64,000 nt of DNA from Methanomassiliicoccus sp. (lineage in GTDB: Archaea; Thermoplasmatota; Thermoplasmata; Methanomassiliicoccales; Methanomassiliicoccaceae). The position numbers and the translations under genes are program-made. The stretch spans positions 186,001 through 250,000 of the forward strand of contig JAWQJJ010000002.1 in the NCBI GenBank assembly GCA_033485155.1, written 5' to 3'. Each line of letters opens with the position of its first letter. Within the stretch, counting starts at the first letter, position 1. The notes beneath the pieces are model-generated. The model was not told the origin of the DNA. It worked only from the letters and a program-made list of their open reading frames with translations, and made no database searches. Positions 1 to 64,000 of the stretch are shown here, one piece after another.

Positions 1-1053
1 TACCAGCAACAGCTCGAGGAGCTCGAGCCCCTCCGTGGCGTACCCCTTTCCCAGCAGGCCCAGGAGATAACCGCCCCCGAGGTACACGCCGAGGGTGACG
101 GGGATCAGTAGGCCGATGGAGGCGACGAGCGACCTGGCGGCGGTCCGTTTCAGATCCTCCCCGTGGCTTCCCTCGACGAACAGGGAGGTGTTGAAGGCGT
201 TGGGGATGATGGAGGCGATGGCGGCGAAGGATGAGGCGATGTAATAGTTAGCTGAAGCTCCTGCTCCCAGCTCGTTGAGGACTAATATCGGAAGTATCAG
301 CCCGGGTAGAGTGCTCAAGGTGCCCGAGATGTAGTTGCCGGTGGAGAATCGGAACGAGCTCTTGAGGAAGGAACGATCGACTCCCTTGAGTTCGATCTTC
401 ATGGCGAAAAGGAGGTATAGGGCGATGGCGACCGAGATGGCGAAGGAGACCACCCAGGAGAGCAGGATGCCAACGACACCGAAAGTGATGAAAGGAACTA
501 GGAGTAGTAACCTCGAGCCCATGATGATGTTCTGAGTAAGGGTGAACTTTGCCTTTCTCAGGGCGATGAACGCGTTGCTGACGATTCCGGCCCCTCCCTG
601 AAAAAGGACCAACAGAAGGAAGAGAACCACGCTCACCATGCTTATGCCGCTGAGGGTAGGGGACCAAATGCTGGTCGTTCCGATGAGGACCGCACCCATC
701 AACAACGCAGTCGCGGTGGTAACGATCAGGGAGGTGCTGAAGATCTTCGATTGGTCTCCGCAGGGGAAGAACCGCACTAGAGATTGATCCAAACCCATAC
801 GGGAGATGGTTACTACAAGTCCAGAGAGGGAGATGAGGACTGTGGCCAGGCCTACGATGTCCTCTGGATAGTACTGTGCGGCGACGATCCAGAAGATTAA
901 CCCTATTCCGTTGGAAACCAGGGTTGATAGAATGATGTAAATGGAGTTCGAGTAGAACGGGTTTTTCATCATCTTCTTAAGTTCTTTCCAGGAGCACAGG
1001 TGGACCAACTTAGCGAAGGATAGCTGTCGTCGGCCTCCATTATCGGAAAACAT
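1..1053 (-). CDS. Oligosaccharide flippase (Wzx/MATE-like), C-terminus cut by window edge
   Basis: Membrane protein that probably flips lipid-linked glycans across the cytoplasmic membrane. The frame is open from an ATG at 1053 to the window edge (351 codons) with repeated hydrophobic segments. It carries the same signature stretches as the other two flippases here: NPFYSN near residue 31, GLDQSLVRFFP near 90 and NTSLFVEGSHG in the second half. The protein is very similar to the flippase at 11407-12675, yet the DNA is much more GC-rich, so it sits at the left edge of the AT-rich island. The C-terminal 70 or so residues are missing only because the window ends. Family call is firm; the glycan carried is unknown. 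Confidence 0.88.
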   Translation of the reverse strand, partial: MFSDNGGRRQLSFAKLVHLCSWKELKKMMKNPFYSNSIYIILSTLVSNGIGLIFWIVAAQYYPEDIVGLATVLISLSGLVVTISRMGLDQSLVRFFPCGDQSKIFSTSLIVTTATALLMGAVLIGTTSIWSPTLSGISMVSVVLFLLLVLFQGGAGIVSNAFIALRKAKFTLTQNIIMGSRLLLLVPFITFGVVGILLSWVVSFAISVAIALYLLFAMKIELKGVDRSFLKSSFRFSTGNYISGTLSTLPGLILPILVLNELGAGASANYYIASSFAAIASIIPNAFNTSLFVEGSHGEDLKRTAARSLVASIGLLIPVTLGVYLGGGYLLGLLGKGYATEGLELLELLLV

Positions 1054-1491
1054 GCAATCTCCAGGATGCCAGTACAATATGTCTTTTGCATAATATGTTT
1101 GATGCTCTAAAAGACACTCTTCAACACTCTATTAATTGTTTAGGGATGTATTCAAATCGTCCTGCTTCATCCAAGGCTTGATTGTTGTTGAACACATTAT
1201 CGAACGCCTCAGGATGAATGGAGATTAGATAAGGAAGAGATTGCGATTATGGTCGAAAAAATGAATTGTTATTGATGGCTCGCCGATAACCCTGAGATCT
1301 CGACATCGATTGGAAATGGGTGGGGGTATTTTATCGAATTCAATTAGATCAATGTGAATAGTTACTTAATTCTCGATAGTAATAGAGATGAGAAAATAAG
1401 GATCAACAGCCATTTATTCTCCCTTTAGAGACTATATCAATCACATTCATATTTCTTGTTTTTATTCTTCTAGGCGTGGGGAGTTAGGGAC
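1054..1491. other. AT-rich intergenic region, no gene seen
   Basis: This 438-bp stretch between two divergent genes has no convincing coding frame. It marks the abrupt change from GC-rich to AT-rich DNA. It should hold promoters for both neighbours; TATA-like runs are too numerous in such AT-rich sequence to choose one. Confidence 0.6.
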
Positions 1492-2517
1492 TTGGGAAGC
1501 GTAACAATACTTTCAACAATTCGAAATATCGAAAAAACGGCAACTCCATTTATTCGTTCAATAATAAACCAAACGTATTCAGATTATGAAATACTATTGA
1601 TAGATGCCTGTTCAACAGATAATACTCTGTCTCTATTAGATGAAGAATTGTCAAATTGCTCAATACCGTACAAAATTATTGAATTGGAATCAAACCAACC
1701 ACAGGCCTTAAATTATCCGATTTCAAACTCATTAATCGAAAGTGATTATGTTGCCTTAATAGATGGGGATTGCATTGCTAATCCTGATTGGTTATCCTCG
1801 CTTGTAAAAACAATAAAGAAAACCGGTAGTGACGCTGTGGGGGGACCAGGTTTCACTCCAACAAACGCATCCTTTCTGCAAAAAATCATTGGAGTGGATC
1901 TTGATGCAAGATTTAAATTGACGTCCGAAGGCGTTGTTAATCGCCATCCAAACATGAACCTACTTGTAAAGCGGGAAGTTTTAGAAAAAATCCCTTTTGA
2001 TGAAACGATGGATGTTGCATATGATACTGATTTTGGATATAGGGCGACATCAATAGGATTTCAAATATATTTCACAAACAAACCAGTGGTCTATCATCAC
2101 CATCGTTCGACTCTTAAATCATATTGTAAGCAACAAATTAAGTCCGCGGAATTTGCTTTCCATTTGTATCTAAAAGGAAAAGCTTCGAAAAAAGGAGACA
2201 ATGTTAATCCCTGGTGGATGCTATATCAGTTGCCGATATTCCTATTAACGACTATATCCTTAATGCTCTCATTCCATCCAATATTGTTTATTGTCCCACT
2301 TATGTGCCTTGCAGTATTAACTTCTTTATTCCTATTTGGTGCATTAGAATCATATAAAATTACAAAAAAGAAGTTAGCTTTCTTATTGCCCGCATTATTT
2401 ATTGCCAGAAATTTGTTGTGGGTAGTTGGATTGAGGCAGGCTTTAATAAAAAATATTCATTCAAAAATTAAGGGTGATGCGCCTCCCCCGAAAAGAAGAG
2501 CAAGGGAGCAATTATAG
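1492..2517 (+). CDS. GT2 family glycosyltransferase with C-terminal membrane helices
   Basis: Likely adds a sugar from a nucleotide donor to a lipid-linked glycan at the membrane. The N-terminal GT-A domain shows the nucleotide-binding start VTILSTIRN, the LLIDACSTDNT stretch (about residues 35-45) and a DGD metal-binding motif at residues 91-93. A YDTDFGYR stretch near residue 175 fits the acceptor-site acidic motif. Two to three hydrophobic helices follow from about residue 240. The start is a TTG preceded by GGGGAG about 8 nt upstream. The gene is very AT-rich, like its island neighbours, and stands alone on the plus strand. Donor and acceptor cannot be read from sequence. Confidence 0.85.
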   Translation: MGSVTILSTIRNIEKTATPFIRSIINQTYSDYEILLIDACSTDNTLSLLDEELSNCSIPYKIIELESNQPQALNYPISNSLIESDYVALIDGDCIANPDWLSSLVKTIKKTGSDAVGGPGFTPTNASFLQKIIGVDLDARFKLTSEGVVNRHPNMNLLVKREVLEKIPFDETMDVAYDTDFGYRATSIGFQIYFTNKPVVYHHHRSTLKSYCKQQIKSAEFAFHLYLKGKASKKGDNVNPWWMLYQLPIFLLTTISLMLSFHPILFIVPLMCLAVLTSLFLFGALESYKITKKKLAFLLPALFIARNLLWVVGLRQALIKNIHSKIKGDAPPPKRRAREQL

Positions 2518-2567
2518 GGGAGATTATGCCAAGATATCAAATATATTTACACAAAGACCGAGGTTTT

Positions 2568-3692
2568 TTACAACCTAGAATCGGCAGCATATGAAAATAC
2601 ATCTGATATCACCCTATTTTCTTTTTCAATTGAATATTTACTATTTATTAAGTGTTTAGCATTGTCACCCCTTTTCAATAACTCACCTTTATTGTGGAAA
2701 ATCTGTGTTATTAGTTCGGATAAAGTATTTTCGTCACCATAGTCTATAAGGTATCCAGAATTATAACGTTCGATAATATCTGCGATCGATGTCCCCTTAT
2801 TTGTTATAAGGGGTTTTGAACATATCATTGCTTCGAAAAATCGATTAGGGCTTGCATATTTATTGTTCCGTATTGTGGGGTCATAAAACCCGATAATCGC
2901 GTCTGATTCCATTGTATATCTCATTACTTCATCATGATCTATTTGCCCAACATAACTTATTTTATTGGGATTTTCTAATGCTTTTTCCGCCACATATCCC
3001 TCTAATGGTCCTTTGCCAGCTACTGTTAGAAAAACATGTTTTGTCTTGAGTATCGAATTGATTAACCATACTAATCCCCTTGTTTCGTGAAGAATGCCAG
3101 CATAAAATATATTGATATTATCATCATTATTTATTCTAATGTTATTTGTATCTTGTATTTTATTGGCGTTCAAGGGTATGTTATGAACAATATGAATTTT
3201 TTCAATGAAGTCATTACCGCCTATTTGATCAATTCTTGACTCATCAACTATTACAATTTTATCTGCTTCTCGAAGCATAAATCTTTCGATAATTTCCATA
3301 AACCTTTTTATAAAAAATGGAGTGCCATGCGGTAAACAATCTGGCGAATAATCTAACATTATATATGTCAATTTACTTCTAAAAATTTTTGATACTAGTA
3401 GTGCAGGAATCGCTGTATCAACGTCAAATGCTCCAATGACACTAGGTTTTAATTTCAATAGTTTAAAGAACTCAAATAACCACCAAAATGGGAGAAAAAA
3501 TATTGCTGCAATTGTGTCAGTAGGCGATTTGATATTTATATCTATTATATCATATTTTTTTTCTACCCTCTTTTCGCTGGTTTCTCTATTCCACATCACT
3601 AATAGAGCTCCAATATTTCTATCGTGCAATGAATTAAAGTATCTAAAGACGGCAGAATCATTCTCTCTCCCTCTAACTAGAACAATGGTCAT
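2568..3692 (-). CDS. GT4-type glycosyltransferase (GT-B fold)
   Basis: Probably transfers a nucleotide-sugar donor onto a growing surface glycan at the cytoplasmic face. From the chosen ATG it starts MTIVLVRGREN, a plausible strand one of the N-terminal Rossmann domain. The C-terminal half has FYAGILHETRG, TVAGKGPLEGYV and ASPNRFFEAMICSKP, the last being the donor-binding EAM-type motif of the family. The open frame extends 22 codons further upstream, but that extension is not needed for the fold, so the ATG at 3692 is preferred. AT-rich, within the acquired-looking island. Specific sugar unknown. Confidence 0.82.
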   Translation of the reverse strand: MTIVLVRGRENDSAVFRYFNSLHDRNIGALLVMWNRETSEKRVEKKYDIIDINIKSPTDTIAAIFFLPFWWLFEFFKLLKLKPSVIGAFDVDTAIPALLVSKIFRSKLTYIMLDYSPDCLPHGTPFFIKRFMEIIERFMLREADKIVIVDESRIDQIGGNDFIEKIHIVHNIPLNANKIQDTNNIRINNDDNINIFYAGILHETRGLVWLINSILKTKHVFLTVAGKGPLEGYVAEKALENPNKISYVGQIDHDEVMRYTMESDAIIGFYDPTIRNNKYASPNRFFEAMICSKPLITNKGTSIADIIERYNSGYLIDYGDENTLSELITQIFHNKGELLKRGDNAKHLINSKYSIEKENRVISDVFSYAADSRL

Positions 3693-4232
3693 CAGTATCT
3701 TTCTCTGGTGACAATGGAATGGTCCTACAAAAAGGATTGCAATTCTGGGTACGTTCAATATTATGGATCATATTAAGTTTGAAGTATTTGCCGTCCTTCT
3801 TAAAAGAGCTCAATGCCCAATATCAACGACGACATATGGACGAAAGGCCTCAGTTGAATCTGACAGCATATGTCGACAAAGCAGTTGTTTGTCGATTATT
3901 TAAATAGAAGTTTTTTTAATTAAATTAGAATGTATGAACAGTTAAACCGTCGTATCATTTAACCGTCAACGGCAATCATGATGAAAAAGAGCGCCATATG
4001 AAATCATAGTTATTTGGTTTTATAGCTCTTAAAAATGTTACATATACAAGCATATCTGTTTAATTATCTTAAAGAAAGCCGAGTAGTAATTTTTTATAAT
4101 TTTATTATCTATTTCATTCTAAAAGACCATACTAATCTTCAGCTTTTTTCATTTAACCCTCATCTCGATTCAGGAATATGGGAATATGGCCCAATATTAA
4201 ATAGGCGTCTTACATCTTTCTCATGTATCGAA
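3693..4232. other. AT-rich intergenic region, short spurious frames only
   Basis: About 540 bp separate two minus-strand glycosyltransferase genes. Short open frames on the plus strand have no domain signal and look random for AT-rich DNA. The only distinct structure is the inverted repeat at 3873-3895. A T-run follows that repeat at about 3909-3917 on the plus strand. Confidence 0.5.
3873..3895. repeat. Perfect 8-bp inverted repeat with 7-nt loop
   Basis: TCGACAAA at 3873-3880 pairs with TTTGTCGA at 3888-3895. A run of seven T lies about 15 nt further on. No plus-strand gene precedes it closely, so it may be an operator, a transposon relic or a terminator remnant. Confidence 0.5.
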
Positions 4233-5162
4233 TTAAATTTTTCCTGCATAGTATCCAAAAATTTTAGCCATGTCGATCACTACAACTAGAACGGGAGTTA
4301 TGAATATACTTTTAATAGATTTACTTCTCTTCAATACATTTACAGTTGGTATAAGGAGATATATTATTGTAAGAGCAACCAGCGTCACCCATATGGTCGG
4401 AATGAAATAACCTACTATGAGCATTGTGAACCCAGACAAGTATATTAGATAAAATATTAGGTACGTCTTAATGAATAATTTTGCTTCACTATCTCCCTTT
4501 GAATAGTTATAATATTGTTTAAATAGGCCTTTTAACGTTGTTCGCATACGCCATTTCACAATAGCATCTTTTTTAAACGTAAATTTATAATTCGAATTCA
4601 TAAGATTTAAATCATATAAGGTATCCTCGGCCGTATTTAGCCATTCAGGATATCCCCCAACTGTTTTCCAGCATTCTTTTTTAAACGCAACAGATCTGCT
4701 CGATGGAAGGAATTTATCTTTTATTTTCAATACTTTGTTTACCTGAGGAACAGTTAAAGCCGCAATACATCTTTCAAATTCGTTTCTTGCATCAGGTATG
4801 TACCATCCAGAAACAACATCAATGGTTGGATCGTTTTCAAACGGAGTGAGCATATTCTTTAACCAATTCTCATCTAACTGGCATCCCCCGTCGGTTACTG
4901 CAATTATCTCATTCGCCGCGTTTTGTATTGCGATATTTCTGCCTTTCGCAATATTTGCTCCTGGTTGAACAATCAATCGAATTTTATTATTTTCAGACAT
5001 CAAGGAGTTGAGTATTTCACATGTTTTATCTGTGGAGCCGCCATCAACAATGATTATTTCATCAGGTTGTCTTGTTTGATGTGACAAGGAATTAAAAAAA
5101 TCCCCAATTGTTAACTCCTCATTTTTCACTGTCAGTATCAATGAACTCTTTATATGGCTCAT
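4233..5162 (-). CDS. GT2 family glycosyltransferase with membrane tail
   Basis: A 309-residue glycosyltransferase for surface glycan assembly. The GT-A domain has LILTVKNEE at the start, IIIVDGGSTDKT at about residues 36-47, NIAKGRNIAI near 70-79 and a DGG motif at 91-93 that replaces the usual DXD. A TAEDTLYDLNL stretch near residue 175 fits the catalytic acidic motif. Two hydrophobic hairpins fill residues 233-300. Its ATG overlaps the stop of the GT4 gene upstream by four bases, so the two are probably cotranscribed and translationally coupled. AT-rich. Confidence 0.87.
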   Translation of the reverse strand: MSHIKSSLILTVKNEELTIGDFFNSLSHQTRQPDEIIIVDGGSTDKTCEILNSLMSENNKIRLIVQPGANIAKGRNIAIQNAANEIIAVTDGGCQLDENWLKNMLTPFENDPTIDVVSGWYIPDARNEFERCIAALTVPQVNKVLKIKDKFLPSSRSVAFKKECWKTVGGYPEWLNTAEDTLYDLNLMNSNYKFTFKKDAIVKWRMRTTLKGLFKQYYNYSKGDSEAKLFIKTYLIFYLIYLSGFTMLIVGYFIPTIWVTLVALTIIYLLIPTVNVLKRSKSIKSIFITPVLVVVIDMAKIFGYYAGKI

Positions 5163-6208
5163 AAACTATCATCATTCCATAACTTGAGATACATTTCCAT
5201 CACACTATCCCATGAATGATTTTTCGCGAAATCATATCCCTCCTCAATCATGCGTGCATAATCGGCGTCGATATCGATAAGTTTCTGAAGGTGGGATGCC
5301 ACTTCTTCCGCGGATGAAGAGATTATCATGGTTTTATTAGAATCTGGAATCATTGTTAAATAGTCCTTTTTGATTGCATTATCGTATACTGATATCACAA
5401 CTTTTTTTTTGCTCATTGCTTCTAATATGGCCAAGTAGCCAGAAACAAATGCAAACTTGGAATTTATTAAGTAAGGTGTTGGATTTTCGACGAAACCCAA
5501 TAAATTCACTTTGAGGCTATTTGTTTTTACAAGATATTCAATCTGATCCCTTAAGCTTCCATCACCGCAAATGGTCAATTTGATATCGATTCCATAATTT
5601 TCTTTTAAAACTATCAAAGCTGCAATATACGTCAATATCCCCGTATCTTTTTCAAGTCGCCCTATATATATTGCATCGTTAGCTTCTACCCCAACTTCTC
5701 TGCTTGAGAAAGAATTGGCTACACCACCATATGAAATAAAAGTTGGTTTCGTTCCATACCATTTGGGGATGAAATGTCCAATGCAGATGTTCCCGCGAGT
5801 TAATTTTTCTGCTACACTCCTCAACAAAATTGCCATAGTTTGTATCGGTACTTTTCCCTCAAATCCGTGAAACGTAATATACACACGCTTCGATCGAAAA
5901 AGAAAGCGAAAGGGGAGGTACCAGTAGATAAAAGAAGCATAATCATGACAGTGAATTACATCTGATTCTTTTATCAATTTTATATTTTGTAATATCCATA
6001 ACCACATCTCAGGTAACGTCTTGTATGCTACCCTGATAACATTTGCACCTTCAATTATCTCAAAATCCAATGCGGCAGAATCAGTTTTTTTTGTTATTAT
6101 GGTGACTTTATCCCCATGTTTTATCAAGTTCTCAGCAACAGATTTTACATGCCTCTCTACGCCGCCAATATTTGGATAGTAATTAGGAGTGAACATTAAT
6201 ATCTTCAT
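5159..6208 (-). CDS. GT4 family glycosyltransferase
   Basis: A 349-residue GT-B enzyme, probably acting on a lipid-linked oligosaccharide. The N-terminal domain shows the GGVERHV glycine-rich loop at about residue 15, a hallmark of GT4. The C-terminal domain has AIYIGRLEKDTG, LTICGDGSLRDQIEYL and a YLAILEAMSKKKVV donor-binding stretch. It is the first gene of a two-gene minus-strand operon with the GT2 at 4233-5162, divergent from the membrane protein at 6378. Strongly AT-rich codon use. Sugar specificity unknown. Confidence 0.9.
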   Translation of the reverse strand: MKILMFTPNYYPNIGGVERHVKSVAENLIKHGDKVTIITKKTDSAALDFEIIEGANVIRVAYKTLPEMWLWILQNIKLIKESDVIHCHDYASFIYWYLPFRFLFRSKRVYITFHGFEGKVPIQTMAILLRSVAEKLTRGNICIGHFIPKWYGTKPTFISYGGVANSFSSREVGVEANDAIYIGRLEKDTGILTYIAALIVLKENYGIDIKLTICGDGSLRDQIEYLVKTNSLKVNLLGFVENPTPYLINSKFAFVSGYLAILEAMSKKKVVISVYDNAIKKDYLTMIPDSNKTMIISSSAEEVASHLQKLIDIDADYARMIEEGYDFAKNHSWDSVMEMYLKLWNDDSL

Positions 6209-6331
6209 CGGCCAAGTTTCGAATGTTTAAAAGAATATTAATATTCTGTCACATGTTGAATGTTACGCTGTCGTTTTAAACCATCCAAACACGAAAATAA
6301 TCGTTATGACAATACGTGTTAAAGGAAGTTA

Positions 6332-6343
6332 TTAAATATATAG
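6332..6343 (+). promoter_or_regulatory. TATA-like box for the membrane glycosyltransferase gene
   Basis: TTAAATATATAG lies about 40 nt before the ATG at 6378 within a 169-bp divergent promoter region. Position and sequence fit an archaeal TATA box, but AT-rich context weakens the call. Confidence 0.45.
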
Positions 6344-6377
6344 AATAAATGGCTAACACTACTAAGATGGCAAGTTC

Positions 6378-8264
6378 ATGAAAAATTTGGAATTCATAAA
6401 TGATCCAGATTTTATTATCGCAAAAGTAGCTACTATTTTTCTTTCATGTTTTATCGCGTTTTCGGTTTTTTTTGACTTTTTGCTTTATGCAATACTTGGA
6501 ATGCTGTTATTAATCTCAAGCATTGCATGGCTGGCTTTGCGGAATAAATTCATTTTAGATAATTCAAATGTAAATGACAGTTCAAGGCCATTTATGGTAT
6601 TGTCTATTGTATTTTTCATCCTTATAACATACTCAATTATCTTATTGTATACTCGACAGCTTGTTTATTATCGTCCTTTTGAGTATTTCATCATAATTTC
6701 TATTATTTCTGGCATATTGTCCTTGGAAATAATATGTCTTCCAAGTAAAAAGCACGCTCTCGCAGTCATACCACAAATAATTATCCTTGCCTCTATTCTT
6801 GTATTTTCTCAAGTTAGCCTCTATCCTACTGTAGTTGGCATGGACACTTGGTTTCATCAAATGGTTACAATGAAAATGATTAGTATTGGAAGCATCCCGT
6901 CTGGAACTTCATATTCAATGCTTCCAATATTTCATTTAGATATAGGTACCGCTATCCTCGTTACTGGCCTAAACTATAACATTGCCTCTGTTATCTCTGT
7001 GGGCATTTTTCGGATAATTTTCGACACATTGGTCGTATATGGTCTTGGTAAACACTTGTTTAACGAGAGAATTGGTTTATTAGCTTCATTGTTTTTAAGT
7101 GTGACTAATTATCATATTAATATGAGTATTTGGCCGATTCCAAATGCTCTTGGTTTCATCTATGTAATTGCCATTATCTTCTTAGTGATTATTTTTAAAG
7201 ATAAAAAATCAACGTCAGCCACGCTCTTAGTATTATTATTTATGATCATATTGGTAATGACGCATACAATCGCTGCAGTATGCTTGGCGGTTTTTCTCTT
7301 AGCATGGATTGCATCAAATGGATATTATACACTAATTGTGGCTAGAATCAAAAATAATAAAAATTCATTTGGTCTCTTCCTCCTGCTCATCTCTTTAATG
7401 CTTGGATGGTGGGCCTATGCCTCTGGTAGTAGTTTGTATAATCTGACTAGTTGGGTAAAATGGGGCTTCAGTAGAGATTATCTCGCCCAAGTCGCAGTGC
7501 CGCTTGAAAATACGCTAAGGGCATATACAGAATCAATACCATTTGAAGAAAAAATATTTACAAACCTTGGATTTTTTATATTTTCTTCATTGGCCTATTT
7601 TGGTTATTTATGTATGATATCAAGGAACTATAAGAAGTCTAACATTTTCTCATTTGCTCTTTCTGGTGCCATAATATTTCTCATTCCGTTCATAACAACA
7701 ATTACGGATAAATCGTTAATCGAAGGGAGATGGTTCTCTCTTGCTGTAATCCTTGGGGCGGTTCCTTTAGCAATATCTATATCCATATCAGTCAGTACGA
7801 TAAAAAATAAAAAAGTAAAACTCGGAATGTTATCGATTGTCACACTCCTTTTCACATTCATGATGATCATGTCTCCTTTGGCAAATATTGATGGCCCAAT
7901 ATTGTCATCCGACACATCAATCCGATCTGCATTCACTACTGGGGAAATGATTGGAGCATCGTTTGTCATTAGTCATTATGTGGATAAGCTATCGTCTGAT
8001 TATGATTTTGCTTCCTCTTACGATAGCGTGATAAAAAGCTATTATTATGTCGAATCAACAAATATAACTTCATTTGATGTTGACCTTATCAACGGAAGTT
8101 TTCATCATGATGGAACTGTGATTATATTAAGAACTCAAATATTAAATCATCCATTTGTCGTTTCATCAGCTCCTTATAAACTCGATTACGATCCGAGGAT
8201 AGCAATGGAGTCGGAAGGTTTTAACCAAATATATGTCTGTCCAGATGAAGTTGCTTACACATAG
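6378..8264 (+). CDS. Polytopic membrane protein, GT-C glycosyltransferase-like
   Basis: A 628-residue protein with about a dozen hydrophobic helices between residues 10 and 500 and a soluble C-terminal tail. After the first helix group there is a GMDTWFHQM loop near residue 155; an acidic motif in this position is typical of GT-C enzymes that use polyprenyl-phosphate sugars outside the membrane. Later loops contain MTHTIAA and EGRWFSLA. I infer a lipid-linked-sugar transferase or a glycan polymerase serving the same locus, but no family-specific signature beyond topology was recognised. AT-rich, with an ATG start preceded by a TATA-like box. Confidence 0.55.
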   Translation: MKNLEFINDPDFIIAKVATIFLSCFIAFSVFFDFLLYAILGMLLLISSIAWLALRNKFILDNSNVNDSSRPFMVLSIVFFILITYSIILLYTRQLVYYRPFEYFIIISIISGILSLEIICLPSKKHALAVIPQIIILASILVFSQVSLYPTVVGMDTWFHQMVTMKMISIGSIPSGTSYSMLPIFHLDIGTAILVTGLNYNIASVISVGIFRIIFDTLVVYGLGKHLFNERIGLLASLFLSVTNYHINMSIWPIPNALGFIYVIAIIFLVIIFKDKKSTSATLLVLLFMIILVMTHTIAAVCLAVFLLAWIASNGYYTLIVARIKNNKNSFGLFLLLISLMLGWWAYASGSSLYNLTSWVKWGFSRDYLAQVAVPLENTLRAYTESIPFEEKIFTNLGFFIFSSLAYFGYLCMISRNYKKSNIFSFALSGAIIFLIPFITTITDKSLIEGRWFSLAVILGAVPLAISISISVSTIKNKKVKLGMLSIVTLLFTFMMIMSPLANIDGPILSSDTSIRSAFTTGEMIGASFVISHYVDKLSSDYDFASSYDSVIKSYYYVESTNITSFDVDLINGSFHHDGTVIILRTQILNHPFVVSSAPYKLDYDPRIAMESEGFNQIYVCPDEVAYT

Positions 8265-8429
8265 TGTATCTTTTGGATGGGATGATTGTGGCAATCTAAA
8301 TTTCCTAATAGTCAATTTATGCTTCTAATCACACCTTTTTTATTGCGTATCATTTGTATAATGTTTAATTTTTAGTTGGCAATGTGACATTTTCACTCTT
8401 TAGAATAAATGATACGGAGAGAAGGTGTA

Positions 8430-9002
8430 ATGAGCCATACCGTTATCTTGAATGGGCGTAGGCTGGTGAATATGATTCGGCGTTTATTAACATATAGAAT
8501 GATTAAACGGATAAATGAGTGTGGAGAGGATGTAACGATATGTGGTGGAGCAATTATTGATGAGCCTCAAAATATTAAGATTGGAAATCACGTTTATATC
8601 GGCCCTGAATCATACATATGGGCAATAGGTGGGGTGACCATTCAGGAAAATGTTATTATCGGCCCTCGTGTCGTCATCCATTCATCAAATCATAATTATG
8701 AGGGAGAAATGATTCCATACGACAATATAACATTTTTAAAGGAAGTGCGTATCAATAGGAATGTATGGATTGGATCTAATGTTGTTATCTGTCCAGGAGT
8801 TACCATAGGTGAAGGCGCAGTAGTCGGTATGGGTTCTGTCGTCACAAAAGACATTCCCGCACTTGCGATTGTCGGAGGAAATCCCGCCAAAATAATAAAG
8901 ATGAGAGATGAAAATAAATATCAGGATTTGGTAAGAAAAAATAAATTGTATTTGAAACTGAAAAGGGAAGGAAAGGTTGAGACAAAATATATTCGAAAAT
9001 AG
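8430..9002 (+). CDS. Hexapeptide-repeat acyltransferase (WbbJ/maltose O-acetyltransferase-like)
   Basis: Left-handed beta-helix acyltransferase that likely O-acetylates a sugar of the surface glycan. The hexapeptide rungs are visible as IGNHVYIGPESYI, VTIQENVIIGPRVVI and later WIGSNVVICPGVTIGEGAVVG. HSSNHNY supplies the likely catalytic histidine, and GGNPAKII is the usual C-terminal motif of the family. The ATG at 8430 is preferred because GGAGAGAAGGTG lies just upstream; an ATG seven codons earlier is in frame but would put this site inside the gene. About 190 residues, normal for the family. Confidence 0.88.
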   Translation: MSHTVILNGRRLVNMIRRLLTYRMIKRINECGEDVTICGGAIIDEPQNIKIGNHVYIGPESYIWAIGGVTIQENVIIGPRVVIHSSNHNYEGEMIPYDNITFLKEVRINRNVWIGSNVVICPGVTIGEGAVVGMGSVVTKDIPALAIVGGNPAKIIKMRDENKYQDLVRKNKLYLKLKREGKVETKYIRK

Positions 9003-9074
9003 TATAATGTATGAAAAAACCTATTACATATGATTACAATGCGCATATATTTATGGGCCCATGGTTGAAAAGGA

Positions 9075-10006
9075 GTACAATGAAATGGCTATCATGCCAG
9101 ACTCGTACGACTAGTATCCCATATGGCTCTGCTCTTAATCTGGTATCGATTGGAACCAGATGCAACAGGTGGCCGATAGCTGATATCTATCCAACCATGC
9201 ACGGATTCGAGAGCAGGCCGATTCCTTCCCATTCCGGTAACAATGGTAGAGCATTGGCCGAAGACCAATGTCAGAAGGCGATCTGATGATCGCTTTCTTT
9301 TCCACTGGCTATTAAGTTCGACATTCTAGCAGCTCTAGGCGCTCCTAGACTCCGCTCCAAGAGTGCTTTTCGTTGGAAAGGGTGCAGAGTCTTTGTCCTA
9401 AGCTGCAAGAACCGCAATGCTTTGTGGATACTATTTGACAGCGATTACACGGTGGTAACACCACTAGGACGCTCGACTATCCTAGCTACTTACGCCACTG
9501 GATTTATCGGCCGAAACCGGCAATGGAAGAAGGTAAATCATAGTCTGAAAGCAATGCAAGACGAGTCACAATGCACGCTGCGATTGAAGTCGATTCGTTT
9601 GTGGTGCTCTCACTCATTAACGAGCTCGAAAATGCTCGAGAACCAGATCTCCGTTAATGTTCGGGACAGGCTGCCGAGCAACGTATCGCCAAAGTGTTTG
9701 TTGGCTGATCGACAAATTGCATCGAAGCATACCTGGCTACGGCCAGGCAGCGCGGTGCTGTGCCGGCATAAGGCATCACGAAGAATGCTCGCCAATATTT
9801 GTCAGATCAGAAACAAACTATCAGAAGATGGTCTCGTTTTAGCAGCACTGGGCGAACCGAGTGCGGCTCAGTACAGTAAACAAAACAACGCGGAGACAGT
9901 GTTCTTAATAATCGGTAATCGGTTCACCATCGAATCTCATGTCTTTCTACGTCGGCTAGAATACGAAATATATTCGAAAATCGCCGCTCTTTTATTTAAA
10001 TACTAA
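9075..10006 (+). pseudogene. Decayed DDE transposase (IS5/IS4-like), several frameshifts and stops
   Basis: No single frame is open, but pieces spread over different plus-strand frames resemble an insertion-sequence transposase in the right order. In one frame from 9075 there is DWNQMQQVADS, then RRPMSEGDLMIAFFSTGY followed by a serine/arginine-rich stretch, as in the N-terminal half of IS5-type enzymes. Around 9560-9640 another frame gives HAAIEVDSFVVLSLINELEN, like the first catalytic region. The last frame ends AETVFLIIGNRF and LEYEIYSKIAALLFKY, matching the final ExxF and E-rich helix. Terminal inverted repeats were not found. Base composition is intermediate between the island and the flanks. 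Confidence 0.6.
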
Positions 10007-10095
10007 CTAGATAGCCGTTTAGTTCAGTAGATTAGTGTGACGCCGAGGTCTGGGATGATAAAGTCCATCTATTAGCTGGTGGATTCTGCCCCCCT

Positions 10096-11292
10096 ATGAA
10101 TCACGAAAGGAGGATTCAAATTGTTATCTCTGGGTGGTATGGTCACCAAAATATAGGTGACGAGGCCATTCTATCCTCCATATTATTGAAATTATCTGTT
10201 AAAATACCATCCGCAAAATTTATAGTTCTTTCAGACAACCCAAAAAATACTTCTGAAATACACAACGTTATTGCTGTCAATAATTTATTCCCAGACGACT
10301 ATTCAGATTTTGCATTGACTTTTTTTAGAGGTGATTTTTTAAAGACAATAAATGTCCTGAGCAATGCTGATCTATTTTTAATCGGTGGAGGTGGAATGCT
10401 TAGTGATTGGCAATCTTGGCGCGTCATTCTTCGCTGGCTCGCACCCTTAATATTTGTCCGGGCAAGGGGTGGGAAGACGGCAGTTTATGCTATTGGCGCG
10501 GGACCATTGACAACTTTCATTGGTCGGCACCTTACTCGTTTTTTCCTAAACCACTTTGTTGATGTTATTACCGTAAGGGACGAAGATTCAAAAAAATGGT
10601 TGCTAAAGTGCGGTGTAAAAAAAACAATTACAGTTACTGCTGACCCGGCAATCAATCTCCCCGAACAATACCCAGCATTCGAAAATTTATATTCAAATAT
10701 AAAAAAGGGATCGAAAGTTGAAAGGGTTGGGTTGATATTCACTCCCCTTTTCCACCGAGAAGAACTCTGGCCAAACAAACAACCTGAATGGGATCGGTTG
10801 CGAGAATCATATGTCGGTATTGTTGATGGAATATTGGATCGTGGACTGGCGCCAATACTTATCCCTTATTTTTATCCAGATGAGGCACTATTGGCAGAAT
10901 GGATTCAAAGAAAGATATTTGAAAAGCGTGGGATTGAAATAAAAATTGAAGTTGTTAAGAATCCACACGATGCGTTAAAATTGTTAAAGACGATGGATGT
11001 CGTTATTAGTGTTAGACTGCACGGCCAGATAATGTCGGCATCACTAGGTGTACCTGTTATCGGGCTAATTTATCACTCGAAGAGTAGAGAGTTTCTAAGG
11101 CGTATAGGTTTATTGAATTATTCCCCAAGGAATGATATGGAAATAGAGAATATCAACAAGTTACAAGTTCTTGAAAAGTTAGATTTAATAATCAATGAAT
11201 ATCCGTTAGTGCAGGACTCACTCATCAAAGCCATGAACGAATTAAAGAAACAAGAGGCTATTACTTACTCAACATTAGAGACATTATTATGA
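10096..11292 (+). CDS. Polysaccharide pyruvyl transferase family protein
   Basis: Likely attaches a pyruvate ketal from phosphoenolpyruvate to a sugar of the surface polymer, as in the CsaB/PssM family. The 398-residue protein has the N-terminal GWYGHQNIGDEAIL motif (residues 13-26), LIGGGGMLSDW near residue 95, a YAIGAGPLT stretch, and the C-terminal VISVRLHGQIMSASLGVPV motif with the conserved histidine. It is AT-rich and lies between the decayed transposase and a convergent flippase. It belongs to the same family as the shorter protein at 46315-47196 but the two are distant. Confidence 0.88.
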   Translation: MNHERRIQIVISGWYGHQNIGDEAILSSILLKLSVKIPSAKFIVLSDNPKNTSEIHNVIAVNNLFPDDYSDFALTFFRGDFLKTINVLSNADLFLIGGGGMLSDWQSWRVILRWLAPLIFVRARGGKTAVYAIGAGPLTTFIGRHLTRFFLNHFVDVITVRDEDSKKWLLKCGVKKTITVTADPAINLPEQYPAFENLYSNIKKGSKVERVGLIFTPLFHREELWPNKQPEWDRLRESYVGIVDGILDRGLAPILIPYFYPDEALLAEWIQRKIFEKRGIEIKIEVVKNPHDALKLLKTMDVVISVRLHGQIMSASLGVPVIGLIYHSKSREFLRRIGLLNYSPRNDMEIENINKLQVLEKLDLIINEYPLVQDSLIKAMNELKKQEAITYSTLETLL

Positions 11293-11406
11293 TTGTATCT
11301 TAATTAGCATAGCCGCAATCGTTTATAGCTTCAATCTCGTTGATGATATTTTATATAAACACACTTCAAACTCAATAGGAAGACAACGAACACTATTGCT
11401 TTGATT

Positions 11407-12675
11407 CTAGACTAAGCCCCTCATCATTAAAGGAAGAATGATAATAATCTCAATACCATTCGCAAGGATAGATGCGTATCCAATTCCATTTAGGCCATAC
11501 ATCTGCATTAGGAGGTAGCATAGTCCTAAAGTAAATATACAATTCAAAGCTCCCAGTTCTATCAACCTTTTAATGTTTTTCTGGATTTTTAAGATAGTAT
11601 AATATGCGCCATATGGAATGTTAAATAAATTAGCAATAAGCAATAACTTCAATAACTCAAAACCACCTGTTGCATAGCTCTTCCCTAGTAAGCTAAGTAG
11701 AAAACCCCCTCCCAAATATACCCCAATTGTTAACGGTATTAATAATCCAGTTGAAGCTAATAGACTTTTAAATACAGATTCCTTCAGCCTTTCACCATGG
11801 CTTCCTTCGACAAACAACGAAGTGTTACAGGCACTGATGATGATAGATGCGATCATGGCGAATGAAGATGCGATATAGTAGTTGGCCGATGCCACTGCAC
11901 CTAGGAGGTTTAAAACTAATAATGGGAGGATCATTAGGGGAAAGGAGTTTAAGTTACCAAAGACGTAGATTCCAATAGAAAACCCAAATGATTCTTTTAC
12001 AAATGCATAATCAATTTTTTTAATCCTTATCCCCAATTCATATAATAGGTATATTGCCACAAGCGAGGCAATTGCATAGGATAAGGCCCAAGATAACAAT
12101 ATTCCTGCGACACCTAGAGATATAAACACGACTAATAAGATTAATCTAGAGCTCATAATGATTGTTTGAATAAAAGTATATCTGGCCTTTCGCATTGCAA
12201 TAAATGCATTGCTCATAATCCCTGAGCTACATTGGAGTATTACAAAAATTAAGAAAATTATTGTGCCGCTTTGATCAATAATCGTTAAGGATGGAGACAA
12301 ATACCGGGCAAATTCGATAGTAAAGAGCCCCATCAGTGCTGATAGTGTAGAAGTTATAAGCAAAGTTGTTGTGACTATTTTTGATTTATCCCAGTCAGGG
12401 AAATATCTTATTAGGGATTGATCAAGGCCAATTAACGATATGCTTACAATAAGACCTATTAGGGAAATTATTGCTGTAGCCACTCCAACTGTTTCTTCAG
12501 GATAATACCTAGCTGCGATTATCCAATAGATAAGGCCAATTGTAGACCCCATCATAGAAGAGAGAATAATGTAAGTAGTGTTAGAATAGAATGGGTTGCT
12601 ATAGGACCTTTTTATTTCACTCAGAGATATTGAATCTGTATATTTTTTTACATTTTTTAAAGGTCTAGGAAGCAT
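11407..12675 (-). CDS. Oligosaccharide flippase (Wzx/MATE-like)
   Basis: A complete 422-residue flippase with 12 or so hydrophobic helices, likely moving lipid-linked glycan units to the outside. It shares NPFYSNTTYIILS, GLDQSLIRYFPDWD, NTSLFVEGSHGE and a LGKSYATGG stretch with the partial flippase at 1-1053. Its codons are AT-rich while those of the paralogue are not, so the pair diverged in composition while keeping protein similarity. It is the last gene of the AT-rich island and is convergent with the pyruvyltransferase gene. Confidence 0.92.
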   Translation of the reverse strand: MLPRPLKNVKKYTDSISLSEIKRSYSNPFYSNTTYIILSSMMGSTIGLIYWIIAARYYPEETVGVATAIISLIGLIVSISLIGLDQSLIRYFPDWDKSKIVTTTLLITSTLSALMGLFTIEFARYLSPSLTIIDQSGTIIFLIFVILQCSSGIMSNAFIAMRKARYTFIQTIIMSSRLILLVVFISLGVAGILLSWALSYAIASLVAIYLLYELGIRIKKIDYAFVKESFGFSIGIYVFGNLNSFPLMILPLLVLNLLGAVASANYYIASSFAMIASIIISACNTSLFVEGSHGERLKESVFKSLLASTGLLIPLTIGVYLGGGFLLSLLGKSYATGGFELLKLLLIANLFNIPYGAYYTILKIQKNIKRLIELGALNCIFTLGLCYLLMQMYGLNGIGYASILANGIEIIIILPLMMRGLV

Positions 12676-13043
12676 CCAGCCTCTACAACAATATTCGATA
12701 CTTAAAAAAACTCTCCTTTTTTATAGTCTATATTGCGACAAGGATGCCCGATCTAGCCTTTTTTTTATGTATAATTTAAAATACGATACCCATTTATCAT
12801 GTTGATGTTGGGGGCTGATTAGCCTCATTTTTTATTAAACATATATGATTATTAAATAGTGTTTACATTGTAATCTTTATGTATTTTTATATAAAAAATA
12901 TGACCCTCCTTTGATAATAGTATAAGACGTGATATATATTGAATTGTAAATGCTTTAATTTAGTGACCGATTGCACTAATCCTTCTAGGTCTTTCTGGAG
13001 ACAACCCCAGGACATTGGTGGCACTGTAGGCCATTATAGTGTC
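12676..13043. other. AT-rich intergenic region at the right edge of the island
   Basis: About 370 bp between divergent genes with no coding signal. Composition changes from AT-rich to mixed at about 12950. Several TATA-like runs lie between 12890 and 12945. A small GGCT/AGCC hairpin followed by T-rich DNA at about 12810-12835 is not placed after any plus-strand gene. Confidence 0.5.
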
Positions 13044-13778
13044 GTGTCCTCGGTAAGGATGGAGAAGGTACGTAAAATTTACCAATCAGGCAAGGTTCGA
13101 GTGGAAGCATTGGCCGGAATAGACCTTGAAATCCGCCCAGGCGAATACATAACGATCACTGGCCCCTCGGGTTGTGGCAAGTCCACCCTCTTAGCTATCC
13201 TCGGCGCGTTGGACCGCCCGACGGAGGGCAAGGTTTTCATAGGAGACATCGATCTCACCACTCTGGATTCTTCGGGCCTCTCAGAGGTCCGCAGCCGGAT
13301 TGGCTTCGTCTTCCAAGCTTTCAACTTATTTCCTAATCTCAACGTACAGGAGAATGTAGAACTCGGCATGAGTATTTCCAAAGTCCCACGTTCGATCAGG
13401 AAGGCGAAGGCCGAATATGTGCTCGAACGAGTAGGACTGCAGGACCGGCTGGACCACCAACCGAGTGAGTTATCTGGGGGGGAGCAACAACGAGTGGCCA
13501 TAGCTAGAGCGCTGGCCCGTGATCCTACATATCTCTTAATGGATGAGCCAACGGGAAATCTAGATTCCAAAAACGTGAACGAAGTGCTGAGACTAATCAA
13601 GCAACTCAACCGTCAGGGAACGACCATTATAATGGTGACACATGACCCAGCTGTCGCCCACCACGCTGATAAAATTATTTCGATCAAAGATGGCAGAATC
13701 GACCCCCCCAAAAGCAAGGTAAAAGCCGACTACAAGGTAGCACTATGTTCGCGAGGGACATCACCAGCTACGCCTTAG
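13044..13778 (+). CDS. ABC transporter ATP-binding protein (MacB/LolD type)
   Basis: ATPase of an exporter of the MacB/LolD class. It has Walker A GPSGCGKST, Q-loop FVFQAFNLFPNLN, signature LSGGEQQRVAIARAL, Walker B YLLMDEPTGNLD and switch histidine VTHDP. The frame is open back to 12939, but typical relatives begin a few residues before the VRKIY strand, so the GTG at 13044 is preferred, with the ATG at 13059 as alternative. The 3' end overlaps the permease start by 34 bases, which implies coupling. It ends with TAG. Substrate unknown. Confidence 0.9.
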   Translation: MSSVRMEKVRKIYQSGKVRVEALAGIDLEIRPGEYITITGPSGCGKSTLLAILGALDRPTEGKVFIGDIDLTTLDSSGLSEVRSRIGFVFQAFNLFPNLNVQENVELGMSISKVPRSIRKAKAEYVLERVGLQDRLDHQPSELSGGEQQRVAIARALARDPTYLLMDEPTGNLDSKNVNEVLRLIKQLNRQGTTIIMVTHDPAVAHHADKIISIKDGRIDPPKSKVKADYKVALCSRGTSPATP

Positions 13779-14989
13779 GGTCGATGAAGCGCCGCAAGCT
13801 GCGCACCGCCCTCACTTCATTAGGTGTGACCATGGCCATCGCTGTTATCATAGCCTTGCTATCGATAACCCAGGGTTTGGAGAGCACGGTGGAGAACGAG
13901 CTGGTGCACGGTCTCGGCACATCCAACCTTACCCTGGTGGCCAAGGATGGAGGTACGCTTTCGATCAATGATACCACAGCCATCGAAGGCATAAGTGGAG
14001 TCTCTATTGCAGCTCCAGTGATTCAGCGTACTGGAACCATCACGAATAACGGTACCACCGTGGGAGTCAACATCGTCGGCATCGATATGGACAAGTATCG
14101 TCAGGTGTACAGCGATTCCTTCGTAGCGAAGGATGGGTCTATACCTTCAAACCCCTCCAACGATACTATCATCCTAGGCGCACGGGCCAACGATCCCTGG
14201 CTGAATGGCACCATATCGTTCCCTTTGGGCTCGACGGCCGAGATCGTCAGGCAGAGGACGAGCGCCCAGGACAATAAGGATCTTTCGTACAACGGCACTG
14301 TAAAGGCCGTAATGAACTCTCTGGGGCCGATCATCGTGGGGGCTATGAGCGATTCGTCCGTCTATATCCCCATTGCTCAGGCCCAATCCTTATTTAAAAC
14401 GGACCAGTGCAGCCTCATCATCGTCAAGCTCGCCGACGACAGCCAAGGGACCAAGATGGCGGTGTCGGCGATAATCAACGACACCTTTGACGGCAAGGTC
14501 TCAGTGATCTCCTCCGGATTCGTCGACAACGTGGTCACGCGGGTATTTTCCACGCTCGATATGTTCGTCTTCGGTGTGGCCGGCATTACCCTGTTCATCG
14601 CCGGCATATGTATCATGAACACCATGACCATCTCCCTGACCGAGAGGACGAGGGAGATCGGCATGCTCAAGTCTCTAGGCTTGAAAGACCGAGAAGTCCT
14701 GAGCATATTCTTGTGCGAGGCCAGTCTCATCGGCCTGATCGGAAGCATCATCGGCGTGGCTGTGGGTTACGGCTTGGCGAGCGTGGCCACATCTATCATC
14801 AACAACGACAACGTCATCTCCTGGTCGAGCCTTGGCATCTATGGCAACATTGTCATAGTGCCCGAGTTCAGCCTCATCATTGCCATTATGGCCGTGGCTT
14901 TCGGGGCGATAGTAGGCATCATCTTTGCCACATATCCGGCGTGGCGGGCTTCAAAGCTCAGTCCGATGGAGTCTCTCCGACACGAGTGA
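13745..14989 (+). CDS. ABC transporter permease (MacB/FtsX family)
   Basis: A 414-residue permease partner of the ATPase immediately upstream. Topology is that of MacB: one helix near residues 25-45, an extracellular domain of about 230 residues, then three helices at about 280-300, 330-355 and 375-400. The cytoplasmic coupling stretch LTERTREIGMLKSLG near residue 300 and the C-terminal YPAWRASKLSPMESLR are hallmarks of the family. The pair probably exports lipids, peptides or lipoproteins; no substrate evidence lies nearby, apart from the surface-glycan context. Confidence 0.9.
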   Translation: MFARDITSYALGSMKRRKLRTALTSLGVTMAIAVIIALLSITQGLESTVENELVHGLGTSNLTLVAKDGGTLSINDTTAIEGISGVSIAAPVIQRTGTITNNGTTVGVNIVGIDMDKYRQVYSDSFVAKDGSIPSNPSNDTIILGARANDPWLNGTISFPLGSTAEIVRQRTSAQDNKDLSYNGTVKAVMNSLGPIIVGAMSDSSVYIPIAQAQSLFKTDQCSLIIVKLADDSQGTKMAVSAIINDTFDGKVSVISSGFVDNVVTRVFSTLDMFVFGVAGITLFIAGICIMNTMTISLTERTREIGMLKSLGLKDREVLSIFLCEASLIGLIGSIIGVAVGYGLASVATSIINNDNVISWSSLGIYGNIVIVPEFSLIIAIMAVAFGAIVGIIFATYPAWRASKLSPMESLRHE

Positions 14990-15130
14990 TTACATATGCT
15001 TCGAAGGCCAATCAATGAAATAGAACAGCTCCCGCCAACGATCTTCGGGGGGTGCTTATTCTAATGATTAGGCGACCCTAGCCCGAAGGGAAGGATCCAC
15101 GGGGAGGTGGCAGAGAATTACCGTTTACTA

Positions 15131-15139
15131 TTTATATTT
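15131..15139 (+). promoter_or_regulatory. TATA-like box for the 85-residue membrane protein
   Basis: TTTATATTT is centred about 33 nt before the ATG at 15168, in otherwise GC-rich DNA. This spacing predicts a nearly leaderless transcript. Confidence 0.6.
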
Positions 15140-15167
15140 CTTCATCTAATAATTCAATTTCGTAACT

Positions 15168-15425
15168 ATGTCTCGCTTGATCAGAGCCTCAATGTTAGCA
15201 ACCTGCCTCTACAGCTTCCTGCTCTGGGCTTACGTCGTCTTTCGCATCGTCATCAACCGCGTCCCGGTACGAGATGATTTCATCAGAGGGATACCTATTT
15301 CCTTCTGGGTCCTGGGATTGATCGCGTTCGTCGTCAGCTTCGTCACCATGGTTCTCTATCTCAACTTCTGGGGATTTTCCGGCAAGAACAATGCGAGGAG
15401 TACAAGTAAGGAAGGAACTGCATAG
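15168..15425 (+). CDS. Small two-helix membrane protein, function unknown
   Basis: An 85-residue protein with two hydrophobic helices at about residues 8-30 and 42-68, separated by an arginine/aspartate loop. The tail is short and polar. A well-placed TATA-like box 33 nt before the ATG supports real expression. No family recognised. It stands alone, followed by a hairpin region that could end its transcript. Confidence 0.6.
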   Translation: MSRLIRASMLATCLYSFLLWAYVVFRIVINRVPVRDDFIRGIPISFWVLGLIAFVVSFVTMVLYLNFWGFSGKNNARSTSKEGTA

Positions 15426-15503
15426 GCACAGGCGTTGAAGAGGTGTGTCCAAGCTATACGTGGGGCCGGTAAGAATTCTCGGCGCCACCATATAGGCTCG
15501 CTA

Positions 15504-15541
15504 AGAGAGGATGCAGCGCCCATCTGTCTGCATTCCTCTCT
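15504..15541. repeat. Long near-perfect inverted repeat
   Basis: AGAGAGGATGCAG at 15504-15516 pairs with CTGCATTCCTCTCT at 15528-15541, a 13-bp stem with one bulged T and an 11-nt loop. It lies 80 bp after the small membrane protein gene and may stabilise or end its transcript. Confidence 0.55.
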
Positions 15542-15580
15542 CGTCACGCCCGCTCAATGCCCAACAATTCCCTATTGCTT

Positions 15581-15610
15581 CCCCCAGAGGCTAAGGGGGG
15601 CTCATCTTTT
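15581..15610 (+). terminator. Possible hairpin-plus-T terminator
   Basis: CCCCC at 15581-15585 pairs with GGGGG at 15595-15599 and is followed by a pyrimidine-rich CTCATCTTTTC run. It would end transcripts from the gene at 15168-15425. The loop is nine bases and the stem is short. Confidence 0.35.
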
Positions 15611-15724
15611 CTAGAGTCTGATTGGTGTAGTACTTCCCCTTGTCATTATTGAAGACGCCCACAGGTATTCTCTACCATCACTAAGAGCCCGAGGGCTGAT
15701 CGTTAAAACGTTTTAGGAACAATG

Positions 15725-16162
15725 TCAGACGATCCTCGTCCCAGCATGGGGTCCGGGCCTCTGGTCCCATATCTCCTCGGGGATAAGGATCCAGATCCCT
15801 AACAGCTTCATCCCAAACCGCTCCATGCGCTCCATGATGCCCTGGGCCTTCAGCACCTCGACCATATCATCGACCTTGGGTCCAGAGGTCAGATAATCGC
15901 CGACCTTGACCATGATCTCGTACGAAGCCGACTCCAGGGTCACCAGCACTGAGACAAGCTCATCCTCTCTCTTCATGTTCTCCAGGTTCTGTTGCGTCCG
16001 CTTCATCAGGATATGAGCGAAGACCAGCTCATCCGGTGAAGATGATATCAGGCTGCCCATGTAGATGGTGTGAATCTTTCCGTCAGGGAACTTGGTAGCA
16101 ATGGTCTTTGAGGCCTTGGGGTCGTTGACAACCCGCTTCACTTCCTCGGGCAAACTTACCAT
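15725..16162 (-). CDS. Pyridoxamine 5'-phosphate oxidase-fold (PPOX-like) protein
   Basis: A 145-residue protein resembling the small FMN- or F420-binding split-barrel family common in methanogens. It begins LPEEVKRVVNDPKASKTIAT, a typical first helix and strand in which substrates or cofactors are held, followed by GKIHTIYMGSL and a VSVLVTLESASYEIMVKVG strand pair. The C-terminal helix VDDMVEVLKAQG and the hydrophobic end are also usual. Activity cannot be assigned. It is isolated between intergenic gaps on the minus strand. Confidence 0.6.
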   Translation of the reverse strand: MVSLPEEVKRVVNDPKASKTIATKFPDGKIHTIYMGSLISSSPDELVFAHILMKRTQQNLENMKREDELVSVLVTLESASYEIMVKVGDYLTSGPKVDDMVEVLKAQGIMERMERFGMKLLGIWILIPEEIWDQRPGPHAGTRIV

Positions 16163-16390
16163 CGGTCATCACCATAACAATCAATGAATCAGCCACATCT
16201 TCTATCTTTGGAATGGGCATGTAAACTATCCTGGCCGTGCCATATCTGAACGGTCTCGACGGTGTCGTTCCGGCACGCCGATCAGAGCGAACGTTTACCC
16301 TAGGATGTCGCCTAAGGTTGTCAGTTACCCATCAGCAAACGAGGAGCTAAATGCTGCTCGTTTCCTCACATGGTGGGGCGATGGTTGAGT

Positions 16391-17293
16391 TCACAGTCCT
16401 ACCGCCGCTCCCCCCGCGATCAGCGCCACCCCGGCCGTCACCAGGGCGGCGACGTGCTGCCGCCGGAAGATGCCGTTGATCTCTTGGTCAAGGGCTGCGT
16501 TAGCGCTCCTCATGTTCTTCACCACGTTGTCAGCTCCCGTGCTCACTGAGGAAAAGATCAGCTTGACGCTGTCCGTTACGCTCTTGACGTCCCTCATCGA
16601 GTCGTTGATGCCGTCGGTTATCAGCGTGTTCACCTCGTCCCTCATCTTCGTTATCTGTGGGCCGTACCCCTTGACCTTGGTCGACAGCTGTCCCAGATAC
16701 ACTTCGGCATCGATGATCTTCCTGTCGGCGTCCTCCAGATCGTGCTTAGCGTCGGTGCAGTTCTTGCCTATCGAGGTGCAAGTCGCCCCGATGTCGTAGA
16801 ACGGCTTGGCCAGGGGCTTCAGCGGCTCTCCCGGAAGCGGAATGTTGATCCCGTCGCCGATGATCTTGAAAAAGCCCCCGGCATCGGATAGCGGGGTCGC
16901 TGTATCTCGAAGCACCGTCTCCATCTTCGCCGTCGTCCCCCGGATATCCTTGGCTAGGAATCGCTTTCCCTGGGCGATGTCGTCGCCCACCTCGACGCAG
17001 ATATCGCTGGCGAAGTCCATGACGCTCAACCCCCGGTCCAGGATGCCCTCCGTTCCGCTCGTCCCCAGGACCTTGACCACGATGCTTTTCTCCAGCGTCG
17101 TGTAGTACTGGTCGACCGAGCTTGTAGCCTGAACGATTGCGCCCTTCACGTTATTGGTTATCCCGTCCTCGATGGACTTGAAGCCCAGATCGATCGCGTT
17201 CGTCAGCTCCTTCATCTTGCCTTGGATCTTCTGTATGGAATACGCCACGGCAAGCAGCGTCACGCCTAGCAAAACCAGAGGATAGCCGTCCAC
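16391..17293 (-). CDS. Membrane-anchored helical protein, function unknown
   Basis: A 300-residue protein with an N-terminal hydrophobic helix (about residues 4-20), a long amphipathic helical body rich in heptad-like patterns, and a C-terminal hydrophobic, glycine/alanine-rich segment (about 282-300). The body has a short proline-rich break near residues 150-165 (PLPGEPLKPLAKP) and a few cysteines near 172-180. It looks like a membrane-tethered coiled-coil protein, comparable in style to the signalling part of chemoreceptors or to DUF948-like proteins, but no family was recognised with certainty. Confidence 0.6.
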   Translation of the reverse strand: MDGYPLVLLGVTLLAVAYSIQKIQGKMKELTNAIDLGFKSIEDGITNNVKGAIVQATSSVDQYYTTLEKSIVVKVLGTSGTEGILDRGLSVMDFASDICVEVGDDIAQGKRFLAKDIRGTTAKMETVLRDTATPLSDAGGFFKIIGDGINIPLPGEPLKPLAKPFYDIGATCTSIGKNCTDAKHDLEDADRKIIDAEVYLGQLSTKVKGYGPQITKMRDEVNTLITDGINDSMRDVKSVTDSVKLIFSSVSTGADNVVKNMRSANAALDQEINGIFRRQHVAALVTAGVALIAGGAAVGL

Positions 17294-17440
17294 GGCCGGC
17301 CGAAATAGTGAACGCGGATAATGGTTAGGACTTCAGTGTCAGTGGTACAGAGCAAGCCTCCTGTGTTAGAGCTCAGATGCGAATGTAAAACATCATCGGG
17401 GCTCGTGCCGTAACTCGCTTTTTCCGAGATCCGACGGTTC

Positions 17441-18904
17441 TCATTTCGACCGCGAAGCGGTGACCGTCCGGATCGAGGGACGGACATCGAGGTGCCCGCG
17501 GAACAGGTTCTCCGGGTCGTACCTCGCTTTGATGTCTCTCAGTCGATCGATATTGCTTCCGAATGCACGCTCTACCGTCCCCTCCTCCTCGGCAAAGCCG
17601 GCGAAGTTTAAGTACACTCGAGCTTCCGCGCCCCTGCGCACGGCGTCGAAGGCATCACGAGCCCATCGTATGTTCGTATCATCATCCTCAGGTTCCGTCC
17701 AAGTCGCTTCCATTGAGATGAGGAAGCGCTGGTCGCGGTTGTCGAAGGCCGCTTCCTCCGCCCGTACGCGAGTGTAGGCGCCTCCCAGGTAGTAGATCGA
17801 GATCGTGCTGAGCTCCGACGGTCGCTGCTCCGTCGCGGTTCTCAGAACATCAACGATGTCCGAGCTCAACTCGTTGATGTAGATCGATTTCCAGTAGTTT
17901 CGCGTCCTAGACGTGCCGTCGCTCCCCATGGCGCCCTTGAGGTCCTGCATTTCGAGGTAGTCGAGCGGCCTCGACATGTCGGCGAGCGGACGGCCCAAGT
18001 GCTTCAGCGGGGCGATCGTCTGCTCGCCCAGCTCCATCGGGCCGGAGTAGCAGGCGTTGATCATTACCGTTGGTTTGTTCATAACCTCCAAAGGCAGCGA
18101 GGGCACGGGCGGGGTGGTCTACAGGAGCACGTTCGCGGTCAGCTCTTCCGGCGCCTCGCTCATGTACCGATCGAGCGCCAGCAACACCTCGCCCATGTCA
18201 TCTAATGAATACAGAACCAGGCCGGCCCAGACCCGAGGGCCGACCCGATGAAGCTTGAGCTCGAGGCTGGTGACGACGCCGAAGTTGCCGCCCCCGCCTC
18301 TCAGCGCCCACAGGAGGTCGGAATTCTCATCCTCGCCGGCATGGCGCAGCACACCGTCGGCGGTGACGATCTCGGCACCGACCAGGTTGTCGGCCGAAGT
18401 GCCGAAGCGCCGCAGCAGCCAGCCCAGGCCCCCGTGGAGCGTCAGGCCCGCCACTCCCGTCTGTGGAACTATCCCCAGCGGCGTGGCGAGAGCGAAGCGT
18501 TGCGTCCCTCCATCAACGTCGCCGAGCGTGGCCCCGCCCTGCACGCTGGCGATCATGCGCTCCTCGTCAACGACCACCTCGTGCATTCTAGATAGATCAA
18601 TGACCAGTCCGCCATCGCTGACCGCGTTGCCGGCCACGTTGTGTCCCCCGCCCCGGACCGAGGTCTTGAGGTTGTGTTTCGCCGCCATCTGCACGCAGGC
18701 GATCACATCGTCGGCATCGGCACAGCGAACGATGACCGCCGGCTGACGGTCGATCATGGCATTCCACACCTGCCTCGCTTCCTCGTACCCAGGATCATTG
18801 GCGAAGATGACCTCTCCCCGGATGCGACGGACAAGATCGTCTAACGAGGAGGCGTCGATCACGATGTCTTTGCCGTCGGCGTCCTTGATGGTCAGCCCCT
18901 GCAT
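17441..18904 (-). pseudogene. FAD-binding oxidoreductase (PCMH + BBE), interrupted by one in-frame TAG
   Basis: Reads as a single 487-codon berberine-bridge-enzyme-like FAD oxidoreductase except for an amber codon at 18119-18121 (codon 262). Before it, the FAD domain is complete: SVRGGGHNVAGNA (the histidine usually carries FAD), GLTLHGGLGWLLRRFG and LLWALRGGGGNFGVVTS. After it, the same frame continues TTPPVPSLPLEVMNKP and runs to the C-terminal BBE motif YDPENLFRGH. Homologues have an ordinary residue at the stop, so this is either a nonsense mutation or a readthrough site. TAG is a common terminator for other genes here, which favours a pseudogene. The family is common in bacteria, so gene transfer is possible. 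Confidence 0.8.
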
Positions 18905-19146
18905 GTTGAATCATTTTCAGCCGTGGCTCTAAATAGCTATTCCTGGGCACCATCACAGCCGCTGACTAGGGGCCTTGTCGGATAACCTAACCTAGTGAGA
19001 TAATCGCGATGGAGGCGCGGCTCGAGATCGCCCCCTCAACAGCATCGATCACATCCCAAAATGGGCTAGCCAGTCATTTCCAGAATTGAAGAAGGTTTAA
19101 ATTGAAACAACCCTCCTTGTAACGTCAAGGTCGGAGCCTGTTCGTA

Positions 19147-21006
19147 ATGTTGGCCCAATTGTACCTATTCGCCTACATCCTATTCACACTTGGGTCGTTG
19201 CTCATGATCTTCGACCTCGCCCAGTACGCCTGGTACACTCATTTCGTCATACCTCGAAAAGCGAACGGCCGCATCGTCCTCGATGAGCGCGATCGGGAGA
19301 GGAGCAAGAACATCACGCTCCTGGTACCGGCGTACAAGGAGACCGAGGTCATCGAAGAGACGATCGAGTCCATCGCCAACCTGAACTACTATCCCGGCAA
19401 GTTCCACGCACTGTTCATACTGGACGAGAAGGAGGAACTGGAAAAGGAGAGGGACTCGGCTATCGTCCTGCCGACCGCCCTGAGCATCCTCGACGGACGG
19501 TACTCAGAGCAACAGCTGCTTCAGCTCCTACGAAGCGTGCGTCCCGACCTCAAAGGGCTGAAGGAAAAATACTATCGGAAGTGGGTCGACCACTACCGGC
19601 ACAAGGCCGAGATCCTGGCCATCGCCACTCTGGACAAGTTCAACAACCCCCGGAACAACGAGGCGCTGATACCGATCGCCTTCGCCCAGCTGAGGGGGCA
19701 AGAAATCAATGACGAGGAGATAGGAAACGATCCCAGGGGGAGCATCGTCGAAGGACAGGAGCTGATCGCCAAGGAGCAGGGGGGTCGGGAGAAGCGAGAG
19801 CGCTACCTGTCCGAGCTCTACGAAAAGCACCCAGCCTTCGAGACCACCATCGGCATCGTCACCAGGCTGAAGGGACGATACGAGGAAATGGGCAAGGATG
19901 TCGTCGCTATCACGGTCGTACCGCCGAACTATGATGGTAGCTACCGTCACCCGCAGATGCGGCCCGAGGCTGTCCAATCCTCGAAAGGCCGCGCGTTGAA
20001 CTGGGGGCTGAACGAAGTGGAGAAGTTATTCCCTGAGACGGACATCATCGGGATCTATGATTCCGACGCGCGGCCTCATGAAGACGTTCTGGCTTACATC
20101 AACCAGGAGATGCTGAAGAGCGGTTCGAAGTACGTCTTCTACCAGGGACCGATCTACCTGGTCAGGAACTTTCACAATGTCCCCTGGGTCTGCAAGCAAT
20201 CCGGCCTGCAGGGCACCTGCTGGCATCGAATCCTATACCCTATCTACATATTCAAGCACCAGAACGATGTGATCCATTTCTCCGGCACGAACTACTTCTA
20301 CACCATCGATGCCATCCGGCAGACCGACGGCTATCCACCGTTCCATCCCACCGAGGATCTGGGACTCGCTTACGACGTGTACACGCTCCGCCTGGAGGGC
20401 AAGCTGCCGGAGCTGAGGATCGTTCCTCATCCCTACGAGGAGCTGGAGCAGACCACCCAGGGCTGGGGGGCATGGTTCAAGCAGCAGTACCGGTGGGCCT
20501 CCGGGGGACCATACCAACTGAGGAAGTTATTGCAGAACAACAAGGTGCCCCGGAGGGAGAAGGCACGAATGGTCACGAGGCTGATGTCGCCCTTCCCCCT
20601 GTCTGTCTACGCGCTGTTCCTGGGCATGACTGGTCTGGCTCTGACGGCCATATCGATTCTCGGTCTGGCCATCTATCCGGAGCTAGCACCCGAGATGGTG
20701 GAGGCCATGAAGTATATCATGCTGATGGGGTTCAGCATCTTCCTGGCAACACCGGTGGCCATCTATCTGTGGTCGATCGACAGGAACTACATGAGAGCAA
20801 AGGGACCAGATCAGCTAGTGCTGAACGTGCTCGCCATACTGGTGACCACTATCCCGTACTTCATCATCGCCACCGTGCCTGTCATTCAGGCCTGGACCAA
20901 TCCGTTGCGGGGCTGGGGATCGAAGACCCCCCGGACAGAAGAACGGAGCGGTCTGGTCGAGGAGGAGTACCTGCAAGCCTCCCGCAGGATGTCCAAGAAG
21001 CCTTGA
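19147..21006 (+). CDS. Processive GT2 glycosyltransferase (cellulose synthase-like) with a large insertion
   Basis: A 619-residue membrane glycosyltransferase that likely polymerises an exopolysaccharide. One N-terminal helix (3-30) is followed by a GT-A domain with ITLLVPAYKE, a DSDA motif near residue 306, the HFSGTNYFY acceptor region, PTEDLGLAYDVY and QQYRWASGGP, the processive QxxRW motif, near residue 447. Three or four C-terminal helices follow. Between FILDEKEE (about residue 97) and DVVAITVVPPNYDG (about 257) lies an unusual helical, charged insertion of roughly 160 residues. Neighbours encode a GH26-like hydrolase and an acyltransferase, as in synthase-dependent polymer loci. Confidence 0.87.
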   Translation: MLAQLYLFAYILFTLGSLLMIFDLAQYAWYTHFVIPRKANGRIVLDERDRERSKNITLLVPAYKETEVIEETIESIANLNYYPGKFHALFILDEKEELEKERDSAIVLPTALSILDGRYSEQQLLQLLRSVRPDLKGLKEKYYRKWVDHYRHKAEILAIATLDKFNNPRNNEALIPIAFAQLRGQEINDEEIGNDPRGSIVEGQELIAKEQGGREKRERYLSELYEKHPAFETTIGIVTRLKGRYEEMGKDVVAITVVPPNYDGSYRHPQMRPEAVQSSKGRALNWGLNEVEKLFPETDIIGIYDSDARPHEDVLAYINQEMLKSGSKYVFYQGPIYLVRNFHNVPWVCKQSGLQGTCWHRILYPIYIFKHQNDVIHFSGTNYFYTIDAIRQTDGYPPFHPTEDLGLAYDVYTLRLEGKLPELRIVPHPYEELEQTTQGWGAWFKQQYRWASGGPYQLRKLLQNNKVPRREKARMVTRLMSPFPLSVYALFLGMTGLALTAISILGLAIYPELAPEMVEAMKYIMLMGFSIFLATPVAIYLWSIDRNYMRAKGPDQLVLNVLAILVTTIPYFIIATVPVIQAWTNPLRGWGSKTPRTEERSGLVEEEYLQASRRMSKKP

Positions 21007-21090
21007 ACCATCTTTCCTCTTTAATAGGGCAGCCAAGGCGATCAACGTTCGTCCATTATGGAATCTCATCGCCCTTCGGCCGTTCCCTCG

Positions 21091-22146
21091 CTAGCCAATG
21101 TATCGCGGGTCCGATATCCGCTGCGCGTAGGTGGCGGTGGTGCTCGGTTGACCTGCTGGATCGAATTTGAAGTCTTGGTAGTACCAGTAGTTGACCAGCT
21201 TGATCTGGGGCATCGAGTTCACCGCCCTGAAGAACTTATCGACGAAGATGGCGCGGTCGGCGTCGCTGTAGTTCTGATTGATCCAGTTGGCTCCCCACTC
21301 GGCGATGGCGATGGGCTTCCGGCTGCTGTAGTCGTTGTAGACTCCGCGGATCATCGAGGCGGGGTCCGAGCGCGGTTCATACTGGTATAGGTCGATGCCG
21401 ACCCAGTCGACGTACTCGTCCCCGGGATAGTATTCCGAGTAATGGTGAGATCCGAAGTCGGCGAAGTTGGGGCTCCAAACGAAGATGGCGTTGGTGACGT
21501 TCTGCTCCCGGAATACCGTGACGTAGTGCCGCCAGGCGTCGATGAAATTGGACGGGTTCTCTCCGAAGATGAAGGTGCCGCTCTGAGGCTGCCCCACATA
21601 GGTCTGCCCCTGGTAGATGTTGAACTCGGCCCCGAAACGGATGAAGACCGGGTACCCGAAGTCCTTCACCTTCATGGCCTGCTCGATGATGAAATCATCC
21701 TGGTCCCCGCTGGCGATCTTCTTCACCGTGTAGTTGTCATGGGCAGAGTCGGCCCTGACCGACGGCCATATGTTTATTCCGATGGCCTTGATCTTTCCCT
21801 GTTCCAGCAGAGGCTCGTAGCTATCCAGCTGCCAGAACGCTTCTTTCGATTCCCACAGATCGCCCCAGACGTCGAAGTACACCGACTGATTCTTTCCCAC
21901 CATACTGGAAAAATCGTCGATCTTGTTCCCGACATCCTGGCCGATGTCCTTGCTGCTCGCGTTGTGCATCAGGCCGACCGAGAGATAGCAGGTGCCGTTA
22001 GCAGGGGGCGAGAGCTGAATGGCGAAGTTGTTCTTGTGGTGCACGGGATTGTTGCCGTTCGGCGGGATGTAGATGAGCACTGCCAGTATCACCACCAGAG
22101 CGACTATGATGGAAGAGGTGCGCCAGTATTCCCTGATCATCGACAT
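21091..22146 (-). CDS. Membrane-anchored glycoside hydrolase, GH26-like (clan GH-A)
   Basis: Probable endo-beta-glycanase outside the cell, tethered by one N-terminal helix (about residues 10-27). The TIM-barrel signatures are VFIRFGAEFN, with the likely acid/base Glu, and IAIAEWGANW, with the likely nucleophile Glu; VDWVGIDLYQYEP lies between them. These match mannanase/lichenase-type GH26 enzymes, though other clan-A families are possible. The ATG at 22146 is preferred over one at 22188, because a CTTTATTAG TATA-like box lies about 30 nt before it inside the longer frame. The hydrolase probably trims or releases the polymer made by the neighbouring synthase. Confidence 0.8.
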   Translation of the reverse strand: MSMIREYWRTSSIIVALVVILAVLIYIPPNGNNPVHHKNNFAIQLSPPANGTCYLSVGLMHNASSKDIGQDVGNKIDDFSSMVGKNQSVYFDVWGDLWESKEAFWQLDSYEPLLEQGKIKAIGINIWPSVRADSAHDNYTVKKIASGDQDDFIIEQAMKVKDFGYPVFIRFGAEFNIYQGQTYVGQPQSGTFIFGENPSNFIDAWRHYVTVFREQNVTNAIFVWSPNFADFGSHHYSEYYPGDEYVDWVGIDLYQYEPRSDPASMIRGVYNDYSSRKPIAIAEWGANWINQNYSDADRAIFVDKFFRAVNSMPQIKLVNYWYYQDFKFDPAGQPSTTATYAQRISDPRYIG

Positions 22147-22240
22147 TGTATGCTGAACGTTGAGTTCAGCTTCTAATAAAGGCATCACCCGATCAAGGGG
22201 CGCGCATATTACTGGCCTGCCTCTGCGGTAAGGAATGATC

Positions 22241-23374
22241 TCATTTCGTCGTTGGTCTTAGTGCTCTCACCTCCACCCTGGCCCTCGCGATTACATAGCG
22301 CATCGCTCCCTCGATATTGGGCGGGAGCAGCAGAGCCAGCGGGATGCCGATGACCACGACCATCAATGGTACGAGCCTGGCATCGATAGCCAAGGCGATG
22401 ATCGCCACCGACTCCAGCACGAGCAAATGGAAGAGATAGATGGGATAGGAGCACCGCCCCAATTTCAGAAGCATGGGAGGCGCCCCAATACCGGCCTTTC
22501 TCAGGCCGTTGATGAGCAGCATCGAAAGGCTGATGCCGGCCGCGCCCAGCGAGAGGGTGGCGATGAACATCCGCGTCTCACCTAAGAGTTGAGCATCGGT
22601 TTGTCCAGCAACGACGAACAGCGCATCTAGGCGGTACCATACCAGCGCCATGAGGACTATCGAGCATAGAAAGATCGCCGCGAGTCTGTGGGACTTGAAG
22701 GCGAGGATGTCAGCCCCTTTTCCCACGATGATGCCGGCGACGAAGAACCAGTAGAAGCTGAGTATCCGGGGGTCGAAGGTCTTGGTACCGAAGGCAGCAG
22801 TAGCCAGAGCGATGAAGAATGCTATGCCGGAAAGGAACAGCGACCAGGTGGACGAACTCCCCAATCGGTCGGCGAGCAGCAGGATGAAGGGGAAGAGCAG
22901 GTAGTACAGCATAATCGTTCCCACGAACCAGAAGATGCCGATGTTCTCGTTGACGAAGACGTTCTTGAACAGGGCTTCGAAGCCGGTGATGCAGATGAGC
23001 AGCTGCGACGGGTTGGAGATCGTCACCTGGATGAAGGAGTCGTGGCTTGAAAAGAGAGCCGATTGGGCGATGAGCGTGATGACGAGGGCAAACCAGTACA
23101 GGGGATAGATCCTCATCACCCTTTTCCATAAGTATGCGGTGACCCCCTCCTCCGATGACTGCCGCCTCAGCATGAGGACATACCCGGAGAGGAAGAAGAA
23201 CAAGCCCAGGGCGGCGTCCCCGATCATCATCTCCATCAAGGGGATGACGCTGCTGGTGAGGTACTGAGGGAGAACGTTCCGCAGGTGGCAGACGACGATG
23301 GCTATGATCGCTATCGCCCGCAGGAGATCCAGCTCGACGATCCTTTCATCCTTCACCGTGGCCTCGTGCCTCAT
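22241..23374 (-). CDS. Acyltransferase 3 family membrane protein (OafA/YrhL-like)
   Basis: A 377-residue integral membrane O-acyltransferase with about ten helices. The N-terminus has RIVELDLLRAIAIIAIVVCH, the family's first helix with its conserved histidine; FFFLSGYVLMLRR (near residue 80) and a WKRVMRIYPLYW motif follow, the latter holding the conserved arginine. It likely acetylates or succinylates an extracellular polysaccharide. It lies directly downstream in orientation behind the GH26-like gene's upstream region and shares its strand, so the two may be linked functionally to the synthase at 19147-21006. Confidence 0.9.
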   Translation of the reverse strand: MRHEATVKDERIVELDLLRAIAIIAIVVCHLRNVLPQYLTSSVIPLMEMMIGDAALGLFFFLSGYVLMLRRQSSEEGVTAYLWKRVMRIYPLYWFALVITLIAQSALFSSHDSFIQVTISNPSQLLICITGFEALFKNVFVNENIGIFWFVGTIMLYYLLFPFILLLADRLGSSSTWSLFLSGIAFFIALATAAFGTKTFDPRILSFYWFFVAGIIVGKGADILAFKSHRLAAIFLCSIVLMALVWYRLDALFVVAGQTDAQLLGETRMFIATLSLGAAGISLSMLLINGLRKAGIGAPPMLLKLGRCSYPIYLFHLLVLESVAIIALAIDARLVPLMVVVIGIPLALLLPPNIEGAMRYVIARARVEVRALRPTTK

Positions 23375-23477
23375 ACAATGAAAACGATTCGCGTTCTTCG
23401 TATTAATAAAGAAAATCCAGTCACTTCGTCCAGGACAGTGGATCGGGCAGGGCCAGCTTTATCATTCAGACAAATTA

Positions 23478-23499
23478 ATATCATTCATAATATTGATAT
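23478..23499. promoter_or_regulatory. AT-rich inverted repeat before the unknown 140-residue protein
   Basis: ATATCA at 23478-23483 pairs with TGATAT at 23494-23499. The stretch contains ATAATATTGA (23487-23496), which is also found at 36205-36214 upstream of the paralogous gene. It may be an operator or part of the promoter. Confidence 0.4.
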
Positions 23500-23540
23500 A
23501 CCTGCGGTTCTCCTGATTATTGCCGAGAGGACGGCAATTG

Positions 23541-23963
23541 ATGAACGCAGCGGTTCAGGAGATCGAGGTCCCCAGCCTGTATGAGTATCTGAGAGCGGTG
23601 AGGGAGGCCGACCACCCCTACATGCACGCGGCGGCATTGCTCGCCGAGTACCGGCCGATCTATCCCGATGATCCGGAGTGGTGCGGGGCGATCGATCAGA
23701 ACTACGACAAGGTGGCCTCTTTCTTCGATAGGGGTCTGAAGGTCATCGGCATCGTCCAGGATGGCGAGTGCGTCGCGTTCTGCGGTTATAGGATGGTTGC
23801 CAGGCCGCTGATCATCATCTGCGGGCAGGAGGTCGACCTGCCGTACGAGATGTTCCTGGCGGTCGATGACGGGATGGAGATCAGCCCGAACCTGATCTAC
23901 TCGGCCCAGATGTTCGTGGCTTCCTGCGAGGACCTGAAGATCGTGGAGATGGCTCCCTACTGA
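23541..23963 (+). CDS. Conserved protein of unknown function, paralogue of 36284-36703
   Basis: A soluble protein of about 140 residues without a recognised family. It is clearly related to the protein at 36284-36703: both share SLYEYL/SVYDYL near the start, GLKVIGI/GLKVVGV in the middle, a CGYR motif, LPYEMFLAVDDG and a final LIYSAQM. The ATG at 23541 is chosen because it matches the paralogue's start and lies behind GAGAGGACGG. The pattern of alternating strands with conserved cysteines and acidic residues suggests a small-molecule or metal-binding fold. The two copies bracket the Fe-S and glutamate synthase region. Confidence 0.65.
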   Translation: MNAAVQEIEVPSLYEYLRAVREADHPYMHAAALLAEYRPIYPDDPEWCGAIDQNYDKVASFFDRGLKVIGIVQDGECVAFCGYRMVARPLIIICGQEVDLPYEMFLAVDDGMEISPNLIYSAQMFVASCEDLKIVEMAPY

Positions 23964-24000
23964 GACGACCCGGCAGGGTTCGACGAGATCCATTTAGGCA

Positions 24001-24891
24001 CTAGACCTTCCTGGGCTGCTCCATGACCTGCCGGTCCATCGTGCTCACGTCCAGGGGGATGCCCTTGCTCTCGTCCCTTACTAGCTTACGCGCGTTGGTC
24101 GGGCAGAGGGTCACGCACGCCCCGCACCCCATGCATTTGGCCACGTCGTAGACCACGGTCTTCTTGTCAGCTACGATCGCGTCGAACGCGCACACCTCGG
24201 CGCACTTGCCGCAGGAGTTGCACAGCTCGGCATCGACGCTCGCCGAGTAACCGGAGGGAGCGATCATCTGGGCCCCGAACTCCTTCATGGCCTTGATGCC
24301 GATGCAGTGGCACTTGCAGCAGTTGCAGATCGAGTAAAACCGGTCGAGCATGGCATCCTTGAACCAGGCGGTGTGGATGTGCCCCCTCTCGTCCTCCTCC
24401 TTCAGCAGCTGCAGCGCCTCCTCCTTGGTCACCCGGCGGGTGAGGTCGGGATGCGCTTCCAAGATGAAGTCGGTGAACGGCTTGCCGATGACCATGCACA
24501 CCTGGGAGGGCTGGCATCCCCTTTCCTTGCCCCCGGTGGCCCGCCGGCAGGCGCATTCGTACAATACGACCTCCGCCGGAGCCTTGACGAGGAACTCTCT
24601 GGCCGTTTCGTACGGCACCACCTTCTCCAGATCGCGCAGCGGGATGTCGTGGTCGAGATCGATGATCGATCGCGCTTGATCGAAGGTGAGCACCTTCGAG
24701 TGGTAATGCTGGGCCCACTTCTCCTTCCCGGCCTGTCCCGCGTACTTCAACCGGATGTTGTACATTGACCACAGGTATTGCCAGGTATACTTCGCGTAGA
24801 TCCATCCGTGCATCGCCGAGGACATGCTCTTGTCGTTCGCCTTCACCTCGTCCATCATCGCCTTCGTACTTCCCTTCATGATCGAGGCCAT
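24001..24891 (-). CDS. 4Fe-4S ferredoxin-type protein with extra cysteine motifs
   Basis: An Fe-S electron-transfer protein of 296 residues. From the chosen start it has a helical N-terminal domain, a cysteine-rich CACRRATGGKERGCQPSQVC stretch, a dense CNCCKCHC cluster, and two classical ferredoxin motifs, CNSCGKCAEVCAF and CMGCGACVTLCPTNA, near the C-terminus. The two classical motifs should carry two 4Fe-4S clusters; the upstream cysteines could hold another. The ATG at 24891 follows a GGGGAG ribosome site by five bases and is preferred over 24933. Such proteins occur in methanogens and other anaerobes; partner enzyme unknown. Ends with TAG. Confidence 0.82.
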   Translation of the reverse strand: MASIMKGSTKAMMDEVKANDKSMSSAMHGWIYAKYTWQYLWSMYNIRLKYAGQAGKEKWAQHYHSKVLTFDQARSIIDLDHDIPLRDLEKVVPYETAREFLVKAPAEVVLYECACRRATGGKERGCQPSQVCMVIGKPFTDFILEAHPDLTRRVTKEEALQLLKEEDERGHIHTAWFKDAMLDRFYSICNCCKCHCIGIKAMKEFGAQMIAPSGYSASVDAELCNSCGKCAEVCAFDAIVADKKTVVYDVAKCMGCGACVTLCPTNARKLVRDESKGIPLDVSTMDRQVMEQPRKV

Positions 24892-25027
24892 GTTTTCTCC
24901 CCGAACAGAATTAATCGTCGATAGGCTTATCACACTATGTATCGGCGAACGAGCACTTTCTTGGTGTTTATGGATGGGCGACCAAGCGAACGCTCATTGA
25001 TATCCTCACCAGCTCATCTCCGTCCCG

Positions 25028-26308
25028 ATGGGGCAGGGCATAACCGCAGACCAGCTGAAGGAGTACTACCTCCGCCACCCCCCTGATCTCGGGTTGATAA
25101 CCGATCTCAACAAGCGACACTTCCGCTTCCTGCTGCCCAGCGGACGCTTCATCAAGATCAGGGACGTCATCCGTTCGCCGGCCGATCTCCAGCGGTGGCT
25201 TCTGGATCTGAAGCCGATGGACGTCTATTACTCGACCTCGACCTACCTCAACCCGACCGCGGTGACGCCGAGGCCTAAGAATGACGCCGATTACTGGGGG
25301 CCGGGCAACATCGTCCTGGGCAACGACATCGCCTTCGATCTGGACCGTCAGCCCCTGAGCCTTCTCAACCTGGAGCGGGGAAGGAAGGACGCCGTCCGGC
25401 TCCTCGACCTCATGCAGGGGCGCGACCATCGGCTGAAGTACGCCGCGTTCAGCGGGAGCAAGGGTTTCCACCTCCTCTTCGAGGATCTTGAAGCTCACTC
25501 CGAACCGGACTTTCGGGCCAGGGAGAGAGCGATCATCGAAAAGAGGAAAGCCCTCGTCGGAGAGATCGCCGGAGAGGGGATTAAGGTCGATGCCGCGGTG
25601 ACCATCGACACCCGGCGGATCATCAGGCTGCCGGGGACCGTCAACTCCAAGACCGGGTACTGCTGCTGTCGACTGCCCGAGGAGCAGCTGCGCTCCCCGG
25701 TCGCCCACTGGATCGACGATGTGGCGTGTTTGCCTGGGCATCGTAAGATCCCCCGGTTCGTGCTCAAGAACCCGCTGAAGATGAACGATGGAAGGAACGC
25801 TGGCGCTGAGGTCTATGGCTTCACCACGTTCATCACCTCGTCCGTCCTGGGCACGAAGGGCCGCCACGCCGTTCTGATGTCTCTTCCCAAGGGTCCCCTG
25901 GACGCCGTCGCTAGGAGAATGCGCCGTGCTCAGGCCGAGTACGAGCTTACCGACATCTACCTGTTCGAGCTTCCCCACTCCTACCAGGCAATCTGCCTCA
26001 AGACGGTCCAGCGCAACCGGTACCAGAAGATACTCGATTTCGTGCATTCCCCGCTGGCCAATCAGCTAAGGAGATACGACCGCGTATCGCTGCGGATGGG
26101 GCCGCTCGTCGGCCCGGACATGCGAGAGCTCGAGCCCCCGGCCCGGTTCGTCACCCTCCTGGAGTGCTCCCCCGAGGTTCGCAACACCAACTTCGTCAGC
26201 CGGGGGCATATGAGCTTCCTGAGGAAGCATGGACTGACCCCTTTGGACCATCTCCGGGTGCATGGCAGCGACGAGTTCAAGCTGGTAGACGCCGAGGTCC
26301 GATTGTGA
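25028..26308 (+). CDS. Archaeal primase small subunit-like protein without the zinc insertion
   Basis: A 426-residue relative of the PriS catalytic subunit of archaeal/eukaryotic primase. In order: an N-terminal LKEYYLRHPPD helix, MDVYYSTSTY near residue 64, the FDLD metal motif (103-106), SGSKGFH (142-148) corresponding to SGxRGYH, and DTRRIIRLPGTVNSKTG (194-210) corresponding to the third catalytic region. Catalytic acids appear intact. The cysteine-rich zinc-binding insertion normally found between the first two motifs is absent, the nucleotide-binding HGK is NSK, and a C-terminal domain of about 200 residues is unfamiliar. It is probably a second, specialised primase-polymerase-like enzyme rather than the replicative PriS. 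Confidence 0.7.
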   Translation: MGQGITADQLKEYYLRHPPDLGLITDLNKRHFRFLLPSGRFIKIRDVIRSPADLQRWLLDLKPMDVYYSTSTYLNPTAVTPRPKNDADYWGPGNIVLGNDIAFDLDRQPLSLLNLERGRKDAVRLLDLMQGRDHRLKYAAFSGSKGFHLLFEDLEAHSEPDFRARERAIIEKRKALVGEIAGEGIKVDAAVTIDTRRIIRLPGTVNSKTGYCCCRLPEEQLRSPVAHWIDDVACLPGHRKIPRFVLKNPLKMNDGRNAGAEVYGFTTFITSSVLGTKGRHAVLMSLPKGPLDAVARRMRRAQAEYELTDIYLFELPHSYQAICLKTVQRNRYQKILDFVHSPLANQLRRYDRVSLRMGPLVGPDMRELEPPARFVTLLECSPEVRNTNFVSRGHMSFLRKHGLTPLDHLRVHGSDEFKLVDAEVRL

Positions 26309-26476
26309 CTCGAGGCTCGCCTGGACGATCAAGTATATATTTTCAGGATTAGATGCCGGCCTGCACTCCGCTTGATTCCTTCGGGAAGATGATGGGGACA
26401 TTCGTCCGCAAGTACTAACCCGGGCGGCTGAACGGGAGTGGTTCGCCGCCCTCTATTTCATCTCGCCGGTGCTGCC

Positions 26477-26899
26477 ATGGGCATATTCAAGGGATTGCTG
26501 GGAAGGGACGATGACCAAGGCAGCAGCGCTCCTGCCCCGAAGCTCGGCCCCGGCTACCAGCGCCTGCATGGCTGGATCGAGTCAAGGATCGGCAGGGTGG
26601 ACCCTGCGGACCCCAACCTGAAAACGAAGTTGGATGGCCTCCTGGATCGGGAGAGGTCAAGATACCCGTCGCCCCGCGGCAGGTTGACCTTCACCCGGAG
26701 CGGCAACGACACCATCGTCTCCGGCGATACCAGGGCTTTTAAAGGCAGTCTTCGAGGAGCCGGCCTGGAGTACGATCGCCGGGCGAGACGGTGGATCGCC
26801 AGGAACAAGGTCGTCACCGAAAGCGACATCGATGTGCCCAGCCAGCTCCAGGGTTTGAAGCGGTACATAGAGGCGAACCCGTATCGGAACAAGTTCTGA
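26477..26899 (+). CDS. Conserved hypothetical small basic protein
   Basis: A 140-residue soluble protein from an ATG at 26477; the frame is open 13 codons further upstream but the shorter start gives MGIFKGLLGRDDD, a usual beginning. The C-terminal half contains DTRAFKGSLRGAGLEYD followed by RRARRWIA. Such a pattern, in which a loop with lysine leads to G-x-x-a-D-x-x-x-x-x-W, resembles small domains found in helicase- or primase-associated proteins (HARP or DUF5710-like). This is only a resemblance. It follows the primase-like gene by 168 bp on the same strand. Confidence 0.5.
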   Translation: MGIFKGLLGRDDDQGSSAPAPKLGPGYQRLHGWIESRIGRVDPADPNLKTKLDGLLDRERSRYPSPRGRLTFTRSGNDTIVSGDTRAFKGSLRGAGLEYDRRARRWIARNKVVTESDIDVPSQLQGLKRYIEANPYRNKF

Positions 26900-27008
26900 T
26901 GAGGTTCGCCAATACCTCACGGCGTGACGGGCCAGTAAACTCTCTACATCAGTCAGGGGGAGCATAGAGGTGAAGTTACTGTCATGACCCTCCGCTCTCG
27001 CCGCATTT

Positions 27009-27683
27009 TCAGGAGTGCACCGGCAGCCCCGGTTTCTGCAGCACCACCTCGTACAGCGTCCGGCTGAAGGGCGGGGCGCCGTCCACGAACTCCCTTATCC
27101 ACAACAGAATGGAGCCGTTGGCCAGCTGCCGGAGCTTCTCCTCGGAGAAGAAGCGGACCACGAAGCCCAGGGGGTTCTTCCACATGTCCTCCCCCTGCGG
27201 CTCGAACTTGCCGTAGTGAGGATCGTGATCGTTGCGCACCGAGAAGATGTGAAAGCCGCCCGGCTTCAGGACGCGAAGGCAGTCGTCGAGCATCTTCTGG
27301 ATATCGTCCTCGGTGAACTCCATGGTGAAGAACATGTGCGAGTACACGGCGTCGAACGTTTCGTCCTCGAACGGCAGACGCTCGCGGGCATCGTGGACTA
27401 TAGCCGAGACGACACCTTCCTGGCACTCCATCTTCGCCGTTCTCTTCATCTGGTAGATGCTCTCCTCCGAATAATCGAGCGCGGTGACCATGATGCCGTT
27501 CTCGGCGAAGTACCAGGTATCCCGTCCCTGGCCGCAGCCCAGCTCCAGAACGGTTTGAACAAGGTTTTCTCTCATCCAGGACAGGGCGACGGTCGCAAGC
27601 TCGCTCGGCTCCCTTCCGAAGAATTCCCGAGAGTTGGCGTACGCGCTATCCCACTGCTTCTGCTGGTTGATCTCCTCCTGCAT
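27009..27683 (-). CDS. Class I SAM-dependent methyltransferase
   Basis: A 224-residue Rossmann-fold methyltransferase. SAM-binding motif I is VLELGCGQGRDTWYFA, motif II is VTALDYSEESI, and the acidic/aromatic DAVYSHMFF and VLKPGGFHIFSVRN stretches follow. The start at 27683 has a GGAGG ribosome site eight bases upstream; a longer frame to 27809 adds low-complexity basic residues and is rejected. The N-terminal WDSAYANSREFFGREPSE resembles tellurite-resistance/thiopurine-like methyltransferases, but the substrate is unknown. Convergent with the small hypothetical gene. Confidence 0.85.
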   Translation of the reverse strand: MQEEINQQKQWDSAYANSREFFGREPSELATVALSWMRENLVQTVLELGCGQGRDTWYFAENGIMVTALDYSEESIYQMKRTAKMECQEGVVSAIVHDARERLPFEDETFDAVYSHMFFTMEFTEDDIQKMLDDCLRVLKPGGFHIFSVRNDHDPHYGKFEPQGEDMWKNPLGFVVRFFSEEKLRQLANGSILLWIREFVDGAPPFSRTLYEVVLQKPGLPVHS

Positions 27684-27989
27684 GGAACGTTCCTCCAATG
27701 AATGTGAGGAGCCAAGGAAAGATGGCCCCTCGTTCGCCTCGCCACCTGAGTGCTTGGCAGCGCCGCGTCGGCCTCTCCGATTGCGGACGCCCGTCGGGCA
27801 GGGCGCCATGGTTCACGCAGGAACGGCAACCGGCGAGTGCATCGACCCCCACGCTTCGCCCAGTGACATGACTGGCTGCCGCGTTCGGTCGTCAATCCCA
27901 ACCGCCATATGGCGGCTATGCGCTATATTGCTTTGTGAAAATGGTGATTAAAATCAGAATTAGTGTACAAATGTTGAGTCGGAACGACA

Positions 27990-28130
27990 TCAGGCCGAAG
28001 AACGGTCCGTGAACCCACCGAGCGTTCCCGGCCGCGGATCGGGGAACGAGGCCTATGGGCCTCGGAGCCCTGTGACCGCACGTCCACGCCCCCGTTGCAT
28101 GTATGCCGTTCCGTATGCGATCGTCATACG
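27990..28130. ncRNA. Candidate structured RNA or hairpin array
   Basis: A GC-rich non-coding stretch holds consecutive inverted repeats: GGCCG/CGGTC at about 27993-28007, CGTTCCC/GGGAACG at 28023-28029 and 28042-28048, CGAGGCC/GGCCTCG at 28047-28053 and 28058-28064, and CGTATG/CATACG at 28112-28117 and 28125-28130. It lies between AT-rich flanks and is not matched by a coding frame. It resembles no RNA class I can name. It may be an independent small RNA or upstream regulatory DNA. Confidence 0.35.
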
Positions 28131-28198
28131 ATATGAACGGCGTTAAGTCGTCAATAAACCACCGTTAAACGGTCGCTGACCGGTAAGAGCGAACTAAT

Positions 28199-28228
28199 TC
28201 ATCTAAGAATCGGAATTTGATTAGATGA
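28199..28228. repeat. Perfect 8-bp inverted repeat, possible operator
   Basis: TCATCTAA at 28199-28206 pairs with TTAGATGA at 28221-28228, with a 14-nt spacer. It lies about 80 bp before the TATA-like box of the glutamate synthase operon and could bind a dimeric regulator. Confidence 0.45.
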
Positions 28229-28309
28229 TTGACTGGAATATACACAAACAATGTGAAAATCTCGTGAATATGGGCAAAAAAGGGACCTCGACTAGACGTT
28301 TGGTCAAAA

Positions 28310-28317
28310 GATATAAG
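28310..28317 (+). promoter_or_regulatory. TATA-like box of the dehydrogenase/glutamate synthase operon
   Basis: GATATAAG stands in moderately AT-rich DNA just before a GC-rich, hairpin-rich leader. Transcription from about 28340 would give a leader of roughly 240 nt before the first gene. Confidence 0.5.
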
Positions 28318-28339
28318 CGTTAACACGGTCTTCGTCCCC

Positions 28340-28500
28340 CATCCCCTAGCATCGGCAAAGGAGAAAGCAAGCCCCTTCCGCGGGGCCGAACGCCGTGCTA
28401 GGAAGGCCGGTCCTGGCAAGGGCTGGCATATCGGGGGGTTTGCCGCGAGCGGAATAGCCGATAGGTTTGACGCCATCCGGCCAGGAAAGAGCAGGCCGGG
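28340..28500 (+). ncRNA. Candidate structured 5' leader (possible riboswitch-like element)
   Basis: Non-coding leader between the TATA-like box and the operon's first gene. Pairing segments: CCTAGCA (28345-28351) with TGCTAGG (28396-28402), enclosing GCCCC/GGGGC (28371-28375, 28382-28386); TATCGG (28429-28434) with CCGATA (28458-28463), enclosing CCGC/GCGG (28443-28446, 28449-28452); and CCGGCC (28477-28482) with GGCCGG (28494-28499). Three consecutive stem-loops, two of them nested, suggest a folded regulatory RNA. I do not recognise a known riboswitch class. It would plausibly sense a metabolite of nitrogen or lactate metabolism, but this is inference. Confidence 0.45.
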
Positions 28501-28584
28501 CAGGGACCCCTCTTCAACTCACTTTCAAAAGAAGTCGAATGGGAATCGCACCTGTGGTTCCCCAGTATGAGGAGAAATGTCCCC

Positions 28585-30579
28585 ATGAACGCCGTTCCGT
28601 CCGATCAGGTAGTAAACCCTGTGAAAGAGAAAACAATAGATCCGTGGAGGGTCCACCCGCATGCCGAGGACCTCTTCCGGGAGCACGATGAGCCAGTCCA
28701 GGGCAAGCTCGCTTCCGAGCTCGCCGCGTTGAAGATACCAGACCTAAGGGTTTTGTCGGCGAGCGGCGCGAAAGCGCTGTATTCGAGAGACCAGGCGGAC
28801 GTGCCGGACATGATGAAGTCGGCCATGTTCCGCTCGATGCCCGATGTCGTCGTCCAGCCGTTCTCGGTGGAGGCGATCCAGGGCGTCATGAGGTTCGCCA
28901 CGGAAAAGCGGGTGCCGGTGATCGTCAGGGGTGCGGGTTCCTCGCCCTTCGGCGGATCGATGCCCGTGACCGGCGGTATCGTCGTGGACATGAACGCCAT
29001 GGACCAGGTGCTGACCCTCGATCCGGCGGCCGCCACCGTGAAGGTGCAGGCGGGCATCCGGTGGGCGGACCTGGAGTGGTACCTTGAGAAGAAAGGCCTG
29101 AGCGTGCGCTCGTTGCCGTCCAGCCGCTTCTCCACCGTGGGAGGCTGGGTCGTGGCCGGCGGCATCGGCATCGGCAGTGTATCGTCCGGCAGACTGATCA
29201 ACTCGGTGCTGGCACTGGACATCGTCACCGCGTCCGGAGAGATGAAGACTGTAGCTCCTGGCGACGGGATGTTCGCTCCGGTCTTCGGCAGCGAGGGGCA
29301 GCTGGCGGTCGTCACCGCCATCACCCTGAAGGTACGGCCGAGACCGTCGGCGACCTATCCTCAGCTGGTGTTCTTCGACGACCTTCCGTCGGCCATAAGC
29401 TACGCCAACGCTCTGGCCACCACCAAGCACAAGCCGATGGACCTTACTTATTACAGCCCCATCAAGTTCAAGGCGTTCAACCAAGTGATGCACCGCGACG
29501 ACTATCCCGTGGCTCACGGCATCCTCGTCACCTACGAGGGTAAGAACGACCCGGCCAACGTCGTGCCCGTTCCGGCGGGGGCCAAGGTCGCCCCGCTGTA
29601 CCTCGCGCACCTGATGGCCAACGAGCGCTTCTTCCCCATGAAGTCCCGGCGGCTGGGCCCCGGCCTCATGGGCGCCGAGGTCCTCGCTCCCCGGGCCAAC
29701 CTGGCGAAGATCGTGGAGAAGGCGCTGGAGGTATGCGCTCGGCACGGCATCGAGCCCATGCTGGAGGTGCACTTCCTGGACGATGGGGACGGCATGCTGC
29801 TGTGCTATTACATCACCAATCAGACGCGCCAGCTGAAGTACACCATGGACTCGTTCCGCGGCCTCCTTATCTCCAAGGCCCTGTACGATGAGGGCGCCAA
29901 GCCGTACTCGTTCGGGGTGTGGAACCACTCCTTCGCGGATCAGGCCGATCCCGAGGAGGCCAAGGCGCTGGCCGAGGCCAAGAAGCAGCTGGATCCCCAG
30001 AACATCATGAACCGCGGCAAGTACCCCCACCTCGGCGGGAAGTTCGGCGGCCTGCCGGCAGCGTTCTTCAGCCCCGCCGTGCTGGGATCGGCATTAAGAT
30101 TGGTAAACAAGCTGGGCAAGGTGTCCGCAACGGGCATCAACGTCATAGCCTCCGGCGACCTGATGGTCAGGGAGGAGAAGGATGAGCTTCTGGACGCCGC
30201 GGACCAGTGCGCCATGTGCGGCGCCTGCGTCGGGGTGTGCCCGGCATACACGCTCACCAGGGACGAGCGGGTGACCGCGAGGGGCAAGCTGCTCACCGCC
30301 CGGCAGATGTCCACCGGCAAGCCGATAAGCGAGGAGCACGCGCATCTCACCTTCCTGTGCATGCGGTGCAAGGCCTGCGAGCAGGTCTGCCAGTCCAAGC
30401 TGGCCCTGGTTCCCCTATACGAGATCATGGAGAGGAAGCTCGCCCAGCAGCACGGCCGGGACGATGAGCAGATCAAGCGGTTCATCGAGGTCGCCGAGCA
30501 CTCCGCCTTCTACGACGCTCTAGTGGACCGCGGGCTGGTGCTGGGAGCGCCCGGCAAGAACGTGGAAGGGAGGCTGTGA
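28585..30579 (+). CDS. GlcD/D-lactate dehydrogenase-type FAD oxidase with C-terminal Fe-S domain
   Basis: Predicted 2-hydroxyacid (D-lactate or glycolate-like) dehydrogenase. The PCMH FAD domain has VIVRGAGSSPFGGSMPVTGG near residue 110 and RSLPSSRFSTVGGWVVAGGIG near 175. A C-terminal FAD-oxidase domain ends at LDPQNIMNRGKY. After it comes a GlpC-like Fe-S domain with CAMCGACVGVCP and CMRCKACEQVC, so electrons can leave through two 4Fe-4S clusters. ATG 28585 is chosen because GAGGAG lies ten bases upstream; ATG 28567 is the alternative. It is the first gene of a four-gene operon with one base before the next start. It may act as the electron donor that replaces GltD. Confidence 0.85.
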   Translation: MNAVPSDQVVNPVKEKTIDPWRVHPHAEDLFREHDEPVQGKLASELAALKIPDLRVLSASGAKALYSRDQADVPDMMKSAMFRSMPDVVVQPFSVEAIQGVMRFATEKRVPVIVRGAGSSPFGGSMPVTGGIVVDMNAMDQVLTLDPAAATVKVQAGIRWADLEWYLEKKGLSVRSLPSSRFSTVGGWVVAGGIGIGSVSSGRLINSVLALDIVTASGEMKTVAPGDGMFAPVFGSEGQLAVVTAITLKVRPRPSATYPQLVFFDDLPSAISYANALATTKHKPMDLTYYSPIKFKAFNQVMHRDDYPVAHGILVTYEGKNDPANVVPVPAGAKVAPLYLAHLMANERFFPMKSRRLGPGLMGAEVLAPRANLAKIVEKALEVCARHGIEPMLEVHFLDDGDGMLLCYYITNQTRQLKYTMDSFRGLLISKALYDEGAKPYSFGVWNHSFADQADPEEAKALAEAKKQLDPQNIMNRGKYPHLGGKFGGLPAAFFSPAVLGSALRLVNKLGKVSATGINVIASGDLMVREEKDELLDAADQCAMCGACVGVCPAYTLTRDERVTARGKLLTARQMSTGKPISEEHAHLTFLCMRCKACEQVCQSKLALVPLYEIMERKLAQQHGRDDEQIKRFIEVAEHSAFYDALVDRGLVLGAPGKNVEGRL

Positions 30580-30580
30580 G

Positions 30581-31942
30581 ATGTACCATCACTATCACAT
30601 CGACAAGAAGGAGCTGCCCCTGGGGCCGAACCCCGTGGGCAAGATGCTGGTGACCCGCAGTGCCGCCTGCATGAACTGTGGGCGGTGCACCCTGGCCTGC
30701 GTGTACAAGGTGCACGAGCGGTCGCCGGTCGATCCCCGGGTCATGTGGGAACCGCACAGCCACCTGTGCAAGAACTGCCTGAAGTGCGTGGAGAACTGTC
30801 CCCAGCGGGCCTTGGAGGTCCGCATCTCGCCGGTTTACTCGAACCTGGGCGAAGGCATCTGGACGCCGACCCGGGTGACGACCATGTGGAACGAGTCTCA
30901 GACCGGGAAGCTGCCGGTGTTCGGGGCCGGGTACCGCGGCATGTTCGTGGGACCTGGCTACGACTCAATGTGGACGGACATGTCTGAGATCGTTCGGCCG
31001 ACGAGGGACGGCATCCATGGTCGGGAGTACATCTCGACCACCGTGGACCTGGGAGCCAGGGTCGACCACCTGGAGTTCGGCCCCTCCGGCCAGCTGCTGA
31101 CGGCGATGCCCCCCATCGTCCAGGTGCCCCTGCCCATCCTCATGGATGTTAGCCGCCTCACCGACCTCGGGACGAAGGCCCTGGAAGGCCTGATAAAGGC
31201 GGCCAGCACGCTGGGTACATTCCTATTCATCCCTGCCGAGGCCAAGCTTCCGGCGGGACTGGGCGAGGCCGAGGGGTGCCTGGCCCCGGTGTTCTCCTCC
31301 GGCAAGACAGCGGCGCCGACGGTCGCCGCTCCAAAGATCGTGGAGTTCGAGATGTCGCCTCGCTGGAAGGAGGACCTCGCGGCCCTTAGGTCGAGGTTCC
31401 CCGGCGCGGTCATCGCCGTTCGGGTCCCTGTCTCCAAGGGCATCGAGGAGCTGGCGGTCGACCTCGTCTCGGGTGGAGTGGACGTGCTGCATTTGCTGTA
31501 CGATGAACAAGGTAAGGAGCAGGGAACGGACCGCTTGGCCCGGGATTCCCTGCTCGCGATCAACAAGGCGCTGGCCCAGAAGTCCCTGCGCGAGGCGGTC
31601 AGCATTCTGGCTGCTGGGGGCCTGGCGGCGGCCGAGCACGTGCCCAAGAGCATCATCTGCGGGGCCGACGCCGTCGTCCTCGAACGGGCGCTCAAGGTCG
31701 CCCTGGGCTGCCACGCCAACGCCAGCTGTCCGGTCTGCCCCATGACCGACGACAAGATCGACCGGGAGTTCGCCTACTGGCGGACGATCAACATGATCGG
31801 GGCGTGGAGAGATCAGTTGCTCGAGGTAATGGGCGCGATGGGCGTCCGCGAAGCGAGGAGGCTGCGCGGCGAGATAGGCAGGGCGATCTTCTACGAGGAT
31901 GCCGAAAGGGACGCCTTCGCCAACATCCAGGGAGGTGCTTGA
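30581..31942 (+). CDS. Ferredoxin-domain protein with divergent GltB-like FMN domain
   Basis: A 453-residue protein with a two-cluster ferredoxin domain at the N-terminus (CMNCGRCTLACVYKVH, CKNCLKCVENCPQ) and a C-terminal part that follows the layout of the glutamate synthase FMN domain. Recognisable pieces are WTDMSEIVRPTRDGIHGREY, PIVQVPLPILMDVS, ICGADAVVLERALKVALGC and CPVCP, plus the terminal helix GAMGVREARRLRGEIGR. The middle is shorter and lacks the GGYGGTGAAP substrate-binding loop seen in the next gene. It looks like a tandem paralogue of the downstream subunit that has lost part of the active site, perhaps an electron-transfer partner. It starts one base after the upstream stop. Confidence 0.7.
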   Translation: MYHHYHIDKKELPLGPNPVGKMLVTRSAACMNCGRCTLACVYKVHERSPVDPRVMWEPHSHLCKNCLKCVENCPQRALEVRISPVYSNLGEGIWTPTRVTTMWNESQTGKLPVFGAGYRGMFVGPGYDSMWTDMSEIVRPTRDGIHGREYISTTVDLGARVDHLEFGPSGQLLTAMPPIVQVPLPILMDVSRLTDLGTKALEGLIKAASTLGTFLFIPAEAKLPAGLGEAEGCLAPVFSSGKTAAPTVAAPKIVEFEMSPRWKEDLAALRSRFPGAVIAVRVPVSKGIEELAVDLVSGGVDVLHLLYDEQGKEQGTDRLARDSLLAINKALAQKSLREAVSILAAGGLAAAEHVPKSIICGADAVVLERALKVALGCHANASCPVCPMTDDKIDREFAYWRTINMIGAWRDQLLEVMGAMGVREARRLRGEIGRAIFYEDAERDAFANIQGGA

Positions 31943-31943
31943 G

Positions 31944-33479
31944 ATGGTGGACGCGGTCAACGGAATAAAGAACGAAGCTATCCCGCCGTTGGGCGGGGCG
32001 GAGTGCGAGGACTTCGTCCAGGTCCCCTCCCGCATACTGCAGCGGATGAACCGGTACACGGTGACGAGGACGGACAACTGCATCGCCTGCGGCCTGTGCG
32101 CCGCCCTGTGCCCCACCGGGGTGCACCGGAGGATCGAAGGCCACGTGAGGATGCTTCACCCGGCGGAAGCGCGCTGCATAGGACCAACCTGCGCCGCTAA
32201 CGATTACTACTGCGTGAAGAACTGTCCGACCCAGGCGCTGACCATCGCGCCTAATCCGATATTCAACAGCATGGGCGACCCCCGGTGGACGCCGGACATG
32301 ATCCTGGCGACCTGGTCGCAGGCCGAGACCGGCCAGCCCATCCCTCTGGACCACTACACCCAGACGGGCAACTGCGGCGGCGGGTTCGACCGCATCAAGT
32401 TCCCCCTGCCCCCGATGCGGGGCAACTTCGAACCGGAGGAGATCTCCACCGCCATCGACCTCAACCACAGGAAGAAAGGTCCGAGGGTCAGGATCAACCT
32501 GCCCGTATATGGCGGAGGGATGTCCTTCGGCTCCATCAGCAAGCGGACGATGTCCGCCCGGGCCATGACCGCGACGGAGTGGAACACCTTCACCTGCACC
32601 GGGGAGGGCGGCTATCCCGACGTCCTCGTGCCGTACAAGGATCACGTTATCACGCAGATTGCCACCGGGCTGTTCGGTGTTCGGGAGGAGACCATCCAGC
32701 GCGCTCCCATCGTTGAGTTCAAGTACGCCCAGGGGGCCAAGCCCGGACTAGGCGGGCACCTGCTGTACGAGAAGAATACTCCGGAGGTAGCGAAGATGAG
32801 GGAGGCGGTGCCGTACACCTCGCTGTTCTCGCCGTTCCCCTTCCACAGCGTGTACTCGGTCGAGGACCACCAGAAGCACCTCGACTGGATCCACTCGGTA
32901 AATCCCAGAGCGCTGCTGTCGGTCAAGGTGTCCACCCCTAACGACGTGGAGATGGTCGCTGTCGGTTCCTACTACGCGGGAGCGAACATCATCCATCTGG
33001 ACGGCGGGTACGGAGGCACCGGCGCGGCGCCGGAGATCGCCAAGAAGAACATCGCCCAGCCGATCGAGTACGCCATTCCCAAGGTGCACCGCTTCCTCGA
33101 GAACGAGGGAGTCAGGGAGGATCTGACCCTCATCGCCAGCGGAGGAATGAGGACGGCCATGGACATCGCCAAAGCGATCGCATTGGGCGCGGACGGCGTG
33201 GTCATCGGGACGGCCGAGATGGTGGCCATGGGCTGCGTGAGGTGCGGTAACTGCGAGAGCGGCCGGGGCTGCCCCCGCGGTATCGCCACCACCGACAAGG
33301 AGCTCGAGCTGCTGAACGAGATACCGACCCAGGCGAGGCGGCTTTCCAACCTCTACCGCTCCTGGCAGATGCAGTGGAAGGAGCTGCTGCACCGGCTGGA
33401 GATGACCGACATCAGAGAGCTGAGAGGTCGCACGGATCTGCTCCGCTACGACGGAGTCCCCGGGAGGATGACGCTATGA
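31944..33479 (+). CDS. gltB: Glutamate synthase FMN/Fe-S subunit (archaeal GltB-like) with ferredoxin domain
   Basis: Predicted synthase subunit that forms glutamate from 2-oxoglutarate and ammonia using FMN. The N-terminal ferredoxin domain has CIACGLCAALCPTGVH and a second cysteine set in CIGPTCAANDYYCVKNCP. The catalytic barrel shows VYGGGMSFGSISKRTM, CTGEGGYPD, HLDGGYGGTGAAPEIAKK, LIASGGMRTAMD and the 3Fe-4S motif CVRCGNCESGRGCPRG. ATG 31944 follows GGAGGTG by six bases, so the open frame's earlier start is rejected; it abuts the previous stop. It overlaps the next start by four bases. In archaea such proteins pair with separate amidotransferase and GXGXG modules. Confidence 0.9.
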   Translation: MVDAVNGIKNEAIPPLGGAECEDFVQVPSRILQRMNRYTVTRTDNCIACGLCAALCPTGVHRRIEGHVRMLHPAEARCIGPTCAANDYYCVKNCPTQALTIAPNPIFNSMGDPRWTPDMILATWSQAETGQPIPLDHYTQTGNCGGGFDRIKFPLPPMRGNFEPEEISTAIDLNHRKKGPRVRINLPVYGGGMSFGSISKRTMSARAMTATEWNTFTCTGEGGYPDVLVPYKDHVITQIATGLFGVREETIQRAPIVEFKYAQGAKPGLGGHLLYEKNTPEVAKMREAVPYTSLFSPFPFHSVYSVEDHQKHLDWIHSVNPRALLSVKVSTPNDVEMVAVGSYYAGANIIHLDGGYGGTGAAPEIAKKNIAQPIEYAIPKVHRFLENEGVREDLTLIASGGMRTAMDIAKAIALGADGVVIGTAEMVAMGCVRCGNCESGRGCPRGIATTDKELELLNEIPTQARRLSNLYRSWQMQWKELLHRLEMTDIRELRGRTDLLRYDGVPGRMTL

Positions 33480-36091
33480 ACAGCGCGGACGCGATGATCG
33501 CTTCAAGAAAGAAGGTAGACCAGAGAGAACTGAAGATCCATCCGCAGGAGGCGGAGGGTGGGTGCGGCGTCGTCGGTCTGGCGGCGTCCAAGCCGGTCGA
33601 TGGCCGGCACATCATGCTGTCGCTTCACCAGATGCACAACCGTGGCAACGGCAAGGGCGGCGGCATCTCCGCCGTTGGCCTGGTCCCGGAGCAGCTGGGA
33701 GTGGACAGGAAGACCCTGGAGGAGTGCTACCTGGTGCAGGTCGCCTACCTCAAGGACGAGGTCCGCGGCGAGGTGGAGAAGTACATCCACGACCGCTACG
33801 ATGTCGCCTCGAGCCACCAGGTAGCGGTCAGCTCTGACCCTGACCTGCTGGCGCGCCTGGAGGTGCGCCCTCCGAACGTCGTCCGGTACTTCTGCCGGGC
33901 CAAGAAGGACAGGCTGCAGAAGTTCATCGCCGAGAACAACCTGGTCGACCTGGGAGCGGAGAAGTCGGAGGACGAGTACGTCTACCAGACCAACTTCCAG
34001 ATCAACCTCAAGTACTACGGCAACTCGGCCATGGCCGCTTTCGTCATGTCCGAGGGACGGAACATGCTGATCATGAAGATCGTCGGCTACGCCGAGGACG
34101 TGATCTCCTATTACAAGATGGAGGACTTCAAGGCCAACGTGTGGATCGGGCACCAGAGGTTCCCCACCAAGGGCCGGGTGTGGCATCCCGGCGGCGCGCA
34201 TCCGTTCATGGGCCTGGATATGGCCTTGGTGCACAACGGCGACTTCGCCAACTACTACTCGGTGGCCGAGTACCTGGGCCAGAAGGGGATCAAGCCCCTG
34301 TTCTTCACCGATACCGAGGTGTCGGCACTGCTCTTTGACCTCCTCAGCCGGGTGTACGAGTACCCGCTGGAGTACATACTGGAGGCGCTGGCGCCGACCA
34401 CGGAGAGGGACTTCTACCAGCTGCCGCCGGAGAAGCAGCGCATCTACCGGGCGATCCAGTCCACGCACCTCCACCGGTCCCCGGACGGCCCCTGGTTCTT
34501 CATCATCAGCCGCAACGACCACTACAACGACCAGCTGCAGCTGATCGGCATCACCGACACCTCCATGCTTCGGCCTCAGGTGTTCGCCCTGGTCGAGGGG
34601 GAGCTGCAGGTCGGTCTGATCGCCTCGGAGAAGCAGGCCATCGACGCCGTGCTGGGGTCGCTGTCCCAGGTGTATCCCACCCTGCCCCTGCAGGCGGACA
34701 TGTACTGGAATGCCAGGGGAGGGAGCCACACCGACGGCGGGGGCTTCATCTTCACCCTGGGCAAGGACGAGGGAGCAAAGGGAAGGGCGCTGACCTGCAC
34801 CAACAAGTTCGGGGCCAAGGTCACCGTCCAGGGCAAGGAGTTCGACCTGGCCAAGGATGCCATCATGGCTGGTCCCCTGCCCAAAGTGACGAGCTCTCCG
34901 CTCGCCGACCTCATGCTGGCCGGCGATCTCCAGGCCGGGTTCAAGGCCTGGACGGAAGCGGTCGCCCGCGGATCCCACAGCGAGCTCATGGAGGCCATGG
35001 CTGCGCTGTCCGTTCCGGTAAAAGGCGCGGCTGAATGCGAGAAGCGCCTGGCGCTCCTATCGCTGGCGCTGGACCGCCGGTACCCGACCGGGACCATCCG
35101 CCGGAGCCGCCTCCTTACCCAGCTAAACCGGGCCATCGCCAACATGGTCCGGGCATCGCCGCGCATGGAATCCGCAGACGTCTCCAGCCTGACCCTGGCC
35201 GACCGTAAGAACTACCGCTCCGTCCCCTCGCCGAGGAAGGGGCAGTGGGCTCTGGCCATCGACTGCGAGGGCTTCCCCATGGAGGGTGACGAGGGCGTGT
35301 CCCGTCTCATCTGCCGGGCCGCCGAGGCCGGGTGGAAGAAGTTCATAGTCGTCGGCGCGCACGGGCAGCGGTTCTTCGGGTGCGGGCTCGGCCCCAGGTC
35401 GACCGGCATCGAGATCGACGTCTACGGCAGCTCCGGCGACTACCTGTCCTCGGGACTGGACGGAGCGGTGATCACCGTTCACGGCAACGCCCAGGACCAG
35501 CTCGGCCAGATCATGGCCTCGGGAAAGCTGGTGGTGCACGGGGATGTCGGGCAGACCTTCATGTACGGGGCCAAGGGCGGCAACGTCTTCATCCGCGGCA
35601 ACGCCGCGGGCCGGCCGCTGATCAACGCCGTGGGCAAGCCCCGGGTGGTCATCAACGGCACCTGCCTGGACTACCTCGCGGAATCTATCATGGCCGGCGA
35701 TCCGCTCAACGGCGGAGGTTTCGTCGTGCTCAACGCCCTGGGCTTCACCGCCGAGGGCCGAGCATACGACCTGCCGGAGCCGTACCCCGGTGGGAACCTG
35801 TTCTCCCTGGCGTCCGGCGGAGCTATCTACGTCCGCGACCCCATGAACAAGGTGGGGGAGGACCAGCTCAACGGCGGCCGCATCGGGAAGATGACTGACA
35901 GCGATTGGGCTCTCCTCCTGCCATACCTCAGGGAGAACGAGGCTCTCTTCGGCATATCCATCAAGGATGATCTGCTGATGAAGAACGGCTCGCCGGTCCG
36001 ACCGGAGGAGATCTACAAGAAGATCGAGGTGGTGCCGATCACCAAGGCCGCTCCCCAAGCGGCTGCGCTGGCCGACGACGAGGCCAGCTGA
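33476..36091 (+). CDS. Fused class II glutamine amidotransferase and GXGXG domain (glutamate synthase)
   Basis: An 871-residue protein supplying ammonia to the upstream FMN subunit. The class II amidotransferase domain starts at the nucleophile Cys30 in EGGCGVVGLAAS, after a 29-residue segment that would have to be removed as a propeptide. HQRFPTKGRVWHPGGAHPF and ALVHNGDFANY are the substrate- and structure-defining motifs. From about residue 590 a GXGXG beta-helix follows: GAHGQRFFGCGLG, DYLSSGLDGAVITVHGNAQD and FMYGAKGGNVFIRGNA. ATG 33476 overlaps the upstream stop by four bases. Archaea usually carry these modules as separate genes, so the fusion is notable. Confidence 0.88.
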   Translation: MNSADAMIASRKKVDQRELKIHPQEAEGGCGVVGLAASKPVDGRHIMLSLHQMHNRGNGKGGGISAVGLVPEQLGVDRKTLEECYLVQVAYLKDEVRGEVEKYIHDRYDVASSHQVAVSSDPDLLARLEVRPPNVVRYFCRAKKDRLQKFIAENNLVDLGAEKSEDEYVYQTNFQINLKYYGNSAMAAFVMSEGRNMLIMKIVGYAEDVISYYKMEDFKANVWIGHQRFPTKGRVWHPGGAHPFMGLDMALVHNGDFANYYSVAEYLGQKGIKPLFFTDTEVSALLFDLLSRVYEYPLEYILEALAPTTERDFYQLPPEKQRIYRAIQSTHLHRSPDGPWFFIISRNDHYNDQLQLIGITDTSMLRPQVFALVEGELQVGLIASEKQAIDAVLGSLSQVYPTLPLQADMYWNARGGSHTDGGGFIFTLGKDEGAKGRALTCTNKFGAKVTVQGKEFDLAKDAIMAGPLPKVTSSPLADLMLAGDLQAGFKAWTEAVARGSHSELMEAMAALSVPVKGAAECEKRLALLSLALDRRYPTGTIRRSRLLTQLNRAIANMVRASPRMESADVSSLTLADRKNYRSVPSPRKGQWALAIDCEGFPMEGDEGVSRLICRAAEAGWKKFIVVGAHGQRFFGCGLGPRSTGIEIDVYGSSGDYLSSGLDGAVITVHGNAQDQLGQIMASGKLVVHGDVGQTFMYGAKGGNVFIRGNAAGRPLINAVGKPRVVINGTCLDYLAESIMAGDPLNGGGFVVLNALGFTAEGRAYDLPEPYPGGNLFSLASGGAIYVRDPMNKVGEDQLNGGRIGKMTDSDWALLLPYLRENEALFGISIKDDLLMKNGSPVRPEEIYKKIEVVPITKAAPQAAALADDEAS

Positions 36092-36124
36092 TCGGTTACC
36101 CTACGGGATCAGAAGAGCGAAACC

Positions 36125-36156
36125 GGGCGGAGCGGCGTCTCCGCCCTTCTTCCTGC
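36125..36156 (+). terminator. Hairpin terminator of the glutamate synthase operon
   Basis: GGGCGGAG at 36125-36132 pairs perfectly with CTCCGCCC at 36139-36146, a 6-nt loop between, followed by TTCTTCCTGCTTC. It lies 34 bp after the last stop of the operon. Confidence 0.6.
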
Positions 36157-36201
36157 TTCGGCCGGGCCAGGCTCGATCCGGGTGCTTTTTCCTAACAACT
36201 A

Positions 36202-36247
36202 TCAATAATATTGACGCAAATATTAATTTATACAAATATTTTTATAC
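36202..36247 (+). promoter_or_regulatory. AT-rich promoter region of the second unknown paralogue
   Basis: The stretch holds TCAATAATATTGA (36202-36214), containing the ATAATATTGA shared with 23487-23496, and a TTTTTATA TATA-like box at about 36240-36247, some 40 nt before the start at 36284. Confidence 0.45.
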
Positions 36248-36283
36248 CCCGGCCTCCCCTAGTAATCGCAGGGGGCAAAGAAA

Positions 36284-36703
36284 TTGGATGATTCCATCCA
36301 ACCAGTAGACATTCCGAGCGTGTATGATTACCTGCTAAGGGTCGATAGGACGGATAGTTCCTATCTCGAGACCGCGTCCTTGATCGCCAGGTTCAGCTTC
36401 ATCTTTCCGGGCGATGAGGGCTGGTGGAATATGGTCGTCAGGCAAGGCGACCGAGCAAACGAGATGATGAGCGAGGGCCTGAAGGTCGTCGGTGTGGCGT
36501 TGGAGGGAAAGTGCATCGGCTGCTGCGGCTACCGGATCACCACCGACCCATACATCGTGGTGAAGGGAAAGAAGGTCCAGCTGCCATACGAGATGTTCTT
36601 GGCCATCGACGACGGGGCGGAAGCCGGAGCGGACTTGGTCTACTCGGCCCAGATGTCGATCGCGTCGTACGAGCACCTGGAGTTCGTCCAGCTGGCGGTC
36701 TGA
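36284..36703 (+). CDS. Conserved protein of unknown function, paralogue of 23541-23963
   Basis: A 139-residue soluble protein homologous along its whole length to the one at 23541-23963, with shared SVYDYL, GLKVVGV, CGYR, LPYEMFLAIDDG and LVYSAQM motifs. The start is a TTG behind CAGGGGGC; an ATG four bases on is out of frame. A poly-T run at about 36722 follows the stop and may end transcription. It has its own AT-rich promoter after the operon terminator, so it is not simply the last operon gene. Function unknown; the fold seems to be alpha/beta. Confidence 0.65.
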   Translation: MDDSIQPVDIPSVYDYLLRVDRTDSSYLETASLIARFSFIFPGDEGWWNMVVRQGDRANEMMSEGLKVVGVALEGKCIGCCGYRITTDPYIVVKGKKVQLPYEMFLAIDDGAEAGADLVYSAQMSIASYEHLEFVQLAV

Positions 36704-36758
36704 GCGGCCGCTGCAGCCTTCCTTTTTCTGGAGGCTCCGGCTTTCGATCCTCCATCTT

Positions 36759-37319
36759 TCATTTTTTCTTGTAGCTCCTTCCGACCGAGAACGCCTTGCT
36801 GACGACCTCGCCGATGCGGCTGTACTCGTTGCCGGCGTAGACCATGGCGTCGATCTTCCTGTGATCGGGCAAGTTATTGGTCAGGCAATCCCTGTCCACG
36901 TGAACGTCCACGACCTCACCGACGTGCAGGTTGTGGCTCCCGAGCTCGAGGGTGTGTCCAAGCCGGCATTCGATGTTGACGGGGAACTCGCCGATCAGGG
37001 GAGCGGTCTCGAGCTTGCCATAGAAGGTGTCGAAAATAGCGGACTTGTCTTCCTTGCCGCCGGAGACGATGCCACAGTGATCGGTCTCCACCGATTGCTT
37101 CGAGCTTGGGATGTTCACGCTGAACGTCCCGTTCTCGGCGATACCCTTCTCGGTGTGCCTGACCTTGTTGATGGCCACGGCAATCATGGGAGGGTCCATG
37201 CACGCGACCCCTGCCCAAGCCACGGCCATGTAGTTCGGTTTTCCTTCGACATTCGCGCCGACGAGCACTATGGGCATCGCGGTCAAGTATGGCCTGGGGC
37301 CAAGAGATACCTTATCCAT
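36759..37319 (-). CDS. Flavin reductase-like FMN-binding protein (flavoredoxin family)
   Basis: A 186-residue split-barrel flavoprotein. It has PIVLVGANVEGKPNYMAVAWAGV near the N-terminus and PPMIAVAINKVRHTEKGI followed by FSVNIPS, the FMN-phosphate and dimer motifs of the flavin reductase-like family, and ends with a GRSYKKK basic tail. Methanogen relatives are called flavoredoxins and carry electrons for various enzymes. The open frame reaches 37535, but the ATG at 37319 has a GGTGA site in front and begins at the conserved MDKVSLGPRPYL, so it is preferred. Confidence 0.85.
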   Translation of the reverse strand: MDKVSLGPRPYLTAMPIVLVGANVEGKPNYMAVAWAGVACMDPPMIAVAINKVRHTEKGIAENGTFSVNIPSSKQSVETDHCGIVSGGKEDKSAIFDTFYGKLETAPLIGEFPVNIECRLGHTLELGSHNLHVGEVVDVHVDRDCLTNNLPDHRKIDAMVYAGNEYSRIGEVVSKAFSVGRSYKKK

Positions 37320-37658
37320 TTTGTCACCTAGGGCGGAGAAAATCATCGGAATGGATGATATTAAAAAAGAGCGGCGATCCGGTCGGACACGATACGAAAA
37401 CCGCAGGGGCTGGAACGGGCAGCGATGACCCAACACGATCGAGACGGGGCCGTGACGTTCGCCACTCCAAGTGCAGCATCCGAGAAATGTAACCTCCGCC
37501 GACAAGGTCGGTCGGCGGCCCACGAGTGTTGCCACCCATACCTTTAACGCAGTCGCGGCGCTGAATTCACATTATCCAGGAGATGCGCATTAGAATCGGT
37601 AGTTGATACGTGTCGATGGGATATTGGATATGCGAGGAGAACACCTTTCAATGATCGA
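37320..37658. promoter_or_regulatory. Divergent promoter region with a strong hairpin
   Basis: About 340 bp between the flavoprotein and MarC genes. CTTTTTTAATATC, read on the minus strand at about 37358-37372, can serve as TATA box of the flavoprotein. CCGCCGAC (37496-37503) pairs perfectly with GTCGGCGG (37511-37518) around a 7-nt loop and has no T-run, so an operator or RNA stem is more likely than a terminator. GAGGAGA at about 37634 is 20 nt from the MarC start. Confidence 0.5.
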
Positions 37659-38288
37659 ATGGACGCCACTTACTTCGTAACCGTCCTAGTCACGCTGTTC
37701 GCCATCATCAACCCAGTCGGCAACGTGGCGATATTCGAGGCGGTGACCAGCTGCTTCGATGCTACGACCAAGCGGACGGTGGCGAAGCGGGCGATAATCT
37801 TCTCTGCCGCGGTGCTGCTGGCGTTCGGCATCTTCGGAGACATCATCTTCCGCATCTTCGGGATCACCCTGCCGGGGTTCAGGGTGATGGGCGGCATTCT
37901 GCTTTTCTATCTGGGCTTCAACCTGGTGGAGGGACAGGGGACGACGCACAAGGTCTCCGAGGAATGCACGCAGGAGGAGGCGATCTCGGTGGCCATCGTC
38001 CCCCTGACCATCCCGCTCTATGCCGGCCCCGGCTCGATCGCCGTGACCATGGTCCTGGTGTCCCAGTCCACAGGACCGGTGGACCTGCTGCTGACTCTGG
38101 GGGCGGTGCTCATCATCCTCGGCCTATCCTATGTCCTGATCGTTAACAGCGAGGCCGTTTTCAAGCGTCTGGGAAAGAACGGATCCATCGCCTTCACCAG
38201 GATCATGGGTGTGCTGCTGGCCGGGATGGGCACGACCTTCGTCATCTCTGGCATCATCGATGCGGTCAAGCAGGCGGGCCTGGGCTGA
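37659..38288 (+). CDS. MarC family membrane protein
   Basis: A 209-residue integral membrane protein of the MarC/UPF0056 family with six predicted helices. It has the early LFAIINPVGNVAIFEAV stretch, MGGILLFYLGFNLV, and IVPLTIPLYAGPGSIAV, all characteristic of the family. MarC proteins are thought to be small-solute transporters, but the name from multiple antibiotic resistance is misleading and the substrate is unclear. It is convergent with a small membrane protein gene only 13 bp away. Confidence 0.88.
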   Translation: MDATYFVTVLVTLFAIINPVGNVAIFEAVTSCFDATTKRTVAKRAIIFSAAVLLAFGIFGDIIFRIFGITLPGFRVMGGILLFYLGFNLVEGQGTTHKVSEECTQEEAISVAIVPLTIPLYAGPGSIAVTMVLVSQSTGPVDLLLTLGAVLIILGLSYVLIVNSEAVFKRLGKNGSIAFTRIMGVLLAGMGTTFVISGIIDAVKQAGLG

Positions 38289-38301
38289 GCCGACGCTTTT
38301 T

Positions 38302-38622
38302 TCAGGAAAGGATGAACCCGATAATCGCTCCGATAACGAACCCCGTGGTCAGCGGCAGGATGCCGATGACGAGTATGCCGTAGTGATAGGCCATCGTTCC
38401 ATAGGTGACGGCCAGCTGATGCAGCGTGCTTAGATCCATCGAATAAAGGCCAAGGTAGGTGGCGATGACCAGAACGATCAATGCTATCAGGGCGATCTTC
38501 AGGACCTTGTGAGCCAGGAGGCCGACCACCAGGCCGACGATGAACGGAATGGCCATGATCACGATTGTCGGCAGTCCCTGGACGCTTCCGCTGGTCACCA
38601 GGTTCATAAGTTCGTTGATCAA
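38302..38622 (-). CDS. Small three-helix membrane protein, function unknown
   Basis: A 106-residue protein with three hydrophobic helices at about residues 18-38, 40-60 and 82-105. The layout of GLPTIVIMAIPFIVGLVVG and a glycine-rich last helix is reminiscent of FUN14-type proteins, but I cannot confirm it. The start is TTG, preceded by GAGGAAGTG about eight bases away. Convergent with marC. Confidence 0.6.
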   Translation of the reverse strand: MINELMNLVTSGSVQGLPTIVIMAIPFIVGLVVGLLAHKVLKIALIALIVLVIATYLGLYSMDLSTLHQLAVTYGTMAYHYGILVIGILPLTTGFVIGAIIGFILS

Positions 38623-38760
38623 TCCTTTTCACTTCCTCACGGTCGGATCCCCGACCTCAAGATGGCTATATTCGGAGCTCGGGCGATATAACGGCAATGA
38701 ATGATAGGTTCTACTCACGCATGCAATCTAGAGTAGAGAAAAAAAGAATGAGGAAGGAGC

Positions 38761-39366
38761 TCACCGGTTCTTGATGATCACCGTCTCCTTCTCATGCACT
38801 TCCACGAAGTGTCCCTTCAGCTCGTTGGAGAGCCCCTCCTCGTCCCTTGACTCCATGGGAACCCCGCACACCGGGCACTGGAACGGTCCTCTTTCCCCCT
38901 CGGGGCCGGTTCGGGGGTACTGGAACCTTCCGACCTCATTCTTTAGGACCCGAGACTCTCCCGGCGTGTTCACGCACTCGCTCTCTGAAAAGGTCCTGGC
39001 CTCGCACTGCTCCTTGCTCTCGCCCTCGGTGGGGTAGCGGAACTGGGCGACCTTTTCCACGAGGTCCCTGGTATCCTCCGATCCCCCATAGGGGTTCCGC
39101 TTCGAGAAGGTCTCAACCTCCTTCTCCTCCACCGTCTCCCCTATCCTGGCTTCCTTGAACTGAGCTACCTCTTGCTTCCGCAGCCTGGATTCCTCAGAGA
39201 GGGCCTCGGCCTCGGGACCCTTGAAGGTCCTGACCTGCCTCTCCTCCTCGGTCTCCAGCCCGGGGAAGGCATGCTCCTCGATCAAATGCGCTCTCATCAG
39301 CGGGCTCAGGTCTTCCAGCCTTTCACCCGTCACGTTCTGGTTGCATACTGGGCATTTAATGTCCAA
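38761..39366 (-). CDS. Repeat protein with a zinc-finger-like motif at each end
   Basis: A 201-residue acidic, hydrophilic protein of unknown function. It has CPVCNQN followed by HLIEEH at residues 5-31 and CPVCGVP followed by HFVEVH at about 162-190, two C2H2-like zinc sites. Between them runs a repeat of about 22-25 residues that ends in a V-x-x-F motif: VRTFKG, VAQFKE, VETFSK, VAQFRYP, EARTFSE and VGRFQYP. The repeats are rich in glutamate and arginine, predicting helices or disorder. Nothing like it was recognised. It may bind nucleic acid or protein through the zinc sites. Confidence 0.6.
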   Translation of the reverse strand: MDIKCPVCNQNVTGERLEDLSPLMRAHLIEEHAFPGLETEEERQVRTFKGPEAEALSEESRLRKQEVAQFKEARIGETVEEKEVETFSKRNPYGGSEDTRDLVEKVAQFRYPTEGESKEQCEARTFSESECVNTPGESRVLKNEVGRFQYPRTGPEGERGPFQCPVCGVPMESRDEEGLSNELKGHFVEVHEKETVIIKNR

Positions 39367-39542
39367 ACGATACCCCCATAATTTTTTTTACAACTGAATA
39401 TAGATAGGTTGGGGTATCCGAGCGGTAAATGCGATAGATGTTTTCGATATTTTGATAATGTTTAAAGTGGCAAACCTATTGTTTTCAGAAAAATCATAAG
39501 TTCGTCCTCAGGGGCGATGATGTTCGATCCTGCGACGATGGC

Positions 39543-40115
39543 CTATTCCCTGAAGTCGAACCCGATCAGCCTGGAGTACTGATCCGGTGCGGTAAAACCG
39601 AAGATATCCCGTATCACCTCATCCGATTTGGCGGTCAAGCTCCCGGAGGTCACCCTCTCGATCTCGTCGATATCGTCCAGGTCGTGCACGATGACCTCGT
39701 CGATCAGGAAGTATGGTTCTCCCACCGACTTCCAGCCGGAGTGCATGATGAAATCCTCAGTGAGAAAGAAAGTATCCGGAGCTTCCCTGCGTATCTCCTC
39801 CCGGCGCTCCGGGCTCACATACTCCCCGAGCACCTGTCCCGACTGATCGACAATGTGGATCATGCTGTTGGTGTCGGCATTTATTTGGTAATCTTCGTTG
39901 AGCACCATGACCAAGCAGACCTCGCGGTCCAGGACTTCCCATACTCCCTTGTTCTTGAACTTCATCAGGCCGCCGATGGCACCGTGGCTCTCGGCGATGA
40001 CCTCGAGGTGACGGATCTTGTTCCTCATCTCGTCTTCCAAGTATCGCACGTCGACCACTCCGGAGAGCGACTTGAGCCGTCGCCGCACGAGCTCCTTCAC
40101 AGCCTCTTCGTTCAT
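39543..40115 (-). CDS. Conserved hypothetical soluble protein
   Basis: A 190-residue protein with no recognised domain. It begins with a basic helix (VKELVRRRLKSLSGV), then alternating strands with acidic residues, including VWEVLDREVCLVMVLNEDYQI and YFLIDEVIVHDLDDIDEIERV. A GxxGG-type turn (SHGAIGGLMKF) near residue 45 may bind a phosphate. Mixed alpha/beta fold likely. Gene is well separated from both neighbours, ends with TAG, and may be divergent with the Fn3 protein gene. Confidence 0.5.
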   Translation of the reverse strand: MNEEAVKELVRRRLKSLSGVVDVRYLEDEMRNKIRHLEVIAESHGAIGGLMKFKNKGVWEVLDREVCLVMVLNEDYQINADTNSMIHIVDQSGQVLGEYVSPERREEIRREAPDTFFLTEDFIMHSGWKSVGEPYFLIDEVIVHDLDDIDEIERVTSGSLTAKSDEVIRDIFGFTAPDQYSRLIGFDFRE

Positions 40116-40405
40116 GCTTAATGACCGGCCTTCGCTGGCGAGTTACACTTATAGTATCCTTTTCCGACCATTGAGTTACCACCTCCCAGCACCAACGACG
40201 AATGTGAGGGTCGCTGGCCAGAGCACCGGTGCACCCGATTGAGTGCCGGACGACGTCCGGTGAACGAGCGATCAGCGTTTCGAAGAGCAATTCGAGAAGA
40301 CCATGCCGAGCAAGGTCTTACGTAAAAATCTCGCTCCCTTCCTATATTAACAACCTATTACTAGACCGTCGCGCATCTATGAGCGACCCTAGGGGGAAAG
40401 ATAGA

Positions 40406-42175
40406 ATGAGATCAAGTACTAATCATAAGGCGCCTGCCGTGGTTGTGTTATTCCTGGCGGTAGTGATCGCGATCACCGCGTTCATTCCCATGGCCGCAAC
40501 AGCCGCTGTTCCGGATGCCCCTACAGGTTTGACGGCGACCCCTGAAAATGCTCAAGTTCAATTGAGCTGGACCGCACCGACAGGCAATGTCACCGGTTAC
40601 AAAATCTATCGCAGTGCTGGTTCTGGCGAAACCATTCTGGCAAGTATCGGCAATAGCACGACCACATATACAGATGGTTCAGTCAGTAGTGGCATTACCT
40701 ACACTTACACAGTAAGTGCGGTGAACGAGGATGGAGAGGGTGCACACTCTAATTCGGACGAAGCTGCCATATCAGCGTCCGCACCCTCTGCCCCACAATC
40801 TCTGAGGGCCACAATCGGTGATGCTCAGGTCACCCTTACTTGGTCTGCACCGACCAGTGACGGCGGGGCGTCGATCAACCACTATATTGTCTATCAGGAC
40901 GGAGTGGATGTCAGTCATCCCACGACTACCTCCGCTATCATCACCGGGCTGACCAATGGGCAGGCCTACTCTTTCGCGGTAGCAGCGAACAATTCCGTGG
41001 GAGACAGTGATAGGTCATCGTCCGTGTCGGCCACGCCCAACTCAACCACCGCCGTGCCGGGAGCCCCTACTGGATTATCGGCGACTCCCGGGGACGCTCA
41101 GGTCGCGCTGAGCTGGACTGCACCGACCACTGCGGGGGGAGCAGCCATCGACTACTATATCGTCTACCAGGACGGAGTGGACGTCGCGCACCCGACCACA
41201 ACTTCGGCGACCATAACTGGCCTCACCAACGGACAAGCCTACTCCTTCTCCGTGGCCGCCCACAATTCAGCTGGTGCGGGATCGCCGACCGCATCGGTGT
41301 CAGTAACGCCGTCCTCCACCGCAATCGCGCCCAACGCGCCCACCGCCCTTAGCGCCACCCCGGGATCCGGAGAGGTCTATCTGTCGTGGCTGGCGCCGGT
41401 CAACAACGGCGGAGCGGCCATCGACTACTACATCGTATATCGGGATGGAGTGGATATAGCGCATCCCGCGCTGGTCTACACCACCATCAGCGGCCTCCAG
41501 AACGACCGAGCGTACATTTTCACCGTGGCTGCCCACAACTCAGCGGGCACCAGCGGGCAGTCCTCATCGGTGGTCGTGACTCCTTCCTCATCGATAAGTG
41601 CCCCCAGCGCCCCGACTAACCTAGAAATCAACGCTGGTGACGGGAAGGTCACCTTGTCCTGGAACGCACCTACGAACGCAGGCAGTGCAGCCATCGACTA
41701 CTATATCGTCTACCAGGACGACGTGGACGTTGCGCATACTTCCTCGACCTCCATCGTCATCGATGGGCTGACCAATGGCCAGAGCTACAAGTTCGAGGTT
41801 GCCGCCCACAACTCCGTGGGGATCGGTGCACGTACCACGGAGCTGGCAGCCACCCCGGCCGTTTCCAACGACAATCTGATACTGCTTGTCATCCTGGTCG
41901 TCGTCGGTATCGCCGGATTGTTCCTCGTCACAAGGATGCAGAAGCGGAGAAATATCTCCGACTCGGACGAGGACGAGGATGCGGAACAGTTCGACCAACC
42001 GCTCGCACCAGCCGCCCCCGTTGCCCAGGTACCGCAGACCACGACCACCCGCCCCATCGAGTCTCAGATTGGCGTGGGGGATGCGTCTGATGAGTCGGTG
42101 GTGCTGTGCCCGAGGTGCGGAAGGCCTAACTCCGGGAGAACGAACTGCGTGTTCTGCGGGAAGAAGCTCAAGTGA
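40406..42175 (+). CDS. Surface protein with five Fn3 domains, membrane helix and zinc ribbon
   Basis: Secreted, membrane-anchored protein. A signal-like hydrophobic segment is followed by five fibronectin type III repeats of about 90 residues, each starting APxAPxxL and with central YIVYQDGVD strands. The last Fn3 is followed by a hydrophobic helix (about residues 550-570), a cytoplasmic acidic tail and a C-terminal zinc ribbon, CPRCGRP...CVFCGKK. The start at 40406 follows AGGGGG by nine bases; an in-frame ATG at 40379 sits about 30 nt from a TATATTA box and is the alternative. The repeat units are similar at DNA level, suggesting duplication. Likely binds matrix or other cells outside. Confidence 0.8.
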   Translation: MRSSTNHKAPAVVVLFLAVVIAITAFIPMAATAAVPDAPTGLTATPENAQVQLSWTAPTGNVTGYKIYRSAGSGETILASIGNSTTTYTDGSVSSGITYTYTVSAVNEDGEGAHSNSDEAAISASAPSAPQSLRATIGDAQVTLTWSAPTSDGGASINHYIVYQDGVDVSHPTTTSAIITGLTNGQAYSFAVAANNSVGDSDRSSSVSATPNSTTAVPGAPTGLSATPGDAQVALSWTAPTTAGGAAIDYYIVYQDGVDVAHPTTTSATITGLTNGQAYSFSVAAHNSAGAGSPTASVSVTPSSTAIAPNAPTALSATPGSGEVYLSWLAPVNNGGAAIDYYIVYRDGVDIAHPALVYTTISGLQNDRAYIFTVAAHNSAGTSGQSSSVVVTPSSSISAPSAPTNLEINAGDGKVTLSWNAPTNAGSAAIDYYIVYQDDVDVAHTSSTSIVIDGLTNGQSYKFEVAAHNSVGIGARTTELAATPAVSNDNLILLVILVVVGIAGLFLVTRMQKRRNISDSDEDEDAEQFDQPLAPAAPVAQVPQTTTTRPIESQIGVGDASDESVVLCPRCGRPNSGRTNCVFCGKKLK

Positions 42176-42325
42176 CCGCGCCGGCTTGAAGAATGGGCGT
42201 AGCAAGAGACGTAGCGCAAACCCCTTTCCTCTTTCTCATTTTGATTACTTTTGCAATAAACCTCTGAACGGCGGATGTGAGAGGAAAGTAGGCGGATGGT
42301 TCCATCCCCTGGGCTCATTGGATGT

Positions 42326-42368
42326 ATTGGCCAAACTGAATAATTATTAAATAATGTGATTGGCCAAT
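42326..42368. promoter_or_regulatory. Two ATTGGCCAA palindromes around a TATA-like region
   Basis: ATTGGCCAA at 42326-42334 is repeated at 42359-42368, the second copy extending to the perfect palindrome ATTGGCCAAT. The copies are 33 bp apart, about three turns of helix, with the AT-rich TATA-like TAATTATTAAATAAT between. This fits a repressor pair controlling the downstream small gene. Confidence 0.6.
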
Positions 42369-42385
42369 GAGCATCGGGTGAGTAA

Positions 42386-42574
42386 ATGGTCTACCCTCAA
42401 ACGGCACAGCTATCGGTAACCGACCTGAGCAAGGTCAAGGACTTGGAGAAGGAGATCGGCGTGGTTCTCATTGCCTACAATCCGACCGAGTACGCAAACC
42501 TCGACGAGAATCAAGTCAAAGAGCTCCAGAAGCTTGAGAAGAACCTCAATGCCACCGTCGTCGCGTTCCGGTGA
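42386..42574 (+). CDS. Small (62-residue) protein, function unknown
   Basis: A short, soluble, charged protein with helix-rich character: VTDLSKVKDLEKEIG, YANLDENQVKELQKLEKN and a final AFR. It has a GGGTGAG ribosome site just before ATG, its own promoter with two palindromes, and a strong hairpin terminator overlapping the stop, all of which argue that it is real. No known family recognised. The pattern of a strand, helix, strand and helix is compatible with a small compact fold or a regulatory partner. Confidence 0.7.
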   Translation: MVYPQTAQLSVTDLSKVKDLEKEIGVVLIAYNPTEYANLDENQVKELQKLEKNLNATVVAFR

Positions 42575-42597
42575 CGCGACGATCCTTCACCTTTTTT
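42558..42597 (+). terminator. Strong hairpin terminator of the small gene
   Basis: TCGTCGCG at 42558-42565 pairs perfectly with CGCGACGA at 42575-42582 and a run of T follows at 42592-42597. The stem overlaps the end of the coding sequence. Confidence 0.7.
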
Positions 42598-42701
42598 CGA
42601 GCATCCATTCGAACTAGACATCGGCCTATACTGGCTCTTACTCATTTGTAATGAATGAGCGCATCGATGCGAATAGGTGGCGGTCAGGAAAGCGGAGATA
42701 G

Positions 42702-43778
42702 TCATCGACCTTGGCCGCTGATCGCCCTGTACGGAGGAAAGTAATTCTCCAAGTTCTCTTCCACTCCCGCGACCCTGCAGATCTCCTTGAACGCCTCGTG
42801 ATCGTGAACCTTGTGGTAGGACCGGAAAGGCGAGGTGGTGGATGAGAACGAGAGCTTGAACCTCAGCAGAGAGTCACTTTCACCGTGCCCGCCCCCCAGG
42901 CACATCAGGCTCAACCCCTTTGTCTTATAATGTTCGATGGCCCCTGAAAGGAGGAGGTTGGATGCGCCTATCTTCCGCCCCGTCTCATCGACGCCTGATA
43001 GGAAGTATTGAACGCAGTTGCCGTAGGCCAGGAACCACGCTGCCGAGACGATATGATCCTCGACCTCGACCACGAACAAGGACGCTTCATCCATGGCGGC
43101 GAGGCGGCGGTAGAATCCTTCGGGGAACGAATATTCGGCCCTGGCCTGATTGCGGACCATCGTATCATCGTAGATGCTCTTGAATCGCAGAATCTCCGTC
43201 GGGCTCTTGTCAGCGATACGAACGGTGGCCCCGGATCGCTCGGCCTTCCTGATCGCACCACGGCAGTTACGGTTGAAATTCCGGACGATAAACTCCCTTT
43301 CCTGGAGCAGATTGACATGTACCAACGGACCGTGGTCGACGAAGACGCCATCGTTCCCAGGATCGCAACCATTCAAATATGGATTGACTCGGCAGAACTC
43401 CGTCACCACGCCTTTCTCCGAGCAATAGCCGTTGAAGGCCTTTCGGAAAGCATCGCCGATTTGAACGGTCGTCCCTTCGGCGGAGATCAAAGCCGGCCCC
43501 GAATATCCATACGGTGAGGAAATGTCGAAACCAGACAATCCCTGATCCAGCTCCGAGAGCGGTCTGAGCATGAAAGGATAAACGACTCTCTTTCCGAGAG
43601 ATTCAAGGACGAACATATGGCCTCTGCCGCCGAACACACTGACGTTGGAGCGGAGGCATTCCAGGGCGTGGACGTAGTCGGGATGATACGATATGTCCAA
43701 CCGCTCGGCAGCATCCGTCACCTCCAACCATTCGTTTTTTTGATCAGAGCTCAGGACAAAGTAGTCATGGGAGGTCAT
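42702..43778 (-). CDS. FemAB-like / GNAT-fold aminoacyl- or acyltransferase
   Basis: A 358-residue protein with the double-GNAT layout of the FemAB family. Motifs include SVFGGRGHMFVLES, FNRNCRGAIRKAERSGATVR, which is the typical helix around the acceptor site, YSFPEGFYRRL and FVVEVEDHIVSAAWFLAYG, followed by YFLSGVDETGRKIGASNLLLSGAI. In bacteria the family adds amino acids to lipid II using tRNA, while other members act on other substrates. The product here is likely a modified surface lipid or glycan. It is separated by 31 bp from the methyltransferase gene upstream on the same strand, so they may share a transcript. Confidence 0.8.
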   Translation of the reverse strand: MTSHDYFVLSSDQKNEWLEVTDAAERLDISYHPDYVHALECLRSNVSVFGGRGHMFVLESLGKRVVYPFMLRPLSELDQGLSGFDISSPYGYSGPALISAEGTTVQIGDAFRKAFNGYCSEKGVVTEFCRVNPYLNGCDPGNDGVFVDHGPLVHVNLLQEREFIVRNFNRNCRGAIRKAERSGATVRIADKSPTEILRFKSIYDDTMVRNQARAEYSFPEGFYRRLAAMDEASLFVVEVEDHIVSAAWFLAYGNCVQYFLSGVDETGRKIGASNLLLSGAIEHYKTKGLSLMCLGGGHGESDSLLRFKLSFSSTTSPFRSYHKVHDHEAFKEICRVAGVEENLENYFPPYRAISGQGR

Positions 43779-43809
43779 GATCCGCCCTTTACATTAGCCA
43801 TATTCGCCC

Positions 43810-44571
43810 TCAGCCCTGCTCCATCGGTCCGTCGCTGCGCCGCTCTGTCAGTATGACATGATACCGATACTCGTAATAGGTCGACCGAACGACCTCCGCA
43901 TCGAAATCAAGATCGTTGGCCACTCTCACGATCTCGTTCGGAGCATATAGGAAGTTCATATGGCTCCATGGGCCCCCCCGGATCTTGCGCCTGACCGAAT
44001 CGCTCAAATTCCTCACGTATTGGTAGGGCACCATGACCAATGGCTGATCATAATTGAAGAAGCCCACCTTGAACAGGGGGGCGAGCCTGGCATCGGCAAC
44101 ATCGAAAAGGATGATCTTGCCCCCATCGGCCAGGTGCTGATGTGATCTCTCGAGGAAACCGTTCAGCTGGTCCAAGAGAAGGTACTGCACTACTCCCACC
44201 ATGATGATCCTGTCGAACGACTGGCCTTGGACGCTGTCCCAGAACGTGACATCGTCTCCCAAAATCAGCCTTACTCGATCACCGCATCTCGCATCCATCT
44301 TTTCCCGGGCGACCTTTAGCATGTTCTCCGAGAAATCGACCCCTGTGACTTCCCGATAATGCGGAGCCATGTATTGCAGCAGGTCACCCGATCCACATCC
44401 GAAATCCAGAAGGCTCTCGCCCCCGCCCATGTGGAACATTTTTTCTCTCGCTTCCTTCTGAAGGAAATCTTCGGATTGGTCCTTGTGCCACCCATCGGTC
44501 CTTTTATTCCAGTAGGGGGCCCAGAACTCCCTGAGCTTTCGTTCTTTTTGGTCTCCGGTGGAGGATGTCAT
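43810..44571 (-). CDS. Class I SAM-dependent methyltransferase
   Basis: A 253-residue methyltransferase. Motif I is LLDFGCGSGDLLQYMA, followed by VTGVDFSENMLKVAREKM, and the post-motif FDRIIMVGVVQYL plus LADGGKIILFDVA. From its N-terminus FWAPYWNKRTDGWHKDQSED it looks like a small-molecule or glycan methyltransferase. The ATG at 44571 follows GGAGAGCTG and is preferred over 44607. It is probably cotranscribed with the FemAB-like gene downstream. Confidence 0.85.
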   Translation of the reverse strand: MTSSTGDQKERKLREFWAPYWNKRTDGWHKDQSEDFLQKEAREKMFHMGGGESLLDFGCGSGDLLQYMAPHYREVTGVDFSENMLKVAREKMDARCGDRVRLILGDDVTFWDSVQGQSFDRIIMVGVVQYLLLDQLNGFLERSHQHLADGGKIILFDVADARLAPLFKVGFFNYDQPLVMVPYQYVRNLSDSVRRKIRGGPWSHMNFLYAPNEIVRVANDLDFDAEVVRSTYYEYRYHVILTERRSDGPMEQG

Positions 44572-44837
44572 GTGTTCAGCTCTCCATCGATTGTGGACTA
44601 GTGTCAATCGCCAAGCCTAATAGTTATTGCATAAGGTCGCAGTAGGCTGGCTAAGCGGCCAGAAGTAGGCCATTAGCGCCGGATGAGGTTCGAGGATCGG
44701 ACACCGTTATCTCGTCGCCATCATCGGGAGAATGAAAGAGCCCATAAGCGAATTATCGCCGAGTCCCTTCGCCACCGATTCGACCCCTGCCGAGGCCAGC
44801 CTTATCAACAAATAGTGCCACCGGCACATCCGAGTGT

Positions 44838-45641
44838 ATGGACTCTGAGTGCCGGCTTTGTGGCCACGACACAACGAAGGTATTCACTGCATTGATGATG
44901 GGCAGGCACCCGATCGAGTATCGGCTGTGCGGGACCTGCGGGCTCCTGCAGACGGAAAGGCCGTTCTGGCTGAATGAATCCTACTCCGCGACGGTCAATC
45001 CCTCGGACACCCATCTGGTGGTGAGGCCCATCGTCCATTCGAGGGTGGTGAGCTCCATAATCCTGGCGTTCTTCGACCGGGGCGCCCGTTTCGTTGACTA
45101 CGGGGGCGGTCTCGGGCTTTTCACCCGGCTGATGCGAGACCGGGGGTTCGATTACTACTGGATGGACCCCTACGGTGAGAACCTGATGGCCCAGGGCTTC
45201 GAGTACGACGGCAACGGGAGGGTGGAGGCGGTCAGCTCGTTCGAGACCTTCGAGCACTTCGCCGAGCCAAGGGCGGAGATCGACAGGATACTGAAGATAT
45301 CAGACTCCCTGCTATTCTCCACCGAACTGCTCCCCGACGCCATCCCTGGCCCCGAGGAGTGGTGGTACTACGGCCTCGAGCACGGGCAGCACGTCGCCTT
45401 CTATTCCCGAAGGACGATGGAATACATCGCCCGCGAGCATGGGCTGAACTACTACCAGTGCGGGCCGGTCCAGTTGCTGGTCTCCAGGCGGCTGGACCAG
45501 GGCAAGCTGAAGCTCATCGGTAGGCTCCCAAGCCCGGTCGCCGATACCTGGAACCGCTTGAGCATGCCCACCCGGACGGTCTCGGACATGGAAGCCATCG
45601 TGCGGAAGGCCAAGCTGGAGCAGATGAGGGAGCGGAAGTGA
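44838..45641 (+). CDS. SAM methyltransferase with N-terminal zinc motif
   Basis: A 267-residue protein with an N-terminal CRLCG...CGTCG zinc site (residues 5-37) and a class I methyltransferase domain: FVDYGGGLGLFTRLMRDRG as motif I, MDPYG as motif II. A similar arrangement (CxxC...CxxC, then methyltransferase) occurs in sugar C-methyltransferases and in other cell-surface glycan enzymes. EWWYYGLEHGQHVAFYSRRTM is the C-terminal family stretch, typical of methyltransferase type 12/14. ATG start after a CTTATCAA TATA-like site. Confidence 0.75.
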   Translation: MDSECRLCGHDTTKVFTALMMGRHPIEYRLCGTCGLLQTERPFWLNESYSATVNPSDTHLVVRPIVHSRVVSSIILAFFDRGARFVDYGGGLGLFTRLMRDRGFDYYWMDPYGENLMAQGFEYDGNGRVEAVSSFETFEHFAEPRAEIDRILKISDSLLFSTELLPDAIPGPEEWWYYGLEHGQHVAFYSRRTMEYIAREHGLNYYQCGPVQLLVSRRLDQGKLKLIGRLPSPVADTWNRLSMPTRTVSDMEAIVRKAKLEQMRERK

Positions 45642-45692
45642 GACGACGCCGGACGTGTCTCCCTCTACGACGAGCGGAGGTCATTTCAGTAG

Positions 45693-46265
45693 CTAGCCCT
45701 GGCGCCGCCTTCCCCGGGCCACCCACCAGATGAGCACCACAGCCGCGGGAATGGCGAAGATTAGGAGCACCCAGACCAGGGCGGTGATCCACGTGTACAC
45801 GAGGTAATCAAAGGTCCAGGTGGCGAAGGGAACGTTCCATCGGCCATCGAGGTACACCTTGAGCAGGAAGGCGAGGGAGACCAGCAGGGAGAAGGCACCA
45901 CTTCCATCCGAGCGGCGGGAACGGTTACGGAAGAAGCGATACTCCCTCCGTTCATCCAACGGCAGCCGCCTCCACCACAGCCAGGCCGCCACGGCGGCCA
46001 CGGCCACGGGGATGCCGATGAGCAGCAATTCCCAGAACAGCAGGTTCAGGATGAAGGTCACCAGGTTGCCCATCGTCCACAGGTCCAGCGTCGAAGGAAC
46101 CAGGCCATCGATCTGCGCCTGACCCACGAACCACAGGAGCACAAGGATCATGCCCACGAACGCCAAGGCTGCCGCCACAACGAACAGGGCGAACGCCCTC
46201 CAGTGCCTCCCCATGAACCGTTTCCAGCTATCGGAGTTCGCTTCCGGTCCGGTCTCTCGCATCAT
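45693..46265 (-). CDS. Polytopic membrane protein, function unknown
   Basis: A 190-residue membrane protein with four hydrophobic helices: about residues 20-45, 60-90, 130-150 and 160-182. A WWRRLPLDERREYRFFRNRSR loop connects the second and third and is strongly basic, so it faces the cytoplasm. The frame extends upstream into the pyruvyltransferase gene, so the ATG at 46265, behind GGGGACACG, is chosen. No known family. It lies about 50 bp after that gene on the same strand. Confidence 0.6.
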   Translation of the reverse strand: MMRETGPEANSDSWKRFMGRHWRAFALFVVAAALAFVGMILVLLWFVGQAQIDGLVPSTLDLWTMGNLVTFILNLLFWELLLIGIPVAVAAVAAWLWWRRLPLDERREYRFFRNRSRRSDGSGAFSLLVSLAFLLKVYLDGRWNVPFATWTFDYLVYTWITALVWVLLIFAIPAAVVLIWWVARGRRRQG

Positions 46266-46314
46266 CGTGTCCCCGCTCCCGCAGTCTGCCAATGTGAGCC
46301 CCGCGCCCATGAAG

Positions 46315-47196
46315 CTATGGGAGCGTTGCATCATCCCCGGGCAGGAACGGGCACGCCTCCAGCAGCTCGTTGAGGTCGATCTCCATGGTCCTCCGGGAGC
46401 AGGCGGCAATTAGCAGGTCTGCATCGATCTCTCCGCGGACCGGCTGCGGCTGGACGTTGCTTTCCCCGATGCTCTCGTAGTAGTCGCGGAACTTGAACCC
46501 TCGACCCTCGACCTTCGAGGAGAGCTCGATCCACAGGGACGGAATGCGATAGGCGTCGGCGGCGATGCACCCGTGCAGGGAGCTGGAGGCTATGGCTCGG
46601 CAGCTGCACAGGTCGTCGACGAAGGTCCCTACGCCGCTCCCGACGTCGAGCACCTTGACCTCCCTGCTCCCTTGGAACTGTTCCAGATGGGGCGAGGAGG
46701 CGTCGAAGTAATGGGGCACGATACCTAGCTTGTAGCGCTTGGTCACTTCAGGCCGGTATATCCGAGGAAAGAGGAGCACTGGATCCCCGTAGATGGGAGG
46801 GCAATCGATGCCCTGCCTCAGCAACCGCTCACGGGTTAGGGGGCCTCTGACCGCGCGGATGGCCCGGGGGCGGACCGGCACCGCGCTGTTCGCCGAGATG
46901 AGGCCGGTGCCCCACACCACCGTGTTCTCGTCCCTGCAGACCTGGAGTAAACTTCCCACAACCATATGCACCGGCGAGTCATGAGGATTGGAGACGCGTC
47001 GGCCCAGCACCGGCCTCCTTCCGGAAAGGTGCTGGACGATGATCGGGCTGGTCCGGTCCCCCCAGTTCCTCACCCCCGTGAACCAGTCCACACGGATGTA
47101 CTCGTCGCGGAGCACTGGACCGTAGATGTTGACCATGCCTGCCGGATCATAAGTGCTTGCCGTGCGCCCCAGCTCCAAGAACCTCGGCCGATCCAT
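46315..47196 (-). CDS. Polysaccharide pyruvyl transferase family protein
   Basis: A 293-residue enzyme that probably transfers pyruvate to a glycan. Recognisable family stretches are VRNWGDRTSPIIV near residue 42, VVWGTGLISANS, AIRAVRGPLTRERLLRQG and SSSLHGCIAADAYRIPSLW, the last with the conserved histidine. It is shorter than the family member at 10096-11292 and not close to it in sequence. It likely belongs with the FemAB-like and methyltransferase genes in a glycan-modification set. Confidence 0.82.
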   Translation of the reverse strand: MDRPRFLELGRTASTYDPAGMVNIYGPVLRDEYIRVDWFTGVRNWGDRTSPIIVQHLSGRRPVLGRRVSNPHDSPVHMVVGSLLQVCRDENTVVWGTGLISANSAVPVRPRAIRAVRGPLTRERLLRQGIDCPPIYGDPVLLFPRIYRPEVTKRYKLGIVPHYFDASSPHLEQFQGSREVKVLDVGSGVGTFVDDLCSCRAIASSSLHGCIAADAYRIPSLWIELSSKVEGRGFKFRDYYESIGESNVQPQPVRGEIDADLLIAACSRRTMEIDLNELLEACPFLPGDDATLP

Positions 47197-47310
47197 GGCA
47201 TCCCCTGGCCCGGTTCGGTCCCCCCGGTTTATTAGCTTTATCCGCTCCCGGGGCAGGTCGATCTCCTGTCGCCCTGCTGAGGTCCGAACAGATGAAGGAT
47301 CTGAGTGTGA

Positions 47311-47325
47311 AAATTAAAAAAAGGT
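47311..47325 (-). terminator. T-rich terminator of the Ig-repeat protein gene
   Basis: On the minus strand a TTTTTTT run followed by AATTTT lies just after the stop of the gene at 47339-49408. Such T-runs serve as terminators in archaea. Confidence 0.5.
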
Positions 47326-47338
47326 AGGAGAAGGGGTT

Positions 47339-49408
47339 TCAGTACATCTTCCTGGAGCGCAGGAAGACCAGCATCAATGCCACCAGCACGCCGACCAATG
47401 CGATCCCGCCCACGATGAGCACATCGGCTGCGATGCCGCCGTCGCCGGCACCGCTGGTCGCCCCGGCCTTGACGGTCACCGTGGCGCTCTGCAGGGCGGT
47501 GTTGCCACTGCTGTCGACGGCCATCACGGTGATCGCGTGGTTCCCCGCGCTCAGGCCGGCGAGGTCGTAGCTCGTGGAGTTGGCTAGGAGCGTCGCCACC
47601 GTGCTGCCGTCCACCAGGATGGTATAGTGGTCGATGGTGTGGTTGGTGGTGCAACTCCAGGTCAGGTGAACGATATCGCCGACCGAATAGCTGGCGCTGA
47701 GACTACCCAGGCTTAGGGTCGTCCCGCTGTCCGTCTGCGAGGGGGTCGTCGAGTTGCCGCTGACCTCCACGCTGAACCGGGTCATGTTCTGCCCCCATCG
47801 GCCGTCGGCGTCCATGGCCCATATGGTGACCCGGTGCGTCCCCGAGGTGAGGCCGGTGAAGGTCACCGAGTTGAGGTTGGCGTCGATGGTGGAGTTCGTT
47901 CCCCCGTCCAGCGAGGCACGGATCTGATTGATCGCCGATGACGCGGACACCACGAACCTGACGGTCACGGTGCTGGAGGTGAACGCCTGCTCGGGGTTGG
48001 GGAAGGTGATCACGGGGTTGGTGGTCTGGATGGCCAGGGACAGCGCTTTACTCTGCTCGACGTTCCCGGCCATGTCCTGGGAGTAGTACTGCACCAGGTG
48101 AGTGCCCCCGTTGGTCAGGGTCACCGGCCCGGTGTACCTGATCCAGGAGCTGGAGTCCACCCGATAGTATGTGGCATTGATCCCCGAGCCGGACTCGGCG
48201 GCGCTCAGGGTGAAGGTGGCCGATCCGCTGTAGGTGTTCGTCGAGACGCTCGTGCCCGTGACCTCGATGCTCGTGCTCGGGGCCACGGTGTCCACGACGG
48301 TCGACGCTTCGGGCGCGTTCTTCAGCGTCTCGTTCCCGCCGGCATCATCGAAGCCCTGAGTGAAGAACTCATAAATGCCATCGCTCGGGGCGGTGAAGGT
48401 GATGGGGCTCGTGGTGTACTCGCCGCCGTACTTGGTCCAGTCGCCAGTGCTGCCGGCCCGGTAGTAGAGGTTGACATGGGAGAAGCCGGCGGTGGGGCTG
48501 TTGGCGGCGTAGCCGACGGTGAAGGTGTGGCTGTTCTGCACCTGCGCCAGGTCGTCCACGCTCGTCTCCACCGGGACGTTCGAGACGCTGGCGTCCGAAC
48601 CGACCAGATCAATGTCGTCAAGGTACACCCCCTCCTTCATCCCTCCGTTCTGTATCTTGATACCCTGGGAATCGTAGGCATTATTGGAGTCCCCCCCGCT
48701 TGGAGACACGGAACCGGACACGAACTCGAAGCCGATCTTGGTGAGATCGTTCGGAACGGTCAGAGTGACCTTGATCCAGGTCTTGGCGATGGCCTGGGCG
48801 TAGTTGTCGGTCCACAGCACGTGCTTCACCATTCCGTCCCCGGTACCGGTCCAGTAGACGACATTGAGGAAGTCGTAGCCTATGGTGCTGCCGTCGAGCG
48901 GCTGCTTGGCATCGGAGACCCCGGTGTCGGACCAGAACCAGAAGGTCAGGGTCACGGTGCTATAATCGGACGCACCCACCACCGTCTTGCGCATGATGGA
49001 ATCCTGACCGGTATCATACCGGGGAACCCACTGGGATTGAGATGTGGTCCCGGGCAAGCCAGTAGCGTTGACGTTCCAGGCTTGAGTGTATCCGATCTCC
49101 CCATCGGCCATGGTCACGGGTATGAGATAGTGGCTGTTGTAGCCCACCCTCGAAGCATAGATGGCGTGGGAACCACCATGGTTGTTATGGGCGAGGCGAC
49201 ACCAGTAGTCTTGGTCGGCGAGGCCGGTGCTGTTCGCATCGAACCGCTCCCATCTCGCGTTCCACTCATCATAGGTGGCTTCCTCCGCATCCTCGTGCAC
49301 AAGGGTCACGGGAGTGGAATCTGCCAGGGCCTTCATTGGCAGTACGGTGACGATCATCGCTGCCATCAGCAGCAGAACGAAAGTCATCACGAGCGCATCC
49401 CGACGCAT
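47339..49408 (-). CDS. Secreted multi-domain surface protein with Ig-like repeats and C-terminal anchor
   Basis: About 689 residues. It begins with a signal peptide (MRRDALVMTFVLLLMAAM), then a concanavalin-like N-terminal domain of about 240 residues with WYWCR-type aromatic clusters and DYSTVTLTFWFW. Three or four Ig/cadherin-like repeats follow, including DTVAPSTSIEVTGTSV, GTHLVQYYSQDMAGN and SAGNHAITVMAVDSSGNTA. The end is a hydrophobic helix followed by RSRKMY, a membrane anchor. TTG 49420 is the alternative start; ATG 49408 was chosen. The N-terminal domain may bind carbohydrate. Confidence 0.75.
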   Translation of the reverse strand: MRRDALVMTFVLLLMAAMIVTVLPMKALADSTPVTLVHEDAEEATYDEWNARWERFDANSTGLADQDYWCRLAHNNHGGSHAIYASRVGYNSHYLIPVTMADGEIGYTQAWNVNATGLPGTTSQSQWVPRYDTGQDSIMRKTVVGASDYSTVTLTFWFWSDTGVSDAKQPLDGSTIGYDFLNVVYWTGTGDGMVKHVLWTDNYAQAIAKTWIKVTLTVPNDLTKIGFEFVSGSVSPSGGDSNNAYDSQGIKIQNGGMKEGVYLDDIDLVGSDASVSNVPVETSVDDLAQVQNSHTFTVGYAANSPTAGFSHVNLYYRAGSTGDWTKYGGEYTTSPITFTAPSDGIYEFFTQGFDDAGGNETLKNAPEASTVVDTVAPSTSIEVTGTSVSTNTYSGSATFTLSAAESGSGINATYYRVDSSSWIRYTGPVTLTNGGTHLVQYYSQDMAGNVEQSKALSLAIQTTNPVITFPNPEQAFTSSTVTVRFVVSASSAINQIRASLDGGTNSTIDANLNSVTFTGLTSGTHRVTIWAMDADGRWGQNMTRFSVEVSGNSTTPSQTDSGTTLSLGSLSASYSVGDIVHLTWSCTTNHTIDHYTILVDGSTVATLLANSTSYDLAGLSAGNHAITVMAVDSSGNTALQSATVTVKAGATSGAGDGGIAADVLIVGGIALVGVLVALMLVFLRSRKMY

Positions 49409-49458
49409 GAACCCTGCCAAGCACCTATGTTGGACTTAGTTATTGTTGTGATTGTTTT

Positions 49459-49468
49459 TTATTTATAG
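49459..49468 (-). promoter_or_regulatory. TATA-like box for the Ig-repeat protein gene
   Basis: CTATAAATAA on the minus strand lies about 50 nt before the ATG at 49408, in locally AT-rich DNA. Confidence 0.5.
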
Positions 49469-49617
49469 AAACTTTGATAATTTCACTTGCCTGGCTTTGT
49501 CAGCTATATGTATGACGTAACAGCGTGACGGGTGCCCCGAGCCCGATCGGTCAGCGACAAACCCACTAATACCTCCCCGAGACCTCGATGAGGTGGGTTT
49601 GACCCGGAGGGAGCTTG

Positions 49618-49761
49618 ATGATACCCGAGAAGAACGTCGAGGAGGTCAAGAAGAAGGAAAAGAGGGTCGGAGAGAAGACTAACGAACCAGAGGACGTCCG
49701 ACGACATGAGGACCTCCTGCGTCCCAAGAAGATGGGAAAGCCGGAGGAGAAAAAGGAATAA
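49618..49761 (+). CDS. Very small (47-residue) highly charged protein
   Basis: A strong ribosome site, GGAGGGAG, ends four bases before this ATG. The 47-residue product is composed mostly of lysine, glutamate and arginine, with NVEEVKKKEKRVGEK and GKPEEKKE at the ends, and contains only a few hydrophobic residues, so it is likely disordered or a single helix. It ends with TAA. A T-rich stretch follows at about 49780. No family is recognised. Such small charged proteins can bind nucleic acid or buffer charge, but no role can be assigned. Confidence 0.55.
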   Translation: MIPEKNVEEVKKKEKRVGEKTNEPEDVRRHEDLLRPKKMGKPEEKKE

Positions 49762-49795
49762 TCGGACGGCCTATTATCGCTTCTTTTCAAAGAGC

Positions 49796-50527
49796 CTAGT
49801 TGAGGTCGACGTCGTAGCTGGCGGTGCTGTCCCAGTAGGCGGTCACATCCTCGAGCTGCAGGTCCAGAACGTGCCCGCCCTTGCTCCTATCCTGGCTGAT
49901 GAAGTGGAAGTGGAACCCCGATGAGCTCAGGCCGGCCGAGCTGTCGGGGGACCATAGGCCCACCAGCGTGCCAGCGACATCTTGGTACTGGAACACCGTC
50001 TGGTTGGCTATCACGTCCTCGAGCGGAGGATACGGCGCGGTCTGTCCCGGCACCGACCGTACCGTCACATTGAAGGTCCCGTCGATGCGCAGAAGGTAGA
50101 ACACCGTCAGCGAGGGCAGTGACGTCTCCAACAGGGACTTGACCCCGCTGTAGTTCATCCCCTCGGTTATGCTCACGCTCCCGTCCCGGTCGAACCTACT
50201 GATCTGGGCGAACGGAGTGAGTTGTCCGGAAGGCATCTCGCTCACCGATCCATCGGCGGCAGCGCGGTAGCACCGTCCGTCGATGACGATCATCTCGCCA
50301 TCGAGCCCGTTGAACGTTCCCAGTCCGATATCGCCGTGATCGAGCATCGACCCTACGCTCGCAGTGCCGTCCAATCGCCCATCCACCAGGTCGTCCAGGC
50401 TGCCGATTTGGTACAAGGTGTCTCTCTCCTGGGGGGGCGAGGCGAGGGTGAACAACCCTGCGCCTACGATCACAATGGCGACAATGATCACGAGGGCCAT
50501 CGCTAGCGGCCGGACGGGACGGTCCAT
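49796..50527 (-). CDS. Membrane-anchored alpha-acetolactate decarboxylase
   Basis: Converts 2-acetolactate to acetoin with a zinc cofactor. The 243-residue protein has YQIGSLDDLVDGRLDG, MLDHGDIGLGTFNGLDGEMIVIDG and FHFHFISQDRSKGGHVLDL, the family core with the zinc-binding histidines and the conserved glutamate. It is preceded by a hydrophobic helix (about residues 7-28), so the enzyme would sit outside the membrane. A membrane-anchored version is unusual, since known enzymes are cytosolic or, in a few, secreted. ATG 50527 fits a TATA-like box at 50551-50560; ATG 50539 is alternative. Confidence 0.87.
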   Translation of the reverse strand: MDRPVRPLAMALVIIVAIVIVGAGLFTLASPPQERDTLYQIGSLDDLVDGRLDGTASVGSMLDHGDIGLGTFNGLDGEMIVIDGRCYRAAADGSVSEMPSGQLTPFAQISRFDRDGSVSITEGMNYSGVKSLLETSLPSLTVFYLLRIDGTFNVTVRSVPGQTAPYPPLEDVIANQTVFQYQDVAGTLVGLWSPDSSAGLSSSGFHFHFISQDRSKGGHVLDLQLEDVTAYWDSTASYDVDLN

Positions 50528-50539
50528 GGTCCCGCCCAT

Positions 50540-50886
50540 CGTCGGGGCCGTTTATAAAGGCGGACTCCTGACTGGCAGGAGTCAAGAACACCTACCGGAT
50601 GACGTTCAGTATGAGCGTTTCTGTACTAGGTATTGTCTTCGATCCTGTCCAGCTCGGCCGCGCAACAGTTGCTGAGAATCGGTCACCACGAGCATCCAGA
50701 CATCATCGCTCGCTCCTGGCAGCGTTCCTTTCTCATCGGCGGATTATAAATTTCCATTAATTTTATCTACGATGATAACGAATGTCCGGGCCGTGTTGCT
50801 ATCACATAACTTCGCAATTCCCTGTCACTTCTTCCCTATATTCGAGGCGTCCACGGTCATCGTTCGCGGATCGCGGAGGTGATGGG
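50540..50886. promoter_or_regulatory. Divergent promoter region
   Basis: The 347-bp gap serves two divergent genes. On the minus strand CCTTTATAAA at 50551-50560 is a good TATA box for the decarboxylase. On the plus strand ATTATAAAT at 50743-50751 would give a leader of about 110 nt before the large surface protein gene. GGAGGTGAT at 50875-50883 is that gene's ribosome site. Nothing else was seen. Confidence 0.55.
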
Positions 50887-53622
50887 ATGAAGAAGCGATG
50901 TAGCAGGTTGATGGCGTTCTTATCCGTCATGGCCCTCATGCTGCCTGGCGTTCTCATAATCTCGGACCTCCCTTCGGCCTCCGCCGCCCCTACCTATGGC
51001 GTGGTGAGCGTACAAGGGACCACGATCCTCGTAGACGGCCAGGCACCCGCAGATAAGTTCTTCGGAGTGGTGGACACCACCGCCCTGGCCTTCGCTACCC
51101 TGGCCTACATCGAAGGCCAGACCCAGTACGCGGGCAAGAGCTCGGTGTTCAACGGACCGGACACCGGCAGCTACAGCGCGGTCTCGCCCTCCGATACCGC
51201 GGCCCACTTCTTCGATCGGTATTTCGCTCTTCTCGCCTACTACCACTGCAACACGGTGCGCATCGGGGCCGGCGATACCTGGGCCACCAAGATCCAGTAT
51301 GATGCGTGGGCCAACCATCACGACGCTTTCATATCGTTGCTCAGAACCATGGAAGCCGCGGCCGAGGCCCACAATATATGGATAGTCCTCGTCCTCGCCG
51401 GCTCCACCGAGTACCCCGCCTGCACCTTTGGCGGGTCCGGAACGGTATTCGACAACTCCTCCTCGGCCTACAGCAATTACATCAATTACAGCACCGAGGT
51501 CATGGCCTCGTTGGACGGTCTGAAGGGCATCGCGTGGTTCGACATGTTCAACGAACCCGACCACAACGCGGTATATGCCTCATTCTGGAAGACGAGCGGT
51601 GGGAAGAGCGCCTTCCACGCCTGGGCCTGCTCGGTAGCGAACGACACTCGGTACGCGTCCTCCCACCCCCGCACTATGGGTGTGGCCGGCCTAGGGAACA
51701 TGTTCGGCTGGGGGCGGTCTGATTTCGATGTCTGCACCGGAACGGTACCGTTCGAGATCGCTTCCCGCCACTACTATGCATCGGCCACCGGTTCCTCGAA
51801 CGCCTACCTGTTCAGTACTCCGGAGGCGTGGGCCAGGGCGGACGGCAAGCCCCTGTACTGGGGCGAGATAGCCAACAACGGCGTGTACCCCCTGGTACGC
51901 TATGCCTTCGGTGAGAGCTCCATCTGGTCCGCCGGTGGTCAGGCCATAACCTCGATGGTGCTGACCGGCACTGCTGGCTATCCGCTCGGCGCTAGCACCG
52001 CGCCCAACGCATCGTTCTCCGTGACCCCGACCTCGGGGAACGCCACTACCGTGTTCACGGTCGACGCGTCGGCCTGCACCGACAAGCAGGATGCTTCGTC
52101 CGAGCTTCAGGTCAGGTGGGACTGGAACGATGACGGGTCCTACGACACGGCGTGGAATTTGTCCAAGACTGCCTCCACCTCGTACGCCAGGAGCGGTGTC
52201 TACACCATCCGCATGCAGGTGATGAACTCGATCGGCGCCATCAATTCCACCTCGACGACGGTGACGGTGAGGGCAGGCGACCCATCGCTGATCATCAACA
52301 CTCCATCCGACGGAGCAAGGTTCAACACCACCTCGGTGCCGGTATACTGGAACAGCACCGACCCGGGGGCCGATATCGCCGTCTGCTCGATTCAACTGGA
52401 CGGCGGAGCGCCGGTCTCGATGGCCCCGGCCGCCACTTCGTACACCCTTACCGGCCTCACCGACGGCCAGCACACCGTGGCCGTTAGCTGCCAGGATGGG
52501 GACGGTATCTACGCCAACGACTCGGTTCTCTTCCTCGTGGACACCACCTCCCCCGGCCTGATCATCACCGCTCCGGCCGCGAACGCTAACGTCGGCGGCG
52601 ATGTCGCCCTGGCCTGGAAAGGGAGCGACGTGACCTCGGGTATAGCCTCCTACTACGTCCGGCTGGACGGCGGGGCATGGACCACGCTCTCGCCGACCAC
52701 CGTGAGCTATGCCTTCACCGGTCTATCCTCAGGAAGTCACACCGCGTCGGTCCGGGCGGTGGACGCGCTAGGCAATCTCGCCGAAGCGTCGGTGACCTTC
52801 ACCGTGGTCCGGTCGTCCCCACCGACCGTAACGATCGCCGCTCCCACCAGCGGGGGCGCCTATGCCAGCACATCGATGACTGTCAAGTGGACCGGCAGTT
52901 CGTCCACCTCGAGCATCGCCAGCTACCTGGTGCGGATGGACGGAAGCTCCTGGACCACGCTGTCCTCGAGCACCTCGAGCTACACCTACCGCAGCTTGGC
53001 CCAGGGCGCCCATACCGTGACCGTTAGGGCCGTGGACCTTGCTGGCAGCTACAGCGAGGCGACGGCGACCTTCGTCGTTGACACTGCCGCCCCGTCGCTT
53101 ACCGTCACCACGCCCACCAGTGGGTCGTACGTGTCCGCCCAGCCGAAGGTAGGGTGGAAAGGAAGCGACGTGACCTCGGGCATCGCTTCCTATCTCGTTA
53201 GGGTCGACGGCGGGACGTGGACCACGCTATCATCGAGCACCTCGAGCTACACCACCGGTTCGCTGTCCCAAGGCAGCCACAGCGTGACGGTGAGGGCGGT
53301 GGACAAGGCCGGTAACTACAAGGACGCCACGGTGAGCTTCCGCGTCGATGCTGCCGCTCCCTCGCTGACAATCACCAGCCCCCGCAGTGGCTCGACCTCC
53401 ACCACCACCTCGGTGGCTGTGAAATGGTCGGGAAGCGACTCCTACTCCGGCCTTTCGGCGTACTATGTCAAGCTGGACAACGGCGTATGGACGCAGTTGA
53501 GCTCCACGACGACAAGCTACACCTTCCGTGGCCTTTCGCATGCCACCCACACCGTGACAGTACGGGCAGTGGACAAGGTTGGCAATGTAAGGGATGTGGC
53601 GGTGAGCTTTACCGTGAAGTAG
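50887..53622 (+). CDS. Secreted GH5-like protein with PKD and five Ig-like repeats
   Basis: A 911-residue exported protein. After a signal peptide (ending SASA) comes a TIM-barrel-like domain with WFDMFNEPDHN, whose NEP glutamate is the usual acid/base, and PLYWGEIANNG, with the likely nucleophile glutamate; these fit GH5-type clan GH-A glycosidases. A PKD domain with WDWNDDGSYDT follows, then five repeats of about 90 residues, each with LDGGxWTTL and HTVTVRAVDxxGN. No membrane helix or sorting motif is seen at the end, so how it is retained is unclear. The ribosome site GGAGGTGAT decides the start. Confidence 0.8.
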   Translation: MKKRCSRLMAFLSVMALMLPGVLIISDLPSASAAPTYGVVSVQGTTILVDGQAPADKFFGVVDTTALAFATLAYIEGQTQYAGKSSVFNGPDTGSYSAVSPSDTAAHFFDRYFALLAYYHCNTVRIGAGDTWATKIQYDAWANHHDAFISLLRTMEAAAEAHNIWIVLVLAGSTEYPACTFGGSGTVFDNSSSAYSNYINYSTEVMASLDGLKGIAWFDMFNEPDHNAVYASFWKTSGGKSAFHAWACSVANDTRYASSHPRTMGVAGLGNMFGWGRSDFDVCTGTVPFEIASRHYYASATGSSNAYLFSTPEAWARADGKPLYWGEIANNGVYPLVRYAFGESSIWSAGGQAITSMVLTGTAGYPLGASTAPNASFSVTPTSGNATTVFTVDASACTDKQDASSELQVRWDWNDDGSYDTAWNLSKTASTSYARSGVYTIRMQVMNSIGAINSTSTTVTVRAGDPSLIINTPSDGARFNTTSVPVYWNSTDPGADIAVCSIQLDGGAPVSMAPAATSYTLTGLTDGQHTVAVSCQDGDGIYANDSVLFLVDTTSPGLIITAPAANANVGGDVALAWKGSDVTSGIASYYVRLDGGAWTTLSPTTVSYAFTGLSSGSHTASVRAVDALGNLAEASVTFTVVRSSPPTVTIAAPTSGGAYASTSMTVKWTGSSSTSSIASYLVRMDGSSWTTLSSSTSSYTYRSLAQGAHTVTVRAVDLAGSYSEATATFVVDTAAPSLTVTTPTSGSYVSAQPKVGWKGSDVTSGIASYLVRVDGGTWTTLSSSTSSYTTGSLSQGSHSVTVRAVDKAGNYKDATVSFRVDAAAPSLTITSPRSGSTSTTTSVAVKWSGSDSYSGLSAYYVKLDNGVWTQLSSTTTSYTFRGLSHATHTVTVRAVDKVGNVRDVAVSFTVK

Positions 53623-53669
53623 GCTAACTATCCAATGAGTTGATATGCGGCCGGGATGTTGATGAGGTC

Positions 53670-53999
53670 ATGTCCGAGACGAAGTTCAGAGCGGCCATGG
53701 TGGCCATGACGCCGGACGCGGACCCGATGAAGCACAGGAGCGTCATCGAGACCCCCATGTACTCGTTGACCACGGTGCTGGTGAGGAACGAGGACGAGGC
53801 GGTTGTGATGTGCAGGAGATTGGTCGATGCGGACGGCATACAATCCTTCCTACTCTGCCCCGGGTTCACCAACCAGGGTGTGGCCAGGGTGGCCGAGGCC
53901 GTCGGCAGTAACATATCCGTCAACGTGGCGAGAGGGGACGGGCCCAGCAACGCCATCGCCCACCGCATCATGAATGAAGTGGGGTTCTTCAGGCATTGA
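53670..53999 (+). CDS. DUF6506-like small protein
   Basis: A 109-residue protein of a conserved family without known function. Motifs are AAMVAMTPDADPMKHRSVIE, VLVRNEDEAVVMCRRLVDADG, FLLCPGFTNQGVARVAEAVG and NVARGD, recalling small enzymes of an alpha/beta fold. The ATG at 53670 sits behind GATGAGG and is preferred over the 53640 start. It lies about 50 bp after the large surface protein on the same strand. Relatives occur in anaerobic bacteria and archaea, but no reaction is established. Confidence 0.75.
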   Translation: MSETKFRAAMVAMTPDADPMKHRSVIETPMYSLTTVLVRNEDEAVVMCRRLVDADGIQSFLLCPGFTNQGVARVAEAVGSNISVNVARGDGPSNAIAHRIMNEVGFFRH

Positions 54000-54205
54000 G
54001 GCGCCAGTGATGGGAGCGACGACGCTCTCTGACCACCTGATCCAAACAGCGTGGGCGAGCACTGCGGCCATCGGGCGGCCTGGAGACCGACGACCACCTT
54101 CCCAGTATGTTATTCGTCCACACTGATATGGCAGACGATCAGGCGACCAAGGATTATCTAGGTGGGAGTCTGATTGAACCAGTGCTCATGCTGTTCTGGT
54201 GACCG

Positions 54206-56464
54206 ATGTCTCCGCTCGATGGAATGCCCGCTCAAAGACTGAAACAGATCATCCGGCTCGCTGACGAAGGCCTGTGGGTCCTGGATGCCAGCGGCAGGAC
54301 CGACCTCATCAACGAAAGGGGAGCGGCCATCCTCGGCCACAGGGGAAAGGACATCACTGGACGGTTCCCATCCGAGCTCGGGCTTCCAGAGCTGGACAAG
54401 ATCGAGAGGGTGGAGAGCTATGAAGGGCGCCTGCGCCGACGGGACGGTTCGGAGAGGTGGTTCTCTCTTTCCGCCACCCCGTTGCTGGATGCGAACGGCG
54501 GACGGGATGGTACCCTGGTCACGCTGCAGGACATCACCGGCCGCAAGCAGGCGGAGGAGATGCTGGACATCATCGACACCCGCTACCGCTCCCTTTTCCA
54601 CAACCCCCACGAGGCGGTGGCCCTGCTGCGCTTCGTCCTCGATGAGGGGGGTGAGGTCGTCGAGTCGGTGTTCGTGGACATCAACGCCCTGTTCTCCAAG
54701 GCCTTGGGGAGACCGAGGGAGGAGATCATCGGCCGATCGGTGGCCGAAGTCCTGGGAGCCAATACGCTGGACAGACACTTGTCGTTGCTCAGGGAGATGC
54801 GGGCCGGAAGCATGCCAGTGACCTTCGACTTCTACCTTGAAGAGCTGGACGCTTACGTGCGCAGCCTCATTGCCCCGGTAGGCGCGGAGATGTACATTCT
54901 CTCGTCGCTGGACATGACCAATGTGGCCAAGGCCCGGCACCAGTCGGAGGACAACGCCGAGATGGCCCGCCAGCAGGCCGAGGAGATCAGGGCCCTCATG
55001 GACGCCGTGCCCTCAGCGGTATGGATCGCCCATGATCCTGAGTGCCGCCTGATCACCGGCAATAAGGCCGCAGACCAGATGTACGAGACCAAGGACAGTG
55101 AGAACGTCTCTGCGGGGACATCGTCGGGCCTCGAGTTGAACATGGACCGGCGCTTCTTCAGCCACGGGCGGGAGCTCCGCCCGGAGGAGATGCCGATGCA
55201 GGTGTCGACGGCTAGGGGGGTGGAGGTCCGGGACTACGAAATCGAGGTTCTTCTCCCGAGCGGCAGGCGGAGGACCCTTCTGGGGGACGCCATACCGCTG
55301 TTCGACAATGGCGGCAGGGTCCGCGGAAGCGTGGCATCCTTCATCGACATCAGCGAACGCAAGCGCAACGAGCAGGACCTGGCATTCCAGGCGCATCTGC
55401 TGTCCAGCGTTCACGATGCCATCGTTGCGCTGGACAAGGACTTCCGGATCATCTACTGGAATGGCATGGCCGAGGACCTCTTCGGATGGAAGGCGAGCGA
55501 AGCGATGGGACGGGATTCCGGGGACCTCCTGCGAAACAGGAAGCCCACCCACACGATCGACGATTCCACAGGCAGGCCGATGAAGGATAACTTCTATGAC
55601 GGGGATGCCGTCTACTTCCACAAGGACGGGCACGAGATCTACTGCTCGGCCCACGTCCGGGTCGTCAGGGGGCCGGAGGGAATGATCAGCGAGATCGTGG
55701 CCTCATTCCGCGACATCACCGAGAGCAAGAGGGCGGAGCGGGAGCTGCAGGAGTACTCCAAGCAGTTGGAGCGGTCCAACGATGAGCTGCAGCAGTTCGC
55801 CTACGTCGCATCGCACGACCTACAGGAGCCGCTGCGCATGGTCACTCTATACATGGACCTACTGGGCAAGCGGTACGGGGAAGAGCTGAGCCCCCAGGCC
55901 AGGGAATACATGAACATAGCACGCCAGGGCGCGGATCGGATGAGGCAGTTGGTGAACGACCTCCTGCAGTACTCCCGGATCGAGACGCACAAGGAGGACT
56001 TCACCACTGTGGACATGAACCTGGTGGTCCAGGCGGTAATCGGCGACCTTGCGTTGGCCATAGATCAGAACGGAGGCCGAGTAACGTCCGAAACCCTCCC
56101 GAACGTGGTCGGGGACACAATGCAGATGAAGCAGCTGCTCACCAATCTCATCAACAACGCGATCAAGTTCCACGGCTCTGGGCCGCCCCTGGTAGAAGTG
56201 TCAGCGAGCACTGTCGGCGACATCTGCGTCTTCTCTGTGAAGGACAACGGCATCGGCATCGACCCCAAGTACCAGGACAAGCTGTTCAAGATGTTCTCCC
56301 GCCTACATACCAAGGAAGAGTATCCTGGGACGGGCATCGGCCTGGCGATCTGCAAGAAGATCATCGAGCGGCATGGAGGATTGATCTGGGTGGACTCCGA
56401 CGGTAAGGCCGGGTCCACGTTCTTCTTTACTCTGCCCCGCCCGACGGTCAACGTCGGCGATTAG
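54206..56464 (+). CDS. Multi-PAS sensor histidine kinase
   Basis: A 752-residue soluble signalling kinase without membrane helices. It has four PAS/PAC units: about residues 8-115, 120-235 (with RYRSLFHNPHEAVALLRF), 255-385 (MDAVPSAVWIAHDPE) and 390-510 (FQAHLLSSVHDAIVALDKD). A coiled-coil follows, then a HisKA domain with the phosphoacceptor in YVASHDLQEPLRM and a HATPase domain with NLINNAIKFHG, VKDNGIGID and GTGIGLAICKKIIERHGG. No response regulator is nearby, so it is an orphan kinase here. The PAS domains could bind small ligands or flavins; none can be identified. Ends with TAG. Confidence 0.9.
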   Translation: MSPLDGMPAQRLKQIIRLADEGLWVLDASGRTDLINERGAAILGHRGKDITGRFPSELGLPELDKIERVESYEGRLRRRDGSERWFSLSATPLLDANGGRDGTLVTLQDITGRKQAEEMLDIIDTRYRSLFHNPHEAVALLRFVLDEGGEVVESVFVDINALFSKALGRPREEIIGRSVAEVLGANTLDRHLSLLREMRAGSMPVTFDFYLEELDAYVRSLIAPVGAEMYILSSLDMTNVAKARHQSEDNAEMARQQAEEIRALMDAVPSAVWIAHDPECRLITGNKAADQMYETKDSENVSAGTSSGLELNMDRRFFSHGRELRPEEMPMQVSTARGVEVRDYEIEVLLPSGRRRTLLGDAIPLFDNGGRVRGSVASFIDISERKRNEQDLAFQAHLLSSVHDAIVALDKDFRIIYWNGMAEDLFGWKASEAMGRDSGDLLRNRKPTHTIDDSTGRPMKDNFYDGDAVYFHKDGHEIYCSAHVRVVRGPEGMISEIVASFRDITESKRAERELQEYSKQLERSNDELQQFAYVASHDLQEPLRMVTLYMDLLGKRYGEELSPQAREYMNIARQGADRMRQLVNDLLQYSRIETHKEDFTTVDMNLVVQAVIGDLALAIDQNGGRVTSETLPNVVGDTMQMKQLLTNLINNAIKFHGSGPPLVEVSASTVGDICVFSVKDNGIGIDPKYQDKLFKMFSRLHTKEEYPGTGIGLAICKKIIERHGGLIWVDSDGKAGSTFFFTLPRPTVNVGD

Positions 56465-56583
56465 TCATAAATCGTGCCAATTAGTCCCTCGAACTGAAGC
56501 AGGAAGAGCACATCTCAAGCGAACAGCTAGGGGGCGCAAAAACACCCGCCGCACCTGCCCCAGGTGAAAGATCGGAGAGAAGA

Positions 56584-56763
56584 TCAGCGGACCGATCTCC
56601 ATGCTTCGGCCCCTGAGAGGGCCCTCTCGAAGGTGGCGACCTTCCCGCAGGCCTCACACCTCTCGGTGACCTGGACCTCGTTGAGCTTGAATTTGAGGAC
56701 CTGGGGATGTCCGCATCCCGGACAAAGTACAGTTCTCAGGACGTAGTGTTGGCTCTTTTGCAT
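56584..56763 (-). CDS. Small zinc-ribbon protein
   Basis: A 59-residue protein with a CPGCGH...CEACGK zinc site, separated by a KFKLNEVQVTER strand region. This is a classical two-CxxC zinc ribbon, as in small transcription- or ribosome-associated archaeal proteins. The ATG at 56763 is chosen; an ATG three codons earlier is the alternative. It is downstream of the kinase on the opposite strand, so not in its operon. Confidence 0.6.
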   Translation of the reverse strand: MQKSQHYVLRTVLCPGCGHPQVLKFKLNEVQVTERCEACGKVATFERALSGAEAWRSVR

Positions 56764-56772
56764 GGATTGCAT

Positions 56773-57079
56773 AGCTATCGACCTAGGTCGGTTATCCTCG
56801 TTTCGGAGGGGTGGCCGAAAGTGAGGTCCGCTTGTGAACTTGGTGGGCTTACCATCTTTCGCGATAAAGGCGCCGGGAATATTCGTCCCTCAACCCTCGT
56901 CGCCGGTGCATTTGCAACCTTCGATCGAAAGAATTCGGTCCGTTTTTCTGCGTCCGCAAGAGGCGGCCATTTTACTCATTATCTGGAAAGATACCAGTAA
57001 ATGGCATCCCAAATGGCAGAAATATTTAAGTAATATTTAATCAACTATTATTTTCACGGAATTATAACTCATATTTAAA
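56773..57079. promoter_or_regulatory. Intergenic region with TATA-like repeats before a large surface protein
   Basis: No convincing gene lies here. Two AATATTTAA copies at 57021-57029 and 57032-57040, eleven bases apart, precede the ATG at 57080 by about 45-55 nt and can act as the TATA region. A further ATATTTAAAA overlaps the start codon. Confidence 0.45.
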
Positions 57080-60000
57080 ATGGGGGGCGTAAATATCAAA
57101 GATAGTAGTAAGATTGGAAGATTGTCGGCGTATTCGATCACCATCGCAGTCATGCTGTTGGCGTGCTCATTCTTCGTGATGTTCACATCCAACGCTGACG
57201 CGGACAGTGGTCCTGCGCCATCGGAAGTAACGATATTCGATCAGGACTATTCTCAGAACGCGGCCATACCACAGAACATCGTGCTCGGCAACAATCTGCA
57301 GTACAGCACCGATGCGACCCTGAGCTATAATACGGGCGAGGGAGCTGTGGAATACAAGACTGCCAGCGGACAGGTCGGTTCGATGTACGTCGGTATCGAG
57401 CCCTTCGTGAATGGTAACATCACGATTGATCTGAAGGTGACTTCGGATCATTGGAAATCGAGCACCTATATCACCGGCTCGACGTTCGTGATACAGACCC
57501 TCTCCCTCCCCGAGGGAGGTGCCAGGGTCATATCGTATTATGCAACGTCCGCCAGTGACTATGCGTACCAGTATTACGATGTCCCGGCCAGCGCGCTGAG
57601 CGATGGCATCAACACCATCCACATAATGGCGGTCGGGACGACCAAGAGCCTCACCATCTTCTACAACGACGAGTACAAGATCACCACCCCCATGAGCAGC
57701 TGGTCCATCCAGGCCCTTCCCTACGACCCCTTGACCCTGCCCATGCTGCGGTTCGACAACGAATTAGGCTCTTATGCGACCTGGGCGTCCGTGCTCCTAT
57801 ACGGCGTCAAGGAGACGGTCAGCGGCGGTGTCGTCACCGCGGTTCCGGGTAACGATTACCTGTCGTTCGGCATCGATGCCCCCAAGGTGCAGATAAATGC
57901 CCAGGGGACCTCGTACATGTATGCCCAAGGCGATGTGGGCGTCGCCTGGGTAGATGTAGTCTGGCTGCAACAGTACCCCGAGCAGATCACCTACGCCAAG
58001 GATCTGCTGGCAAAGGGCTGGGAGCTGGGCATACACTTCAGTAAGGCCTTGAACACCCTGTCAGCCAAGGATGCTCAAGCCCTGATGCTCAGCGAGTACA
58101 ACCAGATAACCCAGATCTTCGGTCAAGCACCGACCACCTGGTGCTCGCTGTATAACAGCGATACCGTTGACAACGCGGTCTACGCTTACAACTCTCTCCA
58201 TATGCTATGGAGGACCGGTAGCTCCGGCACCGGGTACCTTGCGAACATCGGTAACCTGGACGATGAGCGGTGGTCGGAGTTCTGGTCCAAAGTATCCGAT
58301 GCTCAGATGGTCTACCCCTGCTTCACCCACAACACCGATCAGACGGTGGCGGACGACTATTCCATCAGCTACAGTAACTTCGTGAATTGGGTGGACAACT
58401 ACGAAGGTAAGCACATCATCGGATTCAACGAGTACTATTATCGCATCGCGAACCAGGTCGACACCAAGATACACTATCAGACCTACTCTCCCGACCAGGA
58501 CGTCAAGTTCTCGGTCGAGTGCAACGGCTTCCCGTCCAGGCTCACGATAAGCTTCTCCACTGCCAGTTCGGCACTGGTGCTGAAGAACGGAAACCTATTG
58601 GCCAAGGGCACCGACTATACCGTCGCAGGCAACCAGATCGTGTTGTTCGCGCGGTCCAACGATGTCATCGAGGTCAAGACCCAGGGGGCCACCCCTGGTG
58701 CTCCGCAGAACATAGGCGCCGTGGGAGGGGATTCCAAGGTGACCCTGACCTGGAGCGCTCCGTCGAGCAACGGCGGCAGCACGATAACTGGCTACAAGAT
58801 CTACCGGGGCAGTTCATCGGGCAGCGAGACCCTGCTGACCACCGTCGGCAACGTCCTGACCTACACTGACACCGCGGTCACTAACGGCGTCACCTACTAC
58901 TACAAGGTTAGTGCGGTGAATGCTGTCAACGAGGGCCCCCAGTCCAGCGAATCTTCGGCTGCCCCGACAGCGGCGATCACCGCTCCGTCGGCACCTCAGA
59001 ACGTGGTCGCCACCGCCGGCAACGGCCAGGTCGTTCTTACCTGGAAAGCTCCCGCCAGTAATGGTGGCAGCGACATCACCGGGTACAAGATCTACCGGGG
59101 CAGTTCATCGGGCAGCGAGACCCTGCTGACCACCCTGGGTAACGTGGCGACCTATACCGATGCCTCGCTCACCAACGGCGTTACCTATTACTACAAGGTA
59201 AGTGCCGTAAACTCGGCGAAGGAAGGTGCGCTGTCCGGCGAGGTCTCGGCCAAGCCAGTGGCCGTGCCCTCCGCTCCCACCCTGGCTTCGGCCACCGCCG
59301 GAGACGCTAAGGTGACCCTGACCTGGAGTGCTCCGTCGAGCAACGGCGGCAGCACAATCACCGGATATGCCATCTATCGCGGGACCTCGACCAACGGCGA
59401 GACCCTGCTGACCACCGTCGGCAACGTCCTGACCTACGCCGATAGCGCGGTCACCAACGGCGTCACCTACTACTACAAGGTCGCCGCGGTGAACTCGATC
59501 GGCACCGGCGTCCAATCGAACGAGAAGTCCGCTACCCCGGTAAGGGCGATCACTGTGACCGCTCCGGCCACCGACGCGACCTGGTACAGAGGCTCGTCCT
59601 ACACCATCACCTGGACCGCCAGCGGCAGTGCGGATGTCCGCATCGACCTCATGCAGGGGTCGACGGTCGTGGACACCATCGCTGCCACCACGGCCGATGA
59701 TGGTTCCTATTCCTGGACGGTTCCGGCGACCGAGGTCCTGGGATCGGGGTACCAGATCAGGGTAAGCACGGCCAGCGATCAGAGCCAGTTCGCCCTAAGC
59801 CCGGGTAAGGTCCAGATCGCCACCTCTGCGGTGACGGTCACCGCCCCCGCTTCGGCTTCGACGTCGATCGCCGGAAGTACCGTCAAGGTGACCTGGACCA
59901 CGGCCGGCAAGGTGTCCAACCTCAAGGTTGACCTCCTTAAGGGCGGCGTCGTGGTCCAGACCCTGTCCGCATCCACTCCCAACGATGGAAGCCAGAGCTT

Positions 60001-60676
60001 CACGCTCCCCTACACCCTGTCCGCGGGAAGCGATTACTCGATCAAGCTGACCGATACCACCAATGCCGGGGTCAGCGGGACGAGCGGTCTCTTCACCATC
60101 AGGGCTCCGGCGATGACCATAACCAGTCCCAACGGCGGGCAGACCTTGGTCCAGGGAGCGAGCGTGAGCGTCCAGTGGACGGGCGACCTGTCTGTGCTGA
60201 GCAAAGTATCCATCACCCTGTGGAAGGATGGGGTCAAGGTGGCGACCCTGGTCTCCAGCACGACCAATACGGGAAGCTACACCTGGACGGTCAGCACATC
60301 CCTGGCGGCGGGGTCGGGCTACTCCATCCGCGTGGCGTCCGTCGACTATCCGCAGTACTACGACCAGAGCGACTCCACGTTCACCCTCCGTAAGGCGGTG
60401 CTGACCGTGACCTCGCCCACGGACGGGTCGAGCTACGGGCGGCTGTCCAGCGTGGCGATCAAATGGACCAAGGAATCCGCGAACATCGGTCAGATCAAGA
60501 TCGAGCTGTATCGCAGCGGCGCGCTCAACAAGGTCATCACGAGCAGCACTACCAACGATGGGGCGTACACCTGGATCGTGCCCCTGCTGCAAGCATCTGG
60601 CTCCTACCAGATCAAGATAACCAGCACGTCGGATTCGACCATCTACGCCTGGAGCGGCACCTTCACGGTCCGATGA
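57080..60676 (+). CDS. Secreted polysaccharide deacetylase-like protein with Fn3 and KNH-like repeats
   Basis: A 1198-residue exported protein. A signal segment (about residues 17-38) is followed by a 250-residue beta-rich domain, then about residues 250-500 with SFGIDAPKVQ and GWELGIHFSKALNTLSAKDAQ, a pattern resembling the NodB barrel of polysaccharide deacetylases; the metal triad is not complete, so activity is uncertain. Three Fn3 domains follow (about 537-820), each APSAP-led, then four KNH/Ser-Thr-rich repeats of about 90 residues (VTAP..., TWTA..., SYSWTVP...). No C-terminal anchor is visible. Two 51-bp stretches within the Fn3 region are identical. Confidence 0.7.
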   Translation: MGGVNIKDSSKIGRLSAYSITIAVMLLACSFFVMFTSNADADSGPAPSEVTIFDQDYSQNAAIPQNIVLGNNLQYSTDATLSYNTGEGAVEYKTASGQVGSMYVGIEPFVNGNITIDLKVTSDHWKSSTYITGSTFVIQTLSLPEGGARVISYYATSASDYAYQYYDVPASALSDGINTIHIMAVGTTKSLTIFYNDEYKITTPMSSWSIQALPYDPLTLPMLRFDNELGSYATWASVLLYGVKETVSGGVVTAVPGNDYLSFGIDAPKVQINAQGTSYMYAQGDVGVAWVDVVWLQQYPEQITYAKDLLAKGWELGIHFSKALNTLSAKDAQALMLSEYNQITQIFGQAPTTWCSLYNSDTVDNAVYAYNSLHMLWRTGSSGTGYLANIGNLDDERWSEFWSKVSDAQMVYPCFTHNTDQTVADDYSISYSNFVNWVDNYEGKHIIGFNEYYYRIANQVDTKIHYQTYSPDQDVKFSVECNGFPSRLTISFSTASSALVLKNGNLLAKGTDYTVAGNQIVLFARSNDVIEVKTQGATPGAPQNIGAVGGDSKVTLTWSAPSSNGGSTITGYKIYRGSSSGSETLLTTVGNVLTYTDTAVTNGVTYYYKVSAVNAVNEGPQSSESSAAPTAAITAPSAPQNVVATAGNGQVVLTWKAPASNGGSDITGYKIYRGSSSGSETLLTTLGNVATYTDASLTNGVTYYYKVSAVNSAKEGALSGEVSAKPVAVPSAPTLASATAGDAKVTLTWSAPSSNGGSTITGYAIYRGTSTNGETLLTTVGNVLTYADSAVTNGVTYYYKVAAVNSIGTGVQSNEKSATPVRAITVTAPATDATWYRGSSYTITWTASGSADVRIDLMQGSTVVDTIAATTADDGSYSWTVPATEVLGSGYQIRVSTASDQSQFALSPGKVQIATSAVTVTAPASASTSIAGSTVKVTWTTAGKVSNLKVDLLKGGVVVQTLSASTPNDGSQSFTLPYTLSAGSDYSIKLTDTTNAGVSGTSGLFTIRAPAMTITSPNGGQTLVQGASVSVQWTGDLSVLSKVSITLWKDGVKVATLVSSTTNTGSYTWTVSTSLAAGSGYSIRVASVDYPQYYDQSDSTFTLRKAVLTVTSPTDGSSYGRLSSVAIKWTKESANIGQIKIELYRSGALNKVITSSTTNDGAYTWIVPLLQASGSYQIKITSTSDSTIYAWSGTFTVR
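58793..59134 (+). repeat. Identical 51-bp direct repeats inside the Fn3 region
   Basis: The sequences at 58793-58843 and 59084-59134 are identical, encoding the YKIYRGSSSGSETLLTT stretch of successive Fn3 repeats. A second pair at about 58739 and 59312 is 44 bp with one mismatch. Silent positions are conserved, so duplication or gene conversion is recent. Confidence 0.75.
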
Positions 60677-60689
60677 TGCCGCCCCAAAC

Positions 60690-60720
60690 CCCTTTATTTT
60701 TTCATCATCAACCGTTTTTT
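60690..60720 (+). terminator. T-rich terminator after the large surface protein
   Basis: CCTTTATTTTTTC and CCGTTTTTTATCC runs follow the stop by about 15-45 bp. Such T-runs are the usual archaeal termination signal. Confidence 0.5.
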
Positions 60721-61109
60721 ATCCTATCTCGTTATGAACGTCGCCGATGGTTGCCATTCCATGGTGACGATCATCATCTCTAACTGCATCGTGCTCGTCG
60801 GTTCGAGAAAAGGTCGCTGCACCGATCCGGTCTGGGTATGATTATCCATCCAGAACGAATATTAATAGTTGGATGTTAATCGGCTACCGAGCATGGACGC
60901 TACTGACATTAAACGGCCTTGCACGGTCTCTCACCTTCATCATGGTCCGGAATGCGGCCGATCTCAACTGACCGATCCTGCCGGCTCGAGATCATGCCGC
61001 TCTGGAATTGGTCGTCGTCCATCGGGCCATCTCCATGATCCCGCCCCGATCTCGGAGGCTTATGCGATCCCCCGACGCTTGTTTCGAACATGGCGGAGGA
61101 GGATCTGAC
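60721..61109. other. Intergenic region, no gene seen
   Basis: About 390 bp between two plus-strand genes. It holds a small inverted repeat CATCCA/TGGATG at about 60846-60873 around a GAATATTAATAG run, a likely TATA region. The frame of the flippase gene extends into this region from 61008 but lacks a ribosome site there. Confidence 0.4.
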
Positions 61110-62369
61110 ATGGCCCGTACCTTCGAGAATCATATCGTTGAGTCGGTAAGGACGCGCCTCTCCGCCTTCAATCCGTTGAATCTCTACCGGGATCGCCTGT
61201 ATCGCAACTCCTTGTTCATCATCCTGGCCTCGATAGCCGGCTCCTGTCTCGGCCTATTGTTCTGGGTGATCGCCGCTCACTACTATTCCATAGGCGATAT
61301 AGGCCTCGCTTCCACTCTGATATCGACCTCGAGCCTGATATCCACGGTCGCCGGGTTGGGCCTGGACCAGGCCATGATCCGCTATTTCCCCAGCCGGGAC
61401 AAGTCAAGGATCTTCGGGACGGCCCTGCAGGCTAACCTTCTCTTCTCCGTCGTCCTGGGAGTGGTCTTCGTCCTAGGCGCCTCCATATGGATGCCCGACC
61501 TGGTGACCGATCCGAGCTATCGCATTCTGTTCGTGGTGCTGACCTGCGTAATGAGCGTGTCCGGTATCATCAGCACCTCCTTCATCGGATCACGGATGGC
61601 CAAATATGTGCTGATAATGACCTTGTTGCTGGGTCTGAGGGTCCCCCTGCTGATCCCCTTCGTCCCCCTCGGGAGCATGGGTGTCCTGGCCTCCCTGGTC
61701 CTGGTATACGTCCTGATGTTCGGAGTATGTGCCATCTTCCTCTACCGCATGGGCATCCGGCTCGGAAAGTTCGATTGGGCCTACTTCAAGGAGTCCTTCT
61801 GGTTCTCCACCGGCAACTATGTCGGCAACATCCTGTACTCCCTGCCGACGCTGGTTTCGCCCATCATCATCTACAGCATGATTGGGTCCAGCGAGGCTGC
61901 CATCTACTACATGTCGCTGTCCGTCACTGCCATTGTCTTCTATGTGCCATCTTCCTTCTCCACCTCCCTTTTCGTGGAGGGAAGTCACGGGGAGAGCCTG
62001 GGCAAGATATTCAAGAAATCCCTGATGGTCATATACGCCATACTTATCCCCCTGGTCCTGCTCATCATCTGCCTGGGACCCTGGATCCTGGGGATCCTGG
62101 GCGAGGAGTACGCCGCCCAAGGACCGATCATCCTGGACCTGCTGGTCATCTCCAGCCTGTTCCTGGCCCCGTACCTGGCAGAGAGCACGGCCCTGAAGAT
62201 AAGGGGAAAGGTAAGAGGGCTCATCATCCTCAGCGCGATAAACGCGATATCGTTCTTCGCCCTGCTGCTGGCATTGGTCTCCCTTTACGGAATGGATGGC
62301 ATCGGTATGGCGTGGATCGGTTCCTTTGCCATCTGCACGGTGGTCGGTTATGTGATGGTCCGGGACTGA
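61110..62369 (+). CDS. Oligosaccharide flippase (Wzx/MATE-like)
   Basis: A 419-residue membrane protein homologous to the flippases at 1-1053 and 11407-12675. It has LYRNSLFIILASIAG, GLDQAMIRYFPSRDKS, WFSTGNYVGNILYSLP and STSLFVEGSHGESLGKI, matching the same places in the two others, though the rest is more distant. About 12 helices. The ATG at 61110 is preferred because GGAGGAGG ends about seven bases upstream; the longer frame adds an arginine-rich, non-membrane segment. It is flanked by secreted glycan-active proteins and probably exports glycan units for this region. Confidence 0.9.
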   Translation: MARTFENHIVESVRTRLSAFNPLNLYRDRLYRNSLFIILASIAGSCLGLLFWVIAAHYYSIGDIGLASTLISTSSLISTVAGLGLDQAMIRYFPSRDKSRIFGTALQANLLFSVVLGVVFVLGASIWMPDLVTDPSYRILFVVLTCVMSVSGIISTSFIGSRMAKYVLIMTLLLGLRVPLLIPFVPLGSMGVLASLVLVYVLMFGVCAIFLYRMGIRLGKFDWAYFKESFWFSTGNYVGNILYSLPTLVSPIIIYSMIGSSEAAIYYMSLSVTAIVFYVPSSFSTSLFVEGSHGESLGKIFKKSLMVIYAILIPLVLLIICLGPWILGILGEEYAAQGPIILDLLVISSLFLAPYLAESTALKIRGKVRGLIILSAINAISFFALLLALVSLYGMDGIGMAWIGSFAICTVVGYVMVRD

Positions 62370-62676
62370 TCACGAGCAGGGTTCGTTCCGGCGTCGTCCC
62401 TCCCGGCCCTGGAGTCGTCGATAATCGCCGATCATCCTTGCTTGCCATGCCAGCAATATGGCGGAGAGCGAACTTGCGGCCTCATGGGGTAAAAACGATC
62501 GCCGTTTCTTCTATCTTGCCAAATAATCAGGTTTGATATTTTGAATGCTACTTTTTAATTATCTCCGGCCTTAGAAGGCCAAGTAATTTTGTCAATCATC
62601 GAGTATTATTAATAAAATAATATTAAAAACCAAACGCCAACAATGTCAGGACAGGGCGAAAGCGCGGGGTGGTTCG
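62370..62676. promoter_or_regulatory. AT-rich intergenic region with a small palindrome
   Basis: This 307-bp gap precedes the last gene. GGCCTTAGAAGGCC at 62567-62580 is a hairpin or operator. Downstream, TTATTAATAAAATAAT at about 62606-62621 is a likely TATA region, some 60 nt before the ATG at 62677. Confidence 0.45.
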
Positions 62677-64000
62677 ATGGTAAAAGTCTTTAATAAGCTC
62701 GGACGGAAGCTGAAGTATCTGGTAGTGGTCGTCGCGATTGTGGCTATGGTCATCAGCGTCGCGGTCATGGTCCCCCTGACCTCGGGAAGCACTGACCCGA
62801 CGGTCTTCGGCAAACAACGCAAAGTCAGCTCGTCCATCACCATATCCATCGACTCTTCGACCCAGACCGTGGGCAAGAACGTCCACGCCGATTGCATCCT
62901 CAAGGCCGGAAGCGGTATCACTTATGCCAAAGTCTCGATCAAGGTCATCCAGCCTAACGGCTTGACCGCCTACCCCACCCAGGGCTCGTCCACAACCACG
63001 GGCAGCAATGGCAAGTTCTCCATGGACTATACTCCCAAGATGACCGGTACCCACAAATTCGTGGCCACCTTCAACGGAAACAGCTACTACTCCTCAGCTA
63101 CCGACACCGAGTCATTCATCGTGAAATCTTCGACCTCCTCCCAAGGGACCGTGGCCAAGAGCTCTTCGACCATCGACCTGACAGTCTCGTCGTCGACCGT
63201 CTACACCGGCGCCACCATTCACGCTTACGGCCAGCTTAGCAGCGCCTCCGTCATCAGCAACGGGGCGGTGCAGCTGAAGGTGACCCTGCCCAACGGTGGA
63301 ACGGCTTATCCGGTGCAGGGATCCTCCGTGTCCGCTGACAGCAATGGCAGCTTCACCGCTGACTACGTCCCGACGACGACTGGTACTTTCACTTTGACTG
63401 CCACCTTCGCCGGGGACAGCACCCACAGCGGTTCCTCGGCTAACGTGTCGTTCGTTGCGACAGCCCAACCTTCCGCGACCACGGATCCGACAACCAACAC
63501 CACCACGGGCACGACCGATACGACCACCAACACGACCACCGGTGCCAACTCCACGGTGGCCTCCTCCTACAAGTACATCGTTACCAACGTCGGTGGGACC
63601 TACTACGCCAAGAACGCGGTCACCGGCGCGACCATATCGTCGGGCACCAACGCGGCCACGGTCATCCAGGCCGCCCTCAACTCCCTGACCTCCGGCAGGA
63701 CGGTCAAGGAAGGAGTCCTGCTGCAGGGCAGCTTCACCCTCACCTCGGCGATTACAATTCCCAGCTACACCACCCTCAAGCTCGAGGGGACGGTGACCGC
63801 CACCTCTTCCAACCACATGCTCACCGCCAACGGGCAGGCCAATCAGCCCAAGGCCTACTTTGACATCGTGGGCGGGGAATGGAACGGCAATGGCAAGTCC
63901 AGCATTCCCTTCTACTTCCGGTACTGCAGCGACGTCTCCGTATCCGGGCTTAAGGTCCATGACAGCCCCAGCGATCTCATCGAGTTCATATCGTGCAGCC
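62677..64000 (+). CDS. Secreted protein with Ig-like repeats and a beta-helix domain, cut by window edge
   Basis: The frame is open from the ATG at 62677 to the window end (441 codons), so the protein is longer. A membrane helix (about residues 14-35) is followed by two big-Ig-like repeats of about 110 residues, each ending GTxxFVATFNG/GTFTLTATFAG. Next is a threonine-rich linker with a TTNTTTGTTDTTTNTTTG repeat at about 272-289, a likely O-glycosylated or stiff spacer. From about residue 300, ATVIQAALNSL and a GGEWNGNGKSS turn start a right-handed beta-helix, as in pectate lyase-like proteins. Substrate unknown. The 3' part is missing because of the window edge. Confidence 0.75.
   Translation, partial: MVKVFNKLGRKLKYLVVVVAIVAMVISVAVMVPLTSGSTDPTVFGKQRKVSSSITISIDSSTQTVGKNVHADCILKAGSGITYAKVSIKVIQPNGLTAYPTQGSSTTTGSNGKFSMDYTPKMTGTHKFVATFNGNSYYSSATDTESFIVKSSTSSQGTVAKSSSTIDLTVSSSTVYTGATIHAYGQLSSASVISNGAVQLKVTLPNGGTAYPVQGSSVSADSNGSFTADYVPTTTGTFTLTATFAGDSTHSGSSANVSFVATAQPSATTDPTTNTTTGTTDTTTNTTTGANSTVASSYKYIVTNVGGTYYAKNAVTGATISSGTNAATVIQAALNSLTSGRTVKEGVLLQGSFTLTSAITIPSYTTLKLEGTVTATSSNHMLTANGQANQPKAYFDIVGGEWNGNGKSSIPFYFRYCSDVSVSGLKVHDSPSDLIEFISCS

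Follow-up and report, generated by a model that had tools for sequence, protein, structure and literature searches.

A probable glutamate synthase variant with an archaeal GlcD-fold candidate electron-input subunit in Methanomassiliicoccus sp.

A block of four genes found in a 64,000-nucleotide stretch of Methanomassiliicoccus sp. DNA (hereafter the window) very probably encodes a glutamate synthase variant of a little-described type, in which a three-gene core (F1, F2 and A) is accompanied by an archaeal GlcD-fold flavoprotein (D) predicted to act as its electron-input subunit (Table 1). The glutamate synthases known so far draw their electrons from NAD(P)H or ferredoxin, and F420 has been proposed as the donor in methanogens. 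The observations behind the present assignment concern gene content, conservation, co-evolution and the loss of an active site. No description of this gene set was found in the openly licensed literature, a scope that makes the result weak evidence of absence.

Table 1. The four genes of the block, with window coordinates and the basis of each assignment.
Gene	Predicted product	Position	Strand	Basis
D	GlcD/D-LDH-fold (VAO/PCMH) flavoprotein with C-terminal two-[4Fe-4S] GlcF/HdrC-like arm	28585..30579	+	Pfam, AF2 model
F1	Two-[4Fe-4S] ferredoxin domain and degenerate GltB FMN-type barrel	30581..31942	+	Pfam, Foldseek
F2	Ferredoxin domain and full GltB FMN/[3Fe-4S] synthase domain; predicted catalytic synthase subunit	31944..33479	+	Pfam, 1ea0 alignment
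A	Class II glutamine amidotransferase (Cys30 nucleophile after propeptide) fused to GXGXG beta-helix domain	33476..36091	+	Pfam

Open reading frames exist for each of the four genes (window 28585-36091, plus strand), with a single base separating D from F1 and F1 from F2, and a 4-base ATGA overlap between F2 and A. The D reading frame opens at 28567, the ATG at 28585 being preceded by a ribosome-binding-like AGGAG and agreeing with the start in close homologues; from there the protein has 664 residues. For F2 a longer reading frame from 31899 is possible, and that of A opens at 33374. The closest relative, in a metagenome-assembled genome (MAG) titled Methanomassiliicoccus sp. (L044, the contig of G044, from the window's genus), is 88% identical over F2 and A. 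The D-F1-F2-A order is repeated in more than 12 other genomes with unrelated flanks, so that the four-gene block recognised in the initial annotation is real and not a chance arrangement. Elsewhere in the window, a methyltransferase near the selenoprotein family MduS (27009-27809, minus strand; 226 bits against a cut-off of 380) shows no extension past the stop and is therefore apparently not a selenoprotein here. A Flavin_Reduct-domain protein lies close to the block (36759-37535, minus strand), and large, probably cell-surface proteins with fn3, bacterial Ig-like, PKD and Kre9/KNH domains occupy 40229-60676. No RNA families were found in the window.

The hallmarks of glutamate synthases (GltS) are present in the block: a class II glutaminase with N-terminal Cys, an FMN domain with [3Fe-4S] cysteines, and a GXGXG domain. 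F2 matches Fer4 and Glu_synthase (PF01645, 302 bits) in Pfam and aligns to 1ea0 at E=2e-45, its Cys446, Cys452 and Cys458 standing opposite C1102, C1108 and C1113; these three [3Fe-4S] cysteines are 100% kept in 73 sequences. A was correctly recognised at the outset as a fused amidotransferase-GXGXG subunit, both domains being found by Pfam (GXGXG, PF01493, E=1.2e-12; GATase_6, 26.6 bits against a cut-off of 27), and its Cys30 nucleophile, together with the key residues of the GGCG, HxR, HNGD and TDTE motifs, is 100% conserved in 73 A proteins. The view of F1 and F2 as two ferredoxin-GltB FMN paralogues stands for F2, with its full domain, but not for F1, which is degenerate rather than a second full FMN enzyme. 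F1 (453 residues) contains a pair of ferredoxin-type Cys motifs, and its Pfam matches are Fer4 and, weakly and at the C-terminus, Glu_synthase (profile positions 260-367 of 369, 35 bits); its sequence match to GltB is weak (E=0.02), and Foldseek pairs it with GltB 7mfm (E=9.7e-7) and also with FMN hydroxyacid oxidases. The diagnostic motif TDMSEIVRPTRDGIHGRE is nearly invariant among 62 F1 proteins. Because the Glu_synthase profile is matched in its C-terminal portion alone, the possibility that F1 is a second active synthase was discarded, and the partial match leads us to treat it as a degenerate paralogue that likely acts as an electron relay.

Taken together with the genomic context, these features indicate that F1-F2-A is very probably a glutamate synthase. 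In some loci the core adjoins amt, glnA or carAB, neighbours that were confirmed by NCBIfam; the ANME-1 locus L072, for instance, reads amt, a PII-like gene, an opposite-strand open reading frame, glnA, D, F1, F2, A, carB and carA. Of the 32 genomes carrying the triad, 19 have no strong PF01645 match besides F2, D-bearing ones among them (G008, G028, G054, G341, G342, G343, G344 and G345). Three of the 19, from Dehalococcoidia, Syntrophorhabdaceae and ANME-1 (G331, G339 and G341), have no PF00208 glutamate dehydrogenase (GDH) match at E<=1e-10, bearing in mind that absences in MAGs may reflect assembly gaps. The host of the window is a different case: the triad was considered as its only glutamate synthase and rejected as such, a canonical archaeal glutamate synthase operon being present on contig C1, and since GDH is encoded as well, the four-gene set is additional there. 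The loop beside the synthase site of F2 reads SPFPFHSVYSVEDH throughout the 73 sequences, against the canonical SPPPHHDIYSIEDL, which was taken from the F2 alignments to known synthases and from the host's contig C1 copy and is typical of, though perhaps not defining for, GltS; substrate specificity could therefore differ. This family-wide loop change and the canonical synthase of the host would both fit a reductive amidotransferase acting on some 2-oxoacid other than that of glutamate synthase. Such an enzyme seems very unlikely, however, when the core supplies the only GltB-type protein of so many genomes, three of them without GDH, and has nitrogen-assimilation genes beside some of its loci.

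Of the 73 loci in which F2 and A are complete, 20 have D next to the core, all of them archaeal (Methanomassiliicoccales and related Thermoplasmatota/Euryarchaeota MAGs, ANME-1 and Methylarchaceae); D is missing from 39 despite at least 2.5 kb upstream of the core, and 14 are undecided. On the core tree the D label requires 2 changes, compared with 16.9 for shuffled labels, the tree being a quick one without bootstrap on which near-copies help any label to cluster. Over the 20 loci, the correlation of D distances with F1, F2 and A distances is r = 0.93, 0.95 and 0.90, respectively, the null maxima being 0.51-0.65. In 32 genomes, matches spanning the Fe-S arm of D occur only at the triad, and shorter GlcD-like paralogues are found elsewhere. 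The idea of D as a chance neighbour was rejected in view of the gene order, which is kept although the flanks vary, of the co-evolution and of the tree; D has evolved together with the core in several archaeal groups. A multi-subunit glutamate synthase without GltD, as first proposed, is supported, with a GlcD-fold Fe-S flavoprotein as a conserved fourth partner. The expectation that the dehydrogenase would normally accompany the synthase did not hold beyond these groups: all four genes co-occur in several archaeal lineages, but further afield F1-F2-A stands without an adjoining D in bacterial loci and in one archaeal family, which means that D is not a general requirement of the synthase.

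The synthase family is more widespread than the window alone could show. When 120 genomes of the window's order were searched with the F1 protein, whole or partial F1 orthologues turned up in about 16; as far as the contigs extend, D, F1, F2 and A keep their order and strand, and the flanks differ between genera (in L038 the F1 position was set by the F1 protein match). Most genomes of the order being without it, the gene set is sporadic there. Among 243 genomes drawn from the window's phylum, F1 is present in 18, of which 14 lie outside the order; none of the nine loci read among them has D beside the core, one contig (L134) beginning at F1. Eight of the nine consist of F1-F2-A alone, and the ninth has a fused F1-F2 followed by EtfB-/EtfA-type genes. 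The latter locus (L126:1128-10097, G159) encodes an F1-F2 fusion of 840 residues, then A, EtfB-like and EtfA-like proteins and, further on, a CCG-domain protein, possibly another electron-input module.

A scan of GTDB genomes with the A alignment returned at least 518 relatives of A; among the best 80 of these loci, HMM mapping placed F1, F2 and A together in most of those on a long enough contig, in hosts from many bacterial phyla as well as archaea. In L064, L092 and L101 (ANME-1/Methanophagales or Methanomicrobia), A was seen without F1 or F2 alongside, and the partner genes may lie elsewhere. Within a few genes of the core in the 65 loci where D was not seen are MvhD/FlpD (26), MetF (24), MetV (19), HdrA/GltD-type (16), HdrB (13), HdrC (11), carA (8), carB (6), PII-like (6) and glnA (5) genes; the 15 D-bearing loci counted showed no MvhD, MetF, MetV, HdrB or HdrC among their neighbours. 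F1-F2-A lies inside HdrABC-MvhD-MetFV clusters in L062, L068, L073, L106, L113, L121 and other bacterial loci, and several such clusters carry an HdrA-GltD fusion of about 1,480-1,500 residues, a type of fusion already described (PMC12054007; PMC2702500). The bacterial glutamate synthase may share an electron module with methylene-tetrahydrofolate reductase.

As originally noted for the block, no GltD accompanies the synthase, and this extends to the whole host genome (no TIGR01316 match at E<=1e-20). A GltA/GltD-type protein was likewise not found in the D-bearing genomes G000 (the window's own), G044, G028 and G342 or in the f32 and f13 genomes, where absences in MAGs may again reflect assembly gaps; most other genomes searched do have one. 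A scan of the block and its adjacent genes gave no FrhB/FdhB-type F420 subunit. In at least four D-bearing loci (L050, L052 and L056, and by coordinates L059) a GltD/NfnA-type gene lies shortly downstream, in the first three behind an NfnB-like gene, the L050 pair being confirmed by NCBIfam. The downstream gene could feed the core instead of D at those loci, and D is accordingly unlikely to be the sole possible input in every lineage. In L050, L052, L055 and L056, A is immediately followed by NfnB-like and NfnA/GltD-like genes, the whole D-F1-F2-A set being seen in L050, L052 and L056.

It could also be argued that the core is simply ferredoxin-dependent and that D is a structural or regulatory subunit devoid of flavin chemistry of its own. 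Both F1 and F2 bear ferredoxin domains, and in the archaeal family f32, tentatively Poseidoniales, and in f13 the core was seen by itself, a D, Hdr or GltD gene not having been detected. A purely structural or regulatory D is nevertheless rather unlikely: the FAD-domain motifs and both Fe-S Cys motifs are kept in D homologues, a retention that suggests redox activity. Pfam finds in D an FAD_binding_4 domain (E=2.5e-36), a partial FAD-oxidase_C and a 4Fe-4S dicluster (Fer4_8). The cap domain is divergent, and the two-[4Fe-4S] arm is closest to the N-terminal part of GlcF.

The initial annotation went further and suggested that the electrons may come from D-lactate or another 2-hydroxyacid, a coupling that is not supported for the known chemistry and proved to be the weakest part of the idea. 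If D were a 2-hydroxyacid dehydrogenase, the oxidation of lactate (or glycolate, or 2-hydroxyglutarate) would drive glutamate synthesis, and with pyruvate/lactate at about -190 mV and 2-oxoglutarate plus NH3/glutamate at about -120 mV the overall reaction would be downhill. The known GltS FMN (-240 to -270 mV) and [4Fe-4S] centres (<= -360 mV), however, lie below lactate. The VAO fold of D is nearest to that of mouse LDHD (mLDHD), the top PDB match of its AF2 model (pLDDT 75.5; E=1.5e-20), and D also matches the profile of LctD, from the Ldh-EtfAB complex (E=1.3e-34). In mLDHD, Arg347, His398, His405, Glu442 and His443 are required, Ala at each abolishing activity (PMC10589216), and the active-site residues of LctD are Arg328, His377, His384, Glu422 and His423 (PMC9232219). 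Two of the five residues are retained in 23/23 aligned D proteins, namely R354 (the carboxylate-binding Arg) and H402 (the first metal His). None of the 23 keeps the other three residues that D-lactate dehydrogenase cannot do without: in the alignment with LctD and a D-LDH, Leu, Ile or Met occupies the column of the second metal His, and the positions of the metal Glu and the catalytic His (GEH) fall in a gap, column detail being uncertain at such divergence. The corresponding HxGDGNLH (HAGDGNLH) and GEHG motifs are absent across the whole of all D proteins inspected. Hydroxyacid oxidation by D is thus highly improbable, and since its pocket lacks the metal/His site of 2-hydroxyacid dehydrogenases, the donor is most likely something else. 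The invariance of E400-x-H402 in the 23 aligned proteins suggests a pocket that has been remodelled and is not dead. It is conceivable, if doubtful, that D directly oxidises a non-classical organic substrate in a new VAO site built around E400-x-H402 and R354 and passes the electrons via F1 to F2; the glutamate synthase would then run on substrate oxidation and need neither NAD(P)H nor F420 nor ferredoxin.

On balance, we favour as probable an F1-F2-A glutamate synthase core that works with exchangeable electron-input modules or free ferredoxin, D being a dedicated archaeal partner with a non-hydroxyacid donor. Complex formation, the direction of electron flow and the reaction are here inferred from homology. 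A would hydrolyse glutamine and deliver ammonia to F2, whose FMN would reduce 2-iminoglutarate to glutamate, with F1 and the ferredoxin domains forming an Fe-S wire into F2. This core would be fed by exchangeable partners or by free ferredoxin; in several archaeal groups D, a FAD protein with two [4Fe-4S] clusters, would dock on F1/F2 and most likely pass to it electrons from another donor, either a different substrate or a reduced carrier. If this is true, the recurrence of one core with varied input genes would mean that anaerobes plug nitrogen assimilation into the redox carrier available, and D would be a concrete candidate for a subunit, so far unrecognised, through which electrons enter in methanogens and methanotrophs.

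Regarding known systems, the block has the class II glutaminase, the FMN/[3Fe-4S] domain and the GXGXG domain in common with bacterial NADPH-GltS (GltB/GltD) and with plant and cyanobacterial Fd-GltS, but it is split over three chains, has extra ferredoxin domains, a degenerate F1 and a changed loop, and no GltD exists in the window's genome. The archaeal three-gene GltS, represented in the host by the contig C1 copy, likewise has separate subunits and a ferredoxin fused to the FMN domain; its glutaminase and GXGXG genes are separate, whereas the block has them fused and adds F1, D and another loop. D shares the VAO fold with LctD of Ldh-EtfAB and with GlcD/GlcF and resembles a fusion of GlcD with the N-terminal dicluster of GlcF; unlike these proteins, it has lost the metal/His active-site motif, and a CCG domain was not found in it. 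With respect to the MvhD, MetFV and HdrABC systems, such genes often adjoin the bacterial F1-F2-A core; MvhD, MetF, MetV, HdrB and HdrC were all absent from the surroundings of the 15 counted loci with D. Finally, the putative F420-dependent FGltS (PMC3448663; FrhB10 clusters in ANME, PMC9012536) similarly combines GltS subunits with an input flavoprotein other than GltD, the proposed enzymes using an F420 protein of the FrhB/FdhB type for this purpose, whereas the D protein of the block has a VAO/GlcD fold.
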